A program made the position numbers and the translations under genes. A DNA stretch of 64,000 nt from Pseudomonas protegens (GTDB lineage: Bacteria > Pseudomonadota > Gammaproteobacteria > Pseudomonadales > Pseudomonadaceae). Of the stretch, positions 1-64,000 are shown piece by piece. The notes under the pieces were generated by a model. It was not told the DNA's origin, ran no database searches, and was given only the letters and a program-made list of their open reading frames with translations. The number at the start of each line of letters is the position of its first letter. Positions within the stretch are counted from its first letter, which is position 1. The DNA lies in assembly GCF_013407925.2 (NCBI RefSeq), contig NZ_CP060201.1, positions 2,108,001 through 2,172,000 on the forward strand, written 5' to 3'.

Positions 1-5
1 TCAGC

Positions 6-473
6 ATGCTCATCAGAAAAGCTCACAGCGGCGACGCGCAGCGGGTCTTCGACATTCGCAACCGGGCCATCAACCACCAGTGCGCCGGTCACTATCCCGA
101 GGCCGACCTGAAGATCTGGACCGATGGCGAACTGTCGGACTATTTCATCGAGCTGGTGGCGAACACCGGCCATGTCGCCGTCGTCGACAACCAGGTGACC
201 GCCAGCGGCCTGCTCGACCTGGAGACCGGCCAGGTCGACGCGGTGTTCGTCGACCCGGCCTACATGGGGCGCGGCATTGGCCGCCGGATGATGGACTACC
301 TCGAAGAACAGGCGCTGCAGGCCGGGTTGCCCCACCTGATCCTGGACTCGACCCTGAACGCCGCCGACTTCTATCGCCGCTGCGGTTTCGTCGGTGAGCG
401 CATCGCCCAGTACCAGTCGCCCCGGGGCCTGACCCTGGCGTGCGTGCCGATGCTCAAGCACCTGGCCCGCTGA
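6..473 (+). CDS. GNAT family N-acetyltransferase
   Basis: A 155-residue protein with a GNAT (acetyl-CoA dependent N-acetyltransferase) fold. The acetyl-CoA pyrophosphate-binding motif A is seen near residues 81-95 as VDPAYMGRGIGRR, followed by the usual LILDSTLNAADFYRRCGF strand-helix that closes the domain. It fills a single GNAT domain, so the substrate cannot be read from the sequence. It converges with the MFS gene, with only 6 bases between the stop codons. The family call is secure; the function is unknown. Confidence 0.85.
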   Translation: MLIRKAHSGDAQRVFDIRNRAINHQCAGHYPEADLKIWTDGELSDYFIELVANTGHVAVVDNQVTASGLLDLETGQVDAVFVDPAYMGRGIGRRMMDYLEEQALQAGLPHLILDSTLNAADFYRRCGFVGERIAQYQSPRGLTLACVPMLKHLAR

Positions 474-479
474 GCGGCT

Positions 480-1847
480 TCAGGACTTCAGGGGCGCAGC
501 CCCTTGCGCGGCAGGCCCCGCCTCGCCGGAGGCGGCCGCCAGCGGCGAACGCACCTGAATGATCAGCAACGCCGCGAGCAGAGCCGGAATCCCACAGAAG
601 AAGAAAATCTGCTGCACCGGAATGTGCATCGCCAGCAGCAGGCTGCCGAACAGCGGACCGAGGATCGAACCGAAACGCCCGACACCCAAGGCCCAGCCGG
701 TGCCGGTAGCGCGCACCTGGGCCGGGTAGAAGTTGCTGGCAAAGGCGTTCAGGGTCAGCTGGCCGCCGATGATGCAAAAGCCCGCGGCGAACACGAACAG
801 CACCAGGTAGCGCGGGTTGTCATGGTTCAGCCCCAGCAACACGGTGCACAGCGCAGCCGCCGCGAGTACCGCCGCCAGCAAGCGCACCTTGCGTTTCAAG
901 CGGTCGGCGAACCAGGCCATGCAAATCGCGCCCAGGGTGCCGGCAAAAAGAAACATCGAGGTCACCAGGTTGGCCTGCTTCAACGCCAGGCCGCTCTCCA
1001 GCAGCAACGTCGGCAGCCAGCTGATCATGAAATACAGCAGGATCAGGCTGACGAAAAAGGTCGACCAGAGCAGCAGGGTCGGCCGCGCATAGCCGTGGCG
1101 AAACAGCTCCAGCACCGTGAGCTTGCTGTCCGCCTGCGCCTCATCGCCGCTCACGGCAACCGGCGGCTGCCAACCCGGGAGCATCTGCGCGCTGAGCTTG
1201 CGCAGTCGCGCATAGGGCGGCGCGTCCCGCAGCAGGCGCGGCAGGGACTCGGGCAGGCGCCAGAGCAAAAACGGAAACAGCAGCAACGGCGTGATGCCAC
1301 CGGCGAGGAACACCACCTGCCAACCAAAGCGCTCGATAAACCCGGCGGCGACAAAACCACCCGCCGCGCCGCCAAAGGAGAAACCGCAGGCGGCCAGGGT
1401 GACCATCAGGGTGCGCAAGCGCGGCGGCGAATATTCGGACATCAGCGCCATGGCGCTGGGCATCGCCCCACCCATGCCGATGCCGCAGATAAAGCGCGCC
1501 GCCATCAGGCTTTCCAGGGAACGGGTGAACACCATCAGCACCGTCAGGCTGGCGTAGATCAGCACGCAACAGAGCAGGATCCGGCGCACGCCAAAACGGT
1601 CCGCCAGGGGCGTCACCGCCAGGGAGCCCAGGGTCAGGCCCAGCAGGTTGGCGCTGAACACCGGGCCGAAGGCGGCCTTTTCCAGGCCCCAGTCCTGAGC
1701 CAGGGCCGGCACCACATACCCCAGGACCTGGGCATCGTAGCCATCGGTGACCAACAGCAAGGCAAGAAGCAACAGGAGCAACCACTGGTAGCGGGACACC
1801 GGGCGGGCGTCGAGCGCCGCGCGAAAGCTGGCAATCTGATTTTGCAT
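480..1847 (-). CDS. MFS transporter, aromatic acid:H+ symporter type
   Basis: A 455-residue polytopic membrane protein with about 12 predicted transmembrane segments. The loop 2-3 signature (GSLAVTPLADRFGVRRILL) and the second-half repeat (AWFADRLKRKVRLL) are those of the AAHS (PcaK/MhpT-like) family, which imports aromatic acids with protons. The N-terminus (Arg-rich, then YQWLLLLLLALLLVTDGYDAQVLGYV) carries the family's D-G-x-D region in the first helix. It lies directly downstream of, and on the same strand as, the homogentisate operon, so an aromatic acid feeding that route is a reasonable inferred substrate. The 137-base gap holds a very strong hairpin, so it may be expressed separately. 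Confidence 0.85.
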   Translation of the reverse strand: MQNQIASFRAALDARPVSRYQWLLLLLLALLLVTDGYDAQVLGYVVPALAQDWGLEKAAFGPVFSANLLGLTLGSLAVTPLADRFGVRRILLCCVLIYASLTVLMVFTRSLESLMAARFICGIGMGGAMPSAMALMSEYSPPRLRTLMVTLAACGFSFGGAAGGFVAAGFIERFGWQVVFLAGGITPLLLFPFLLWRLPESLPRLLRDAPPYARLRKLSAQMLPGWQPPVAVSGDEAQADSKLTVLELFRHGYARPTLLLWSTFFVSLILLYFMISWLPTLLLESGLALKQANLVTSMFLFAGTLGAICMAWFADRLKRKVRLLAAVLAAAALCTVLLGLNHDNPRYLVLFVFAAGFCIIGGQLTLNAFASNFYPAQVRATGTGWALGVGRFGSILGPLFGSLLLAMHIPVQQIFFFCGIPALLAALLIIQVRSPLAAASGEAGPAAQGAAPLKS

Positions 1848-1951
1848 CGCAAGGTACCTGTTCGGTTTTTATGGTTATGGGCAACGCTGTTGCGCCGATC
1901 ACCGGTAGTGACCGCTCAGGCCCCATTGCGGGGCCCGGGTGATGCAGATGC

Positions 1952-1980
1952 CGCGCGGCCCCGGATGCCGGGGCCGCGCG
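1952..1980. terminator. GC-rich perfect hairpin between maiA and the MFS gene
   Basis: A perfect 13-bp stem (CGCGCGGCCCCGG and its complement) closes on a 3-base loop (ATG), just after the maiA stop on the minus strand. No T-run follows in that direction, so it is not a canonical intrinsic terminator. It could trim or stabilise the hmgA-fahA-maiA transcript end or attenuate read-through into the MFS gene. Confidence 0.5.
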
Positions 1981-1984
1981 CAGG

Positions 1985-2623
1985 TCAGGCCGGGGTGTCG
2001 GGCTGATTGGCCGGGTGCGCGGCCTGGAACGCCGGATGCGCAGCGGCCAGGGCCGCGACCCGAAGAATCCGCGGATAGGCGTCCAGCGGCACCTTGAAAC
2101 GCTCGGCCGCGTACAGCTGGGGAATCAAGAACACATCGGCCAGCCCCGGCTGCTCGCCAAAGCAGAAGCCCTGATCGCCGATCAGTTGCTCCAGGGCCGC
2201 CAGACCCTGGCTGATCCAGTGAGCGATCCACACCTGCAACTGCTCTTCTTCATGGCCCCACTCGCGCAGCAGGTTGAGGGTGCTGGAGTTGTGCAGCGGA
2301 TGGACGTCGCAACCGATGATCGCCGCCACGGCCCGTTCCCGAGCACGGCTGGCCAGGTCCTCGGACAGCAGCGGCACCTGTGGATAACGCTCCTCCAGGT
2401 ACTCGATGATCGCCAGCGACTGGATCAGCAGGTCGCCGTCGTCGGTGCGCAGCGCCGGCACCCGGCCCTGGGGGTTGATGCCCAGGTATTCCGGCTGGCG
2501 GTTGGCGCCGCCCTTGGGCACCAGCAGGTTGACCGGAATCGCCTGGAACTCCAGGCCCTTGAGGGCCAGGGCAATCCGCACCCGATAGGAGGCGGTGGAA
2601 CGGTAGTAGGTATAGAGCTGCAT
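1985..2623 (-). CDS. maiA: maleylacetoacetate isomerase (zeta-class GST)
   Basis: Glutathione-dependent isomerisation of maleylacetoacetate to fumarylacetoacetate, the second step after homogentisate ring cleavage. The 212-residue length is normal for the zeta GST family. The N-terminal thioredoxin-like domain begins MQLYTYYRSTASYRVRIAL, the bacterial form of the zeta glutathione-binding motif, and the C-terminal helical domain contains FCFGEQPGLADVFLIPQLY. The longer open frame upstream was rejected because it runs into fahA and lacks the family's N-terminus; the chosen ATG leaves 11 bases after the fahA stop. It is the third gene of the hmgA-fahA-maiA operon. Confidence 0.95.
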   Translation of the reverse strand: MQLYTYYRSTASYRVRIALALKGLEFQAIPVNLLVPKGGANRQPEYLGINPQGRVPALRTDDGDLLIQSLAIIEYLEERYPQVPLLSEDLASRARERAVAAIIGCDVHPLHNSSTLNLLREWGHEEEQLQVWIAHWISQGLAALEQLIGDQGFCFGEQPGLADVFLIPQLYAAERFKVPLDAYPRILRVAALAAAHPAFQAAHPANQPDTPA

Positions 2624-2634
2624 GGGGCTCTCCC

Positions 2635-3939
2635 TTAACGTGCCGGTTGGACCGTGCCACGGCATTCGCCGAAGCCGATGGAGGCGAAACCTTCGCGGCG
2701 GCAACGCCCGCGCAGGATGATTTCATCGCCGTCTTCGAGGAACTTGCGCACCTCGCCGGAGGCCAGCTCGATGGGTTTCTTGCCGCCTTCGGTGATCTCC
2801 AGCAGGCTGCCGAACTGGCCGCTTTGCGGACCGGACAAGGTGCCTGAACCAAACAGGTCACCGGCCTGCAACTGGCAGCCGTTGACGCTGTGATGCGCGA
2901 CCATCTGCGCCACGGTCCAGTACATGTACTGGGTGTTGCTCAGGGTCAGGCGGTGGGCCGGCAAGCCCTGCTCGCGCATGGCCTGGGTGATCAGCAGCAC
3001 TTCCAGCTCGATGTCGAAGCCGCCAGCGGCCTGGTCGCGCTTGTCCAGCAGATAAGGCAAGGGTTGCGGATCGCCTTCCGGGCGCGGCGCCTGGGCCTGG
3101 CGGAACGGCTCCAGGGCTTCGGCGGTCACCACCCAGGGCGAAATGCTGGTGATGAAGCTTTTCGACAGGAACGGGCCCAGCGGCTGGTATTCCCAGGCCT
3201 GGATATCCCGCGCCGACCAGTCGTTGAGCAGGCAGAAACCGGCGATGTGCTCGGCGGCGTCGCCAATCGCGATCGGCTCGCCCATCTCGTTGCCCTGGCC
3301 GATCCAGATGCCCAGCTCCAGTTCATAGTCCAGGCGCGCGCAGGGGCCGAAGGTCGGCTCGCTCTGCCCGGCCGGCAGGGTCTGGCCCTTGGGCCGGCGC
3401 ACGTCGGCACCGGAAACCCGGATGGTCGAGGCCCGGCCGTGGTAGCCGATGGGCACGTACTTGTAGTTGGGCAACAGGGGGTTGTCGGGGCGGAACAGCT
3501 TGCCGACGTTCTGCGCGTGTTCGATGCCGACATAGAAGTCGGTGTAGTCATTGATCTTGGCCGGCAGGTGCATCTGGCAATCGGCCGCCAGGGGCAGCAG
3601 TTTCGCGCCCAGTGCCTCGATCTTGCTGCACAGGCTGCTGCCTTCGCCGAGCAGTTCCAGCAGGCGCTCACGCAGGGCGACCCGGGCCGGGCGGCCAAGC
3701 TGGAAGAACGCGTTCAACTGACCACCACGGGCGGCTTGCACCGCGGCCTTGGCCTGGCCTTCGAACAGGCCGGCGTCCAGCGCCGCTTCCAGGTCGAAAA
3801 TCTGTTCGCCGATGGCGACCCCGCTGCGGGGTGCCGAACCCTGGGTGCTGAAAACGCCCAGGGGCAGGTTCTGCAACGGGAAGTCGGGGTGACCGTTGGC
3901 GGACTCGACCCAGCTACGGGTGATGGTGGGCAAGGTCAT
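2635..3939 (-). CDS. fahA: fumarylacetoacetase
   Basis: Hydrolyses fumarylacetoacetate to fumarate and acetoacetate, the last step of tyrosine/homogentisate catabolism. The 434-residue length is typical. An N-terminal SH3-like domain (to about residue 115) precedes the FAH catalytic barrel. The metal/substrate region NDYTDFYVGIEHA and the pattern PIGYHGRAST are both intact, as is the later ELELGIWIG glutamate cluster that contributes metal ligands. Its ATG lies 3 bases after the hmgA stop, so translation is probably coupled. Also called hmgB in P. putida. Confidence 0.96.
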   Translation of the reverse strand: MTLPTITRSWVESANGHPDFPLQNLPLGVFSTQGSAPRSGVAIGEQIFDLEAALDAGLFEGQAKAAVQAARGGQLNAFFQLGRPARVALRERLLELLGEGSSLCSKIEALGAKLLPLAADCQMHLPAKINDYTDFYVGIEHAQNVGKLFRPDNPLLPNYKYVPIGYHGRASTIRVSGADVRRPKGQTLPAGQSEPTFGPCARLDYELELGIWIGQGNEMGEPIAIGDAAEHIAGFCLLNDWSARDIQAWEYQPLGPFLSKSFITSISPWVVTAEALEPFRQAQAPRPEGDPQPLPYLLDKRDQAAGGFDIELEVLLITQAMREQGLPAHRLTLSNTQYMYWTVAQMVAHHSVNGCQLQAGDLFGSGTLSGPQSGQFGSLLEITEGGKKPIELASGEVRKFLEDGDEIILRGRCRREGFASIGFGECRGTVQPAR

Positions 3940-3942
3940 GGG

Positions 3943-5247
3943 TTATCTCCGATTCGGGTTGAAGGTGACGGGCAGCGAGGCCCAGCAAGCATCGTAGTCG
4001 TTCTGCAGCTGCGGGCACTCCAGGGCGAACTGGCTCGGGCGCAGCACCTGGCTGGTTTCGAACATGAAGGCCATGGTGTTGTCGATCTTGGCCGGTTGCA
4101 GCTCGACGTTGATCGCCTTGGTGCAGGTTTCGCCGTCCGGGCCGTGGGCGCTCATGCAGCTGTGCAGCGACGCCCCGCCGGGCAGGAAGCCTTCGGCCTT
4201 GGCATCGTAGGCGCCCTGGATCAGGCCCATGAACTCGTTCATCAGGTTGCGGTGGAACCACGGTGGACGGAAGGTGTTCTCGGCCACCATCCAGCGTGGC
4301 GGGAAGATCACGAAATCCAGGTTGGCCAGGCCCGGCACGCTGGTGGGCGAGGTCAATACGGTGAAGATCGACGGGTCCGGGTGGTCGAAGCTGACCGTGC
4401 CGATGGTGTTGAAACGGCGCAGGTCGTATTTGTACGGCACGTTGTTGCCGTGCCAGGCGACGACGTTCAGCGGCGAGTGGTCGAGCTCGCAGCCCCAGAG
4501 TTCGCCAAGGTACTTCTGGACCAGCGTGGTGGGCTGGCGCAGGTCTTCGTAATGAGCCACCGGCGCCAGGAAGTCACGGGGGTTGGCCAGGCCGTTGCTG
4601 CCAATCGGCCCGAGGTCCGGCAGGCGCAGTGGCGCACCGTGGTTCTCGGCGACGTAGCCACGGGCTTGCGGGTCCAGCAGCTCGATGCGGAATTTCAGGC
4701 CGCGCGGCAGCACGGCGATTTCCAGCGGCTCCAGCGCCAGCACGCCCAACTCGGTGACGATGCGCAAGCGGCCCAGTTCCGGCACCAGCAGCAGTTCGCC
4801 ATCGGCGTTGAAGAACACCCGCTCCATGGAACGGTTGGCGCGGTAGTGATAGACGCTGATACCCGCCGGATGCTGCGCCGCGGAGTTGGCCACCATGGCC
4901 ACCAGGCCATCGATGAAGTCGGTGGGCTCGCTTGGAATCGGCAACGGGTTCCAGCGCAGGCGGTTGGGGGTCACCTCACCCAACGGGCCGCCCGCCAGTT
5001 GCCGCGCCAGCTTGGCGAAGGCCGGGTGCTTGGCCGAAGGCTGGATGCGGTACATCCAGGTGCGCCGGGCTTCGCTGCGGGTCATGGTGAAGGCGGTGCC
5101 GGAAAACAGTTCGGCGTAAAGGCCGTAGGGGGCTTTTTGCGGGGAGTTCTGACCGATGGGCAGTGCGCCCGGCAGGGCTTCGCTGGCGAATTCATTGCCG
5201 AAGCCCGATTGGTAGCTGAGGGCCGACGCCGAAGAATCGAGGTTCAT
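3943..5247 (-). CDS. hmgA: homogentisate 1,2-dioxygenase
   Basis: Fe(II) extradiol dioxygenase that opens the homogentisate ring to maleylacetoacetate; its loss causes brown pyomelanin in pseudomonads. The 434-residue length matches bacterial HmgA. The iron-centre region is intact: [27 protein letters not shown] (given here in two pieces: [15 protein letters not shown], then [12 protein letters not shown]). The start chosen (MNLDSS) is preceded by a strong AGGAGG ribosome site 4 bases upstream, whereas an in-frame ATG 39 bases earlier has none and would intrude on the promoter. First gene of the operon; divergent from hmgR across a palindromic operator. Confidence 0.97.
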
Positions 5248-5329
5248 GGAGCCTCCTGGAAGTTGGAATAGGCAGGGGCCCACCACTCCTTCGCAAGAGT
5301 TATCGGCACGCCTGGGTTGTTTTTATCGT

Positions 5330-5358
5330 AATCCAATTACGCATAACGTAATTTGATT
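5330..5358. promoter_or_regulatory. putative HmgR operator (29-bp palindrome)
   Basis: The dyad AATCCAATTACG-N5-CGTAATTTGATT has a perfect 7-bp core (AATTACG-N5-CGTAATT at 5335-5353) and only one mismatch across the 12-bp arms. It lies midway between the divergent hmgA and hmgR starts, the position expected for an IclR-family repressor controlling hmgA and perhaps itself. In P. putida HmgR is known to bind a palindrome in this same intergenic region and to release it with homogentisate; equivalence here is inferred. Confidence 0.75.
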
Positions 5359-5414
5359 GCCTAGGAGCGTCAAGCTATAAAGACCGCCACTTGTCACGGG
5401 ACCCCGACACCTCC

Positions 5415-6215
5415 ATGGAAAAGCCGCGCAGCACCAGCGACAGCACCGGTAAACAGAAAGTCCGCTCGGCCGAAGTCGGCACCGACATCCTCAAGGCCCT
5501 GGCCGAACTGTCACCGGCCACGTCGCTTTCGCGCCTGGCCGAACATGTGCAAATGCCCGCAAGCAAAGTGCACCGCTACCTGCAGGCGCTGATCGCCAGC
5601 GGCTTTGCCGAGCAGAACAGCGCCACCAATCATTACGGCCTGGGCCGCGAAGCCCTGCGCGTGGGCCTGGCGGCCCTGGGCAGCATGGATGTGTTGAAAG
5701 TCGGCGCCCTGCCCCTGGCGGAGCTGCGCGATGAATTGAACGAAACCTGTTTCCTCGCGGTATGGGGCAACCAGGGCGCGACCGTGGTGCACATCGAGCC
5801 GGCGGTGCGCGCGGTGACCGTGGTCACCCAACTGGGCTCGGTGCTGCCGCTGCTCAGTTCATCCACCGGGCTGGTGTTCAACGCCTACCTGCCACACCGG
5901 GAAACCCTCGATCTGCGCCAGCAGGAACTGGCCAGCGGCGCGCCCCATGCCCTGGCCGACCCGCAGGTCCACGATGCACTGGCGGAGCAGATTCGCCAGC
6001 GCGGCCTGCACCATGTCCACGGCCTGCTCATGCCCGGGGTCGATGCGCTGTCGGCGCCGGTGTTCGATGCCACCGGCAAGATTGCCGCCGTGCTGACCGT
6101 GGTGGGGCCGACTTCGCTGTTTCACGCCGATGAACATGGGCCGGCGGCCCAGCGCCTGCTGGCGGCCAGCGCCGCCGTGAGCTGGCGCATGGGCTATCAG
6201 GCGCAGCCCGAGTAA
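5415..6215 (+). CDS. hmgR: IclR-family repressor of the homogentisate operon
   Basis: A 266-residue IclR-family protein. The N-terminal winged helix-turn-helix spans about residues 15-75 (ILKALAELSPATSLSRLAEH then KVHRYLQALIASGFAEQ). The C-terminal effector-binding domain carries the IclR pattern around VVHIEPAVRAVTVVTQLGS and the terminal block FDATGKIAAVLTVVG. Divergent from hmgA, so it is the expected homogentisate-responsive repressor. The ATG at 5415 is preferred over an in-frame TTG at 5391 because a TATAAA-like -10 lies about 35 bases upstream of it; the Shine-Dalgarno is weak for either. Confidence 0.88.
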   Translation: MEKPRSTSDSTGKQKVRSAEVGTDILKALAELSPATSLSRLAEHVQMPASKVHRYLQALIASGFAEQNSATNHYGLGREALRVGLAALGSMDVLKVGALPLAELRDELNETCFLAVWGNQGATVVHIEPAVRAVTVVTQLGSVLPLLSSSTGLVFNAYLPHRETLDLRQQELASGAPHALADPQVHDALAEQIRQRGLHHVHGLLMPGVDALSAPVFDATGKIAAVLTVVGPTSLFHADEHGPAAQRLLAASAAVSWRMGYQAQPE

Positions 6216-6225
6216 CCAGCGCCCC

Positions 6226-8781
6226 TCAGCTCATCAGCCCCAGGGCCTGGGCCTTGGCCACGGCCTGGGTGCGCCGCTCCACCCCCAGCTTGCTGTGGAT
6301 CCTGCGACCGTGGGTCTTCACCGTGTGCAGAGAGATGAACAACTGCTCGGCAATCTGCTGGTTGGAGCAGCCCTGGGCTATCAATTGCAGCACCTGCAAC
6401 TCCCGCAGGCTGAGCAGGCTCTCGTGATGCTCTGGCGGCGCCTGGGCCGCCAGGGCGGGCGAGCTGTCGGCTGGCGGCAGCAAGCCCGGTTGCCGCAGGC
6501 GCAACTCGTGCAGGGCGTGGGGCAGATTGCACCGCGCCGCCAGGGCCTGCCCGGCCTCCAGGGCCTGGGCCGCCAGAGCCTGATCGTCGAGCCTGAAGGC
6601 CACCTCGGCCAGGACCAGTTGCACCTGGACCTCCAGCCCCAGCATGCCGTGGCGCCGAGCCCGGGCCAGCAGCCCCTGCAAGGTGGCCACCGGCGCCTGG
6701 GCCCGTCCCAGATGCACCTCGGCCAGCACCAGCAGGCATTCGATACTCGGGATCAGTTCCAGACTGGCCGGAGGCGCCTGCAGTGCCTGGGGCCCGCGAT
6801 AATGCCGGAGTACCCGGCTCAGGGCTTCGTGAGCCAGATCCGCCCGCCCCTGCTGCAGCCAGAGTTGGCTGCTGACCTGCAACAGCACGCCACGGTAGAC
6901 GCTGTCCGGAATCTGCCGTTGCTGCATCAGTCGCTCGGCGTCTCGCAGGCGGACGAAGGCCTGGGCGTAGTCGCCCTGGTTGGCCGCCAACTGGGCCTCA
7001 CCGAGAAAGCCGTACAAGGCGCGCTTGTCATGACTGATCAGGCAATCCTCAAGGCCACGGCGAAAATACCCGGCTGCTTGCTGATCCTGTCCCTGACGCA
7101 GGGCCAGACGCCCCAGGCGCAAGGCCAGGCGCCCCAGCAAGGGCGTGGCCCGCAGTGCTTGCCCGGACAAGCGCTCGATCACCTGTTCCAGCAGGCTCTG
7201 CGCCCGATGCGGCGCGCCGCGCTGTTCCAGCAGTTGGGCATGGTCGAGCTCCAGCAGGCCTTCGAACAGCAGCGCATCCTGGGCCCGGGCCAGGCACAGG
7301 GCTTGCCGATTGAGGGACTGGGCCACGTCCAGCTCGCCACACAGCAAGGCTTGCTGAGTCAGCCCGGACAGGCACAGCAGGCGGGTGGTCCAGGCGCTGT
7401 CGTCCAAGGCGTTCAAGGCTTCGCGAAAATGCTGCCGCGCGGCCTCCATGCGCCCGCCCAGGTGCAACAGCCAGCCCTGCTGCGCCTGCCAGCGGGCCAG
7501 TAGCTGACGCTGTTCGGCGGCCGACGGTTGCGGCGTGAAACGGGCCATCTGGGCCATGCACTGCTCGGCCTGTTCGAAGCGTCCGGCAAACAGCATGGCC
7601 GCCGCCAAGAGCCCCAGTAACTGCGGACTGCCCAGCAACAGCTCGGCGCCCTGGCGCTCGTGCAGTTGCAACAACAGCAAGCCATTGAGGCGCTGGAACA
7701 GGAACTCGATATTGAAATGCTCCAGCAGGCTGACCGCCACTTCATATTCCTCGGCCAGCAGCGCCTGCTCAAAAGCCGACTGCCAATCCTCCTGAGCGGT
7801 AAACCACTGACAGGCCCGGCGATGCCAGGAGCGCGCCGTGGGCCAGGCTTCATCGCGCATCAGCCGGGCCAGGGGCGCAAACACCTGCAGCCAGTCGGCA
7901 CCGCCTTCCCAGGGTTCGATAAAGCAGCCCAGGTCCTGCAGGGTGCGCAGGTACTGGGCCCCTTCTCCGGCGCCAAACAGGTGCTCGCACAGCTCGGCAT
8001 TGAACCGCGGCATATGGGCCAGCACTTGCCAGACTTCCGCCAGTTCCGCGGGCAACACGCTGAACAGCTCGTGCTCCAGGTATTCGAGCAAGGTGTTGGG
8101 GCGCCCGGGCTTGCAGGGCTGGGTGACCCGCTCGCTGCCGTCGAGCAAGGCGATACGCACCCCCGCGCACCAGCCGCCGCTGCGTTGCAGGACGCGGCTG
8201 GCGGTTTGCGTACACAAGGGTTGCGGCAGGCGTTGCAGCAAACCCTCGATATCGTTCTGGCTGAACGCCAGGGCGCTGCCGTCCAGTTCGTAGAGCTGGT
8301 CGTCCAGCAACAGTCGTGGCCAGTTGCATTGAGGTCGGCGGCGGCTGCCGATCCACCAGGTGAGTACGGGGTTGTCGACGCTCAGCAAGCGGTCCAGCAG
8401 CAGGTCCAGATCGGCCGCCGGCAGCCGGCAATAGTCATCGATACACAGCCAGGCCGGGCCCGACAGCTGCGCCAGATGGGCCAGCAGCGCTGCCGGTTCG
8501 GCCATGGCCAGGCCCAAGGCCGAGGCCAGGGCGCGACACAGCTCCTCGGGGGTCTGCCGCGCGCCGCCCAGGGGCAACCAGATGACCCGGCAGCCCTCGG
8601 GGGCCTGCTGCAGGCATTCGCTGAGCAGCGCGGTCTTGCCGCTGCCGGCGGGGGCGCACAACAACTTGACCCGCGCGCTGGAGAGCAGCAGGGGCTCACT
8701 CAGGTGGCGGCGTGGAGCATGATGGGAGGACAAACGGGGCATGAACCCGGGACGCTCTGGACAACGAGTCATGGCAGTCAT
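6226..8781 (-). CDS. MalT-like LuxR-family ATPase regulator (LAL type)
   Basis: An 851-residue large ATP-binding LuxR regulator. Near the N-terminus a Walker A motif (CAPAGSGKTALLSE, about residues 41-54) and a Walker B-like strand (WLCIDDYCRL, near residue 113) define the NTPase. A long helical, TPR-like middle follows. The C-terminus holds a LuxR DNA-binding domain (LSLRELQVLQLIAQGCSNQQ, continuing IAEQLFISLHTVKTH). Such proteins bind an inducer and ATP, then activate promoters. It lies directly downstream of, and on the same strand as, the DUF1302/DUF1329 operon but beyond that operon's terminator. It is the likely regulator of the neighbouring genes; the inducer is unknown. An alternative ATG lies 9 bases inside. 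Confidence 0.88.
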   Translation of the reverse strand: MTAMTRCPERPGFMPRLSSHHAPRRHLSEPLLLSSARVKLLCAPAGSGKTALLSECLQQAPEGCRVIWLPLGGARQTPEELCRALASALGLAMAEPAALLAHLAQLSGPAWLCIDDYCRLPAADLDLLLDRLLSVDNPVLTWWIGSRRRPQCNWPRLLLDDQLYELDGSALAFSQNDIEGLLQRLPQPLCTQTASRVLQRSGGWCAGVRIALLDGSERVTQPCKPGRPNTLLEYLEHELFSVLPAELAEVWQVLAHMPRFNAELCEHLFGAGEGAQYLRTLQDLGCFIEPWEGGADWLQVFAPLARLMRDEAWPTARSWHRRACQWFTAQEDWQSAFEQALLAEEYEVAVSLLEHFNIEFLFQRLNGLLLLQLHERQGAELLLGSPQLLGLLAAAMLFAGRFEQAEQCMAQMARFTPQPSAAEQRQLLARWQAQQGWLLHLGGRMEAARQHFREALNALDDSAWTTRLLCLSGLTQQALLCGELDVAQSLNRQALCLARAQDALLFEGLLELDHAQLLEQRGAPHRAQSLLEQVIERLSGQALRATPLLGRLALRLGRLALRQGQDQQAAGYFRRGLEDCLISHDKRALYGFLGEAQLAANQGDYAQAFVRLRDAERLMQQRQIPDSVYRGVLLQVSSQLWLQQGRADLAHEALSRVLRHYRGPQALQAPPASLELIPSIECLLVLAEVHLGRAQAPVATLQGLLARARRHGMLGLEVQVQLVLAEVAFRLDDQALAAQALEAGQALAARCNLPHALHELRLRQPGLLPPADSSPALAAQAPPEHHESLLSLRELQVLQLIAQGCSNQQIAEQLFISLHTVKTHGRRIHSKLGVERRTQAVAKAQALGLMS

Positions 8782-8881
8782 TGCGGCAAGCCTTTTTTAT
8801 AGTTTTAGCCAGCGTGCCCCCACCCTAGCCCCGACCTCTCGACCTGTTGAAGAAGTATTCAGCGGGCTGATCCCCCGCCAT

Positions 8882-8908
8882 AAAAAAGGCGACCGGACGG
8901 TCGCCTTT
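8882..8908 (-). terminator. intrinsic terminator after the DUF1329 gene
   Basis: A stem GGCGACC / GGTCGCC with loop GGAC is followed on the minus strand by six Ts (plus-strand A-run 8882-8887). It ends the DUF1302-DUF1329 operon and separates it from the LuxR-type gene. Confidence 0.85.
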
Positions 8909-8930
8909 CAACCTCGTGCGTCACTCGCGC

Positions 8931-10298
8931 CTAGCGCACCCCGCCGGCGCGCAAGGCGGCCGGGGTGTAGTCGGCGGCCTTGGCGGCAAAGCCGAACTCC
9001 AGGCTGTGCTTTTCCTCGTTCTTCATGCCCAGGGCCAGGTAGCGACCAGCGTTGAGGTCATACAGGGCTTCCAGGGTGTAGGCCGGGACCTGATGGTCGT
9101 AGTAGTACTGCGCGTGACCTTCGGCGACCCGCCACAGCTGGCCACGACCGTCGTAGTGATCCACCAGGGCCACCTGCCAGCTGTCCTCGTCGATGTACAT
9201 GTGCCGGGTGGCGTAGATATGCCGCTGGTTCGGCTTGACCGTGCCCACCACCTCCCAGACCCGGTGCAGCTCGTAGCGGGTCAGGTCCTGGTTGATATGC
9301 CCGGCCTTGACGATGTCGTCGTACTTGAGGCTCGGCGAGTCCAGCTTGTAGCTGTTGTAGGGGATGTACATCTCCTTCTTGCCCACCAGCTTCCAGTCGT
9401 AACGATCGGGAGCGCCGGAGAACATGTCGAAGTTGTCCGAGGTGCGCAGGCCGTCGGCGGCGGTGCCCGGACCGTCGTAGGCCACTTGCGGGGCCCGGCG
9501 CACGCGGCGCTGGCCGGCGTTGTAGATCCACGCCGAACGCGGCTCCTTGACCTGGTCCAGGGTTTCATGAACCAGCAGCACGTTGCCCGCCAGCCGCGCC
9601 GGGGCGGTCACCGACTGCTTGAAGAAGTTCAGCACGTTGGCCGCTTTGGCCGGCTCCAGATCAGGGATCATCGGCGGCGCCGCGATCTCTTCCTCGAAAC
9701 GGATCGAGGTATAGCTGCCGTTGGTCTGCGGGGTGACCTGAGTGATGATGCGTTTCTGGTTGCCACCGTGATAGCGGGTCAGGTGGTTCCACAGCACCTC
9801 GATGCCGTTCTTCGGAATCGGGAAGGCGTAGTAGCGGTTGCCGGTGAAGTTGGCCAGGCCGTTGCCGTCGTTGGTGGTGGTCACGTTCAGCGCGCTACGC
9901 TTGGCCGACTCGTAGATCTCCGGTGGCAGGCCGAAGCTGCGATGGGTCGGGTAGACCGGAATCCGGTAGCTGTCCGGGTAACGCTTGAACATCGCCAACT
10001 GCCCTGCGGACAGCTTGTCCTTGTACTTGTCCGCGGTGGCCGCGGTGATGATGAACAGCGGCTTTTCATTGGCGAACGGGTCGGCGAGAAAGCCCTTGCT
10101 GTCCACCGCGCCGGCGTTCTTCGGGATGCCGCCGGTCCAGGCCGGAATCGAGCCATCGGCGTTGCCGGCCTTCTCCGCGCCCACGGGAGTCAGGCTGGTG
10201 CCCAGCTTGGCGGCCTCTTCCGGGCTCACCGCGGCCATCAGGTTGGCCGCCCACAGACCCAGTGCCAGGGCGCTGCATTGCAGAATCATGTTGCGCAT
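8931..10298 (-). CDS. DUF1329 periplasmic protein (outer-membrane lipoprotein-sorting-like)
   Basis: A 455-residue exported protein with a classical signal peptide (MRNMILQCSALALGLWAANL, cleavage near AMA-AVSPEE). The body contains the DUF1329 hallmarks RRVRRAPQVAYD and YKLVGKKEMYIPYNSY-like blocks (here WKLVGKKEMYIPYNSYKLD). DUF1329 proteins have a LolA/LolB-like fold and nearly always accompany DUF1302 barrel proteins; their substrate has not been settled. The start is backed by an AAGGAG ribosome site 9 bases upstream. It begins 24 bases after the DUF1302 stop, forming a two-gene operon. Confidence 0.85.
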   Translation of the reverse strand: MRNMILQCSALALGLWAANLMAAVSPEEAAKLGTSLTPVGAEKAGNADGSIPAWTGGIPKNAGAVDSKGFLADPFANEKPLFIITAATADKYKDKLSAGQLAMFKRYPDSYRIPVYPTHRSFGLPPEIYESAKRSALNVTTTNDGNGLANFTGNRYYAFPIPKNGIEVLWNHLTRYHGGNQKRIITQVTPQTNGSYTSIRFEEEIAAPPMIPDLEPAKAANVLNFFKQSVTAPARLAGNVLLVHETLDQVKEPRSAWIYNAGQRRVRRAPQVAYDGPGTAADGLRTSDNFDMFSGAPDRYDWKLVGKKEMYIPYNSYKLDSPSLKYDDIVKAGHINQDLTRYELHRVWEVVGTVKPNQRHIYATRHMYIDEDSWQVALVDHYDGRGQLWRVAEGHAQYYYDHQVPAYTLEALYDLNAGRYLALGMKNEEKHSLEFGFAAKAADYTPAALRAGGVR

Positions 10299-10322
10299 TC
10301 AAGTGCTCCTTCTTGTGCCGGT

Positions 10323-12113
10323 TCAGAAGTTCACGCCAAAGCTCAACGCGAGGAAATCCCGGTCGGTGAGGGTGTTGTAGCGCCCGCCAAAAAAGTCGGT
10401 GTAGCTGAGACTGGCGGTGTAGGTGTTGCGGTAGTCGGCATCGACCCCGACGCTCAGGGCCTTGGCCCCCTGGTTGAACAGGCCGTTGGGACCGTAGCCG
10501 TTGACGTCATGGGACCAGGACAGGTTGGGCTTGAAGTTGATCCCGGCGATCACGTTGCTGTAGTCGAGGATCGCCCGGGCGCGATAGCCCCAGGAGGTGG
10601 CGGTGACGAAACCGCCGGTATCGCCGCCATAGCCGTACTGGCCATAGACCGAGTCACGGCCGTAGCGCAGCTTGCTCTTGTCCTCCAGGCCGCCGACCCG
10701 GACGATCGCCGCCTCGCCCACCAGGGTCAGGCGATCGGCCCCCAGCACCTGATCGAAGAACTGGGTCATGGAGCTCTGGATCTGGGTGATTTCCTTGCGC
10801 CGGTAGCCGGTGTTGTCGGCGCCCAGGGCGGTCTTGATCGGCGACGCCGCGCCGCCGGCAATCGGATTGAGCAGGGCCAGGGTCAGGTCGTTGGTGTTGA
10901 CCTGCACCGGGGCGTTGGGGCGGTAGCTGATCTCGCCGGTCCAGGCGGTGCCGGTGGGCAGCGTGGTGGAGAAGCTGGCGCCGTACAGGCGGATGTCTTC
11001 GGGGTATTCGAGGTAGTACTGGCCACGGCCGAGCATCACGCTTTGCACCAGGCCACTGCCGGAACCGGGAACGATGCCGTTGGCAGCCCCGGCAATCGCC
11101 CCCAGGGTCGCCGGACTCACATTGGCGGTGGTGGTACTGACCACCGGGCTGCGGGCGTGGTAGTTCATGAAATACAGGCCGTACTCGGTGTCGTCGCCGA
11201 GCCAGCGCAAGGCGGCGCCCCACTGCCCGGAATCACGGGCATCGCGGTCGCCGCCGCGGGGCAGGATCACCCCTTCACGGGACACCTGAAAGCCCTGGCC
11301 GAACGCCGCGGCGACCGGTTGCAGGGGCGCGATCGCCGGGCTGCCGACGGTGTAGCCGGTGGTGCAACCATCGGCCACCACATCGTTGCCGAAGAAGGTG
11401 CCGCAGTTGTCCACCACGGTCTGGTCCCATTCCAGTTGATAGAAGCCTTCCACGGTCAGCTGGTTGGTCAGGCCCTGGGAGGCGAACAGCATGTTCACCG
11501 GCACCAGGCCTTCCTTGATCTCGGCGCCCGGGCGGCGAAAGGCCGAGACGTCCACCGGGTTGATGCTGTTGATGGAGTTGCCGATGAAGGTGCTCTCGCC
11601 CCAGCTGACCACCTGCTTGCCGGCGCGCACGGTGCCCGGCAGGTCGGCGATGGAGTAGTTGTGGTAGACGAAGGCGTCGAGAATCTGCGCGCCTGAGGAC
11701 TTGGCGCCTTCCTTGCGGTTGTGATCGCTGATGGGCTTGAACTCGCGGTCTTCGTCCTTGAGTTCGAAGTCGTACCAGTACTTGCCGCGCACGAAGACCC
11801 CGGTGTCGCCGTACTTGAGCTCCAGGTCATGCAGGCCCTTGAAGATCTTCGAGAACGTCTCGCCCTTCTTGAAGTTCAGGCGGCCATCGTCACCGGTGGA
11901 AGACTGCGCGGTGCCGCCGTTGACCGTACCGACGAACTTGCGGTCGGCATCGCGCATGCCCCAGCTGGCGCCGACCGACAGCGACGAGTCGAACTGCCCT
12001 TCGATTTCCCCGATGTTGAACGAAACCGCTTGCACCTGGCTGCAGCAGCCCAGTGCTACCGCGGCGGCCAGCGCCTGCGGTGTGAAGATGGCGCGCATTG
12101 TTGTTCTTGTCAT
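10323..12113 (-). CDS. DUF1302 outer-membrane beta-barrel protein
   Basis: A roughly 596-residue exported protein. The signal peptide (MRAIFTPQALAAAVALGCCS, cleavage near VQA-VSFNIG) is followed by the DUF1302 start FNIGEIEGQFDSSLSVGASW. The body alternates aromatic beta strands and turns, and the end (FFGGRYNTLTDRDFLALSFG then VNF) closes with a terminal phenylalanine as outer-membrane barrels do. Probably a channel or lipid/hydrophobe transporter of the outer membrane that works with DUF1329. The start at 12113 (MTRTTMRAIF) has a GGGGAAG element upstream; 12098 and 12146 are alternatives. Confidence 0.85.
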   Translation of the reverse strand: MTRTTMRAIFTPQALAAAVALGCCSQVQAVSFNIGEIEGQFDSSLSVGASWGMRDADRKFVGTVNGGTAQSSTGDDGRLNFKKGETFSKIFKGLHDLELKYGDTGVFVRGKYWYDFELKDEDREFKPISDHNRKEGAKSSGAQILDAFVYHNYSIADLPGTVRAGKQVVSWGESTFIGNSINSINPVDVSAFRRPGAEIKEGLVPVNMLFASQGLTNQLTVEGFYQLEWDQTVVDNCGTFFGNDVVADGCTTGYTVGSPAIAPLQPVAAAFGQGFQVSREGVILPRGGDRDARDSGQWGAALRWLGDDTEYGLYFMNYHARSPVVSTTTANVSPATLGAIAGAANGIVPGSGSGLVQSVMLGRGQYYLEYPEDIRLYGASFSTTLPTGTAWTGEISYRPNAPVQVNTNDLTLALLNPIAGGAASPIKTALGADNTGYRRKEITQIQSSMTQFFDQVLGADRLTLVGEAAIVRVGGLEDKSKLRYGRDSVYGQYGYGGDTGGFVTATSWGYRARAILDYSNVIAGINFKPNLSWSHDVNGYGPNGLFNQGAKALSVGVDADYRNTYTASLSYTDFFGGRYNTLTDRDFLALSFGVNF

Positions 12114-12354
12114 GCGTCTTCCCCGGTGAGTGACAGGAGAACTCACCCTACTGCCGGGGTAGCACGGTCGATAAGCGCACCAAGGAGGTATTCGCGTTGT
12201 CGCTCGAAAGGATGAATGCCCTTGCCTCAGGGGCGCTTCAGCGGCCTATCCACGGGCTGGATACGGCCCCATCAGGGGCGTCGATGCGGTTCTCGGGCGG
12301 CCACCTCGAACTGTTGCTCAGGCTGTAACAGTCCTTGTCCTGAATCGCTATTTT
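12114..12354. other. gene-free region upstream of the DUF1302 gene
   Basis: No coding frame with recognisable content was found. The stretch must hold the promoter of the DUF1302-DUF1329 operon (reading left) and any upstream element of the putative RNA gene that follows. A short dyad GTGAGT-GACAGGAGA-ACTCAC begins at about 12126 and could be a regulator site, but its owner is unknown. Confidence 0.5.
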
Positions 12355-12572
12355 TCCAAGGCGGGCCAGGGCTTATTCTTGCCCCGCAGTCACGGCAAAC
12401 AGCACCACGCCACTGCCAAGGGAAGTACCCGGTACCCGGGTTCCCCGAATCAGTTTCCAGGCGGCTTGAAGGGTTTGGGTTCAGGTCGCGACACCCGGTT
12501 CACCGACGTTGATTTTGTAGCTCCTTGATCTAACGTCTTACTTTGGCCGCTGCTCTTGCAGCGGCCTTTTTT
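12355..12572 (+). ncRNA. candidate small RNA of about 215 nt
   Basis: This plus-strand stretch has no coding frame of note but ends in a strong intrinsic terminator (12545-12572), and no plus-strand gene lies upstream to need one. A CTATTTTT element at 12348 resembles an RpoS-type -10. Inside there is a foldable block around GGGAAGTACCC/GGTACCCGGGTTCCC. The 5' end is a guess from the -10-like element. It was not matched to a named Pseudomonas RNA from memory. Confidence 0.45.
12545..12572 (+). terminator. intrinsic terminator (plus strand)
   Basis: Perfect 8-bp stem GGCCGCTG / CAGCGGCC, 6-base loop CTCTTG, then TTTTTT. It reads rightward, opposite to both flanking genes, and so implies an unannotated plus-strand transcript. 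Confidence 0.85.
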
Positions 12573-12601
12573 ATGCGCGCAAGACCACGGCCGCGTTGAA
12601 C

Positions 12602-12961
12602 TTACAACTTGTCGTCATCGCCTTCGTCGTAATGAAACTTGTGCAACAGACGATGCGCCACCGGTGACAGGATCAAGCCCAGCGTGGCGGCGAACACCAG
12701 GTTGGTGTAAAGCCCGTAAGTGGCAAAAAACAGTTTGCCGCCAGGGGTTTGCGGCATGTTGATGGGCCCGATGCCGCCGAGAATCATGGCCGCGTCATAC
12801 AGGGCGTCGTGAAAGGAAATGTCCTGCTCGAAGTACAGCAGACCGCTGATACCCAGCAACACCGAAAAGCTGATCAGGGCCAGAACCACCAGGCCGTGAA
12901 CACATAGACGCCGGATAAACAGCAGTCGCGACAGTACCGGCTGATCCTTTGATTCATACAT
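12602..12961 (-). CDS. small two-helix membrane protein, channel-like
   Basis: A 119-residue protein with a hydrophobic helix at about residues 22-44 (VHGLVVLALISFSVLLGISG), a re-entrant-like segment MILGGIGPINMPQTPGGKLF, a second helix (YTNLVFAATLGLILSPVAH) and an acidic tail DEGDDDKL. The helix-pore-helix layout recalls two-helix ion channels, but the GGIGP segment is not a K+ selectivity filter, so a channel role is only a suggestion. Not assigned to a named family. Confidence 0.75.
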   Translation of the reverse strand: MYESKDQPVLSRLLFIRRLCVHGLVVLALISFSVLLGISGLLYFEQDISFHDALYDAAMILGGIGPINMPQTPGGKLFFATYGLYTNLVFAATLGLILSPVAHRLLHKFHYDEGDDDKL

Positions 12962-13123
12962 CTCAAGCGCTCCTTGTGCGTTCGCCAGCCGTCGAGCATA
13001 GAGACGAACGCCACAGGAGTAAAACCGCCGCGGCCCAGGCTGCGGCGGGTCATTGCCTGGCGGCTTTCAAGCCTGGAAAAAGTGCCTGCCGATCAGCGCC
13101 GGACAAGGCTTCCCCACGGAGCG

Positions 13124-14035
13124 TCAGAGGGCGTATTTTTGCAGATTCTGCATCATCTCCTTCAGCGCCTCGATGTTGTCCTTGGGATGGGCCGCCCCCT
13201 CGAAATCGCAGATCTGCTGCCAGTGCGCTGCCACATCGTCAGGCGAAAAGCCCTGGTGTGGATCGAAACCGGCGCCCAGGCTGCGCTCCCAACGCACCTT
13301 GCCGATCCAGCCGCCGCCCACTTCGAACAGGCCGGAGGTTTCCTGGCATTGCTCGCTACCCAGGTACACCACCAGCGGGCTCACCAGTTCCGGCTTGAGC
13401 TGCTCGAACACTTGCGGCGGGATCAGCCCCTCGGTCATCCGCGTGCCACCGGTGGGGGCAATGGCGTTGACCAGGATGTTGTTCTTGCGCCCTTCGATGG
13501 CCAGGGTCCGGGTCAGGCCGTACAGGCCGAGCTTGGCCATGCCGTAGTTGGACTGGCCGAAGTTGCCGTAGATACCGGATGTCGAAGCGGTGAAGATCAC
13601 CCGGCCGTAGGCCTGGTCCCGCAGGTGCGGCCAGGCGGCGCGAGTGACCTTGTAGGCCCCTTCGACATGCACCCGGTACACCAGGTCCCAATCGCTGTCG
13701 TCCATCTTGTGGAAGGTCTTGTCCCGCAGGATGCCGGCGTTGTTGACCACCACGTCGACCCGGCCGAACACATCCAGCGCGTTCTGCACGATCTTGTCGC
13801 CGTCGGTGACCGAGTCGTGGTTGGCCTCGGCGATGCCTCCGGCCTCACGGATCTGTGCCACCACCCGATCGGCCGCCGTGGCGCTGGCGCCTTCCCCCTG
13901 GGCCGAGCCCCCCAGGTCGTTGACCAGCACCTTGGCCCCGTGCCTGGCGAACAGCAGCGCATGGGCCCGGCCCAGGCCGCCGCCGGCTCCGGTGATGATC
14001 ACTACTTTGTCTTCCAAGCGCACAGACTCACTCAT
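13124..14035 (-). CDS. short-chain dehydrogenase, (3R)-hydroxyacyl-CoA dehydrogenase-like
   Basis: A 303-residue SDR enzyme. The NAD(P)-binding motif is GAGGGLGRAHALLFARHGAK, followed by VLVNDLGG. The conserved NNAG is present (VVVNNAGILRD), and the catalytic Ser-Tyr-Lys are seen in FTASTSGIYGNFGQSNYGMAK. The VNDLGG strand and long C-terminus match the dehydrogenase part of peroxisomal multifunctional enzyme type 2, so the substrate is probably a hydroxyacyl-CoA or hydroxysteroid-like compound. The start MSESVRLEDK has a GGGAG site 7 bases upstream; an in-frame earlier ATG lacks one. It lies 167 bases beyond the alpha/beta hydrolase gene on the same strand. Confidence 0.85.
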   Translation of the reverse strand: MSESVRLEDKVVIITGAGGGLGRAHALLFARHGAKVLVNDLGGSAQGEGASATAADRVVAQIREAGGIAEANHDSVTDGDKIVQNALDVFGRVDVVVNNAGILRDKTFHKMDDSDWDLVYRVHVEGAYKVTRAAWPHLRDQAYGRVIFTASTSGIYGNFGQSNYGMAKLGLYGLTRTLAIEGRKNNILVNAIAPTGGTRMTEGLIPPQVFEQLKPELVSPLVVYLGSEQCQETSGLFEVGGGWIGKVRWERSLGAGFDPHQGFSPDDVAAHWQQICDFEGAAHPKDNIEALKEMMQNLQKYAL

Positions 14036-14166
14036 ACCGAACTCCCGCAGGGCCAATGGACAATGGGTCGAGTGTCGGGCAGCCGGGCGGCGGTCACAAT
14101 AAAAACGTCCGGACCTGAATGGTGCGCAATAAGACAGCGGGATAATCGCCCCGAGCGCTCAAGGGC

Positions 14167-14212
14167 GGGCTCCTGCTGGGGGCCACGGCGTGGCCCCGGC
14201 GTTCAGGAGCCC
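14167..14212. repeat. nested inverted repeat at the end of the hydrolase gene
   Basis: An outer stem GGGCTCCTG / CAGGAGCCC encloses an inner stem GGGGCCAC / GTGGCCCC around the loop GGC. It overlaps the last codons and stop of the alpha/beta hydrolase gene. The GCTCCTG ends resemble the REP elements elsewhere in the window, so it may be a REP-derived hairpin acting as a transcript end. Confidence 0.55.
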
Positions 14213-15105
14213 ACGGCCTGACGCGATGGCGATGGCAGCCTGTCGCGAAAGCCCAGGTAATGCTTGAGCACCGGCAGCGGCGCCTCGATCTGCGGGTAAT
14301 GGCCGATGCCCGGCAGCAGCACGGTGTCCGGCTCGGGGATCAACTGGCAGTAGCGCTCCACCATGTGCGCCCCGGAGATCGGGTCCTGGGCGCCGTCGAT
14401 CACCCGCAGCGGCACCTCGCCGCGTTGCATGGCACTGACCCAACGCTCGCGCTGGGCGCGCCGCTCGGGGATGTAGGCGATCAACTTGTGCAGGATGCGC
14501 GGCCCGTTGTTGCTGTGCACCAGGCTCCAGAAATCGTCCAGGACCGACTCGCTGGGCCGGGTCTGGGGGCCGAAGATCTGTCGGAAGCTGTTCGCCAGGC
14601 CGTGGCGGCTGAAGGCCCGCCCAAGCATCCAGCCCAGCGGACTGAGCAGGAGCTTCTGGGTCAGCACCGGGCGATGGGTTTCCGGAAACAGGCCGCCATT
14701 GAGAAACACGCAGCTGGCAATCGCGATCCGCTGTTCATAGTGCCGGGCCAGCAGCTCCTGGGCGACGCTGTCGCCGTAGTCATGGGCCAGCAGGTGCACC
14801 GGCTGGCGGACCTGCACCTGAGCCAGCAGCGCCTGCTGCAAGTCCGCCTGCTCCAGCAGGCTGTACTCGTGCTCCAGGGGCTTGTCCGAGTCGCCGAAGC
14901 CGAGCATGTCGCAGGCGATCACCTGATAACGCCGCGCCAGGGGTTGCCACAGGTAATGCCAGTCCCAGCTGGCCGTGGGAAAACCATGGATCAACAGCAG
15001 CGGCTCGCCATGCCCCGCCACCCAGTAACGAATGCGCCGGCCGCGGAACTCGAAGTCCTTGCCGCGCTTGCGCCAGACACAAAGAGGAATCTCGGCAATA
15101 GGCAT
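14203..15105 (-). CDS. alpha/beta hydrolase, MEST/epoxide-hydrolase-like
   Basis: A 300-residue alpha/beta hydrolase. The oxyanion-hole motif HGFP is in LLIHGFPTASWDWHYLW. The nucleophile elbow reads LLAHDYGDSVAQELL, with Asp rather than Ser at the nucleophile position, as in epoxide hydrolases, haloalkane dehalogenases and the MEST family (whose HDYGD it matches). The acid is likely the Asp in DGAQDPISG and the base the His in LPGIGHYPQIE. It overlaps the class II aldolase stop by ATGA, so the two are co-translated. Substrate unknown. Confidence 0.85.
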   Translation of the reverse strand: MPIAEIPLCVWRKRGKDFEFRGRRIRYWVAGHGEPLLLIHGFPTASWDWHYLWQPLARRYQVIACDMLGFGDSDKPLEHEYSLLEQADLQQALLAQVQVRQPVHLLAHDYGDSVAQELLARHYEQRIAIASCVFLNGGLFPETHRPVLTQKLLLSPLGWMLGRAFSRHGLANSFRQIFGPQTRPSESVLDDFWSLVHSNNGPRILHKLIAYIPERRAQRERWVSAMQRGEVPLRVIDGAQDPISGAHMVERYCQLIPEPDTVLLPGIGHYPQIEAPLPVLKHYLGFRDRLPSPSRQAVGS

Positions 15106-15887
15106 CAGAGTTTATAACCCGGGTCGAGTTGATCGAGTTTGCGCAGCAGGGCCGGCCAGGCCAGCACCCCGCCCATGCCCTGGGCACTGCGGGTGACCCC
15201 GGCGATCATCGCCTTGGCCCCGCTCAGGATGGATGGGGCAATGGCCATCAGCTCGGCGCCGCCGCCCTGCGCCAGCACCTGGATCTCGCAGGCGCGCTGG
15301 AAGATGAACATCATCAGAAAGGTGTCGGCGATGCTGGCCCCGCAGGTCAGCAAGCCATGGTTGTGCAGCAGCAGAAAGTTGTTGTCCCCCAGATCGGCCT
15401 GCAGCCGCACCTTCTCCTCGGGGTTCAGGGCCACCCCTTCATAGGGGTGATGGCCCAGGCTCGACAGGACAAACAGCGACTGCTGACTGATGGGCAGCAC
15501 CCCCTGCTTCTGCGCCGACACGGCAACCCCGGCGGCGGTATGGGTATGCAGCACACAGAGCACATCGTGGCGCACCGCATGCACGGCACTGTGGATGGTG
15601 TAGCCGGCCGGGTTGATCTCGTAGGGGCTGTCCATCAGCTTGTTGCCGGCCTGATCGACCTTCACCAGGCTGGAGGCGGTGATCTCGTGGAACATCATGC
15701 CGAACGGGTTGATCAGAAAGTCTTCGGTGCCCGGCACCTTGGCGGAGATGTGAGTGAAGATCAGGTCGTCCCAGCCATGCATCGCCACCAGGCGGTAGCA
15801 GGCGGCCAGGTCCAGGCGGGTTTGCCACTCGATGGCGCTGACCTGGTTTTTCACACTCGCTGTCGATTGAACGGGGGCTGAGCTCAC
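15105..15887 (-). CDS. class II aldolase/adducin family protein
   Basis: A 260-residue protein of the class II (zinc) aldolase/adducin superfamily. Zinc ligands are visible as HTHT in VLCVLHTHTAAGVAVS and the later His of FLLLHNHGLLTCG. The N-terminal block LDLAACYRLVAMHGWDDLIFTHIS is typical of the oxidoreductase/adducin-like branch rather than true sugar-phosphate aldolases. It starts at GTG with GAGG 8 bases upstream and is the first gene of a pair with the MEST-like hydrolase. The reaction cannot be assigned from sequence. Confidence 0.85.
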   Translation of the reverse strand: MSSAPVQSTASVKNQVSAIEWQTRLDLAACYRLVAMHGWDDLIFTHISAKVPGTEDFLINPFGMMFHEITASSLVKVDQAGNKLMDSPYEINPAGYTIHSAVHAVRHDVLCVLHTHTAAGVAVSAQKQGVLPISQQSLFVLSSLGHHPYEGVALNPEEKVRLQADLGDNNFLLLHNHGLLTCGASIADTFLMMFIFQRACEIQVLAQGGGAELMAIAPSILSGAKAMIAGVTRSAQGMGGVLAWPALLRKLDQLDPGYKL

Positions 15888-16032
15888 GGCAAGGACCTCG
15901 GTGACGGTTCTTATTGGAGGAGAGGACCCTCAGAGTCTAGACAGCCCGAAGCGCGGGCGGAGTTGCATTGCCAGCCAGCTTGATGACCGAGCGGGTCAGC
16001 CGGAAAAAAGGCTCTGGCGCGAGGGTTTCACG

Positions 16033-16719
16033 TCAAAGCACCGACGCCAGCAAAGGGGCGGCGAACAGGTTCAACAGCCCGGTCAGGACCATGACCAGAC
16101 CGGCCACCGAGCCCTCCTCGCCGCCGACTTCATGGGCCCGGCTGACCCCAGCTCCGTGGGCCCCCACCCCAAACAAGGCGCCCCGGGCCAGGGCACTGCG
16201 CAGGGGCAGCCAGCGCAGCAGCACACCGCCAAGCATGGCGCCGAACACCCCGGTGAACATCACGAACACCGCCGTCAGTTCGGGCACGCCGCCCAGGTCA
16301 TGGGCCAGGGGCATGGCGAACGGCGTGGTAATGGAACGGGGCACCAGGGACAGCGTCACCGAGCTGTCCAGGGCCAGCATCTTCGCCAGGCCGAAGGAAC
16401 TGCCGATGGACGCGGCGCTGCCCGCCAGCATGCCCAGCAGCAGGGCCGACCAGTGGCGCATCAGCAGGTGCCGCTGCTGCCAGATGGGAATCGCAAAGGC
16501 CACGGTCACCGGCCCCAGCACCAGCATCAGCCAGTGGGTGTTGGCGGCATATTCGGCGTAGGCGGTGTGCAGCGGCACGGCAATCGCTAGCAACAGGGCC
16601 GGCACCAGGATCAGCGGCGACAGCAGGTAGCGCCCGGTGCGCCGATAGATCCAGCGGCTGAACAGATAGGCCCCCAGGGTCAGGGCCAGCCAGAACATCG
16701 GCATCAGCTCAAGCTTCAT
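16033..16719 (-). CDS. lrgB: LrgB/CidB family inner-membrane protein
   Basis: A 228-residue polytopic protein of the LrgB/CidB (YohK) family. The hallmark run SSVTLSLVPRSITTPFAMPL and the segment GVGAHGAGVSRAHEVGGEEG are present. LrgB works with LrgA-type holin-like proteins in murein hydrolase control or organic-acid (pyruvate/glycolate) transport in other bacteria. Its start overlaps the end of lrgA by 11 bases. Controlled, by inference, by the divergent LysR regulator. Confidence 0.9.
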   Translation of the reverse strand: MKLELMPMFWLALTLGAYLFSRWIYRRTGRYLLSPLILVPALLLAIAVPLHTAYAEYAANTHWLMLVLGPVTVAFAIPIWQQRHLLMRHWSALLLGMLAGSAASIGSSFGLAKMLALDSSVTLSLVPRSITTPFAMPLAHDLGGVPELTAVFVMFTGVFGAMLGGVLLRWLPLRSALARGALFGVGAHGAGVSRAHEVGGEEGSVAGLVMVLTGLLNLFAAPLLASVL

Positions 16720-17095
16720 GGCGCATTCTCCAGCGGCACACCCATTCCACGGTCAGCGCGGTCACCAGCATCACCAGCAAGGTGCTGATGCCGATCACCA
16801 GCAGGATCCGCCAGCCCTCCTCGCGCAGCAGGCTGCCGTAATCCAGCAGGCTCATCAGCGCCGGAATGAAAAACAGCAGCATCTCCGCCATCAGCAGGCC
16901 GGCCCCCAGTTGCAGCGTGGCCGGCTTGACCCAGCCCAGGGCGAAGGCCAGCAGCAACAGCCCAAGGCCGATGACCCCGCCGGGAATCGGCCAGGGCAGC
17001 CAGGTGGCCAGTTGGCAACCGAGAAAATAGATGGCCAGCAGCACCGCCAGTTCGCCAATCAGGCGGCTCAGGCGTTTACAGGTGGAAATGTTCAT
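16709..17095 (-). CDS. lrgA: LrgA/CidA family holin-like protein
   Basis: A 128-residue protein with four predicted transmembrane helices. The CidA/LrgA signature is seen as YFLGCQLATWLPWPIPGGVIG and later GWVKPATLQLGAGLLMAEMLLFFIPA. It forms a bicistron with lrgB. It could equally be called cidA; pseudomonad naming varies. Divergent from the LysR gene, 97 bases apart. Confidence 0.9.
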   Translation of the reverse strand: MNISTCKRLSRLIGELAVLLAIYFLGCQLATWLPWPIPGGVIGLGLLLLAFALGWVKPATLQLGAGLLMAEMLLFFIPALMSLLDYGSLLREEGWRILLVIGISTLLVMLVTALTVEWVCRWRMRHEA

Positions 17096-17170
17096 GGGGT
17101 CAGGTCCTCTCAGGGGCCCATTTTATGAAAAGCCCCCGCATCACCGAAGCGAATTGTTAGACTCGAAACC

Positions 17171-17185
17171 ATTCCAATCTGGAAT
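17171..17185. promoter_or_regulatory. LysR-type T-N11-A box
   Basis: The perfect dyad ATTCCA-ATC-TGGAAT contains a T-N11-A box (T 17172, A 17184) and sits 7 bases before the LysR-family start codon in the divergent lrgA/lysR spacer. This suits autoregulation by the adjacent regulator and control of lrgAB. Confidence 0.65.
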
Positions 17186-17192
17186 TACCACC

Positions 17193-18089
17193 ATGGATTT
17201 CAAACAACTGCGCAGCTTCGTCGAAGTGATGCGCCAGGGCGGTTTTACCCAGGCGGCCAAGACCCTGCACATCAGCCAGTCGGCCGTCAGCAAGCAGATC
17301 GCCCAGCTGGAACAGAGCCTGGGCACGCCCCTGCTGGAGCGCCAGGGCTCGCACATTCATCTGACTGCCGCCGGCAGCGTGGTCCTGCAACGGGCCGAGG
17401 GCATGCTGCGCCTGCGCCAGGAACTGCTCAGCGAACTGGACGACCTGAGTCAACTGGCCCGGGGCGAACTGCGCCTGGGCCTGCCGTTGCTGGGCAGCGA
17501 CGCACTGTTCGCCAGCCGCTTTGCCGAATACCGCCGGCGCTATCCGAACATCCAGGTGTCACTGCTCGAAGGCGGCAGCCTGAATGTCGAGCAGGCGGTG
17601 CGCAATGGCGAGCTGGAACTGGGCGGCAGCCTGACCCCCAAGGACCCGGCGTTCGCCTATCAGCCTTTTTGCGATGAGCCTCTGGATGCCTTGCTGCCCG
17701 CCGATCATCCCCTGGCGATGAACGCCCAGGTGCGCCTGGAAGAACTGGCGGATACCCCCTTCCTCCTCTATCAGCGCAGCTTTGTGCTCAACGACCGCCT
17801 GCTCCAGGCCTGCCAGCAAGTGGGCTTCACCCCCAAGGAGGGCGGGCGCAGTGGTCAGGCGGATTTTCTCGCGGCGCTGGTGGCCGCGGGACAAGGCGTA
17901 GTGTTACTGCCCAGTGTGGTGGCCCGCGGCCTGGTGCGGCCGGGGGTGGTGCGCCTGACACTCAAGGCGCCGGACTACCTGCGTTGGGATATCGCCTTCA
18001 TCTGGCGCCAGGGCGCTTATCTGTCCAAGGCAGCGCAAGCCTGGCTGGCGCTGCTGCGGGAACAGCCGGTCAGCCCCGCAGGGCGCTGA
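17193..18089 (+). CDS. LysR-family regulator of lrgAB (CidR-like)
   Basis: A 298-residue LysR-type regulator. The winged HTH is at residues 1-60 (MDFKQLRSFVEVMRQGGFTQ, then AAKTLHISQSAVSKQIAQLE), followed by a type 2 periplasmic-binding-like effector domain. The start MDFKQL is the family norm; the open frame extends upstream without an acceptable N-terminus. Divergence from lrgA/lrgB and the dyad box just before the ATG point to it as their activator, as CidR is in other bacteria. The 3' end overlaps the convergent flavodoxin gene by 20 bases. Confidence 0.88.
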   Translation: MDFKQLRSFVEVMRQGGFTQAAKTLHISQSAVSKQIAQLEQSLGTPLLERQGSHIHLTAAGSVVLQRAEGMLRLRQELLSELDDLSQLARGELRLGLPLLGSDALFASRFAEYRRRYPNIQVSLLEGGSLNVEQAVRNGELELGGSLTPKDPAFAYQPFCDEPLDALLPADHPLAMNAQVRLEELADTPFLLYQRSFVLNDRLLQACQQVGFTPKEGGRSGQADFLAALVAAGQGVVLLPSVVARGLVRPGVVRLTLKAPDYLRWDIAFIWRQGAYLSKAAQAWLALLREQPVSPAGR

Positions 18090-18528
18090 TCAGCTCGGCC
18101 AGCCAGGGCTCGGCGTCGGTTTTCGGGGTCACGCTCTCGCTGGCGTCCAGACGCAGCATCGGCAGCACTTCGCGCACGCCCAGTTCGGCGAACAACTCGC
18201 GCATCTGCTCACCGCCACCGCAAAAGGTATCGCCGTAGCTGGAGTCGCCGAGGCCGATCACCGCCCCCGGCAGCCCGCGCCAGGCGGCGGGCAACTGATC
18301 GCGAATGCTCGAATACAGCGGCAGCAGGTTGTCCGGCAGTTCACCCATGCCGGTGGTCGAGGTGACCGCCAGCAACGCCTGGGGCGCGAAGGCCTGGACC
18401 TCGGCCAAGCTGGCGCGCGGGTTGTGCCAGGCCTCGAAACCGGCGGCATTGAGGAGTTTGGCGGCGTGCCGGGCGACTTCTTCAGCCGTGCCGTAGACCG
18501 AGCCGGAAAGGATGGCGACTTTCATCAA
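18070..18528 (-). CDS. flavodoxin, MioC-like
   Basis: A 152-residue FMN-binding flavodoxin. The phosphate-binding loop is SGSVYGTAEEVA near the N-terminus, with the later flavin contacts TSTTGMGELPDN and GLGDSSYGDTFCGGG. Short-chain flavodoxins of this type carry electrons in the cytosol (MioC supports biotin synthase in E. coli). It is a single-gene unit whose tail overlaps the LysR gene end by 20 bases in convergent orientation. Confidence 0.87.
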   Translation of the reverse strand: MMKVAILSGSVYGTAEEVARHAAKLLNAAGFEAWHNPRASLAEVQAFAPQALLAVTSTTGMGELPDNLLPLYSSIRDQLPAAWRGLPGAVIGLGDSSYGDTFCGGGEQMRELFAELGVREVLPMLRLDASESVTPKTDAEPWLAELISALRG

Positions 18529-18680
18529 TCTGTTCCTGAAGCTGACTAAAAGACTGGGATATTACCAGCTACGGAGTAAAATCCCTTTCCTGGCATGCCG
18601 CGCCTCTGGATAGCCCCAGTGGACAGCGTGCCAGCATGTCTTAGAATCCAGCACCAACTGATCGATAGCGGAACTTCGGG

Positions 18681-19139
18681 ATGATCAACGCGCATCTTCT
18701 GCAACGGATGATCGACGCCTCCAACGACGGGATTGTGGTCGCGGAACAGGAAGGCGAAGACAACATCGTGATTTACGTGAACCCGGCTTTCGAGCGATTG
18801 ACGGGCTACAGCGCCGATGAGGTGCTTTACCAGGACTGTCGCTTCCTGCAATCCGGGGACCGCGACCAGCCGGGCCTGGAGCGGATTCGCCAGGCCCTGA
18901 GCAAGGGCCAGCCGTGCCGCGAGGTGCTGCGCAACTACCGCAAGGACGGCAGCCACTTCTGGAACGAGCTGTCGATCACTCCGGTGTTCAACGACAGCGA
19001 CCAACTGACCTACTTCATCGGCGTGCAAAAGGATGTCAGCGCCCAGATCAAGAGTCAGCAGCGCCTGCAGCAGCTGGAACAACAGCTGGCCGCCGCCGAG
19101 GCCGAACTGGCCGCGCTCAAGGCGACCGACGGGCACTAA
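18681..19139 (+). CDS. short LOV blue-light photoreceptor (PpSB1-LOV type)
   Basis: A 152-residue protein that is essentially a single LOV (PAS) domain with a short C-terminal coiled coil (QQRLQQLEQQLAAAEAELAA) and no effector. The photoactive Cys is residue 53 in YQDCRFLQSGDRDQ; RNYRKDGSHFWNELSITPV holds the flavin-contacting Asn, and YFIGVQKDVS the Ibeta Gln. The whole sequence closely follows PpSB1-LOV of P. putida, a blue-light sensor that switches dimer state with light. It lies two genes from a MerR gene of the LitR class, its known signalling partner type. Missing effector output implies signalling by protein contact. Confidence 0.93.
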   Translation: MINAHLLQRMIDASNDGIVVAEQEGEDNIVIYVNPAFERLTGYSADEVLYQDCRFLQSGDRDQPGLERIRQALSKGQPCREVLRNYRKDGSHFWNELSITPVFNDSDQLTYFIGVQKDVSAQIKSQQRLQQLEQQLAAAEAELAALKATDGH

Positions 19140-19208
19140 TAAAATTCATCTTTGGTGGTCTGTAGGGATATTCCCCGCCGATCAGCCATCCACCCTTCGA
19201 GCAACATC

Positions 19209-19814
19209 ATGCAGCGTGACGCCCTCCTCACCCAGGATGAACTGGACTTCATCCGGACCATGCAGCACAACCCGCAGCTCAATGTGCGCGAAAGCACATC
19301 CAGCCTGCTGGTCAATGGCGGCGCACAGGTCCGTGACTTGCTTACCCGCCTGGCGGCCAACGAAAAGGTCACTCTCCAGGCGCACTTCGACAATCAGCAG
19401 ATGACCTTTCCCCTGCAACTGGTGGAAGACGAGTTCCATGCCCTGCATCTGCGCCTGGGGGTGCCGAGCATCTTCGAAGACGGCCCCATGGTCCGGCCCT
19501 GGCGCCTGACGCTGGAAGAACCGGTTGCCCTGGAAAACGCCAAAGGCCAGCCGGGACGCCTGTGGGTGCGGGAAGTGTCGTTCAAGGGCGTGTTGCTGGA
19601 GATCCGCAACCGGACCCGCCCACCCAAGCAGTTCGCCCAGTGGTTCAGCCCCTCGGGGTATGAGCGGATTGCCCTGCATGGGCGCTTCGAGCGCCAGACC
19701 GAAGCCGGTTTCTACGCCTACCGCCTGGATCAGCGTGATGCGGAAGAAACCGAGCGCCTGCGCCAGTTCATCCTCCAGCAGCACCGCCACAGCCATCCGG
19801 CCCTGCACGCTTGA
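19209..19814 (+). CDS. unknown protein with a PilZ-like segment
   Basis: A 201-residue soluble protein. The N-terminal half (about residues 1-95) resembles a YcgR-N type domain in length, and residues near 115-130 read WVREVSFKGVLLEIRNRT, where EVSFKG matches the PilZ D/N-x-S-x-x-G pattern apart from the first residue. The Arg motif that binds c-di-GMP is not clearly present, so binding is doubtful. It sits between the LOV gene and the convergent MerR gene, starting 69 bases after the LOV stop on the same strand, so it may be co-transcribed with the photoreceptor. No firm family. Confidence 0.75.
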   Translation: MQRDALLTQDELDFIRTMQHNPQLNVRESTSSLLVNGGAQVRDLLTRLAANEKVTLQAHFDNQQMTFPLQLVEDEFHALHLRLGVPSIFEDGPMVRPWRLTLEEPVALENAKGQPGRLWVREVSFKGVLLEIRNRTRPPKQFAQWFSPSGYERIALHGRFERQTEAGFYAYRLDQRDAEETERLRQFILQQHRHSHPALHA

Positions 19815-19832
19815 GCCGGTCCGACGACGCTT

Positions 19833-20792
19833 TCAGGTATCCAGGCGCCCACTGAGGAACTGCCGCAGGCGCTTCTGCATCAGGCGTCCGTCATTACCCA
19901 GGCAGGCCACCGGCGAACCGCTGAGACGGTCCTGCGCCAGGTCCGCCGCATCTCCGGCCAGCATCAGCGGACAATCCAGGGTCAGCGCCAGACGCTGAAG
20001 ACGCTTGGGCAGTTCCGCCGTCGGCGCATGATTGGAAAACACCACCAGGGCCACGGGCTGGAGCTTCTCGCAGACCAGGGTCAGCTCCTCCAGGGGCGCC
20101 CCCGGCCCCAGCAGACGGACACCGATCTGGTCATGCCCGAGCATCAGCGCCGCCACCAGCAGCTCCAGCTCGCGACACTGCTCGTTGAACGCCGTCAGCA
20201 ACAATTGCCGACTCTGGCCGGCCCGCTGCAGCAACAGGCGCTGAGTGATCCGCGCGCGCAAGAAACCGTCCAGAAACAGCCACTCGCTGGTCTGGCCGAA
20301 ATCGTCCCGAACCTGCAGCAGTTGCTTCCAGAACGGCAGGAAGATGTCCTGGAACACCACCGGCAGGGCATAACTGGAAAAGATCTGCCCATACAGACGC
20401 TCCAGCAGCTCTTCATCGAAGGCGCTCACCGCCAGCTTCAACTGATCGCGCCACTGGCCGTACTCGCCTTGCTGAGGATCGTCCAGCGGTGCCTTGACCT
20501 GAACCTGGGCCGCGCGGTTCTTGGCCATGATCTTGCCCACCTTGCTCACCGCCACGCCGCGCTCGATCCAGCCGAGAATCTCCCGCACCGCCTCAACATC
20601 GTGCATCGAATACAGGCGATGCCCGCTTTCGGTGCGCGTGGGTTGAATCAGGCCGTAGCGTCGCTCCCAGGCCCGCAGGGTCACCGGATTGATGCCGGTC
20701 AGGCGCGCCACCTCACGAATCGGAAACAACTCGTCCTGAGGGACGGAGTCAGGGGCAGGCGTGACAGGGACAAGTTCAGTCATGACGGGCAT
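19833..20792 (-). CDS. MerR-family regulator, class II LitR/PplR type
   Basis: A 319-residue regulator. The MerR HTH occupies residues 22-92 (FPIREVARLTGINPVTLRAW then ERRYGLIQPTRTESGHRLYS), followed by a CarH/LitR-like helical and Rossmann-type cobalamin domain. The residue that should be the cobalt-ligating His is Cys206 in AFNEQCRELE, and the cap Glu-His is Glu-Trp (TSEWLFLDGFLRAR). This marks the vitamin-B12-independent class II LitR group (PplR proteins of P. putida), which act with short LOV proteins. Divergent from the ABM-fol genes, so it is their likely light-responsive regulator. Confidence 0.9.
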   Translation of the reverse strand: MPVMTELVPVTPAPDSVPQDELFPIREVARLTGINPVTLRAWERRYGLIQPTRTESGHRLYSMHDVEAVREILGWIERGVAVSKVGKIMAKNRAAQVQVKAPLDDPQQGEYGQWRDQLKLAVSAFDEELLERLYGQIFSSYALPVVFQDIFLPFWKQLLQVRDDFGQTSEWLFLDGFLRARITQRLLLQRAGQSRQLLLTAFNEQCRELELLVAALMLGHDQIGVRLLGPGAPLEELTLVCEKLQPVALVVFSNHAPTAELPKRLQRLALTLDCPLMLAGDAADLAQDRLSGSPVACLGNDGRLMQKRLRQFLSGRLDT

Positions 20793-21004
20793 CTGGGGGA
20801 GAACACACCGATAAACAAAGTGGCGCTCATTCTACTCTTCCTCAGCGCCAATGCCTCAAGCCCGAGAAAAACCGACCAGCGTCGTTGGTCCAGCGCCGGC
20901 AATCGGGAATAATCCTTGCTTGTTCCAGACGCGGCCCACTACCCCGGTGCCACGTCAAGCGCCTGCCTTATCCAGGCGGCGCATTGGTTTTACGGAGATA
21001 CATA

Positions 21005-21574
21005 ATGTCTACCTCACCCGTCACCCTGATGGTTGCCCGGCGCGTTGCCGACGGCCGTTACCAGGACCTGATCGCCTGGCTGCGCGAAGGCGAACAACTG
21101 GCCACCGACTTTCCCGGCTACCTGGGTTCCGGTGTCCTTGCACCCCCGCCCGACGATGACGAATTCCAGATCATCTTCCGCTTTGCCGACGAACACACCC
21201 TGCACACCTGGGAGCACTCCGCCTCGCGTACCGCCTGGCTGGCCCGGGGCAGCGATCTGTTTGCCCACCCGTCTGAGCACCGGGTCAGCGGTATCGATGG
21301 CTGGTTCGGCGCGGCCGGACAGCGACCGCCACGCTGGAAGCAGGCCGTGGCCATCTGGCTGGCGTTCTTCCCGGTATCGCTGCTGTTCAACTTCGTCCTC
21401 GGCCCCTTGCTCAGTGATCTGAGCCTGCTGCCCCGGGTGTTTGTCAGCACCCTGGCGCTGACCCCGCTGATGGTCTATTTCTTCATTCCGCTGTCCACCC
21501 GCCTGCTGGCCAACTGGCTCAACAGCACACCGGCGCGCGTATTGCCGAGCGCCCCCTCGACGCAGAATCCGTGA
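21005..21574 (+). CDS. ABM-domain protein with a membrane anchor
   Basis: A 189-residue protein. The first 95 residues form an antibiotic-biosynthesis-monooxygenase (ABM) type ferredoxin-like domain (VTLMVARRVADGRYQDLIAW; FQIIFRFADEHTLHTWEHSA). Two hydrophobic helices follow at about 120-142 and 150-172. Such fusions are common in pseudomonads, but the reaction is unknown. The TACGGAG ribosome site lies 5 bases before the ATG. It is the first gene on the right of the MerR regulator and is divergent from it, so it is a candidate light-regulated gene. Confidence 0.8.
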   Translation: MSTSPVTLMVARRVADGRYQDLIAWLREGEQLATDFPGYLGSGVLAPPPDDDEFQIIFRFADEHTLHTWEHSASRTAWLARGSDLFAHPSEHRVSGIDGWFGAAGQRPPRWKQAVAIWLAFFPVSLLFNFVLGPLLSDLSLLPRVFVSTLALTPLMVYFFIPLSTRLLANWLNSTPARVLPSAPSTQNP

Positions 21575-21636
21575 TTCGCCGGCAAGCCGGCTCCTGCAGC
21601 GCTTCGCGCCGACCGCAGGAGCTGGCCAGCCCGTTG
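21574..21636. repeat. REP-type repeat pair
   Basis: Two facing copies of the Pseudomonas REP hairpin: TTCGCCGGCAAGCCGGCTCC, then a second containing GCAGGAGCTGGCCAGCCCG. It separates the ABM gene from folM. Confidence 0.7.
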
Positions 21637-21699
21637 CCTGCAGGCACAGGTTCTCCCCCGCTGGTATAGTTTTCCCCCTACCCGCGACGCGAGCCCTCC

Positions 21700-22410
21700 A
21701 TGAACGCTTCCCCCGCCCCGATCCTGATCACTGGTGCCAGCCAGCGTGTCGGCCTGCATTGCGCCCTGCGCCTGCTGGAAGACGGGCAGCCGGTGATCGT
21801 CACTTATCGCAGCCAGCGCCCGGGCCTTGAAACCCTGCGTGAAAAAGGCGCCACCCTGCTGTTCGCCGACCTGTCCAGCGAAGCCGGAATCCTGGCCCTG
21901 ATCAGCGAGCTGAAAAACCACACCGAGCGCTTGCGGGCCATCGTCCACAACGCCTCGGAATGGCTGGAAGAAAGCCCCGGCGAGGAAAGCGCCGCCTTTG
22001 CCCGGATGTTCAGCGTGCACATGCTCGCGCCCTACCTGATCAACCTGCATTGCGCAGAATTGCTGCAGCGTTCAACCCCGGCGGACATCATCCACATCAG
22101 CGACGACGTGACCCGCAAGGGCAGCAGCAAGCACATTGGCTACTGCGCCAGCAAAGCCGGGCTGGACAGCCTGACCCTGTCTTTCGCGGCGAAATACGCC
22201 CCGACAATCAAGGTCAACGGCATCGCTCCGGCCCTGCTATTGTTCAATCCCGACGACGACGCGGCGTACCGCGCCAAGACCCTGGCCAAATCCGCGCTGG
22301 GCATCGAACCCGGCAGCGAAGTGATCTACCAGAGCCTGCGCTACCTGCTGGACAACCCCTATGTCACCGGCACCACCCTGACCGTAAACGGCGGGCGACA
22401 CATCAAGTAA
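21700..22410 (+). CDS. folM: dihydromonapterin reductase
   Basis: A 236-residue SDR enzyme that reduces dihydromonapterin to tetrahydromonapterin, the pterin cofactor used by pseudomonad phenylalanine hydroxylase. The glycine motif is the FolM form ITGASQRVGLHCALRLLEDG, and the catalytic Tyr-Lys are in HIGYCASKAGLDSL. The C-terminus TGTTLTVNGGRHIK is typical. It is followed after 22 bases by folE and then folX, giving three steps of one pathway in one operon. Assignment as FolM rather than a generic SDR relies on this context plus the motif. Confidence 0.92.
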   Translation: MNASPAPILITGASQRVGLHCALRLLEDGQPVIVTYRSQRPGLETLREKGATLLFADLSSEAGILALISELKNHTERLRAIVHNASEWLEESPGEESAAFARMFSVHMLAPYLINLHCAELLQRSTPADIIHISDDVTRKGSSKHIGYCASKAGLDSLTLSFAAKYAPTIKVNGIAPALLLFNPDDDAAYRAKTLAKSALGIEPGSEVIYQSLRYLLDNPYVTGTTLTVNGGRHIK

Positions 22411-22432
22411 GCCGGCCCCGTGAGGACCTTGC

Positions 22433-22993
22433 ATGACTCTTTCCCTGCCCCAGCACTACCGCGAGATCCTCAAGGATCTGGGCGAAGACCCCGAACGCGA
22501 AGGTTTGCTCGACACCCCCAAGCGCGCAGCCAAAGCCATGCAGTACCTGTGTCACGGCTACAGTCAGTCGCTGGAGGACATCGTCAATGGCGCACTGTTC
22601 GCCTCCAACAGCGATGAAATGGTGATCGTCGCCGACATCGAACTGTATTCCCTGTGCGAACATCACCTGCTGCCCTTCATCGGCAAGGCCCATGTGGCTT
22701 ATATTCCCACCGGCAAGGTACTGGGGCTGTCGAAGATCGCCCGCATCGTCGATATGTTCGCCAGGCGCCTGCAGATCCAGGAAAACCTCACCCGGGAAAT
22801 CGCCGAGGCGGTGCAGAGCGTGACCCAGGCCGCCGGCGTCGCGGTAGTGATCGAGGCCAAGCACATGTGCATGATGATGCGCGGCGTCGAGAAACAGAAT
22901 TCCACCATGCACACCTCGGTGATGCTCGGCGCCTTTCGCGATTCGAGCACCACTCGCCAGGAATTCCTGCAATTGATTGGACGGAGCAAGTAG
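22433..22993 (+). CDS. folE: GTP cyclohydrolase I (FolE1)
   Basis: Converts GTP to 7,8-dihydroneopterin triphosphate, the entry to pterin and folate synthesis. The 186-residue length is standard for the zinc-dependent FolE. Zinc ligands are visible: Cys and His in [19 protein letters not shown] and the later Cys in [17 protein letters not shown]-type catalytic residues follow ([19 protein letters not shown]). It sits between folM and folX, so its product is probably channelled to monapterin. In P. putida a folE gene is among the known light-induced genes, matching the LOV/MerR genes just upstream. Confidence 0.95.
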
Positions 22994-22995
22994 CA

Positions 22996-23367
22996 ATGCC
23001 ACAACTTCAGCCAGGAATGGCTCGCATCCGGGTCAAGGACCTGCTCCTGCGGACCTACATCGGAATCAACGAGGAAGAAATCCTCAACAAGCAGAATGTG
23101 CTGATCAACCTGACCATCCTGTACCCCGCCCAGGAGGCGGTGCGTGACAACGATATCGATCATGCGCTGAACTATCGCACCATCACCAAGGCGATCATTG
23201 CCCACGTCGAAGGAAACCGCTTCGCCCTGCTGGAGCGCCTGACCCAGGAACTGCTGGATCTGGTGATGAGCAACGACTCGGTGCATTACGCCGAGGTCGA
23301 GGTCGACAAACCCCACGCCCTGCGCTTTGCCGAATCGGTATCCATCACGTTGGCGGCAAGTCGCTAG
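22996..23367 (+). CDS. folX: dihydroneopterin triphosphate 2'-epimerase
   Basis: A 123-residue FolB/FolX-fold enzyme that epimerises dihydroneopterin triphosphate to dihydromonapterin triphosphate. Diagnostic residues are in [20 protein letters not shown] and [13 protein letters not shown]. The start [14 protein letters not shown] at 22996 lies 2 bases after the folE stop; the open frame continues upstream inside folE and is not the true start. FolX is preferred over FolB (aldolase) because of the neighbouring folM and the length and N-terminus. Confidence 0.93.
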
Positions 23368-23373
23368 CGCCAG

Positions 23374-23435
23374 GCGGCAAGTCGAGGCGATCGAGCTTTG
23401 ACTTGCCGCTGGCAGCTTGTCGCTTGCCGCTGTTC
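23374..23435. repeat. intergenic repeat, second family (copy 1)
   Basis: The inverted repeat GCGGCAAGTC (23374-23383) / GACTTGCCGC (23400-23409) is followed by the repeated words CAGCTTGTCGCTTGCCGCT. A related CTTGCAGCTTGCCGCT block occurs at 41488-41580. It differs from the REP elements of the window. Confidence 0.6.
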
Positions 23436-23461
23436 CCATCCTTTTATGTGCAGTGAGTCTT

Positions 23462-23758
23462 ATGTCCCCTCAACAACGCCTGGAACTGGAAGCCGCGGCC
23501 TTTCGCCGCCTGGTGGCCCATCTGGACAGCCGCAAGGACGTGCAGAACATCGACCTGATGAACCTGGCCGGGTTCTGCCGCAACTGCCTGTCCAAGTGGT
23601 ACAAGGCCGAGGCCGACGAGCGCCAGATCGAGGTCAGCCTCGATGAGGCCCGTGAAGTGGTGTACGGCATGCCCTACGCCGAATGGAAAAATCTCTACCA
23701 GAAAGAAGCCAGCGCCGAGCAGCAAGCGGCGTTTGCCAAAGGAAAAACCCATGACTGA
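23462..23758 (+). CDS. DUF1244 family protein
   Basis: A 98-residue protein of the DUF1244 family, small helical proteins with conserved Cys residues. The hallmark DLMNLAGFCRNCLSKWY (about residues 31-47) and YGMPYAEWK are both intact. Its function has not been established. The stop overlaps the start of the HopJ-family gene by 8 bases, so the pair are co-translated. Confidence 0.88.
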   Translation: MSPQQRLELEAAAFRRLVAHLDSRKDVQNIDLMNLAGFCRNCLSKWYKAEADERQIEVSLDEAREVVYGMPYAEWKNLYQKEASAEQQAAFAKGKTHD

Positions 23759-24092
23759 CCTGAACACCCTGCGCGCCAGCCTGAACAGCGGTGAACATGC
23801 TTTTGCCGACACCCTGGCCTTTGTCGCCGCCGGTTACGACTACCAGCCCCAGGCGTTCAACAATGGCGGCGTGGAAAACGCTGCCGGGCAGAACGAAGGT
23901 TCGTGCAAGACCCTGGGCCTGGCCCTGCTGGAAGGCCTGAGCGACCAAGAGGCGCTGCTGGCCTTTGGCGAACACTACCGCTCGGTACTGGCCACGCCCG
24001 AAGGCAGCGATCACGGCAACATCCGCGCGCTGATCGCCCACGGTCTGGCCGGGGTCAAGTTCGCCGCCCAGCCGCTGACCCGTACTCTGTAG
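23751..24092 (+). CDS. HopJ type III effector family protein
   Basis: A 113-residue member of the HopJ family, named after a P. syringae effector but found in many bacteria without type III secretion. Conserved blocks are ADTLAFVAAGYDYQPQAFNN and NEGSCKTLGLALLEGLS. Nothing in this window suggests secretion, and the overlap with the DUF1244 gene points to a housekeeping role. Function unknown. Confidence 0.88.
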   Translation: MTDLNTLRASLNSGEHAFADTLAFVAAGYDYQPQAFNNGGVENAAGQNEGSCKTLGLALLEGLSDQEALLAFGEHYRSVLATPEGSDHGNIRALIAHGLAGVKFAAQPLTRTL

Positions 24093-24170
24093 GAGCTGGC
24101 TCGCCAGCGAAGGCGTCAGCACAGGCGGCGCAAGGCTCGAAGGCCTGTTCGCCAGCAAGCCTGCTCCTGG
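24089..24170. repeat. REP-type repeat pair
   Basis: Facing REP units: TGTAGGAGCTGGCTCGCCAG and TTCGCCAGCAAGCCTGCTCC. It begins within the stop region of the HopJ-family gene. Confidence 0.75.
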
Positions 24171-24184
24171 TGTGCAACACCCAT

Positions 24185-24212
24185 AAAAAAACCGGCTTGC
24201 GCCGGTTTTTTT
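24185..24212. terminator. bidirectional intrinsic terminator
   Basis: AAAAAAACCGGC-TTGC-GCCGGTTTTTTT is a symmetrical hairpin with A and T runs on both sides. It serves both the HopJ-family gene (plus) and trxB (minus). Confidence 0.92.
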
Positions 24213-24224
24213 ATTGCCTGGGGA

Positions 24225-25497
<1,273 letters not shown>

Positions 25498-26247
25498 ATG
25501 CCCGCCCCCGTACTGTCCGGACCGCAATACCTGCGCGAAGGCCTGAAGCTGGTCCTCAGCCCTGGCCTGCGCCTGTTCGTGCTCCTGCCCCTGGCGATCA
25601 ACCTGATACTGTTCGTCGGATTGATCTATTTCGCCGGCCACCAGTTCAGCCTGTGGATCGACAGCCTGATGCCAACCCTGCCGGACTGGCTGAGTTTTCT
25701 CAGTTACATCCTCTGGCCACTGTTCATGGTGCTGGTGGCGCTGATGGTGTTTTTCACCTTCACCATGCTGGCCAACATCATCGCCGCGCCCTTCAACGGC
25801 TTTCTATCGGAAAAGGTCGAAACCGTGGTCCGTGGCACCGACGATTTCCCGCCCTTCAGCTGGGGCGAACTGATCGCCATGATCCCCCGCACCCTGTCCC
25901 GGGAAATGCGCAAGCTCGGCTACTTCCTGCCCCGGGCCATCGGCCTGTTCATCCTCTCGCTGATCCCGGTGGTCAACCTGGTGGCCGCGCCGCTGTGGCT
26001 GCTGTTCGGCATCTGGATGATGGCCATCCAGTACATCGACTACCCGGCGGACAACCACAAGATGAGCTGGCAGGACATGCTCGCCTGGCTGCGGCAGAAG
26101 CGCTGGCAGAGCCTGGGCTTTGGCGGCATCGTCTACCTGGCGCTGATGATCCCCTTCGTCAACATCCTGATGATGCCGGCCGCCGTGGCCGGGGCCACGC
26201 TGTTCTGGGTGCGTGAACGCGGGGTGGAGAAGCTGCCGGGCCAATAG
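25498..26247 (+). CDS. cysZ: sulfate transporter CysZ
   Basis: A 249-residue inner-membrane protein of the CysZ family, which imports sulfate for cysteine synthesis. The N-terminal signature [20 protein letters not shown] and the conserved [10 protein letters not shown] loop are present, with about four long hydrophobic segments. The ATG at 25498 is preferred over an upstream in-frame start that lies within the promoter. The sulfate-activating cysD/cysNC genes lie about 8 kb away in this window. Confidence 0.9.
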
Positions 26248-26254
26248 GACCCCG

Positions 26255-26272
26255 GCGTCATAAATCCATCAT
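26255..26272 (+). promoter_or_regulatory. Pho-box-like direct repeat before the glycosyltransferase gene
   Basis: GCGTCAT-AAAT-CCATCAT repeats TCAT exactly 11 bases apart (26258 and 26269), and TCAC follows 11 bases later (26280). This is the spacing of PhoB half-sites (CTGTCAT-N4-CTGTCAT); each half matches 5 of 7. A CACAAT -10-like element follows at 26281. The inferred signal is phosphate starvation. Confidence 0.5.
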
Positions 26273-26291
26273 CCGCACGTCACAATGGCGA

Positions 26292-26319
26292 CATGGCCTC
26301 AGTCGACACTGAGGCCATG
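26292..26319 (+). promoter_or_regulatory. perfect hairpin covering the start codon
   Basis: The arms CATGGCCTCAGT / ACTGAGGCCATG (12 bp, perfect) enclose the loop CGAC. The stem contains both candidate ATG codons of the glycosyltransferase. If transcribed it would hide the start codon; if DNA-acting it is an operator. Confidence 0.6.
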
Positions 26320-27576
26320 ACGACCGCTCTGCATATCACCCTCATCACGGAAACCTTCCCACCGGAAATCAATGGCGTGGCCAATACCCTTGGCCGCCTG
26401 TGCGATGGCCTGCGTGCTCGCGGGCATCAGGTGGAACTGGTGCGCCCGCGCCAGGGCTGCGATCAGAGTCGGCCCAGCGATGAAGCCCTGCTGCTGTGCC
26501 GCGGCTGGCCGCTGCCGGGTTATCCGGGGCTGCAATGGGGCCAGTCGTCGATGCACAAACTGCTGCGGCGCTGGAAACGCCAGCGCCCGGACGTGCTCTA
26601 CATCGCCACCGAAGGCCCCCTGGGGCTGTCTGCACTGCGGGCTGCCAAGCGCCTGGGGATCTCGGTGGTCAGCGGCTTCCATACCAACTTCCAGCAGTAT
26701 TCCAGCCAATACGGCCTGGGTTTACTGACCCGCCTGCTGACCCATTACCTGCGCTGGTTCCACAACCGTTCGAAGCTGACCCTGGTGCCCAGTGTCAGTC
26801 AGCGCCTGGAGCTGGAACGCCGCCACTTCGAACGTCTGGCCCTGCTGTCCCGAGGCGTCGACAGCCAGTTGTTCCATCCGGCCAAGCGCCTCAATGAGCT
26901 GCGCAGCGGTTGGGGCCTGGGCAACGATGATCTGGCGGTGATCCATGTCGGACGCCTGGCACCGGAGAAGAATCTGGGGCTGCTCAAGCGCTGCTTCGAA
27001 CGGCTCCAGGCCACTTATCCACAGCGTCGGATGAAGTTGATCGTGGTGGGTGACGGCCCACAACGCGCCGCCCTGGAAAAAAGCCTGCCCGAGGCCCTGT
27101 TCTGCGGCTGCCAACGCGGCGAGGCACTGGCGGCCCATTACGCCTCGGGGGATGTGTTCCTGTTTCCCAGCCTGACCGAAACCTTCGGCAATGTGGTGCT
27201 GGAAGCCCTGGCGTCAGGGTTGGCGGTGGTGGCTTACGATCAGGCCGCTGCAGCCCAGCATATCCGCCATGGCTACAACGGCGTGCTGGCCATGCCCGGG
27301 GATGAAGGCGCGTTCTGTGAGGCCGCCGGCTGGCTGCTGGAGGAGGCGGAAACCCTGCGCCGGGTGCGCCTCAACGCCCGGCAACACGCCAGCCGCCAAG
27401 GATGGCCCGCGGTGATCGAGCAGTTTGAAGATCAGTTGCGCAACGCCTGCCAGCCGGCTCCGGCCGGGGACTACGAGGCAATGATCGAAGCGGCGCTGCA
27501 AAAAACGCCAGGTACGGTCAAGACACTCCAGGCGGTGAGAGGGCTGCCCCCCTCACCGCCTGGAGCCGGACGTTAG
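26317..27576 (+). CDS. GT4-family glycosyltransferase
   Basis: A 419-residue GT-B glycosyltransferase. The N-terminal acceptor domain begins MTTALHITLITETFPPEING. The donor site is intact, with VIHVGRLAPEKNLGLLKRCF and the family E-x7-E block FLFPSLTETFGNVVLEALAS. It resembles MgtA/Agt-type enzymes that add sugars to lipids. In P. aeruginosa a similar gene lies near cysZ and trxB2 and is reported in phosphate-starvation sets, fitting the Pho-like box here; glycolipid synthesis under phosphate limitation is therefore an inference. The start is uncertain: an in-frame ATG at 26293 lies at the expected transcription start. Confidence 0.85.
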   Translation: MTTALHITLITETFPPEINGVANTLGRLCDGLRARGHQVELVRPRQGCDQSRPSDEALLLCRGWPLPGYPGLQWGQSSMHKLLRRWKRQRPDVLYIATEGPLGLSALRAAKRLGISVVSGFHTNFQQYSSQYGLGLLTRLLTHYLRWFHNRSKLTLVPSVSQRLELERRHFERLALLSRGVDSQLFHPAKRLNELRSGWGLGNDDLAVIHVGRLAPEKNLGLLKRCFERLQATYPQRRMKLIVVGDGPQRAALEKSLPEALFCGCQRGEALAAHYASGDVFLFPSLTETFGNVVLEALASGLAVVAYDQAAAAQHIRHGYNGVLAMPGDEGAFCEAAGWLLEEAETLRRVRLNARQHASRQGWPAVIEQFEDQLRNACQPAPAGDYEAMIEAALQKTPGTVKTLQAVRGLPPSPPGAGR

Positions 27577-28676
27577 ACCAGGGTCATCAGGGCTTCGCGG
27601 CTGAACGGCAGAATGTCCTGCTCACGACCTTCACGGACTTTCTGCGCCCAATCCGGATCCACCAGCAGGGCCCGGCCCACCGCCACCAGATCGAACTCGT
27701 CATTGTTCAGGCGCTGCAACAGGTTCTCCAGACTGGCCGGCTGCGCCACCTTGTCGGTGTTGACCATGAATTGCAGGAACTCGCCGTCCAGGCCGACGCT
27801 GCCCACGGTGATGGTCGGCTTGCCGGTGAGCTTGCGGGTCCAGCCCGCCAGGTTGAGGTCGGAACCTTCGAACTCCGGCTCCCAGAAGCGCCGGGTCGAG
27901 CAATGGAAGATATCCACACCGGCCTCCGCCAGCGGCTTGAGGAAGGCGCCCAGGGCTTGCGGGGTCTGCACCAGGCGAGCGCTGTAGTCCTGCTGCTTCC
28001 ATTGGGAGAAACGCAGGATGATCGGGAAATCCGGGCCAACGACGGCACGCACGGCCTGGATCAGCTCGATGGCGAAACGCGAACGCTGGGCCAGGTCGCC
28101 ACCGTATTCGTCGCTGCGCTGGTTGCTGCCTTCCCAGAAGAACTGGTCCACCAGGTAACCGTGGGCGCCGTGGATTTCCACGCCATCCATGCCGATGCTC
28201 TGGGCATCCTTGGCGGCCTGGGCGAAAGCGGCGATCACCTCCCGGATATCCTCGTGGGTCATGCCATGCACCACCACCTTGCCATCCTTGAGCTTCTCGC
28301 TGGGGCCGTAGCCGGGCACGCTGGCATCCGGCTCGGTGCCCAGGCGCCGCACATTGCCCACATGCCACAGCTGCGGGACGATCTTGCCGCCCTCGGCATG
28401 AACCGCGTCCACCACCTTCTTCCAGCCGGCCAGGGCCGCTTCGCCATAGAACTGCGGCACGTTGGGATAACCGTTGGCGGCCTTGTGTCCGACCGTGGTG
28501 CCTTCGGTGATGATCAGGCCCACGCCGGCGGCGGCGCGGCGCCGGTAATACTCGATGACCTTGGAGTTGGGCACCCCACCCGGGGAAAACGACCGGGTCA
28601 TGGGCGCCATCACCACGCGGGTCGGCAGCTCCAGCGCGCCGAGTTGGAAGGGTTTGAACAAGGCTTGAACAGGCAT
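27573..28676 (-). CDS. NADH:flavin oxidoreductase, Old Yellow Enzyme family
   Basis: A 367-residue FMN ene-reductase. The TIM-barrel start is LFKPFQLGALELPTRVVMAP, followed by the flavin/substrate residues in GVEIHGAHGYLVDQFFWEGS and RSDEYGGDLAQR. The family reduces activated C=C bonds (enones, nitro-compounds, N-ethylmaleimide). The start MPVQALFKPF is the family N-terminus; the open frame upstream contains no matching sequence. It ends 4 bases before the glycosyltransferase stop on the opposite strand (convergent overlap). Confidence 0.9.
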   Translation of the reverse strand: MPVQALFKPFQLGALELPTRVVMAPMTRSFSPGGVPNSKVIEYYRRRAAAGVGLIITEGTTVGHKAANGYPNVPQFYGEAALAGWKKVVDAVHAEGGKIVPQLWHVGNVRRLGTEPDASVPGYGPSEKLKDGKVVVHGMTHEDIREVIAAFAQAAKDAQSIGMDGVEIHGAHGYLVDQFFWEGSNQRSDEYGGDLAQRSRFAIELIQAVRAVVGPDFPIILRFSQWKQQDYSARLVQTPQALGAFLKPLAEAGVDIFHCSTRRFWEPEFEGSDLNLAGWTRKLTGKPTITVGSVGLDGEFLQFMVNTDKVAQPASLENLLQRLNNDEFDLVAVGRALLVDPDWAQKVREGREQDILPFSREALMTLV

Positions 28677-28817
28677 GCTGCACTCCGACAAAAAGGCTTG
28701 AGTCGATAGTCGACCCACAAGACTGCGCCGGTTACCCGCTCCAGCGCACTTATGATGGGGATAATATTCATCACCCCAAGCCCTGCACAGCATTATTGAT
28801 TTAAGTGATTTAGATGC

Positions 28818-28840
28818 AAAAACGCCGCATGAGAGCGGCG
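28818..28840 (-). terminator. intrinsic terminator after the glutathione peroxidase gene
   Basis: Stem CGCCGC / GCGGCG, loop ATGAGA, followed on the minus strand by five Ts. Confidence 0.7.
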
Positions 28841-28889
28841 CGGGGCAGGCAGGAACAATGGGCCGGGCGGATGGACCCGGCTGGCCGCG

Positions 28890-29372
28890 TCAGCTCAAGG
28901 CCTTCTCGATAGCCTGGACCACGGTGGGATCATCCGGCGCGGTGCGCGGCGAAAAACGCGCCAGCACCCGACCGTCCTTGCCGAGGAGGAATTTCTCGAA
29001 ATTCCAAGTGATATCCCCGGGAAACTCGGCGCCCTCGCCCGCCAGCAGGCGGTACAGCTGATGACGCTCGGGACCGTTGACCTCGAGCTTGCTGCTCAGG
29101 GGAAAGGTCACCCCGTAGTTGAGGCTGCAAAACTCCTGGATCTGCTGCTCGGTGCCCGGCTCCTGCCCGGCGAACTGATTGCAGGGCAGGCCCAGTACGC
29201 TGAACCCTTGGCCCTTGTATTGCTGGTAGAGATTTTCCAACGCCGCATATTGTGGTGTCAGACCACATTTGGAGGCGACGTTGACCACCAGCACGACTTG
29301 CCCCTTGAAGGGCGCGAGCGGTAGCTCCTGACCATCCAGGGCTTTCAATTTAAGGTCGTGAAAAGCACTCAT
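28890..29372 (-). CDS. glutathione peroxidase (thiol type)
   Basis: A 160-residue thiol peroxidase of the GPx/BtuE family that reduces hydroperoxides with thioredoxin or glutathione. The peroxidatic Cys is in NVASKCGLTPQY, the Gln in PCNQFAGQEPG and the Trp in ITWNFEKFLL. It is a Cys, not selenocysteine, enzyme. The start MSAFHDLKLK has GGAG 7 bases upstream; an earlier in-frame Met was rejected for that reason. Confidence 0.92.
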   Translation of the reverse strand: MSAFHDLKLKALDGQELPLAPFKGQVVLVVNVASKCGLTPQYAALENLYQQYKGQGFSVLGLPCNQFAGQEPGTEQQIQEFCSLNYGVTFPLSSKLEVNGPERHQLYRLLAGEGAEFPGDITWNFEKFLLGKDGRVLARFSPRTAPDDPTVVQAIEKALS

Positions 29373-29441
29373 GACGAACTCCAAATTCCTGTGTTCTTAC
29401 AGAAAACAGCCTCTCGACAGTACAGCCAAAAGCCGCGGACT

Positions 29442-29463
29442 AAAAAGGCGCCCTCGGGCGCCT
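29442..29463 (-). terminator. intrinsic terminator after slyD
   Basis: Stem GGCGCCC / GGGCGCC with loop TC and a five-T run on the minus strand. Confidence 0.8.
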
Positions 29464-29493
29464 CTCCAGCAAACTTGAGCTTAGCGCAGAAAA

Positions 29494-29979
29494 TCAGTGG
29501 TGATGACCACCTTCGCCATGGACGTGGCCATGGGCGATTTCTTCCTGGCTGGCGTCACGGATGGCCACGATCTTGACCTGGAAGTTCAGGCGCTGGCCGG
29601 CCAGCGGGTGGTTGCCGTCGACGGTGACGTCGTCGCCGTCCAGGTCACGGATGGTCACGATCTGCATCTGGCCGTCCGGAGCGGAAGCGTGGAACTGCAT
29701 GCCCACTTCCAGCTCGTCGACGCCTTCGAACATGCTGCGGCTCAGGGTGCTGACCAGTTCGGCAGCGTATTCGCCGTAGGCATCTTCAGGTTCTACGGAC
29801 ACGTTCAGCTCGTCACCGACTTGCTTGCCTTCCAGAGCCTTTTCCAGACCAGGAATGATGTTACCTGCGCCTTGCAGGTAAACCAGCGGGGCGCCGCCGG
29901 CAGAGCTGTCGATGACCTCACCAGCGTCATTGGTGAGGGTATAGTCGATGGAGACAGCCTTATTGGCGGCGATCAGCAT
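29494..29979 (-). CDS. slyD: FKBP-type peptidyl-prolyl isomerase SlyD
   Basis: A 161-residue SlyD: an FKBP prolyl isomerase with an inserted chaperone flap (about residues 70-125) and a metal-binding tail. The FKBP core reads SIDYTLTNDAGEVIDSSAGG and GLEKALEGKQVGDELNV. The C-terminus HGHVHGEGGHHH binds nickel and assists metalloenzyme maturation in E. coli. Divergent from the DUF3565 gene. Confidence 0.94.
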   Translation of the reverse strand: MLIAANKAVSIDYTLTNDAGEVIDSSAGGAPLVYLQGAGNIIPGLEKALEGKQVGDELNVSVEPEDAYGEYAAELVSTLSRSMFEGVDELEVGMQFHASAPDGQMQIVTIRDLDGDDVTVDGNHPLAGQRLNFQVKIVAIRDASQEEIAHGHVHGEGGHHH

Positions 29980-30286
29980 GGGGTGGGACCTTTTGCATAA
30001 GAATGAAGAGGGTCGAAGTTTAGCGAAGCAATCGCTCGAAAGCGAACGGAACCCGGACCAACGGAACGGGAAAACCCCGTCGACAATTCGTGGATTTCAT
30101 CAGGATGAAGACGGCCATTGGGTGGCGCAGCTGTCCTGCGGCCATACCCAGCACCTGCGCCACCAGCCGCCCTGGCAATCCCGGGCCTGGGTCCTCGACC
30201 CACAGCAGCGGGCAGAAAAAATAGGCCAGCCCTTTGCCTGCGGCTGGTGTGCTCAAGCCCCGGGAAGCGATAACCTTAGCGCCTGA
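29978..30286 (+). CDS. DUF3565 family protein
   Basis: A small protein whose C-terminal 68 residues match DUF3565 (GFHQDEDGHWVAQLSCGHTQ, then HLRHQPPWQSR), with a possible metal site from the Cys-Gly-His and Cys-Gly-Trp-Cys residues. The roughly 34-residue N-terminal extension is atypical, and the ATG at 29978 overlaps the divergent slyD start. A TTG at 29993 or a nonstandard start nearer the domain is possible. Function unknown. Confidence 0.6.
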   Translation: MGWDLLHKNEEGRSLAKQSLESERNPDQRNGKTPSTIRGFHQDEDGHWVAQLSCGHTQHLRHQPPWQSRAWVLDPQQRAEKIGQPFACGWCAQAPGSDNLSA

Positions 30287-30343
30287 CGATTCGGCAGACG
30301 GCCTTAGACCGTCGCCCTTGCCATGCACCTTCCGAGAATTCGC

Positions 30344-32443
30344 ATGCAAACTTTTTTTATCGCGCCCACCGATTTTGGTGTGGGTCTGACCTCCATCAGC
30401 CTCGGGCTGGTGCGTACCCTGGAACGGGCCGGCCTCAAGGTCGGCTTTTTCAAGCCCATTGCCCAGCCGCACCCCGGTGATACCGGGCCCGAGCGTTCCA
30501 CCGAGCTGGTAGCCCGCACCCACGGCCTGAAACCGCCGCAACCCCTGGGCCTGGCCCATGTCGAGCGGATGCTCGGCGACGGCCAGCTCGATGAACTGCT
30601 GGAAGAAATCATCACCCTCTACCAGCAGGCCGCCATCGGCAAGGACGTGCTGATCGTCGAAGGCATGGTGCCGACCCGCAGCGCCAGCTACGCCGCCCGG
30701 GTCAACCTGCACCTGGCCAAAAGCCTGGATGCCGAGGTGATCCTGGTGTCCGCCCCGGAAAACGAAGTGCTCACCGAGCTGTCCGGCCGGGTCGAACTGC
30801 AGGCCCAGCTGTTCGGCGGCCCACGGGACCCGAAAGTGCTGGGGGTGATCCTCAACAAGGTGCGCACCGATGAAAGCATGGAGGCCTTCTCCGCGCGCTT
30901 GAAGGAGCATTCGCCGTTGCTGCGCAGCGGCGACTTCCGTCTGCTGGGCTGCATTCCCTTCCAGCCGGAACTCAACGCCCCACGCACCCGCGACGTGGCG
31001 GAGCTGATGGGCGCCCAGGTGCTCAATGCCGGCGACTACGAAAGCCGGCGCATGACCAAGATCATCATTTGCGCCCGCACCATGCGCAACACCGTGGAGC
31101 TGCTCAAGCCCGGCGTGCTGGTGGTGACGCCAGGGGACCGCGACGACATCATCCTCGCCGTGAGCCTGGCGGCGATCAACGGCGTGCCCCTGGCCGGCCT
31201 GCTGCTGACCAGCGACACCCTGCCCGACCCGCGGATCATGGAGCTGTGCCGTGGCGCCCTGAATGCCGGCCTGCCGGTGCTGTCGGTCAGCACCGGGTCC
31301 TACGACACCGCCAACCAGCTCAATGGCCTGAACAAGGAAATCCCCATCGATGACCGCGAGCGCGCGGAGATCATCACCGATTTCGTCGCCAGCCACCTGG
31401 ACGCCAACTGGCTGCACCAGCGCTGCGGCACCCCGCGGGAAATGCGCCTGTCGCCGGCGGTATTCCGCTACCAGTTGATCCAGCGCGCGCAGCAGGCCAA
31501 CAAGCGCATCGTCCTGCCCGAAGGCAGCGAGCCGCTGACCGTACAGGCCGCCGCCATCTGTCAGGCTCGCGGCATTGCCCGCTGCGTGCTGCTGGCCAAG
31601 CCGGAGGAAGTGCATGCGGTGGCCCGGGCCCAGGGCATCGAGCTGCCCGAAGGCCTGGAGATTCTCGACCCGGACCTGATTCGCCAGCGCTACGTGGAGC
31701 CCATGGTGGCCCTGCGCAAGAGCAAGAGCCTGAATGCGCCCATGGCCGAGCAGCAACTGGAAGACCCGGTGGTGATCGGCACCGTGATGCTGGCCCTGGA
31801 TGAAGTGGACGGCCTGGTGTCCGGAGTCATCCACTCCACCGCCAACACCATCCGTCCGGCCCTGCAACTGATCAAGACCGCCCCGGGCTGCACCCTGGTG
31901 TCTTCGGTGTTCTTCATGCTGTTCCCCGAGCAGGTGCTGGTCTACGGCGACTGCGTGATGAACCCGCACCCCAGCGCCAGCGAGCTGGCGGAAATCGCCT
32001 TGCAGAGCGCTGACTCGGCGGCGGCCTTCGGCATCACCCCGCGGGTGGCCATGATCAGCTACTCCAGCGGCGATTCGGCCAGTGGCGAAGAAGTGGAGAA
32101 AGTCCGCGAGGCGACCCTGCTGGCCCACGAAGCCCAGCGTTCGCTGCTGATCGACGGCCCGCTGCAATACGACGCCGCGGCCAACGAAAACGTCGCCCGG
32201 CAGCTGGCCCCCAACAGCCAGGTGGCGGGCAAGGCCACGGTGTTCGTGTTCCCCGACCTGAACACCGGCAACACCACCCACAAGGCCGTGCAGCGCAGCG
32301 CCGATTGCGTGAGCCTGGGCCCAATGCTGCAAGGCCTGCGCAAACCCGTGAACGACCTGCCTCGGGGCGCCCAGGTGGACGACATCGTCTACACCATCGC
32401 CCTGACCGCGATTCAAGCCGCCAACCGACCCATGGATGTCTAA
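30344..32443 (+). CDS. pta: phosphate acetyltransferase (long form)
   Basis: A 699-residue class II Pta interconverting acetyl-CoA and acetyl phosphate. The N-terminal P-loop-like domain starts MQTFFIAPTDFGVGLTSISL; a DRTGG domain (about residues 215-330) follows; the C-terminal catalytic domain begins near FRYQLIQRAQQANKRIVLPE and contains SGEEVEKVREATLLAHEAQ. Full length. Acetate kinase, its usual partner and its neighbour in P. aeruginosa, is not adjacent. The stop abuts the ATG of the acyltransferase gene with no gap. Confidence 0.95.
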   Translation: MQTFFIAPTDFGVGLTSISLGLVRTLERAGLKVGFFKPIAQPHPGDTGPERSTELVARTHGLKPPQPLGLAHVERMLGDGQLDELLEEIITLYQQAAIGKDVLIVEGMVPTRSASYAARVNLHLAKSLDAEVILVSAPENEVLTELSGRVELQAQLFGGPRDPKVLGVILNKVRTDESMEAFSARLKEHSPLLRSGDFRLLGCIPFQPELNAPRTRDVAELMGAQVLNAGDYESRRMTKIIICARTMRNTVELLKPGVLVVTPGDRDDIILAVSLAAINGVPLAGLLLTSDTLPDPRIMELCRGALNAGLPVLSVSTGSYDTANQLNGLNKEIPIDDRERAEIITDFVASHLDANWLHQRCGTPREMRLSPAVFRYQLIQRAQQANKRIVLPEGSEPLTVQAAAICQARGIARCVLLAKPEEVHAVARAQGIELPEGLEILDPDLIRQRYVEPMVALRKSKSLNAPMAEQQLEDPVVIGTVMLALDEVDGLVSGVIHSTANTIRPALQLIKTAPGCTLVSSVFFMLFPEQVLVYGDCVMNPHPSASELAEIALQSADSAAAFGITPRVAMISYSSGDSASGEEVEKVREATLLAHEAQRSLLIDGPLQYDAAANENVARQLAPNSQVAGKATVFVFPDLNTGNTTHKAVQRSADCVSLGPMLQGLRKPVNDLPRGAQVDDIVYTIALTAIQAANRPMDV

Positions 32444-33349
32444 ATGCTGGAATTTCTACCTGCCGCCGTGCGCGGGATCATCGCCTCGATCCTGCTGGCG
32501 CTGAACACTATCCTGCTGTGCTCGTTCCTGTTCTGCGTGGCGATCTGCAAGGCCCTGCCCTTCGCCCTCACCCAGCGCTTGACTCACTGGCTGATGAACC
32601 ACACCCACGAAGCCTGGATCAGCAACAACAAGGCCTGGATGCAGCTGGTGTGCCGCACCCGCTGGCACGTGCAGGACCTTCAAGGCCTGGATTATCAGCA
32701 CTCCTACCTGGTCACCAGCAACCACCAGAGCTGGGTCGACATCATGGTCCTGCAGTACGTGTTCAACCGGCGCATCCGGCCGCTGAAGTTCTTCCTCAAG
32801 CAGGAACTGATCTGGGTGCCGGTGATTGGCCTGGCCTGGTGGGCACTGGGCTTTCCGTTCATGAAGCGCTACTCCAAGGCCTACCTGGAAAAGCACCCGG
32901 AGAAGAAAGGCAAGGACCTGGAAACCACGCGCAAGACCTGTGCGAAGTTTCGCAACAACCCGGTGGGCATCTTCAACTTCGTCGAAGGCACGCGCTTTAC
33001 CGAAGCCAAGCACTCCCAGCAGCAATCGCCGTTCCGCTACCTGCTCAAGCCCAAGGCCGGTGGTATCGCCTTTGTCCTGGACGCCATGGGCGAGCAACTG
33101 CAATCGATCATCGATGTGACGCTGCACTACCCCGCTGGCCGGCCCGGTTTCTGGGACCTGTTGTGCGGCAGGGTCAAGGATGTGGTGGTGCGCTTTGAAG
33201 AGGTACGGATTCCGCCGCAGTTCATTGGCAAGAACTATGAACAGGACACGGCCTATCGCCAGGAATTCCAGGGCTGGATCAACCAGCAGTGGCTGGCCAA
33301 GGATGCGCTGCTGGAAGTGCTGCATCGAGAGTATCCGGCAAAACCCTGA
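32444..33349 (+). CDS. membrane acyltransferase, YihG/PlsC family
   Basis: A 301-residue lysophosphatidic-acid-type acyltransferase. An N-terminal membrane helix (about residues 8-33) is followed by acyltransferase motif I, SNHQSWVDIMVL, and the block NFVEGTRFTEAK. The length and sequence resemble E. coli YihG, a minor LPA acyltransferase. Its start abuts the pta stop (TAA-ATG), so it is co-translated with pta. Confidence 0.88.
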   Translation: MLEFLPAAVRGIIASILLALNTILLCSFLFCVAICKALPFALTQRLTHWLMNHTHEAWISNNKAWMQLVCRTRWHVQDLQGLDYQHSYLVTSNHQSWVDIMVLQYVFNRRIRPLKFFLKQELIWVPVIGLAWWALGFPFMKRYSKAYLEKHPEKKGKDLETTRKTCAKFRNNPVGIFNFVEGTRFTEAKHSQQQSPFRYLLKPKAGGIAFVLDAMGEQLQSIIDVTLHYPAGRPGFWDLLCGRVKDVVVRFEEVRIPPQFIGKNYEQDTAYRQEFQGWINQQWLAKDALLEVLHREYPAKP

Positions 33350-33381
33350 GGGCCTCTTCGCTGGCAAGCCAGCTCCTACGG
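33350..33381. repeat. REP-type unit
   Basis: A single REP half (TTCGCTGGCAAGCCAGCTCC) directly after the acyltransferase stop. Confidence 0.65.
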
Positions 33382-33422
33382 AGCTGTACCGTCCTGGCCG
33401 GGGAAGGCTAATTCAAGCGCAC

Positions 33423-33461
33423 AAAAAAGCCCGCAGCCGATCACTCGACTGCGGGCTTTTT
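33423..33461. terminator. bidirectional intrinsic terminator
   Basis: AAAAAAGCCCGCAG and CTGCGGGCTTTTT form an 8-bp GC stem with A/T runs on both sides, between the convergent acyltransferase gene and cysNC. Confidence 0.9.
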
Positions 33462-33469
33462 CTTACGGC

Positions 33470-35368
33470 TTAGATCGCGCCGTGTTTACGCAACAGATCC
33501 AGCACCTGCTTGACGCCTTCTTCCACCGACAGCGCCTGGGTGTCGATCACCAGATCGGCATTCAGCGGTACGTCATAGGGGAAGGATTCGCCCGGGATGT
33601 TGTCCCCGCCAGCCGCGTACAGGCCTTGCGGATCGCGCTCGGCGCACACCGCAGGCGATGCCTGGACGTAGACCGTCAGCAGACGATCCCTGCCGATCAG
33701 GTCCTTGGCCTGCTCGCGCCCTTCGGCACTTGGCGCCACGAACGCGGCCAGGGTCAGCAGGCCGGCTTCGTTGAACTGACGGGCCACGTGAGCCGCACGA
33801 CGCCAGTTCTCGGTACGTCCGGCACGATCCTGTGGCAGGCCCTTGTTCAGGTCATGACGCAGGTTCTGGCCATCGAGCACATACACCGCACGCCCCATGT
33901 CGAACAGCTTGCGCTCCACGGCGTAGGCCAGGGTGCTCTTGCCCGCGCCCGACAGGCCGCTGAACAGCACGGTGGCCGGTTGCTGGCCGAAGCGCTGGGC
34001 ACGCTCTTCGGTGGCGACATGGGCCAGCTTGCCATGGTGGGTGGCGCTGCCATGGGCCACCGGCTGGGCGATGATCATGCCGGCGCCGACGGTGCCGTTG
34101 GTCAAGCGGTCGATGACGATGAAAGCCCCGGTGGTGCGGTTGCTTTCATAGCCATCCAGGGCAATCGGCGCGTCGAGGCTGATCTTGACCTTGCCGATCT
34201 CGTTCAGTTGCAGCGCGCTGGCCGCGCCCTCTTCCAGGGTGTTCACATCGACCTTGTGGATGATGCTGGCAATCGAGCCCGGCACGTAGCTGGTAGCCCG
34301 CTTGATGTCGTATTTCTTGCCCGGCAGCATCGGCTCTTCGGCCATCCACACCAGCATGGCTTCGAAGCTGTCGGTGACCGGCGGCACGTTGTCGGCATGC
34401 ACCAGCAGGTCGCCACGGGAGATGTCGATCTCGTCTTCCATGGTCAGGGTTACGGCCTGGCCTGGACCGGCCTGCTCCAGCTCGCCCTCGAAGGTGACGA
34501 TGGACTTGACCCGGCTGCTCTTGCCCGACGGCAGCACCACGACTTCGTCACCCTTGTGCACGATGCCGCTGGCCAGGGTGCCGGCAAAACCACGGAAGTT
34601 CAGGTTCGGACGGTTGACGTACTGCACCGGGAAACGCAGATCGGTGAAGTTGCGGTCACCGGCCACTTCCACGGTTTCGAGGATCTCCATCAGCGACTGC
34701 CCGGTGTACCAGGGCGAACGCTCGCTCTTGTTCACCACGTTGTCGCCCTTGAGCGCCGACATCGGCACGAAGTGCAGGCTGGTGGGCTGCAGCTTCAGGC
34801 CCTGGGCGAACTTCAGGTAGTCGGCCTTGATCGACTCGAACACGCCTTCATCGAAGCCCTTGAGGTCCATCTTGTTGATGGCCACGACGATGTGCTTGAT
34901 GCCCAGCAGCGAGGCGATGAAGCTGTGGCGACGGGTCTGGGTCTGCACGCCGTAGCGGGCGTCCACCAGGATGATCGCCAGGTCACAGGTGGACGCACCG
35001 GTGGCCATGTTGCGGGTGTACTGCTCATGACCGGGGGTGTCGGCGATGATGAACTTGCGCTTGGCGGTGGAGAAATAGCGATAGGCGACATCGATGGTGA
35101 TGCCCTGCTCGCGCTCGGCCTGCAGACCGTCCACCAGCAACGCCAGGTCGATATCGTCACCGGTGGTGCCGACCTTCTTCGAATCCCGGGTGATGGCTTC
35201 CAGATGGTCTTCGTAGATCATCTTCGAGTCGTGCAGCAGGCGCCCGATCAGGGTGCTCTTGCCGTCATCGACGTTGCCGCAGGTGAGAAAGCGCAGCAGC
35301 TCTTTGCGTTCGTGCTGGCCCAGGTAAGCGAGGATGTCCTCGCTGATCAAATCAGATTGATGCGACAT
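33470..35368 (-). CDS. cysNC: bifunctional sulfate adenylyltransferase large subunit / APS kinase
   Basis: A 632-residue fusion. Residues 1-440 are the CysN GTPase that drives sulfate activation ([17 protein letters not shown]3 in [11 protein letters not shown]4 NKMD). Residues 455-632 are the CysC APS kinase ([28 protein letters not shown]). It makes APS and then PAPS for sulfate assimilation. It follows cysD by 9 bases in the same operon. CysN-CysC fusion is usual in pseudomonads. Confidence 0.96.
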
Positions 35369-35377
35369 GACAGCCCC

Positions 35378-36295
35378 TTAGAAATAACCCTGACGTTTTT
35401 TATCTTCCATTGAGCCGGCGCCATCGTGGTCGATGACCCGGCCCTGGCGCTCGGAAGTTCGCGTCAGGAGCATTTCCTGGATGATGTCCGTCAGGCTCTC
35501 GGCCTCGGACTCCACCGCGCCCGTCAACGGGTAGCAGCCAAGGGTACGGAAACGCACTTTCTTCTTGACGATGCGGGCTTTCTCTTCATCGGACAGATGC
35601 TCGAGGATGCGCTCGTCATCGATCATGATCAGGGTGCCGTTCTTCTCGATCACTTCACGCTCGGCGGCGAAGTACAGCGGCACGATCGGGATGCCTTCCA
35701 GGTAGATGTATTGCCAGATGTCCAGCTCGGTCCAGTTGGACAGCGGGAACACGCGGATCGACTCGCCCTTGTTGACCTTGCCGTTGTAGACGTTCCACAG
35801 CTCGGGGCGCTGGTTCTTCGGGTCCCAGCGGTGCTTGCTGTCACGGAACGAGTAGACGCGCTCCTTGGCGCGGGACTTCTCTTCATCGCGACGGGCACCG
35901 CCGAAAGCGGCGTCGAAACCGTGCTTGTCCAGGGCCTGCTTGAGGCCCTCGGTCTTCATGATGTCGGTGTGCTTGGCACTGCCGTGGGTGAACGGGTTGA
36001 TGCCCTGGGCCACGCCATCCGGGTTGACGTGGGTGATCAGCTCCAGACCCAGTTCTTCGACCATGCGGTCGCGGAACTTGTACATTTCCTGGAATTTCCA
36101 CTGGGTATCGACGTGCATCACCGGGAACGGCAACTTGCCGGGGAAGAACGCCTTGCGGGCCAGATGCAACATCACGGCGGAGTCTTTACCGATGGAGTAC
36201 AGCATCACCGGGTTGTCGAACTCGGCGGCCACCTCGCGGATGATGTGGATGCTTTCCGCCTCCAGCTGTTTCAGATGCGTCAGTTTGTCGACCAT
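35378..36295 (-). CDS. cysD: sulfate adenylyltransferase small subunit
   Basis: A 305-residue PP-loop ATP pyrophosphatase that adenylylates sulfate together with the CysN GTPase. The PP motif is [19 protein letters not shown], and the C-terminal [20 protein letters not shown] matches the family. First gene of cysD-cysNC. Expected to be induced on sulfate limitation through CysB. Confidence 0.97.
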
Positions 36296-36399
36296 GGCTA
36301 CTCACGAAAGCTTTCTTATGGACGGCCATCGGGCCGTGTTCGAGCGGGGCATGCTAGCACAGCGACCTGCTTCTAATCAGGGAGCCAACTAGAACGAAA

Positions 36400-36417
36400 C
36401 GGTATATGAATATACCG
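36400..36417. promoter_or_regulatory. AT-centred palindrome upstream of cysD
   Basis: Perfect dyad CGGTATAT-GA-ATATACCG about 105 bases upstream of the cysD start. Its position suits an activator site for the cysDNC operon. CysB is the obvious candidate, but CysB sites are poorly conserved and the match is not proven. Confidence 0.45.
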
Positions 36418-36441
36418 CTCCGTTAGCCCGCAAACGCCCCT

Positions 36442-36526
36442 GTGCAGGAGCTGGCTTGCCAGCGAAGGCGCTTTCAGGCGCACCTTCGGGCTGAAGATCT
36501 TTTTGCCGACAAGCCGGCTCCTGCAC
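36442..36526. repeat. REP-type repeat pair
   Basis: The outer arms GTGCAGGAGC / GCTCCTGCAC are perfectly complementary and enclose two REP hairpins (CTGGCTTGCCAG and CCGACAAGCCGG). Confidence 0.75.
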
Positions 36527-36530
36527 GGGA

Positions 36531-37289
36531 TCAGATCGGGTTGGGGCAGTCGATGAACAGGTGCTCCAGGGCAAAGCGCCGGGCCAGGTAGTCGCCCAGG
36601 GCCTGGACGCCGTAACGCTCGGTGGCGTGATGGCCGGCGGCGATGAAGCTGATGTCGTTTTCCCGGGCACTGTGGAAGGTCTGCTCCGAGGCCTCGCCAC
36701 TCAGGTACAGGTCGACACCGGCCTGCACCGCCTGGTCGATGTAGCCCTGGCCGCCGCCGGTGCACCAGCCGACCCGGCGGATCATCTCGCTGCCTTCGAT
36801 CAGCAAGGGTTCGCGACCCATCACTTCCTGCACCCGCCGGGCAAAGTCCCGCGCCGTCATGGGTTCGCCGAGGGAACCGACCAGACCGACAACCTTGGGG
36901 TTCTCCGGGTCCAATGGGCCTTCCACGGTGATATCCAACTGCCGGGCCAACTGCACGTTGTTGCCCACCTCAGGATGCAGGTCCAGGGGCAGGTGATAGG
37001 CCAAGAGGCTGATGTCGTGCTTGAGCAGGGTTTTCAACCTACGCTGCTTCATGCCGGTGATGCAGGGGTTCTCGCCTTTCCAGAAATAGCCGTGATGCAC
37101 CAGCACCAGATCGGCCTTGGCCTCCACCGCAGCGTCCAGCAAAGCCTGGCTGGCGGTCACGCCACTGACGATACGCATCACCTGCGGGCGCCCTTCGACC
37201 TGCAGGCCATTGGGGCAGTAGTCGGCGATGCGGGAACTGCCCAGATAGCGGTCCGCTTCTTCCACCAATGTGCTCAGAGCAACGGCCAT
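36531..37289 (-). CDS. Nif3-like dinuclear metal centre protein
   Basis: A 252-residue member of the Nif3/YbgI family, hexameric proteins with a two-metal site. Metal ligands are visible in LVLVHHGYFWKGE and, near the end, SFIAAGHHATERYGVQAL. A GTP cyclohydrolase-like role has been suggested for relatives, but the function is unsettled. Divergent from algW, as in P. aeruginosa. Confidence 0.9.
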   Translation of the reverse strand: MAVALSTLVEEADRYLGSSRIADYCPNGLQVEGRPQVMRIVSGVTASQALLDAAVEAKADLVLVHHGYFWKGENPCITGMKQRRLKTLLKHDISLLAYHLPLDLHPEVGNNVQLARQLDITVEGPLDPENPKVVGLVGSLGEPMTARDFARRVQEVMGREPLLIEGSEMIRRVGWCTGGGQGYIDQAVQAGVDLYLSGEASEQTFHSARENDISFIAAGHHATERYGVQALGDYLARRFALEHLFIDCPNPI

Positions 37290-37310
37290 AAATGACTCCT
37301 AAATATCCCG

Positions 37311-37338
37311 TTCAGAGGCGCGCGCGGCCTCGTATAAT
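37311..37338 (+). promoter_or_regulatory. sigma-70-type promoter for algW
   Basis: A -10 TATAAT (37333-37338) is preceded 16 bases earlier by TTCAGA, a 4-of-6 match to the -35, about 55 bases before the algW start. Confidence 0.6.
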
Positions 37339-37391
37339 GCGCGACATTATGGGCCGTGCGCAGCCCTTCGTAACCACCCAGGACTTGCTCA

Positions 37392-38546
37392 ATGCTCAAG
37401 GCTCTGCGTTTTTTTGGCTGGCCGCTTCTGGCCGGCGTGCTCATCGCGTTGCTGATTATTCAGCGCTACCCCCAGTGGGTCGGCCTGCCCAGCCTGGACG
37501 TCAACCTGCAGCAAGCGCCACAAACCACCAGCACCCGGCAGGGACCGGTGTCCTATGCCGATGCGGTGCTGATCGCCGCGCCGGCGGTGGTCAACCTGTA
37601 CACCACCAAAGTGATCAACAAACCGGCCCACCCACTGTTTGAAGACCCGCAGTTCCGCCGCTTCTTCGGCGACAACCTGCCCAAGCAGCAACGCATGGAG
37701 TCGAGCCTGGGTTCCGGGGTGATCATGAGCCCCGAAGGCTACCTGCTGACCAACAACCACGTGACCTCCGGCGCCGAACAGATCGTGGTGGCGCTCAAGG
37801 ATGGGCGGGAAACCCTGGCCCGGGTCATCGGCAGCGATCCGGAAACCGATCTGGCGGTGCTCAAGATCGACCTGAAGAACCTGCCTTCGATCACTGTCGG
37901 CCGCTCGGAAAACGTCCGCGTCGGCGACGTCGCCCTGGCCATCGGCAACCCGTTCGGGGTCGGCCAGACCGTGACCATGGGCATCATCAGCGCCACCGGG
38001 CGCAACCAGTTGGGCCTGAACAACTACGAAGACTTCATCCAGACCGACGCCGCGATCAACCCGGGCAACTCCGGCGGCGCCCTGGTGGACGCCAATGGCA
38101 ACCTGACCGGGATCAACACCGCGATCTTCTCCAAGTCCGGCGGCTCCCAGGGCATCGGCTTTGCCATTCCGATCAAGCTGGCCATGGAAGTGATGAAGTC
38201 GATCATCGAACACGGCCAGGTCATCCGTGGCTGGCTGGGGATCGAAGTGCAACCGCTGACCCAGGAACTGGCGGAGTCCTTCGGCCTGGCCGGACGTCCC
38301 GGGATCGTGGTGGCGGGGATCTTCCGCGATGGCCCGGCACAGAAAGCCGGCATGCAGCTGGGTGACGTGATCCTCAGCATCGACGGCGAACCTGCCGGTG
38401 ACGGCCGCCGCTCGATGAACCAGGTGGCGCGCATCAAGCCGATGGAGAAAGTCGCAATCCTGGTGATGCGCAACGGCAAGGAAATCAAGCTGACGGCGGA
38501 AATCGGCCTGCGCCCACCACCCGCGCCGGTCAAGGAAGAAGAGTAA
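37392..38546 (+). CDS. algW: periplasmic serine protease AlgW (DegS type)
   Basis: A 384-residue membrane-anchored HtrA protease. One N-terminal helix (LRFFGWPLLAGVLIALLIIQ) anchors it; the trypsin-like domain holds the triad His (LTNNHVTSG), Asp (DPETDLAVLK) and Ser (INPGNSGGALVD); a single PDZ domain (about residues 270-370) follows. In P. aeruginosa AlgW starts MucA cleavage and so releases the envelope-stress sigma factor AlgU. One PDZ domain rather than two separates it from MucD. Confidence 0.95.
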   Translation: MLKALRFFGWPLLAGVLIALLIIQRYPQWVGLPSLDVNLQQAPQTTSTRQGPVSYADAVLIAAPAVVNLYTTKVINKPAHPLFEDPQFRRFFGDNLPKQQRMESSLGSGVIMSPEGYLLTNNHVTSGAEQIVVALKDGRETLARVIGSDPETDLAVLKIDLKNLPSITVGRSENVRVGDVALAIGNPFGVGQTVTMGIISATGRNQLGLNNYEDFIQTDAAINPGNSGGALVDANGNLTGINTAIFSKSGGSQGIGFAIPIKLAMEVMKSIIEHGQVIRGWLGIEVQPLTQELAESFGLAGRPGIVVAGIFRDGPAQKAGMQLGDVILSIDGEPAGDGRRSMNQVARIKPMEKVAILVMRNGKEIKLTAEIGLRPPPAPVKEEE

Positions 38547-38598
38547 CGCTGCGCCCGGCGATGCCGGGCTAACAGCATACATTCTCATCGGTCATGTT

Positions 38599-38613
38599 AT
38601 ATTGTTTCAATAT
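38599..38613. promoter_or_regulatory. palindrome upstream of the TonB receptor gene
   Basis: Perfect dyad ATATTG-TTT-CAATAT, 18 bases before the receptor start. The left flank ATGTTATAT resembles a Zur half-site, but the right half does not fit Zur, and the site is not a Fur box. Probably a metalloregulator site of unknown ownership. Confidence 0.4.
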
Positions 38614-38631
38614 TGCTATTGGAACAGCCCC

Positions 38632-40737
38632 ATGACGTCCCGAAAAATCCTCCCCCTGGCCGGCCTGGCCCTGGGCCTGCTGGCCGATCCCCTGCTCGCC
38701 GAAGAACCCCAGCCCCTGGAGCTCGAAGCCACCCGCATCACCAGCGAATACGAGTCCGCCAACGGTCCGGTCAAAGGCTACCGGGCCACGCGCTCGGCCA
38801 GCGCCACCAAGACTGACACGGCGATCCGCGATATCCCGCAATCCATCAGCGTGATCCCCGCCAGCGTGCTCAAGGACCTGGGCAGCAGCAATGTCGAACG
38901 CGCCCTGGAGTTTGCCGGCGGCGTCTCCAAGCAGAACAATTTCGGTGGCCTGACCCTGTATGAATACAGCGTGCGCGGCTTCACCACCTCGGAGTTTTAC
39001 AAGGACGGCTTCAGCGCCAATCGCGGTTACCCCAGCACCCCGGACGCGGCCAATATCGAGCGCATCGAGGTGCTCAAGGGCCCGGCCGCCAGCCTCTATG
39101 GCCGCGGCGACCCCGGCGGCACGGTGAACATCGTGACCAAAAAGCCCCAGCCCGAAGCCTTCACCACCCTGCAGACCAGCGCCGGCAGCTGGGACCGCTA
39201 CCGCACCGCCCTGGATATCAACACCCCGCTGGATGCTCAAGGCGACCTGCTGTCCCGGGTCAATCTGGCGGTGGAGGACAACCGCAGCTTTCGCGACCAC
39301 GTCGACAGCCGCCGGGTGTTCGTCGCCCCCTCCTTCAGCTGGCAACTGAACCCGGACACCAGCCTGCTGGTGGAAGGCGAATTGGTGCGCCACAGCTCGA
39401 CCTTCGACCGCGGCATCGTCGCCCCCAACAACCGCTGGAGCGGCGTCTCGCGCTCGACCTTCCTCGGTGAACCCAACGACGGCAACATCGACAACCACAA
39501 CAACATGCTCCAGGCCGCCCTGGAACATCACCTCAACGACAGCTGGAAGCTGCGCCTGGCCAGCCACTACAAGGAAGGCCAGTTGTGGGGCTTCGCATCG
39601 GAAACCCGCCCGCTGAATGCCGACCAGCACACGGTTAATCGGCGCTACCGCGAACGGGACAACAACTGGCACGACAGCATCACCCAGCTGGAACTGCGCG
39701 GCCTGTTCGACATCGGCAGTTGGCAGCACGAGCTGCTGATCGGCAGCGAATACGAGAACTACCGCAAGAACGAGCGGGTCACCACCCTCGCCGGCGGCCC
39801 TTACGCCATTGATATCTACGACCCGATCTACGGCCAGGCCAAGCCCAACGGCAAGCGTTCCGGCACGGACTTTTTCGAGCATGTCGAAAGCCGGGCCCTC
39901 AACCTGCAGGACCAGATCGTCTTCACTGACCGCCTGCGCGGCATGCTCGGCGCCCGCTTTGAACACTTCGAGCAAAAGATCGACGACCACACCACCGGCA
40001 AGCGCAGCCGCCAGACTCACGACGCCCTGACCCAGCGCGCCGGCCTACTCTATCAACTGACTCCGCAAGTGGGCCTGTTCGCCAACGCCTCCACCTCGTT
40101 CAAGCCCAACAACGGGCTGGATGCGGCCGGCAAGACCTTCAAGCCCGAGGAAGGGGTCGGTTATGAAGTGGGGATCAAGAGCGAGCTGTTCGACGAACGC
40201 CTGAGCGCGACCCTGGCCGCCTTCCATATCGACAAGGAAAACGTCCTGGCCCTGGACCCCGGCAGCGACGCCAGCCGCGCCGTGGGCAAGGCCCGCAGTC
40301 AGGGCTTCGATGCGCAAGTGAGCGGCCAGTTGACCGACGCGGTGCGGGTGATCGGTGCCTATGCGCTGATCGATGCCGAGGTCACCAAGGGTGATCGGGC
40401 GATCCCCGCCGGCAGCCGCATCCTCGGCGTGGCCAAGCACAGTGGCAGCCTGCTGGGCGTCTATGAGTTCCAGGACGGCCGGCTCAAAGGCTCGGACATC
40501 GGCGCCGCCCTGACCTATGTCGGCGATCGCTCCGGCGAGGCTGGCGGCAGTTTCGAGTTGCCCGCCTATCGCACCCTGGATCTGCTGGCCCATTACAAGG
40601 CCAGCGACAACCTGACCCTGGGCCTGAACCTGAACAACCTGTTCGACGAGAAGTACTACGAGCGCTCCTACAGCAACTACTGGGTCACTCCAGGCGAGCC
40701 GCGCAACTTCACCGTCAGCCTGACACTCAACCTGTAG
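38632..40737 (+). CDS. TonB-dependent outer-membrane receptor
   Basis: A 701-residue receptor with a signal peptide (ILPLAGLALGLLADPLLA, cut near LLAEEP), a plug domain (IRDIPQSISVIPASVLKDLG through GRGDPGGTVNIVTKKPQ) and a beta barrel ending in NFTVSLTLNL. It resembles siderophore receptors of the FhuA/FpvA type but lacks the extra N-terminal signalling domain, so it does not signal through an anti-sigma factor. It is followed after 12 bases by a DUF4198 gene, a partner usually seen in nickel/cobalt/zinc uptake, so the cargo may be a metal complex. Confidence 0.92.
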   Translation: MTSRKILPLAGLALGLLADPLLAEEPQPLELEATRITSEYESANGPVKGYRATRSASATKTDTAIRDIPQSISVIPASVLKDLGSSNVERALEFAGGVSKQNNFGGLTLYEYSVRGFTTSEFYKDGFSANRGYPSTPDAANIERIEVLKGPAASLYGRGDPGGTVNIVTKKPQPEAFTTLQTSAGSWDRYRTALDINTPLDAQGDLLSRVNLAVEDNRSFRDHVDSRRVFVAPSFSWQLNPDTSLLVEGELVRHSSTFDRGIVAPNNRWSGVSRSTFLGEPNDGNIDNHNNMLQAALEHHLNDSWKLRLASHYKEGQLWGFASETRPLNADQHTVNRRYRERDNNWHDSITQLELRGLFDIGSWQHELLIGSEYENYRKNERVTTLAGGPYAIDIYDPIYGQAKPNGKRSGTDFFEHVESRALNLQDQIVFTDRLRGMLGARFEHFEQKIDDHTTGKRSRQTHDALTQRAGLLYQLTPQVGLFANASTSFKPNNGLDAAGKTFKPEEGVGYEVGIKSELFDERLSATLAAFHIDKENVLALDPGSDASRAVGKARSQGFDAQVSGQLTDAVRVIGAYALIDAEVTKGDRAIPAGSRILGVAKHSGSLLGVYEFQDGRLKGSDIGAALTYVGDRSGEAGGSFELPAYRTLDLLAHYKASDNLTLGLNLNNLFDEKYYERSYSNYWVTPGEPRNFTVSLTLNL

Positions 40738-40749
40738 CCGAGAATCGCC

Positions 40750-41478
40750 ATGCACCACCTCAAGTCAATCACGCTGCTGGGCCTGCTCATCACGCTGGGC
40801 ACAACCCAGGCCACGGCCCACGGTCTATGGACCGAGCAGCGCCGCGGAAATATCGAAGTGATCTACGGCCACGGCGCCGAAGACGATGCCTTCAAATCCA
40901 AGAAGGTCAGCGGTGCCTGGGCCTACGACGCCGCGGCCAGGATGATTCCAGTGACCGTGCAACGCCTGGCTGACCATGCGCGCCTGCAACCACTCAAGCC
41001 ACCGGCGGTGCTGGCCGTGGCGCTGGACAACGGCCCGTGGTCGCAAACGGCGGACAAAGGCTGGGTCAACCAGGGGCGCAGCCAAGTCCCGGGGGCCATC
41101 GCCTCGACCCACACCTTCAAGTACAGCCTGGCGATCTATCAAGCAGGGGCGAAGCTGCCCAAGCTGGAACAGCTCAAACTGCTGATCCTGCCGGAAGTCG
41201 ACCCGCTGACCGTGGGCCAGGGCAACAGCCTGCCGGTGCGGGTACTGCTGGATGGGCAGCCCGTGGCTGGAGTCAAGTTGATCGGCGATTATCGCAACGC
41301 ACCAAGCACCCTGAGCACCGAGACCGATGCCCAGGGACGCGCGCAAGTGTTGGTGAGAAATGAAGGCTTGAACGTGATTGCCGCAGAGCTTGAAGTGCCG
41401 CTCAAGAACGACCCGGATGTGGCTTCACGCGGCCTGTTCAGCTCCCTGACCTTCCTCGGCAACCCGCACCACGAGTAA
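40750..41478 (+). CDS. DUF4198 periplasmic protein
   Basis: A 242-residue exported protein. The signal peptide (SITLLGLLITLGTTQATAHG) is cut near TAHG, exposing His at the mature N-terminus (HGLWTEQRRGNIEVIYGHG). The family includes NikM-like metal-uptake components, and the C-terminus ends FLGNPHHE. A carboxypeptidase-regulatory/Ig-like fold is suggested by GQPVAGVKLIGDYRNA. It is translated right after the TonB receptor and is probably its periplasmic partner. Confidence 0.85.
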   Translation: MHHLKSITLLGLLITLGTTQATAHGLWTEQRRGNIEVIYGHGAEDDAFKSKKVSGAWAYDAAARMIPVTVQRLADHARLQPLKPPAVLAVALDNGPWSQTADKGWVNQGRSQVPGAIASTHTFKYSLAIYQAGAKLPKLEQLKLLILPEVDPLTVGQGNSLPVRVLLDGQPVAGVKLIGDYRNAPSTLSTETDAQGRAQVLVRNEGLNVIAAELEVPLKNDPDVASRGLFSSLTFLGNPHHE

Positions 41479-41487
41479 GAGCAGCCG

Positions 41488-41580
41488 GGGGCTGCAGCTA
41501 CAAGCGGCAAGCTTGTAGCTGCAAGCGAGAGGCGCCAAGCATTGCTCCGGGCTTCTGACTTGCAGCTTGCCGCTCGTGGC
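41488..41580. repeat. intergenic repeat, second family (copy 2)
   Basis: Words AGCTACAAGCGGCAAGC and TGTAGCTGCAAGC, then GACTTGCAGCTTGCCGCT, form inverted and direct repeats between the DUF4198 and hisC stops. It is related to the repeat after folX. Confidence 0.6.
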
Positions 41581-42633
41581 TTAGAGCGGCCCCAACCCGT
41601 CGATAAGTGCCTGGTTCTGCTCCGGGGTGCCGATGCTGATCCGCAGGAACTGGGCGATCCGCTGCTGTTTGAAGTGACGCACGATCACCCCTTGCTCGCG
41701 CAGCTTGGCCGCCAGCCCCGCCGCATCGTGCTGCGGGTGGCGGGCAAAGATGAAGTTGGCCGCCGACGGCAGCACTTCGAAACCCTTGGCCTGCAACTGC
41801 GCCACCACCCACTCGCGACTGTCGATCACCAACTGGCAGGTCTTGGCGAAGTACTCGCGGTCCTCGAAGGCCGCCGCCGCGCCGACGATCGCCAGGCGAT
41901 CCAGCGGGTAGGAGTTGAAGCTGTTCTTGATCCGCTCCAGGGCCTCGATCAGGTCCGGATGGCCCACCGCCAGGCCCACCCGCAAGCCGGCCAGGGAGCG
42001 CGACTTGGACAGGGTCTGGGTCACCAGCAGGTTGGGGTAGCGGTCCACCAGGCTGATGGCGGTCTGGCCGCCAAAGTCGATATAGGCTTCATCCACGACC
42101 ACCACCGAATCCGGGCTGGCCTGGAGGATCTGCTCCACCGCGTCCAGGGCCAGCAGGCAGCCGGTGGGCGCGTTCGGGTTGGGGAAGATGATCCCGCCGT
42201 TGGGTTGGGCGTAGTCGGCCACACGGATCTGGAACTGCTCGTCCAGGGGCACCGCCTGGTAATCGATGCCGTACAGGCCGCAGTACACCGGGTAGAAGCT
42301 GTAGCTGATGTCCGGGAACAGCAGCGGCTTATCCTGCTGCAACAGGCCGTGGAAAATGTGCGCCAGGACTTCGTCGGAACCGTTGCCGAGGAACACCTGG
42401 TTGCCCTGCACGCCGTAGTAACCGGCCACCGCCTGCTTGAGCAGGTCGCTGTTGGGGTCCGGGTACAGGCGCAGGTTGTCGTTGAGTTCGGCCTGCATCG
42501 CCGCCAGGGCCTTGGGCGACGGACCATAGGGGTTTTCATTGGTGTTGAGCTTGACCAACTTGGTCAGCTTGGGTTGTTCGCCCGGCACGTAGGGCACCAG
42601 GTTCTTGACGAACGGACTCCAGAATTTGCTCAT
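41581..42633 (-). CDS. hisC: histidinol-phosphate aminotransferase
   Basis: A PLP-dependent transaminase (350 residues) that converts imidazole-acetol phosphate to histidinol phosphate. The PLP Lys is in [18 protein letters not shown], the N-terminal [16 protein letters not shown] is typical, and [10 protein letters not shown] and DEAYIDF hold cofactor contacts. The ATG at 42633 has AGGGG 8 bases upstream; the ATG at 42639 overlaps the hisD stop by ATGA and is the alternative start. Confidence 0.95.
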
Positions 42634-42635
42634 GT

Positions 42636-43964
42636 TCATTGCCCCTGATCTTGGTCGTCGACGATGCGGTATTCGGCGCTGCGGGCGTGGGCGGTCAGCG
42701 ACTCACCACGGGCCAGCACCGAGGCGGTGCGGCCCAGCTCGGACGCGCCCTGCTCGGAACAGAAGATGATCGACGAGCGTTTCTGGAAGTCATACACCCC
42801 CAGCGGCGAAGAGAAACGCGCGGTGCCGGACGTCGGCAGCACGTGGTTCGGCCCGGCGCAGTAATCGCCCAGGGCCTCGGAGGTGTGACGGCCCATGAAG
42901 ATCGCCCCGGCGTGGCGGATCTGCGGCAGCCAGGCTTGCGGGTCGGCCACCGACAGCTCCAAGTGCTCGGGGGCAATGCGGTTGGCCACGTCCATGGCTT
43001 GCTGCATGTCGCGAACCTGGATCAGCGCGCCACGGCCATTGATCGAGGTGTTGATGATCTCTGCGCGCTCCATGGTTGGCAGCAGCTTGGCAATGCTTGC
43101 CGCCACCTGGTCGAGGAACTCGGCGTCCGGGCTGACCAGGATCGCCTGGGCGTCTTCGTCGTGCTCAGCCTGGGAGAACAGGTCCATGGCGATCCAGTCC
43201 GGATCGGTCTGGCCGTCGCAGACCACCAGGATCTCCGACGGGCCGGCGATCATGTCGATCCCCACCTGGCCGAACACGTGGCGCTTGGCGGTGGCCACAT
43301 AGATGTTGCCCGGGCCGACCACCTTGTCCACCTGGGGCACGCTTTCGGTGCCGTAGGCCAGCGCCGCGACAGCCTGGGCGCCACCGATGGTGAACACCCG
43401 GTCGACCCCGGCAATGCAGGCGGCGGCCAGCACCAGTTCGTTGACCTCGCCACGTGGGGTCGGCACCACCATCACCACCTCGGTCACGCCCGCCACCTTG
43501 GCCGGGATCGCGTTCATCAGCACCGACGACGGGTAAGACGCCTTGCCCCCCGGAACATACAGGCCGGCGCGGTCCAGCGGCGTGACCTTCTGGCCCAGCA
43601 CCGTGCCGTCGGCCTCGGTGTAGCTCCAGGAATCCTGCTTCTGTTTCTCGTGATAGCTGCGCACCCGCGCCGCGGCCTTTTCCAGGGCTTCGCGCTGGGC
43701 CACGGTGATTCGGGTCAGAGCCAGCTCCAGGCGCTCGCGCGGCAGGATCAGGTCGGCCATGGAGGCCACTTGCAGGCCGTCGAAACGCTGGGTGAATTCC
43801 ACCAGCGCCGCATCACCGCGCTCGCGCACGGCCTTGATGATGTCCAGCACCCGCTGATTGACCGAATCGTCAGAGACACTTTCCCAGCTCAGCAGATGAT
43901 CCAGATGACGGGCGAAATCCGGGTCGGCAGCGTTGAGTCGGCGAATTGCAGTCGGAGCGGTCAT
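42636..43964 (-). CDS. hisD: histidinol dehydrogenase
   Basis: A 442-residue zinc enzyme that oxidises histidinol to histidine in two NAD-dependent steps. The signature [19 protein letters not shown] and [12 protein letters not shown] are intact, and zinc/base residues lie in [13 protein letters not shown]. The start [10 protein letters not shown] is chosen because the longer frame has a non-family N-terminus. Between hisG and hisC. Confidence 0.96.
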
Positions 43965-44118
43965 AGCGAAGGCCTCAATGATTGGCGAGTGCACAAAAGG
44001 GCAAGCTTGGATTTGCAAAGCTCAGGCGCCGCAAGACTACCAAGCCATCCGCGTGGGCACCTGAGCATTCTGGCTATGACGCGGATAGATGGGCGCGGCT
44101 CAAGGCCACGCATGTGAA

Positions 44119-44754
44119 TCAGCCGCGGTGTCGCGATTCCACTGCCTTGCGCAGGGTGTCGATCAACGCCTGGATACGGGCGTGCTGCATCTTCATCGAT
44201 GCCTTGTTGACCACCAGACGGGAGCTGATGGTGGCGATCAGTTCCTGGGGCTCCAGACCGTTGGCCCGCAGGGTGTTGCCGGTGTCGACCACGTCGATGA
44301 TCTTGTCCGCCAGACCGATCAGCGGCGCCAGTTCCATCGAGCCGTAGAGCTTGATGATGTCGACCTGACGGCCCTGCTCGGCGTAGTAACGCTTGGCCAC
44401 GTTGACGAACTTGGTGGCCACGCGCAGGCGGCCCTTGGGTTCGACGGCGCCAATCGCACCGGCGGTCATCAGCTTGCACTGGGCAATCTGCAGGTCCAGC
44501 GGTTCGTACAGGCCCTGGCCGGAGTACTCCATGAGGACGTCCTTGCCAGCCACCCCAAGGTCGGCGGCGCCATGTTCGACATAGGTCGGCACATCGGTGG
44601 CGCGCACGATCAGCAGGCGAACATCGTCCTGGGTCGTGGGGATGATCAGTTTGCGGCTCTTGTCCGGATTCTCGGTTGGCACGATGCCCGCTTCAGCCAG
44701 AAGCGGCAGCGTGTCGTCGAGGATACGGCCCTTGGACAGTGCGATGGTCAACAT
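44119..44754 (-). CDS. hisG: ATP phosphoribosyltransferase, short form
   Basis: A 211-residue HisG-S, the first enzyme of histidine synthesis. It lacks the C-terminal regulatory domain and therefore needs HisZ, which is not in this window. Key parts are [15 protein letters not shown] at the N-terminus and the PRPP-binding [16 protein letters not shown]. Confidence 0.96.
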
Positions 44755-44883
44755 GAGTAACGTAAGTCCTTATGCGGCGACTGATGCCCGGACGCAAACG
44801 GCGCCAGACATGCGTCGAGCCTGAAGACAGGCTCGACGTGGAACAGATTCGGCAGTGGGCACCTCCCTGTGCCCGTCATGCAA

Positions 44884-46411
<1,528 letters not shown>

Positions 46412-46457
46412 GCTCAACCTCAATCGGCGCCCTGTGCGCGCGGGTCGGACATCATAC

Positions 46458-46510
46458 AAAAAAGCCCCGCGCCTGCGAACCCCGCATAGCAGGACTCTGA
46501 CGGGGGGCTT
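46458..46510 (-). terminator. intrinsic terminator/attenuator between mlaB and ibaG
   Basis: On the minus strand GCCCC pairs with GGGGC across a long loop and is followed by six Ts. It would end part of the mla transcript before ibaG-murA. The large loop makes it only moderate. Confidence 0.55.
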
Positions 46511-46528
46511 CTCTATGGATGTGGGTGA

Positions 46529-46834
46529 CTACGGATGGAGGAGGATCTCGGTGACCCCGGATACCTCGGCGATTTCTCGCATGTCGTCGGGCAGGGCACG
46601 AACGCTCACGGTCTTGCCAAGGCCCTGACCGTCGCGAATGAAGGCCAGCAACAGGGCCAGACCGACGCTACTGGACTTTTCCACCGCCGAGCAGTCGAGT
46701 ACCAGGGCCGTGCCCGGACTCGACTTGATCAGCGCCAGGCCCTGCTTGCGCAGGCTCGGGCCGCTGCGGTAGTCCAGCACGCCGCTGATCAGCAGCTCCC
46801 CGGCGTCACCCAGGCGCACGGCCGACTCGCTCAT
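46529..46834 (-). CDS. mlaB: STAS-domain protein MlaB
   Basis: A 101-residue STAS-domain subunit of the MlaFEDB phospholipid transporter. The phosphorylatable-type Ser/Thr strand-loop is VLDCSAVEKSSSVGLALLLA. It binds the MlaF ATPase and stabilises the complex. It overlaps the mlaC stop by 4 bases. Confidence 0.9.
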   Translation of the reverse strand: MSESAVRLGDAGELLISGVLDYRSGPSLRKQGLALIKSSPGTALVLDCSAVEKSSSVGLALLLAFIRDGQGLGKTVSVRALPDDMREIAEVSGVTEILLHP

Positions 46835-47484
46835 TGTGCCGCCTTATGGGCAGCGTCTTCGGTGACTTCCTTGGCCTTGGCCACTTCGCCGGCCCAGCCG
46901 TCGATGGTCTTGTCCAGGTTGTTGCCGTTGCGCTGCATGGCGTCGGCGAACTGATCACGGAACAGCTTGCCGATGTTGATGCCGTTGATGATCACGTTGC
47001 GTACTTTCCACTCGTCGTTGATCTTTTCCAGGGTGTAGGACACTGGATAGATCGCGCCGTTGTTGCCTTTGACCTGCATGTCCACGCTGGTACGGGTGCC
47101 GCTTTCATCCTTGGCCGGAGAAACGGTGATGCCCTGGTTGTTGTACTCGAGCAAGGCGTTGCCATAGAACTGCATCAGGCTGCGCTTGAAGTTTTCCTGG
47201 AAGCGCGCCATCTGCTCCGGCGTGGCCTTGCGCGAATACTTCACGGTCATGATGCTGCGGGAGATGCCGTCGGCGTCCACCACCGGACCGACAATGCCGT
47301 TCAGGGCGTTGTAGAAGTCGTTCGGGCTTTGCTTGTACTTTTCCTTGTTGGCCGCCAGATCCGCCAGCAGGCGGGTGGTGGTGTCCTGCACCAGATCGTG
47401 GGCGGAAGGTGCAGCGGCCGCGTTAGCCAGCAACGGCAGGGCCGCCAGCAGCACCAACAGGCCACGTCGCAAGATAGAGATCAT
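46831..47484 (-). CDS. mlaC: periplasmic phospholipid carrier MlaC
   Basis: A 217-residue exported lipid-binding protein (Ttg2D). The signal peptide is ISILRRGLLVLLAALPLLAN, with cleavage near ANA-AAAPS. It shuttles phospholipids between the outer-membrane and inner-membrane Mla parts. AGGAG lies 7 bases before the ATG at 47484, so the ATG 15 bases upstream is rejected. Confidence 0.93.
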   Translation of the reverse strand: MISILRRGLLVLLAALPLLANAAAAPSAHDLVQDTTTRLLADLAANKEKYKQSPNDFYNALNGIVGPVVDADGISRSIMTVKYSRKATPEQMARFQENFKRSLMQFYGNALLEYNNQGITVSPAKDESGTRTSVDMQVKGNNGAIYPVSYTLEKINDEWKVRNVIINGINIGKLFRDQFADAMQRNGNNLDKTIDGWAGEVAKAKEVTEDAAHKAAQ

Positions 47485-47495
47485 CGAAAAACTCC

Positions 47496-47963
47496 TCATT
47501 TGGCGTCTTTGCTAACGGTATTGAGCAGGAATTTACCGATCAGGTCCTCCAGCACCAGCGACGACTGGGTGTCGTGGATGGTTCCACCATCCTTGAGCAA
47601 GGCTTCTTCCCCGCCCACGCTGATACCGATGTATTTCTCACCCAACAGGCCAGCCGTCAGAATAGATGCAGTGGAGTCGGTCGGCAGATTATCCACACGT
47701 TTTTCCAGTTGCATCGTCACCCGACCGGTGAAGCTGTCACGGTCCAGATCGATCGCCGTGACCTTGCCGATGGTTACCCCGGCCATGGTCACCTTAGCTC
47801 TGACCGTCAAACCGGCGATATTGTCGAAGTAGGCGTAAAGCTTGTAGGTATCGGTGCTTGCGCTCGGAGACAAGCCACTGACTCGCAGGGCAAGCAACAG
47901 CAAAGCCAGAATGCCGGCCAGCAGGAAAAGGCCGACACCGATTTCCAGGGTGCGGTTTTGCAT
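47496..47963 (-). CDS. mlaD: MCE-domain protein MlaD
   Basis: A 155-residue inner-membrane-anchored MCE protein (one N-terminal helix, IGVGLFLLAGILALLLLALR, then one MCE domain). The hexameric ring carries lipid between MlaC and MlaE. The stop lies 11 bases before mlaC. Confidence 0.94.
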   Translation of the reverse strand: MQNRTLEIGVGLFLLAGILALLLLALRVSGLSPSASTDTYKLYAYFDNIAGLTVRAKVTMAGVTIGKVTAIDLDRDSFTGRVTMQLEKRVDNLPTDSTASILTAGLLGEKYIGISVGGEEALLKDGGTIHDTQSSLVLEDLIGKFLLNTVSKDAK

Positions 47964-48760
47964 CAGAAATCTCCAAACATCAAGGCGGTCAGAATAAAGT
48001 CCAAGCCCAGTACGGCCAACGAGGCGTACACCACGGTCTTGGTAGTGGCACGGCTGATCCCCTCTGAAGTGGGCTCACAGTCGTAGCCTTGGAATACGGC
48101 GATCCAGGTCACTACAAACGCAAAAACGATACTTTTGATCACACCGTTGAGTACGTCACCGCTGAAGGTCACGCTGTTCTGCATGTTCGACCAGTAGGAA
48201 CCTTCATAGACCCCCAGCCAGTCCACGGCAACCCAGGAACCGCCCCAAATCCCCACCACACTGAAAATCATCGCCAGCAGCGGCAGGGAAATGAAGCCGG
48301 CCCACAGGCGCGGCGCGATGATGTACTTGAGCGGGTCGACCCCGATCATCTCCAGGCTGGAGAGCTGCTCGGTGGATTTCATGTTGCCGATCTCGGCCGT
48401 CAGCGCCGAACCGGCGCGACCGGCGAACAGCAGCGCGGTGACCACCGGCCCCAGCTCGCGCAACAGGGTCAGGGCGACCATCTGCCCTACCGCCTGCTCC
48501 GAACCGTAGCTGGAGAGAATGTTGAAGCCCTGCAGCGCCAGCACCATGCCGATAAAGACCCCGGACACGACGATGATCACCAGGGACATCACGCCCACGG
48601 AGTGCAGTTGCTTGATCAGCAGGCCGAAACTGCCGCCGATGCCGCCGCGTCCCAGCAGCGCGTGAAACAGGAACAGGGTGGAACGCCCCAGTACCGCCAG
48701 GACATCGATGCCTGAGCGACCGAAGAGGCGAACCCTCTCGATTAGCGATATTTTGCGCAT
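47963..48760 (-). CDS. mlaE: Mla permease MlaE
   Basis: A 265-residue integral membrane permease of the MlaFEDB lipid transporter. Several transmembrane helices are visible, plus the family pattern [20 protein letters not shown] and [20 protein letters not shown]. Its start coincides with the mlaF stop and its stop with the mlaD start, so the genes are tightly coupled. Confidence 0.95.
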
Positions 48761-49569
48761 CAGCGCTTCCCCAGAAGATCTGCGCGGTAATCCGTCGCTG
48801 GAAAGTGAAACGGCACCGGGCCGTCGGGATCGCCCTTCATGAATTGACGGATACGCGGATTGTCGGAGTCCATCAGTTCGTCAGGAGTTCCCTGCCCCAA
48901 TACCTGGCCATCGCCAACCACATAGAGGTAATCGGCAATGCTCGCGGTTTCCGCAAGATCGTGGGACACCACGATGCTGGTAATGCCCAGGGCATCGTTG
49001 AGCAGGCGAATCAAGCGCACCAGGACGCCCATGGCAATCGGGTCCTGCCCCACGAAGGGCTCGTCGTACATGAGAATCTGCGGGTCCAGGGCGATGGCCC
49101 GGGCCAGGGCGACCCGACGCTTCATGCCGCCGGACAGCTCGTCGGGCATCAGGTCGACGGCACCGCGCAGGCCCACCGCCTGCAGCTTGAGCAGGACAAT
49201 GTCGCGAATCATCTCGTCCGGCAGCTCGGTATGCACCCGCAGCGGAAAGGCCACGTTCTCGAACACATCCAGATCGGTGAACAGCGCGCCACTCTGAAAC
49301 AGCACGCCCATCTGCTTGCGTGCATCGAACAGATCGCTGCGCGAGAGGGTCGGCAGATTCTGGCCGTTGACCCACACTTCGCCGCTGCTGGGCCGCAACT
49401 GCATGCCCATCAAGCGCAACAGGGTGGTTTTTCCGCAGCCGGAAGGCCCCATGATGCCGGTGACCTTGCCCCGCGGAATACGGATATCCACGTTATTGAA
49501 AATGCTGCGCGCACCGCGCTTGAAGGACAGTCCCTTCAGCTCGACCGCGTAGGCGTTATCGGCACTCAT
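48760..49569 (-). CDS. mlaF: Mla ATPase MlaF
   Basis: A 269-residue ABC ATPase that powers retrograde lipid transport to keep outer-membrane asymmetry. Walker A is [14 protein letters not shown], the signature is [14 protein letters not shown], and Walker B is [13 protein letters not shown]. First gene of the mlaFEDCB run; divergent from kdsD. Confidence 0.96.
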
Positions 49570-49793
49570 CTAAACTCCTTGCGATGCAGCCTATCACTCG
49601 GACGCTTGGCTCCCTGCCGGGAGTACGTGCCCCTGGGCAGGCCGAACTGGCGGCGAACTATATCACTGCTGATACGGCGCCCCCAAGGCCGAAGCCGTCA
49701 ACGTTCAGGTCCAGGACAGGCGAAATCGGAGGAATCCTGATACCGGACGGACAAAGGCTGACGAACTTGCGTGAGGGATTTGTTCATTACCGC

Positions 49794-49799
49794 TATAAT
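49794..49799 (+). promoter_or_regulatory. perfect -10 element for kdsD
   Basis: TATAAT, 35 bases before the kdsD ATG. No -35 with 16-18 base spacing is apparent, so activation may rely on other elements. Confidence 0.5.
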
Positions 49800-49833
49800 C
49801 GCCGCCTTTTCATCGGGCTATACGATTTCAGAC

Positions 49834-50808
49834 ATGAGCCAATCCAGCGACCTGATTCAATCAGCACAACGCACCATCCGCCTCGAACTTCAGGCCGTAG
49901 AAGGCTTGCTGCCCCATATCGACGCAGATTTCGTACGCGCTTGCGAGATGATTCTGGCCAGCAAAGGCCGCGTGGTCGTGGTGGGCATGGGCAAGTCCGG
50001 GCACGTCGGCAACAAGATCGCGGCGACTCTGGCCAGCACCGGAACCACGGCTTTCTTTGTCCATCCGGCCGAAGCCAGTCATGGCGACATGGGCATGATC
50101 ACCCGCGACGACGTGATCCTGGCCCTCTCCAACTCCGGCTCCACCAACGAAATCGTCACCCTGCTGCCGCTGATCAAGCGCCTGGGCATCCAGCTGATCA
50201 GCCTCACCGGCAACCCCGAGTCGCCGCTGGCCAAGGCCGCCGACGTCAACCTGAATGTGCATGTCGAACACGAGGCCTGCCCGCTGAACCTGGCGCCGAC
50301 CTCCTCGACCACTGCCGCCCTGGTCATGGGCGATGCCCTGGCCGTGGCCCTGCTGGAAGCTCGCGGGTTCACCGCCGAAGACTTCGCGTTCTCCCATCCC
50401 GGAGGCGCCTTGGGCCGCCGCCTGCTGCTCAAGGTCGAGAACGTGATGCACGAAGGCAGCGACCTGCCACAGGTGCAACGGGGCACCCTGCTCAAGGATG
50501 CGCTCATGGAAATGACCCGCAAGGGCCTGGGCATGACCGTGATCCTGGAAGCCGACGGTCGCCTGGCCGGGATCTTCACCGACGGCGACCTGCGCCGCAC
50601 CCTGGATCGCGCCATCGATATCCACCACGCCACCATCGATTCGGTCATGACCCCTCATGGCAAGACCGCCTGTGCCGATATGCTGGCCGCCGAAGCCCTG
50701 AAGATCATGGAAGACCATAAAATCAGCGCCCTGGTGGTGGTGGACAAGGAAGACCGGCCGATCGGCGCCTTGAACATGCACGACCTGCTGCGCGCGGGAG
50801 TGATGTAA
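49834..50808 (+). CDS. kdsD: D-arabinose 5-phosphate isomerase
   Basis: A 324-residue enzyme making arabinose 5-phosphate for Kdo, the inner-core LPS sugar. The SIS domain (VVVVGMGKSGHVGNKIAATL; ILALSNSGSTNEIV) is followed by two CBS domains (about residues 200-324). The start MSQSSDLIQS is chosen because the longer frame covers the promoter. The stop abuts the kdsC ATG. Confidence 0.95.
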   Translation: MSQSSDLIQSAQRTIRLELQAVEGLLPHIDADFVRACEMILASKGRVVVVGMGKSGHVGNKIAATLASTGTTAFFVHPAEASHGDMGMITRDDVILALSNSGSTNEIVTLLPLIKRLGIQLISLTGNPESPLAKAADVNLNVHVEHEACPLNLAPTSSTTAALVMGDALAVALLEARGFTAEDFAFSHPGGALGRRLLLKVENVMHEGSDLPQVQRGTLLKDALMEMTRKGLGMTVILEADGRLAGIFTDGDLRRTLDRAIDIHHATIDSVMTPHGKTACADMLAAEALKIMEDHKISALVVVDKEDRPIGALNMHDLLRAGVM

Positions 50809-51333
50809 ATGAGTGCCGACCTGCTGCAACGCGGTAAACACATCAAGCTGGCGGTCTTCGACGTCGACGGAGTCCTGACCGACGGTCGCCTGTACTTCCT
50901 TGAAGACGGCAGCGAGTTCAAGACCTTCAACACCCTCGACGGCCAAGGCATCAAGATGCTCATGGCCGCCGGGGTGCAGACCGCGATCATCAGCGGGCGC
51001 AAGACCCCGGTGGTGGAGCGTCGGGCCAAGAACCTGGGGATTCCCCACCTGTACCAGGGCCGCGAAGACAAGCTGGTGGTACTGGACGAACTTCTTGGCC
51101 AACTGGGCCTAAGCTATGAACAGGTCGCCTACCTGGGTGACGACCTGCCCGACCTGCCGGTGATCCGCCGTGTCGGCCTGGGCATGGCGGTGGCCAACGC
51201 CGCCGGCTTTGTCCGCGAACACGCCCACGGCATTACCCTCGCCCGTGGCGGCGAAGGCGCCGCACGGGAGTTCTGCGAGCTGATCCTGCGCGCCCAGGAT
51301 CGCCTTGAAGCAGCCAATGCCGCTTATTTATAG
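50809..51333 (+). CDS. kdsC: Kdo 8-phosphate phosphatase
   Basis: A 174-residue HAD hydrolase releasing Kdo from Kdo 8-phosphate. The HAD nucleophile motif is LAVFDVDGVLTDGRLYF, and motif IV is AYLGDDLPDLPV. It is a tetrameric cap-less type. Directly follows kdsD without a gap. Confidence 0.96.
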   Translation: MSADLLQRGKHIKLAVFDVDGVLTDGRLYFLEDGSEFKTFNTLDGQGIKMLMAAGVQTAIISGRKTPVVERRAKNLGIPHLYQGREDKLVVLDELLGQLGLSYEQVAYLGDDLPDLPVIRRVGLGMAVANAAGFVREHAHGITLARGGEGAAREFCELILRAQDRLEAANAAYL

Positions 51334-51342
51334 AGCCCTCCC

Positions 51343-51915
51343 ATGCTGAGTAAAAAGATTCGCACCATCCTGATCTTCGGGACCATCGCCCTGCTGTTCG
51401 CGGCGGTCGGCTACTGGAACATCAGCCCGGAACGCTTCCTCGACAAGCCTGTGGTGCAGGTCGACGAGAGCGCCATCGACTATTACGCGATCAACGCCCG
51501 CAGCGTGCAGTACCTGCCCGACGGCAAACTGCAGTACGAAATGACCTCGGACAAGGTCGAGCACATCAAGGCCAGCGAAGTGACGCTGCTGACCAAGCCC
51601 GACCTGCAGATGTACCGCGGCACCACTTATCCCTGGCACGTCCAGAGCGAGCGCGGCGAAGTCAATCCGGACGGCACCGAGGTCGAGCTGATCGATTCGG
51701 TCCGGGTTTCCCGCACCGATGAGCACAACCGCAACCTGCTGATCACCACCAGCCGCATGACAGTATTCCCGCAGAAGCAATATGCGCAGACCGAGCAAGC
51801 CGTTAGAATCGACGGCGCCGACGGCGTGACCACTGCCAAGGGAATGAAAGCGTATTTGAAAGACGGCAGGATGAACCTGCTATCGAACGTAAGAGGACAG
51901 TATGAGGCTCGTTAA
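51343..51915 (+). CDS. lptC: LPS export protein LptC
   Basis: A 190-residue bitopic inner-membrane protein of the Lpt bridge. One N-terminal helix (ILIFGTIALLFAAVGYWNIS) precedes a beta-jellyroll periplasmic domain. It hands LPS from LptB2FG to LptA. The end overlaps lptA by 14 bases. Confidence 0.92.
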   Translation: MLSKKIRTILIFGTIALLFAAVGYWNISPERFLDKPVVQVDESAIDYYAINARSVQYLPDGKLQYEMTSDKVEHIKASEVTLLTKPDLQMYRGTTYPWHVQSERGEVNPDGTEVELIDSVRVSRTDEHNRNLLITTSRMTVFPQKQYAQTEQAVRIDGADGVTTAKGMKAYLKDGRMNLLSNVRGQYEAR

Positions 51916-52446
51916 AACCCTCCCTATTTTGCTCAGTCTGGGCGCAGCACTGGGAAGCGTGAGCGCCTGGGCTCTGCCGAACGATAGCCAACAGCCGATC
52001 CGCATTCAGGCCGACGACGCCCAGTTGGACGACAAGAACGGCGTGGCCACCTACAAGGGCGATGTGATCATCACCCAGGGCTCGATGAAGATCACCGGCA
52101 ACACCGTGACCATCACCCGATCCAAGACTGGCGAAATCGATGTCGTGACTTCGGTGGGCAACCTGGCCTACTTCGAGCAGCTGCAGAAGCAGACCGACCC
52201 GAAACCGGTCCAGGCCTACGCCGTGACCATCCAGTACCATGCCCAGCAGAACCGCATCGTGCTGATCGACAAGGCCAAGGTGATCAACGACGGCAACACC
52301 ACCGAAGGCGAGAAAATCGTCTACGACACCGTCAAGCAAGTGGCTAACGCCGGTCGCGCCAATGGCAGCTCGGTCACCGCGCCACGTCCGCGGATCGACA
52401 TGGTCATCCAGCCGAAAAAGAAAACCGACGAGCAAAAGGCCCAGTA

Positions 52447-52447
<1 letters not shown>
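51902..52447 (+). CDS. lptA: LPS export protein LptA
   Basis: A 181-residue periplasmic protein forming the bridge that carries LPS to the outer membrane. The signal peptide is [20 protein letters not shown]. OstA/jellyroll core: [20 protein letters not shown] and [12 protein letters not shown]. Its last base is the first base of the lptB ATG (overlap of one). Confidence 0.95.
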
Positions 52448-53172
<725 letters not shown>

Positions 53173-53289
53173 CGGCTGAGGTGTCGGGCCAGACGCCAGA
53201 GCGCCGGAAACGATAAATCCCCACAAACTTTATTGTTACAGCGCTCTAGGCAAACACTTCAGTTTCAGGCATATAATTTGCTTATGTTT

Positions 53290-53328
53290 GGCGCTCCGGC
53301 GCCCTGTAGTGGATGGCGCATGTGCGCC
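53290..53328 (+). promoter_or_regulatory. tandem hairpins in the rpoN leader
   Basis: Two neighbouring palindromes, GGCGC-TCCG-GCGCC (53290-53303) and GGCGCA-TG-TGCGCC (53315-53328), lie 27-65 bases before the rpoN ATG. They have no T-run, so they are probably not terminators. Confidence 0.45.
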
Positions 53329-53354
53329 GGCAAATAAGGTGTTAAGCCCCTGCC

Positions 53355-54848
53355 ATGAAACCATCGCTAGTCCTGAGAATGGGCCAGCAGCTGACGATGA
53401 CACCGCAGCTGCAACAGGCCATCCGCCTGCTCCAATTGTCGACCCTGGACCTGCAACAGGAAATCCAGGAAGCCCTGGAGTCCAACCCGATGCTCGAACG
53501 CCAGGAAGACGGCGACGACTTCGACAACAGTGACCCCCTGGCCGACAACACCGAGTCCAAACCCAATACCGAAATCCAGGAACCCTCCTATCAGGAAACC
53601 GCCCCCACGGTGGACAACCTCGAGGAAGGCGAGTGGAACGAACGCATCCCCAACGAACTGCCCGTGGACACCGCCTGGGAAGACGTCTACCAGACCAGCG
53701 CCAGCAGCCTGCCCAGCAGCGATGACGACGAGTGGGACTTCACCACTCGCACATCGGCCGGTGAAAGCCTGCAGAGCCACCTGCTCTGGCAACTGAACCT
53801 GGCCCCGATGTCGGACACCGATCGCCTGATCGCCGTGACCCTGATCGATTGCATCAACAATCAGGGCTACCTGGACGAAACCCTTGAGGAAATCCTCGAG
53901 GCCTTCGATCCGGAGCTGGACATCGAGCTGGACGAGATCGAAGCCGTCCTGCATCGCATCCAGCAATTCGAACCTGCCGGTATCGGTGCACGCAACCTGG
54001 GTGAATGCCTGCTCCTGCAACTGCGCCAACTGCCGGCGAAAACCCCTTGGCTTAGCGAGGCCCAGCGCCTGGTCAGCGATTACATCGACCTTCTGGGCAG
54101 TCGCGACTACAGCCAATTGATGCGCCGCATGAAGCTCAAGGAAGACGAACTGCGCCAGGTCATCGAACTGGTGCAAAGTCTCAATCCGCGTCCCGGCTCG
54201 CAGATCGAATCCAGCGAAGCCGAGTACGTGGTCCCGGACGTCATCGTGCGCAAGGACAACGAGCGCTGGCTGGTGGAGTTGAACCAGGAATCCGTGCCAC
54301 GCCTGCGGGTCAACGCACAGTACGCCGGCTTTGTTCGCCGCGCCGACACCAGCGCCGACAACACCTTCATGCGCAATCAGTTGCAGGAAGCCCGCTGGTT
54401 CATCAAGAGCCTGCAGAGCCGCAACGAAACCCTGATGAAAGTCGCCACCCAGATCGTCGAGCACCAACGGGGCTTCCTAGAGTACGGCGACGAAGCCATG
54501 AAACCCCTGGTTCTGCATGACATTGCCGAAGCGGTAGGCATGCACGAATCAACGATTTCCCGGGTGACCACGCAAAAATTCATGCATACCCCTCGGGGCA
54601 TATATGAACTGAAATACTTTTTCTCCAGCCACGTCAGCACCTCGGAAGGCGGCGAATGCTCGTCCACGGCAATCCGCGCGATCATCAAAAAACTGGTGGC
54701 CGCGGAAAATCAGAAAAAGCCGTTGAGTGACAGCAAGATCGCTGGTTTACTGGAGGCACAAGGCATTCAGGTAGCCCGTCGGACCGTCGCCAAATACCGC
54801 GAATCCCTTGGGATCGCGCCTTCCAGCGAACGGAAGCGGTTGATGTAA
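53355..54848 (+). CDS. rpoN: RNA polymerase sigma-54 factor
   Basis: A 497-residue sigma-54. The N-terminal activator-interacting region is [20 protein letters not shown] (Gln-rich, then [15 protein letters not shown]). An acidic region follows, then core binding, an HTH ([20 protein letters not shown]) and the RpoN box [12 protein letters not shown]. It directs transcription at -24/-12 promoters for nitrogen, motility and other regulons. Followed by the hpf-ptsN-rapZ-ptsO genes. Confidence 0.97.
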
Positions 54849-54975
54849 CCGCCGGGCCGGCCACAGCGTTTCAGAGCGTGCCTGCAAGCTGGCTGAGCCA
54901 GTGATTGCAGGCATGGTCTAGGTGGCAGGCACCTCAGCCTGCCGCGTTATGCACTGGCAACGAAGGAGAAGCTGT

Positions 54976-55281
54976 ATGCAAGTCAACATCAGTGGACACC
55001 AACTCGAAGTGACTGAACCTCTGCGCGCTTACATCGGCGAAAAACTCGACCGGCTGGAGCGGCATTTCGACAAGATTACCAATGTGCAGGTCACCATGGC
55101 CGTCGAAAAACTGAAGCAGAAAATCGAAGCCACGCTGCACATCCACGGTGGGGAGGTCGTCGCCAATGCAGAACATGACGATATGTATGCCGCAATCGAC
55201 CTGCTCACGGACAAGCTTGACCGCCAACTGAAAAAGCATAAGGAAAAGCAACTCCACCTTCTCCAAGGCACGGGTCGCTAA
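54976..55281 (+). CDS. hpf: ribosome hibernation promoting factor (short form)
   Basis: A 101-residue HPF/YfiA-type protein that pairs ribosomes into inactive 100S dimers in stationary phase. The core is MQVNISGHQLEVTEPLRAYI and AEHDDMYAAIDLLTDKLDRQ. Short form, without the dimerisation tail. The ATG at 54976 has GGAGAA upstream; the earlier frame is leader. Confidence 0.94.
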   Translation: MQVNISGHQLEVTEPLRAYIGEKLDRLERHFDKITNVQVTMAVEKLKQKIEATLHIHGGEVVANAEHDDMYAAIDLLTDKLDRQLKKHKEKQLHLLQGTGR

Positions 55282-55293
55282 CACTCCCCTCCC

Positions 55294-55758
55294 ATGATCC
55301 GACTTGAAAGCATCCTGACCCCCGGCCGTTCCCTGGTGAACGTGCCGGGCGGCAGTAAAAAACGCGCCCTCGAACAAATTGCCAACCTGATCAGCCGTGA
55401 AGTGCCTGATCTGGAGATGCAGGACGTCTTCGAGAGCCTGATCGCCCGCGAGAAACTCGGCTCCACCGGTTTTGGCAACGGCATCGCTATTCCCCACTGC
55501 CGCCTCAAAGGCTGTGAGTCGCCCATCAGTGCACTGATGCACTTGGACGCCCCCATCGATTTCGACGCCATCGACGGCGCCCCGGTCGACCTGCTGTTTG
55601 TCCTGCTGGTCCCGGAAGCCGCCACCGATGCTCACCTGGAACTGCTGCGGCAGATCGCCAGCATGCTCGATCGCAAGGAAGTCCGTGATCGCCTGCGCAG
55701 TGCCTCCAGCAACGAAGCCTTGTATCAGGTTGTCCTGGACGAGCAAAACGGTCAGTAA
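55294..55758 (+). CDS. ptsN: nitrogen-PTS EIIA component
   Basis: A 154-residue EIIANtr, a regulatory phosphotransferase protein (nitrogen, potassium and carbon control), not a sugar transporter. The phosphorylated His is in [15 protein letters not shown], the family motif. It is followed by rapZ after 2 bases. Confidence 0.95.
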
Positions 55759-55760
55759 TC

Positions 55761-56618
55761 ATGCGCTTGATCATCGTCAGCGGCCGTTCCGGCTCAGGTA
55801 AAAGCACCGCCCTCGATGTTCTCGAGGACCACGGCTACTACTGCATCGACAACCTGCCCGCAGGCTTGCTGCCCGAGCTGGCCGAACGTGCATTGATTCA
55901 CACTGAACTGGCGCAACCGCTGGTGGCGGTGTCCATCGACGCCCGCAACCTGCCCAGCCATCTGTCACGCTTTCCCGAGCTGCTGGAAGAAGTGCGCAGC
56001 CGGCATATCCAGTGCGATGTGCTGTATCTGGATGCCGACGAGGAAACCCTGCTCAAGCGCTTCTCGGAAACTCGTCGTCGTCACCCGCTGAGCAGTGCCA
56101 ATCGCTCGCTGGCCGAAGCCATCCACGATGAAACCCAACTGCTGGGCCCGATCGTCGATCTGGCCGACCTCAAGGTCAACACCACCAATCTGAACCTCTA
56201 CCAACTGCGGGACACCATCAAGCTGCGCCTGTTGAACCAGCCGGAACCCGGCACCGCGTTTCTGGTGGAGTCCTTTGGTTTCAAGCGCGGCATGCCGGTG
56301 GACGCCGATCTGGTGTTTGACGTTCGCTGCCTGCCCAACCCGTATTGGAAGCCCGAACTGCGCGCCCAATCCGGACTGGACGCCCCGGTGGCGGAATACC
56401 TGGCCGCGCAACCCGATGTCGAGGAGATGTTTCAGGACATCGAAAGCTATCTGCTCAAGTGGCTGCCGCGCTTCGCCGCCAGCAACCGCGCCTACGTAAC
56501 CATTGCCATTGGCTGCACCGGCGGGCACCACCGCTCCGTGTACCTGACCGAGCGCCTGGGCAAGGTGTTGCAAAAAACCCTGAAGAACGTCCAGGTTCGC
56601 CACCGCGACCTTAGCTGA
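55761..56618 (+). CDS. rapZ: RapZ-family RNase adapter / nucleotide-binding protein
   Basis: A 285-residue protein with Walker A ([19 protein letters not shown]) and the C-terminal [16 protein letters not shown] metabolite/RNA-binding domain. In E. coli it guides RNase E to the GlmZ RNA to set glucosamine-6-phosphate synthase levels. That RNA target is not established in pseudomonads, so the role here is uncertain. Confidence 0.93.
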
Positions 56619-56634
56619 AAGGATCTACCCCGCG

Positions 56635-56907
56635 ATGCCAGCTCTGGAAATCGAGATCATCAACAAACTGGGCTTGCACGCCCGTGCCTCGGCCAAGTTC
56701 GTCGGCGTGGCCGGCCAGTTCCCCTGCCAGATCCGCGCCGGCAGGACCCCGGACTCCATGGTCGACGGCAAAAGCATCATGGCCATGATGATGCTCGCCG
56801 CCGGCAAGGGCACCAAGATCCACCTCAAGACCGAAGGCGAGCAGGAACAGGAAGCACTGGATGCACTGGTTGCCCTGATCAACAACTACTTCGACGAAGG
56901 CGAGTAA
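56635..56907 (+). CDS. ptsO: nitrogen-PTS HPr-like protein NPr
   Basis: A 90-residue HPr-fold phosphocarrier that passes phosphate from EINtr to PtsN. The active His is in NKLGLHARASAKFVGVA. Last gene of the rpoN cluster, 16 bases after rapZ. Confidence 0.95.
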   Translation: MPALEIEIINKLGLHARASAKFVGVAGQFPCQIRAGRTPDSMVDGKSIMAMMMLAAGKGTKIHLKTEGEQEQEALDALVALINNYFDEGE

Positions 56908-56929
56908 GCACGAGCGAGCCACACGGCAA

Positions 56930-57823
56930 TCAGGCGAGTGCCGTGTCCATCACCATCATCAGGCAAAAACCGATACACAGCCCGAGGCTGGCAAGCTTGT
57001 CATGGCCATTGCGACGCGACTCGGGAATCACTTCATGAGTGACTACCAACAGCATCGCCCCCGCCGCCAGGGCCAGCCCCAAGGGCAGCAGCACCTGCGC
57101 CAGGCTCACCAGCCAGGCACAGAGCAAGGCAAAGACCGGCTCCACCAGGCCTGAAGCGGCGCCGATCAGGAACGCCTTGACCCGCGACATCCCCGCCCCT
57201 GCCAACACCAGGGCAATCACCAGTCCTTCCGGTACATCCTGCAGGGCAATGCCCATGGCCAGGCTGTCCGCATCCGGCATGCCACCTCCGGCCGACACCC
57301 CCACCGCCATCCCTTCAGGAATGTTGTGGGCAATGATCGCGAAGACGAACAGCCAGATACGCGGGGCAATCACCGGATGCTCCGACGTACCCACCAGCAG
57401 CTCCGGGCTGCCCCCGGAAATCTTGCGATCCACCAAAAACAGAACACAGGCCCCCAGCATGATGCCGGCGCAGATCAGGCCGCTGGAGCCCCAGGCAGAC
57501 AAGCCCAGGTCCTGGGCCGCGGCAATCCCGGGGACAATCAGTGAAAACGCCGTTGCCGCCAGCATCACTCCGGCACCAAAACCCAGCAGGGTGTCGCTTA
57601 CGGCCACCGGCATTTGCCGGATCACCAGCACCGGGACCGCCCCCAATGCCGTGCCAAGCGCGCAAATGGAACCGCCCTGCAAGGCACGCAGCAAGCGCGG
57701 CTCCAGGTTCAGCCAGCTCAACCCTTGAGCCACCAGCAAAGCCGTACCCGCCAACAGCAACAACGAACCGAAGGCATAGCGAAACATTCGTCCGCTGCTG
57801 ATCGCCAGTGTTTCCGTGCCCAT
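56930..57823 (-). CDS. ZIP/GufA-family metal transporter
   Basis: A 297-residue protein with about eight transmembrane helices. The metal-site helices are visible: FAIIAHNIPEGMAVGVSAGG and ALQDVPEGLVIAL, both with HN/D-x-P-E-G. Probably zinc or a related divalent metal uptake. It converges with ptsO and lies beside the Fur-type sodA operon on the same strand, 34 bases after its stop. Confidence 0.9.
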   Translation of the reverse strand: MGTETLAISSGRMFRYAFGSLLLLAGTALLVAQGLSWLNLEPRLLRALQGGSICALGTALGAVPVLVIRQMPVAVSDTLLGFGAGVMLAATAFSLIVPGIAAAQDLGLSAWGSSGLICAGIMLGACVLFLVDRKISGGSPELLVGTSEHPVIAPRIWLFVFAIIAHNIPEGMAVGVSAGGGMPDADSLAMGIALQDVPEGLVIALVLAGAGMSRVKAFLIGAASGLVEPVFALLCAWLVSLAQVLLPLGLALAAGAMLLVVTHEVIPESRRNGHDKLASLGLCIGFCLMMVMDTALA

Positions 57824-57857
57824 AGTCGGCCTTAGATCTTGTTTGCAGGAGAAGGGA

Positions 57858-58469
57858 TCAAGCCATCGCCGCCCGGTAGCGCTGAGCCACTTCCGGCCAG
57901 TTGATCACGTTGTAGAAGGCGTTGATGTATTCCGGCCGCCGGTTCTGATAACGCAGGTAATAGGCATGCTCCCACACGTCCAGACCAAGAATGGGCGTAT
58001 TGCCGTTCATCAGCGGGCTGTCCTGATTGGCGCTGCTTTCCACCACCAGTCTTTTCTCCGGGGTCACGCTGAGCCAGGCCCAGCCGCTGCCGAAACGGCT
58101 CAGCGCGGCCTTGGTGAAGGCCTCCTTGAAGCGTTCGAAACCGCCCAGTTGCTGCTCGATGGCCTGCCCCAGGGCACCGTCGGGCCTGCCGCCGCCTGTC
58201 GGGGTCATGACGGCCCAGAACAGGGAATGGTTGGCATGACCGCCGCCCTGGTTGATCACGGCAGCACGAAGCTGCTCAGGCAGTTGCTGGACGCTGGCCA
58301 CCAGCTTCTCGATCTCCCAACCGGCCCATTCGGTGCCCTCCACTGCGGCATTGAGGTTGTTGATGTAGGTCTGGTGGTGCTTGCTGTAGTGAATCTCCAT
58401 GGTCTGCGCATCGATGTGCGGCTCCAGGGCGTCGTAGGCGTAAGGCAGTGCAGGCAAGTTAAAGGACAT
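57858..58469 (-). CDS. sodA: superoxide dismutase (Mn type)
   Basis: A 203-residue Fe/Mn SOD. The pattern [11 protein letters not shown] is the manganese form (Fe forms read AAQVWNH). Other ligands are in [12 protein letters not shown] and [10 protein letters not shown]. The start [10 protein letters not shown] is standard; the ATG is 1 base after the orfX stop. Last gene of fagA-fumC-orfX-sodA, expected to rise under iron limitation, when the Fe-SOD fails. Confidence 0.96.
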
Positions 58470-58470
58470 A

Positions 58471-58920
58471 TCAATGAACTCCGAAAAGGGCGCCGTCGGC
58501 GCGCGGGCTATCGCTCGACAGCCCCGTGACGTTGCCGCCCAGCAAGCGATGAGTGCGGGGATATTCACCGTGCTCGCCGATGAAATTCAGCAGCTCGACG
58601 TAGGTCTTGCTGCTCTGGCGCCAGGCCGCCTCGCGCAAGGCCGGGGCCAGGCGACCGTCCTGCATGGTCTGCAGCAGGCGCTGATGGATCGCGCAGAGGT
58701 ATTCCGCGCTCTCCTCAGGCTGGTTCAGGTGTAGATGCAGGTCCGCCAGGTTGTGATGGGAAATCACGCAGGCCGCCACCGCTTCGTCGGCATCCGCCCA
58801 GCGCTCGAACAACACCTGGGCCAGCGCCAGCGCCTGTAGGTAGAACTCGCGAGCATCCACCAGTTCGCCCTGCATAAAGAGGCGATTGGCCCTTTCGATC
58901 GTGCGTTTCCAGTGCTCCAT
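58471..58920 (-). CDS. orfX of the fumC-sodA operon
   Basis: A 149-residue helical protein. It begins [20 protein letters not shown] and is rich in paired helices suggestive of a TPR-like fold ([20 protein letters not shown]). It corresponds to the conserved unknown gene between fumC and sodA in P. aeruginosa. Function unknown. It follows fumC by 27 bases. Confidence 0.85.
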
Positions 58921-58947
58921 GGTGCGCCTCCAAAACGGTGTCGAGGG

Positions 58948-60316
<1,369 letters not shown>

Positions 60317-60324
<8 letters not shown>

Positions 60325-60712
60325 CGGGAAATCCTTGCACCAGTTCAATCAGAGGAATGGAAGGCAGCAGCGACACGGTCGCCAACCGCCAGGCATGGCT
60401 TTGCCAGCGCTTGAGCCGACACTTGCACAACGACAACCGCTCCATGTCGCGCAATGGGCGCCAGGCCTGATCCAGGCACAGGCTGCGCCAGTGCCAGGGC
60501 AACGCGGTATCGGTAGCGGTATCGAGCAATAAACGGAAGGAAGTTTCAGCAACGGTCCAGGCCGACATGGACGTGCAGCACGCCAGATAGCACCCTTCGG
60601 CCAAGTAGTGCTCAATCAGACGCGGTTCATCCGGCTCCAGTGCGCAACGGATCTGGCGACTCATCCAGCGCCAGCTTTCGAGGTAGGGCTGCTCGTGCAA
60701 GGCAGAACTCAT
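60317..60712 (-). CDS. fagA: Fur-associated gene A (fagA)
   Basis: A 131-residue protein of unknown function beginning MSSALHEQPYLESWRWMSRQ. Its order ahead of fumC-orfX-sodA and the Fur-like box directly upstream match fagA of P. aeruginosa. Cys residues are frequent (YLACCTS; LSLCKCRLKRW). The end overlaps the fumC start by 8 bases, suggesting coupling. Confidence 0.85.
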
Positions 60713-60727
60713 GACCTGGGCTCATTG

Positions 60728-60746
60728 AATAATGATTTTCATTATT
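60728..60746. promoter_or_regulatory. Fur box
   Basis: AATAATGATTTTCATTATT is a perfect dyad (AATAATGA-TTT-TCATTATT) matching 15 of 19 positions of the Fur consensus. A second partial match (GATATTGAGAATC) overlaps downstream at 60751. It lies 16 bases before the fagA start, so iron-bound Fur would block the whole operon. Confidence 0.85.
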
Positions 60747-60800
60747 AAATGATATTGAGAATCAAATCAATCTGACTTGTACGATTTTTGCCCAGCTCTC

Positions 60801-60883
60801 GTAGGAGCCGCCTTGCCGGCGAATGAGCCCTTGAGCCTTATGCCGGGCGTCCGGACGCCTTCGCTGGCCAGCCAGCTCCTATA
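60801..60883. repeat. REP-type repeat pair
   Basis: Facing REP units: GTAGGAGCCGCCTTGCCGGC and TTCGCTGGCCAGCCAGCTCC. It separates the pmbA terminator from the fagA promoter. Confidence 0.7.
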
Positions 60884-60896
60884 AAGCGCCAGGCAT

Positions 60897-60929
60897 AAAA
60901 AAACGCGCCACCCGGGGAGGTGGCGCGTT
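60897..60929 (-). terminator. intrinsic terminator after pmbA
   Basis: Perfect stem ACGCGCCACC / GGTGGCGCGT with loop CGGGGA; the A-run at 60897-60903 is a T-run on the minus strand. Confidence 0.88.
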
Positions 60930-60949
60930 GGGGTGACTCAGGACGGCGG

Positions 60950-62296
60950 TCAGCTGCCGGCGACGGTCATGCGCTCGATCAGCACCGAGCCGGTGCGGAT
61001 GTTGCTGCGCAGTTCCAGGTCATTACCCACGGCCACGATCTGCTTGAACATGTCGCGCAAATTGCCGGCAATGGTCACTTCCTGCACCGGGAACTGGATC
61101 TCGCCGTTCTCGACCCAGAAGCCTGCCGCACCACGGGAGTAGTCACCAGTGACCATGTTCAGGCCATGGCCCATCAACTCGGTCACCAGCAGGCCACGCC
61201 CCATGCGCCGCAACAGCGCGGCCTGGTCTTCGTCGCCATGGGTGACGAACAGGTTGTGCACGCCACCGGCGTTGGCGGTGCTCGGCATGCCCAGCTTGCG
61301 CCCGGAATAGGTGCCCAGCACATAGGACACCAACTCGCCGTCCTTGACGAAAGGCTTGGCGTAAGTGGCCAGGCCGTCACCATCGAACGCCGAACTGCCC
61401 ATGGCGCGCATCAGGTGCGGCCGCTCGTCGATGGTCAGCCACTGGGGAAACAACTGCTGGCCCAAGGCACCTTCAAGGAAGGATGACTTGCGGTACAGAT
61501 TGCCGCCGGAAATCGCGCCGAGAAAACTGCCGAACAGGCCACCAGCCAGCTCCGCGGAAAACAGCACCGGCACTTCGCAGGTCGGCACCGGACGGGCACC
61601 CAGCCGGCTGGCTGCGCGCTGGGCGGCACGCTGACCAATGCTCGCCGGATCCGCCAGCAACTGGCCCTGGCGATTGACGTCGTACCAGTAGTCACGCTGC
61701 ATCTGGCCATTGGCCTCGGCGATCATCACGCAACTCAGGCTGTGGCGGGTGGACGCGTAACCGCCGATGAAACCGTGGCTGTTGCCATACACCCGGCAGC
61801 CCTGGTGGGTGCTCAGGGTAGTGCCGTCGGCATTCTTGATTCTGCTGTCGGCGGCAAAGGCTGCCGCTTCACAGGCCAGGGCCTGCTCGATGGCTTGCTC
61901 GGGGGTGATGTCCCAGGCATGGAACAGATCGAAATCCTGCAGGTCCTTGGCCATCAGGGAGGCATCGGCCAGGCCCGAAGCTTCATCTTCTGAAGTGTGC
62001 TTGGCAATCGCCAGAGCCGCGGCCACGGTTTCACGAATGGCCTCCGGGCCGCTGGCGGAAGTGCTGGCCGAACCCTTGCGCTGGCCCACATAAAGGGTGA
62101 TGCCAAAGCCCTGGTCGCGGTTGAACTCGACGGTTTCCACTTCCCGCTGGCGCACCGAGGTCGACAGCCCCTGCTCCAGGGACACCGCCACTTCGCAGGC
62201 ACTGGCCCCCTGGCGCTTGGCCTCGGCGACGATCTGCTCGACTTGCTCCTGCAGGGCCGGCAAAGCCTGTGGGCCGACGCTTTGTGCTGCACTCAT
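60950..62296 (-). CDS. pmbA: metalloprotease PmbA/TldE
   Basis: A 448-residue subunit of the TldD/TldE protease that matures peptide antibiotics and degrades CcdA in E. coli. It has the modulator-of-gyrase fold without the HExxH found in TldD. Conserved blocks are NREVEFTRDQGFGI-type (VEFNRDQGFGITLYVGQRKG) and RGAAGFWVENGEIQFPVQEV. The ATG at 62296 has GGAG 7 bases upstream; the earlier frame was rejected. Confidence 0.93.
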   Translation of the reverse strand: MSAAQSVGPQALPALQEQVEQIVAEAKRQGASACEVAVSLEQGLSTSVRQREVETVEFNRDQGFGITLYVGQRKGSASTSASGPEAIRETVAAALAIAKHTSEDEASGLADASLMAKDLQDFDLFHAWDITPEQAIEQALACEAAAFAADSRIKNADGTTLSTHQGCRVYGNSHGFIGGYASTRHSLSCVMIAEANGQMQRDYWYDVNRQGQLLADPASIGQRAAQRAASRLGARPVPTCEVPVLFSAELAGGLFGSFLGAISGGNLYRKSSFLEGALGQQLFPQWLTIDERPHLMRAMGSSAFDGDGLATYAKPFVKDGELVSYVLGTYSGRKLGMPSTANAGGVHNLFVTHGDEDQAALLRRMGRGLLVTELMGHGLNMVTGDYSRGAAGFWVENGEIQFPVQEVTIAGNLRDMFKQIVAVGNDLELRSNIRTGSVLIERMTVAGS

Positions 62297-62404
62297 GCTG
62301 TTCTCCACTCAAATTCTGCTTTCGATTAAGGCCGGCGAGCGACCGAGCCGGACAAGCGGCCCTCGACTGGTTATCATGGCGGCGTTTCTTTGCGGACTGC
62401 CACC

Positions 62405-62926
62405 ATGGTTGATTCTTACGACGACTCCCTCGATGGGGAGAAAAGCAAATCCCAGGTCAAACGCGAGCTGCATGCTCTGGTTGATCTCGGCGAGCGCCTT
62501 ACCACCCTCAAGCCCGACCTGCTGAACAAACTGCCTCTGACCGACGCCTTGCGCCGGGCCCTGGCGGATGCGCCCAAGCACGTCGCCCATATCGCCCGCA
62601 AACGCCACCTGCAATTCATCGGCAAGCTGATGCGGGACCAGGACACCGACGCGATTCTGCAACTGCTTGATCAACTCGATGCCTCCACCCGGCAGTACAA
62701 CGAACGCTTCCATAACCTGGAGCGTTGGCGTGACCGCCTGATCGGCGGCGGCGATGACGTGCTGGAAAAGTTCGTCAACGAGTACCCGGATGCCGATCGC
62801 CAACAGCTGCGCTCCCTGATCCGTCAGGCCCAGCATGAGGTGGCCCATAACAAGGCGCCGGCCTCCAGCCGTAAAATCTTCAAGTACATCCGCGAACTGG
62901 ACGAGACTCAACGCGGCCTGCGCTGA
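62405..62926 (+). CDS. darP: ribosome-associated protein DarP (YjgA)
   Basis: A 173-residue YjgA/DarP-family protein that associates with 50S ribosomal precursors. The N-terminus [20 protein letters not shown] and [18 protein letters not shown] are characteristic. The start [11 protein letters not shown] at 62405 is chosen over an ATG 15 bases upstream. Divergent from pmbA and convergent with tldD. Confidence 0.92.
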
Positions 62927-62936
62927 GCCCTCCACG

Positions 62937-62961
62937 GGGTGAGCTGCCCGGCAGCTCACCC
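62937..62961. terminator. hairpin between darP and tldD stops
   Basis: A perfect 11-bp stem (GGGTGAGCTGC and complement) with loop CCG. No T-run, so termination is uncertain; it may act on both convergent transcripts. Confidence 0.55.
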
Positions 62962-62975
62962 GACGCCCTCCTTCC

Positions 62976-64000
62976 TTATGCCCCAGTGCCACCCACGGTG
63001 ATCGCATCGATCTTCAGGGTCGGCTGGCCGACGCCCACCGGCACCGATTGCCCATCCTTGCCACAGGTGCCAACACCGCTGTCCAGGGACAGGTCATTGC
63101 CCACCATCGACACCCGGCTCATGGCCTCGGGGCCGTTGCCAATCAGGGTCGCGCCCTTGACCGGGGCGGTGATCTTGCCGTCTTCGATCAGGTAGGCCTC
63201 GCTGGTGGAGAACACGAACTTGCCGCTGGTGATATCCACCTGGCCACCGCCGAGGTTGGCGCAGTAGATGCCCTTCTTCACCGAGGCGATGATTTCCGCC
63301 GGATCGCTTTCACCACCGAGCATGTAGGTGTTGGTCATGCGCGGCATCGGCAGGTGCGCATAGGACTCGCGACGCCCGTTGCCGGTGCGGGCCACGCCCA
63401 TCAGGCGGGCATTGAGCTTGTCCTGCATATAGCCCTTGAGCACGCCGTTCTCGATCAGGGTGGTGCATTCGGTCGGCGTGCCTTCGTCGTCCACACTCAG
63501 GGAACCGCGACGCCCAGCCAGGGTGCCGTCGTCGACGATGGTGCAAAGCTTGGAAGCCACCATCTCGCCCATGCGGCCGCTGTAGGCCGAGCTGCCCTTG
63601 CGGTTGAAGTCGCCTTCCAGGCCATGGCCCACGGCTTCGTGCAGCAGCACCCCGGACCAGCCGGAACCCAGCACCACAGGCAAAGTGCCCGCCGGTGCCG
63701 GAATCGCCTCCAGGTTGACCAGGGCCTGGCGCAGCGCTTCACGGGCATAGCCCATGGCCCGGTCCTCGCTGAGGAAATACCGGTAGTCGGTGCGCCCGCC
63801 ACCGCCGTGGCCACCGCGCTCGCGGCGCCCGTTCTGCTCGACGATGACGCTGACATTGAAGCGCACCAACGGCCGCACATCGGCGGCCAGGCCACCGTCG
63901 GTGGAGGCCACCAGGATTCGCTCCCAGACCCCGGCCATGCTCACGCTGACCTGCTGGATACGCGGGTCCAGGGCGCGAGTCGCCGCGTCAACGCGCTTGA
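62976..64000 (-). CDS. tldD: metalloprotease TldD (5' end beyond the window)
   Basis: The C-terminal 341 codons or so of TldD, the catalytic partner of PmbA. The zinc motif HEAVGH is in [20 protein letters not shown], and the end reads [20 protein letters not shown]. The frame stays open to base 64000 (reading ...[20 protein letters not shown]), so the gene start lies outside to the right. Confidence 0.93.

Follow-up and report, generated by a model that had tools for sequence, protein, structure and literature searches.

A Pseudomonas protegens copy of the short LOV/class II LitR locus in which the LitR operator of folM looks lost

In Pseudomonas putida KT2440, Sumi et al. (2020) reportedly described three class II LitR regulators, PplR1-3, acting with the short LOV proteins PpSB1-LOV and PpSB2-LOV, and pplR1, phrB, ufaM and a folE are said to be light-inducible there, the DNA motif being T(G/A)TACA-N12-TGTA(C/T)A. 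The P. protegens genome analysed here carries the same families and the same DNA motif, with two LitR regulators and one short LOV in place of three and two. Light induction of P. putida folE2, which may not be the folM-linked folE, is mentioned in a review (PMC8508746). The closest described system is the pmlR2/pmSB-LOV/folM-folE-folX locus of P. mendocina NBRC 14162, published in 2022 (Maruyama et al., PMC9758184), in which lit LOV blocks DNA binding by LitR, blue light raises folM and folE 1.6-3.3-fold, and LitR (PmlR2) shifts the folM promoter in a gel assay, the box TGTACA-N12-GGTATA lying 95 bp upstream of folM. One gel shift in that study retained the lit LOV-LitR complex on DNA, and the authors favour the contrary BIAcore result (PMC9758184). 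A light switch at this locus is thus already known, and the link between pterins and light has been in print since 2022 (PMC9758184). Outside the genus, the LOV protein LdaP of Dinoroseobacter shibae reportedly shares the role of a LOV anti-repressor (PMC10890935) and differs in its repressor, PpsR, and its photosynthesis-gene targets.

The window, a stretch of 64,000 nucleotides of the P. protegens genome, contains a counterpart of the P. mendocina locus, in which every gene named in a preliminary description is intact at its position. A short LOV blue-light receptor of the PmSB-LOV/PpSB-LOV type (18681..19139, + strand, 152 aa) is followed by a 201-aa gene with a C-terminal PilZ fold (19209..19814, +) and a class II LitR of the PmlR2/PplR type (19833..20792, - strand, 319 aa, MerR family, PF13411), so that a single gene separates LOV from LitR. 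Beyond them stand an ABM-like gene (21005..21574, +, 189 aa, with a Pfam ABM match below the cut-off), folM for dihydromonapterin reductase (21700..22410, +, PRK06483, 359.4 bits against a cut-off of 249), folE for GTP cyclohydrolase I (22433..22993, +, TIGR00063, above the NCBIfam cut-off) and folX for dihydroneopterin triphosphate 2'-epimerase (22996..23367, +, PRK11245, 193.7 bits against a cut-off of 152). With folE, folX and folM present together above curated cut-offs, the tetrahydromonapterin branch is complete; the genome holds three folE copies, the one in the fol locus among them. The P. mendocina locus is alike in its short LOV with Cys53, its middle gene PME15565, whose position the 201-aa gene probably occupies, its class II LitR of about 320 aa and its folM-folE-folX order. 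All seven genes recur in identical order and strands at 67 of 80 folM loci (the best 80 of 451 named relatives, L220 and L221 sharing one assembly), and a divergent LitR lies within about 1.3-1.5 kb of folM in 123 of the 148 folM regions of a genus sample drawn from 155 genomes with FolM, counts that are not independent because the sampled genomes are related. The arrangement is not due to chance, and the locus itself confirms the known system in another clade.

The LOV protein of the window consists of one LOV domain without an effector domain, with Cys53 in the motif YQDCRFLQ; its closest solved relative is PDB 7r5n (E 2.6e-90, full length), and 7yx0 and 3sw1 are also matched. It is the single short LOV match in the genome (E 6.6e-99), the next match (1e-13) falling in longer proteins. 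From these relatives we infer that it binds FMN and would form a light-induced adduct. The best solved sequence relatives of LitR are the CarH/LitR entries 3whp and 5c8d (Thermus CarH, class I), the latter matching residues 17-253, the MerR DNA-binding domain within. The CarH model NF052513 scores 83.8 bits over residues 22-275, short of its equivalog cut-off of 400, and no match to PF02607 (B12-binding_2) is found at E 0.001 or better, whereas P. mendocina PmlR2 has a Pfam match to this domain; the paralogue PplR1 of the same genome matches it at 1.9e-7. Where Thermus CarH has the axial His of ERHEIG, the window LitR reads EQCREL and has Arg in that column, as do most of the aligned proteins (76 Arg and 9 His among the window LitR and 84 relatives). 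No B12 photochemistry is expected of this LitR. B12 sensing in genomes that lack LOV was also considered and set aside, the CarH His being found in none of 25 aligned PplR1-type proteins, that of P. protegens included.

What is new is the recurrence of the folM box across the genus and its absence from the window and its nearest relatives. Within the genus sample, TGTACA-N12-GGTATA is found with at most one mismatch in 46 of 148 folM promoters. Anchoring on the -10 element succeeded for 141 of these 148, and a scan of half-site spacings from N4 to N24 finds at least five of six TGTACA bases at N12 in 43 of the 129 anchored promoters from LOV-containing genomes, at N16 in 17 and at every other spacing in 0-4; AGTACA-N16 occurs at folM in 17 genomes. 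Joint loss of LOV and box is not supported, since the box is kept (one mismatch or fewer) in 8 of 16 LOV-less against 38 of 132 LOV-containing promoters; here LOV was called at E 1e-35, G013 and G180 (E about 1e-37) being reassigned as LOV-less, and G186, G189, G190, G192 and G195 were counted as LOV-less from their absence from the LOV list.

At the window folM promoter, the downstream half GGTATA is shared with P. mendocina but the TGTACA half, intact in that species, is missing. No TRTACA-N12-TGTAYA site with up to three mismatches lies in 18336-23101, and a genome-wide scan that allows up to one mismatch returns no box at the fol locus. Likewise, the ten nearest named loci, of which two belong to a single assembly, retain only 0-2 of the six TGTACA bases at folM. 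The promoter region does contain a candidate degenerate remnant of the box (21643..21670, +), in which GGCACA (21643-21648) and GGTATA (21663-21668) are separated by N14, the latter lying inside TGGTATAGT, an extended -10-like stretch as judged by eye. With spacing left free, GGCACA-N14-GGTATA counts as two mismatches, a level that only 5 shuffled versions out of 300 of the 143-bp region attain, and GGCACA recurs at N14 or N15 in seven of the ten nearest named loci, so that it may be a weak working LitR site. Weak sites nevertheless mean little in this DNA, since box-like sites with three mismatches already exceed expectation across the whole window (32 against a shuffle mean of 12.7). Three relatives whose folM boxes are perfect (L211-L213) have exactly the DNA-reading helix of the window LitR, NPVTLRAWERRYGLIQPTRT, which indicates loss of the site and not a change of specificity; an altered LitR specificity near P. 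protegens is accordingly unsupported. Judged from sequence alone, the folM operator of the window and of its closest relatives looks lost. Because the gene order persists after the operator is gone, synteny alone is no proof of light control.

The locus is probably the P. protegens-group copy of the pmlR2/pmSB-LOV locus, with the fol operator lost and its outputs placed elsewhere. According to this reading, LitR together with its paralogue PplR1 would in the dark repress promoters bearing TGTACA-N12-TGTAYA boxes; blue light would join Cys53 of LOV to the flavin in an adduct, and the lit protein would bind LitR and remove it from DNA, as in P. mendocina in vitro and here by homology. The most likely outputs would be the rudS-pplR1-phrB...ufaM operon, a neighbouring FAD oxidoreductase, a CHASE3 chemoreceptor and a CHASE3 kinase/response-regulator pair. 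The folM-folE-folX operon would still stand where it did in the ancestor and retain a sigma-70-like -10, with the upstream operator half gone, and for that reason light would change its expression little or not at all.

Perfect boxes are found in the P. protegens genome at positions 118392, 709890, 4486707 and 4486757, the last two upstream of rudS-pplR1-phrB, and a one-mismatch box, TGTACA-N12-GGTATA, at 4488051. Together the perfect boxes mark three places, namely the rudS-pplR1-photolyase operon, the CHASE3 chemoreceptor gene and the CHASE3 kinase/response-regulator pair. Sites with at most one mismatch number 24 per strand against 11 for a reversed control pattern, so that one-mismatch boxes are partly chance. 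Among eight chosen genomes scanned for perfect boxes, all three places recur in the three near relatives (G061, G071 and G073), and in the other five no perfect box falls at the chemoreceptor or the kinase/response-regulator pair. These boxes tentatively suggest, at somewhat below even likelihood, that the P. protegens group and the relatives closest to it have a rewired light regulon, which the pterin operon has left and which has gained a CHASE3-HAMP chemoreceptor, a CHASE3-GAF hybrid kinase and the response regulator divergent from that kinase. Species of a single genus seem to use one and the same LOV/LitR reader for different targets, pterin synthesis in some and, close to P. protegens, a chemoreceptor together with a two-component pair. 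If the rewiring is true, blue light would change which signals the cell swims towards or answers, rather than its pterin supply.

An alternative, rather unlikely, is that the folM box is mainly an operator of PplR1, that the LOV/LitR pair is a mere neighbour and that fol control follows PplR1, which nearly every genome has. It draws on the higher share of LOV-less promoters with the box noted above, from which it follows that the box does not track LOV, and on a PplR1-type protein in 15 of the 16 LOV-less genomes with folM (18 of 19 when every LOV-less genome in the search is counted), although these counts too come from related genomes and are not independent. In P. mendocina, however, PmlR2 itself shifts the folM promoter (PMC9758184), and because the helices of PplR1 and LitR are nearly the same, both may act at the folM box.

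The preliminary description had proposed that LOV and LitR switch on folM-folE-folX in blue light and so raise the pterin supply. That proposal is sound for the genus, where P. mendocina provides both fol induction and LitR on the folM promoter (PMC9758184); for this genome, the missing TGTACA half makes light control of the pterin genes doubtful. In its full form, with de-repression through a degenerate or re-spaced operator, the proposal is unlikely. The P. mendocina data, the genus-wide box, the conserved gene order and the residual GGCACA-N14-GGTATA common to relatives are in its favour, and the regulator may tolerate another half-site spacing such as AGTACA-N16; the loss of the half-site at the ten nearest named loci beside an unchanged LitR helix, and the perfect boxes elsewhere in the genome, argue against it.

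The two remaining genes of the locus do not look like parts of the switch. The ABM-like protein matches its Pfam family weakly (22.9 bits against the curated cut-off of 23.1); a match to it is found in 127 of 148 folM upstream regions and in none of the other 21, and no box with one mismatch or fewer lies at the ABM start (-250 to +30 bp) in the 126 regions with a start and more than 60 bp before it, so the gene is a usual neighbour and does not look like a light target. The 201-aa protein has no Pfam or NCBIfam match; its AlphaFold model is confident over about residues 101-190 only (mean pLDDT 61.9), and Foldseek places PilZ proteins best (E 3.5e-4 to 1e-3), which predicts a PilZ fold. It is very improbable that this gene forms a third component of the switch, tying light to cyclic-di-GMP. 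The predicted fold and a position between LOV and LitR at 76 of 80 loci (best 80 of 451 named relatives) are in favour, but the phyletic pattern is the ground for rejecting it, the gene parting from the light pair both ways. It has matches in 191 of 199 genomes, and 25 of the 27 counted as LOV-less are among them; where a LOV-less genome has folM, the gene lies no more than about 2 kb from it in at least 10 of 16 cases. Conversely, G006, G070, G079, G141 and G169 have no match to it and yet keep LOV, LitR and a folM box that is perfect. Its RPWR and EVSFKG, which we take only to resemble the usual PilZ ligand motifs, likewise count against a cyclic-di-GMP role.

As for the product, the case for one proposed use, as a photolyase/cryptochrome antenna, is weak. 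MTHF or 8-HDF serves as the antenna in photolyases (PMC13274461), as against tetrahydromonapterin, and the sole match in the genome to PF03441 (photolyase FAD domain) is phrB in the pplR1 operon, which makes an antenna role unlikely. The product of the FolX/FolM branch, tetrahydromonapterin, is used by phenylalanine hydroxylase as a cofactor (PMC13259868), and folM-folE-folX would supply it probably for that enzyme. A Biopterin_H protein (phenylalanine hydroxylase family) is encoded at G000:C1:1432693, so that hydroxylase use is the better of the two proposed.

The seven genes placed here by the preliminary description, encoding a short LOV protein, a 201-aa product, a class II LitR (MerR-type) regulator, an ABM-like protein and FolM, FolE and FolX, are all present and intact in this 6.82-Mb, single-contig genome of the P. 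protegens group, of which the window covers G000:C1:2108001-2172000. The LOV protein carries Cys53 and aligns along its full length with the short LOV structure 7r5n, and LitR residues 17–253 match Thermus CarH/LitR sequences, with the B12-ligating His missing. Additionally, folM, folE and folX pass curated cut-offs; among the best 80 of 451 named relatives, the nearest folM loci belong to Pseudomonas sp. Au-Pse12, sp. PH1b and P. protegens strains (FolM identity 92–94%). Aldolase_II, LrgB, LrgA, LysR and flavodoxin genes lie upstream of LOV (window 15105–18528), and plus-strand DUF1244 and HopJ-family genes lie 3′ of folX (23462–24092).

The proposal that light raises pterin supply is partly supported and, like the locus itself, already published for the genus; what is new here is operator loss and two further boxed signalling loci. 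Maruyama et al. 2022 (PMC9758184) describe pmlR2, PME15565 and pmSB-LOV adjoining folM-folE-folX in P. mendocina, with a TGTACA-N12-GGTATA box 95 bp upstream of folM and a folM promoter shifted by PmlR2. There, blue light raises folM 2.4–2.5-fold and folE 1.6–3.3-fold, far below the 25–33-fold of phrB and ufaM, and leaves pmlR2 and pmSB-LOV roughly unchanged. Lit LOV binds PmlR2 and inhibits its DNA binding in BIAcore and run-off transcription assays; gel shift contradicted this, which the authors ascribe to conditions, and they could not transform the strain and so tested no mutants (PMC9758184). The light-pterin hypothesis has thus already been tested, and partly confirmed, in another species. 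Regarding pterin use, this genome encodes one Biopterin_H protein; a review (PMC13259868) names tetrahydromonapterin as a phenylalanine hydroxylase cofactor and reports that the P. aeruginosa FolM homologue favours dihydrofolate, a point relevant to the specificity of FolM in this genome.

Across 148 of 155 folM regions from 199 genus genomes, 46 hold a box, at one mismatch or fewer, 40–160 bp before folM, 31 of them perfect. When promoters are anchored on the -10 element GGTATA (141 of 148), TGTACA matches at five or more of its six bases at N12 in 43 of 129 promoters from genomes with a short LOV and in 6 of 12 without; elsewhere between N4 and N24 each spacing yields 0–4 in the former, save 17 at N16 (AGTACA), and N13 = 3 and N22 = 2 in the latter. 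Judged from these spacing and mismatch counts, Pseudomonas has long used this box as a folM operator. It does not follow LOV, being retained within one mismatch in 8 of 16 LOV-less promoters (G056, G094, G149, G180, G181, G182, G184 and G192; no short LOV at E 1e-35, G180 giving a weak match only) versus 38 of 132 others. A PplR1-type protein is encoded in 15 of the 16 LOV-less genomes, so the folM box may serve mainly PplR1. In the box-keeping LOV-less genomes PplR1 has no B12 ligand.

In the window itself, TRTACA-N12-TGTAYA with up to three mismatches is absent from 18336 to 23101, and GGCACA-N14-GGTATA stands at the folM promoter. At N12, the ten named loci closest to it (L215–L224; FolM 89–94% identical, best 80 of 451 named relatives) match 0, 2, 1, 2, 1, 2, 2, 1, 1 and 0 of six half-site bases; the following two, L225 and L226, match 5 and 6. 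Because the LitR helix NPVTLRAWERRYGLIQPTRT is identical in relatives with perfect folM boxes (L211–L213, from G177, G014 and G006), we infer that the site was lost rather than its reader changed. Weak LitR binding at this promoter is possible, since a two-mismatch site with free spacing arises in only 5 of 300 shuffles and seven of those ten loci (from the best 80 of 451) share GGCACA at N14–15. Light control of fol is doubtful in this genome. By eye, a REP-like inverted repeat (21577–21625) lies between the ABM-like gene and folM, directly upstream of the lost half-site.

Two neighbours appear to stand apart from the switch. The C-terminal half of the 201-aa product between LOV and LitR models as a PilZ fold; its gene is matched in 191 of 199 genomes. 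Of the 16 LOV-less genomes having folM, at least 10 place it no more than about 2 kb from folM, and five genomes with LOV, LitR and a folM box free of mismatches give no match to it; it is rejected as part of the light system. The ABM gene does not look like a light target: it is a common neighbour (127 of 148 folM upstream regions), and among the 126 regions that include its start and more than 60 bp ahead of it, none has a box with up to one mismatch between 250 bp before and 30 bp after that start.

Elsewhere in the genome, perfect boxes occur at C1:118392, 709890, 4486707 and 4486757, with TGTACA-N12-GGTATA at C1:4488051; sites with up to one mismatch total 24 per strand versus 11 for a reversed control pattern, so those with one mismatch are partly due to chance. 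Downstream of the two boxes at 4486707/4486757 come rudS (DUF1722 with desulfurase; named after PMC11417400), pplR1 and phrB, then genes for a short-chain dehydrogenase, an FAD oxidoreductase and a DUF1365 protein, and a ufaM-like gene of CMAS type. The box at C1:709890 (position 6891 of L063, G000:C1:703000-718000), a perfect TGTACA-N12-TGTACA, lies upstream of a CHASE3-HAMP-MCP chemoreceptor gene (frame 6950–8656), and that at C1:118392 (8393 of L062, G000:C1:110000-126000) separates the gene of a CHASE3-GAF hybrid histidine kinase from a divergently oriented response-regulator gene. From sequence, the LOV/LitR switch probably acts at these boxed loci. The chemoreceptor and kinase/regulator were not found as light targets in the literature listings and passages searched, a set exclusive of the P. 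putida gene list of Sumi et al. 2020. In genomes searched for perfect boxes the reversed control matches 0–1 times each. Five of these (G058, G108, G100, G033 and G165) also have rudS boxes, with no perfect box met at the other two places; G033, G100 and G165 hold additional perfect boxes at loci (L298, L314, L320–L323) that show no match to five target proteins tested. Each of the three near relatives in this search (G061, G071 and G073) is boxed at all three places, with an identical chemoreceptor box sequence and proteins of 80–98% identity.
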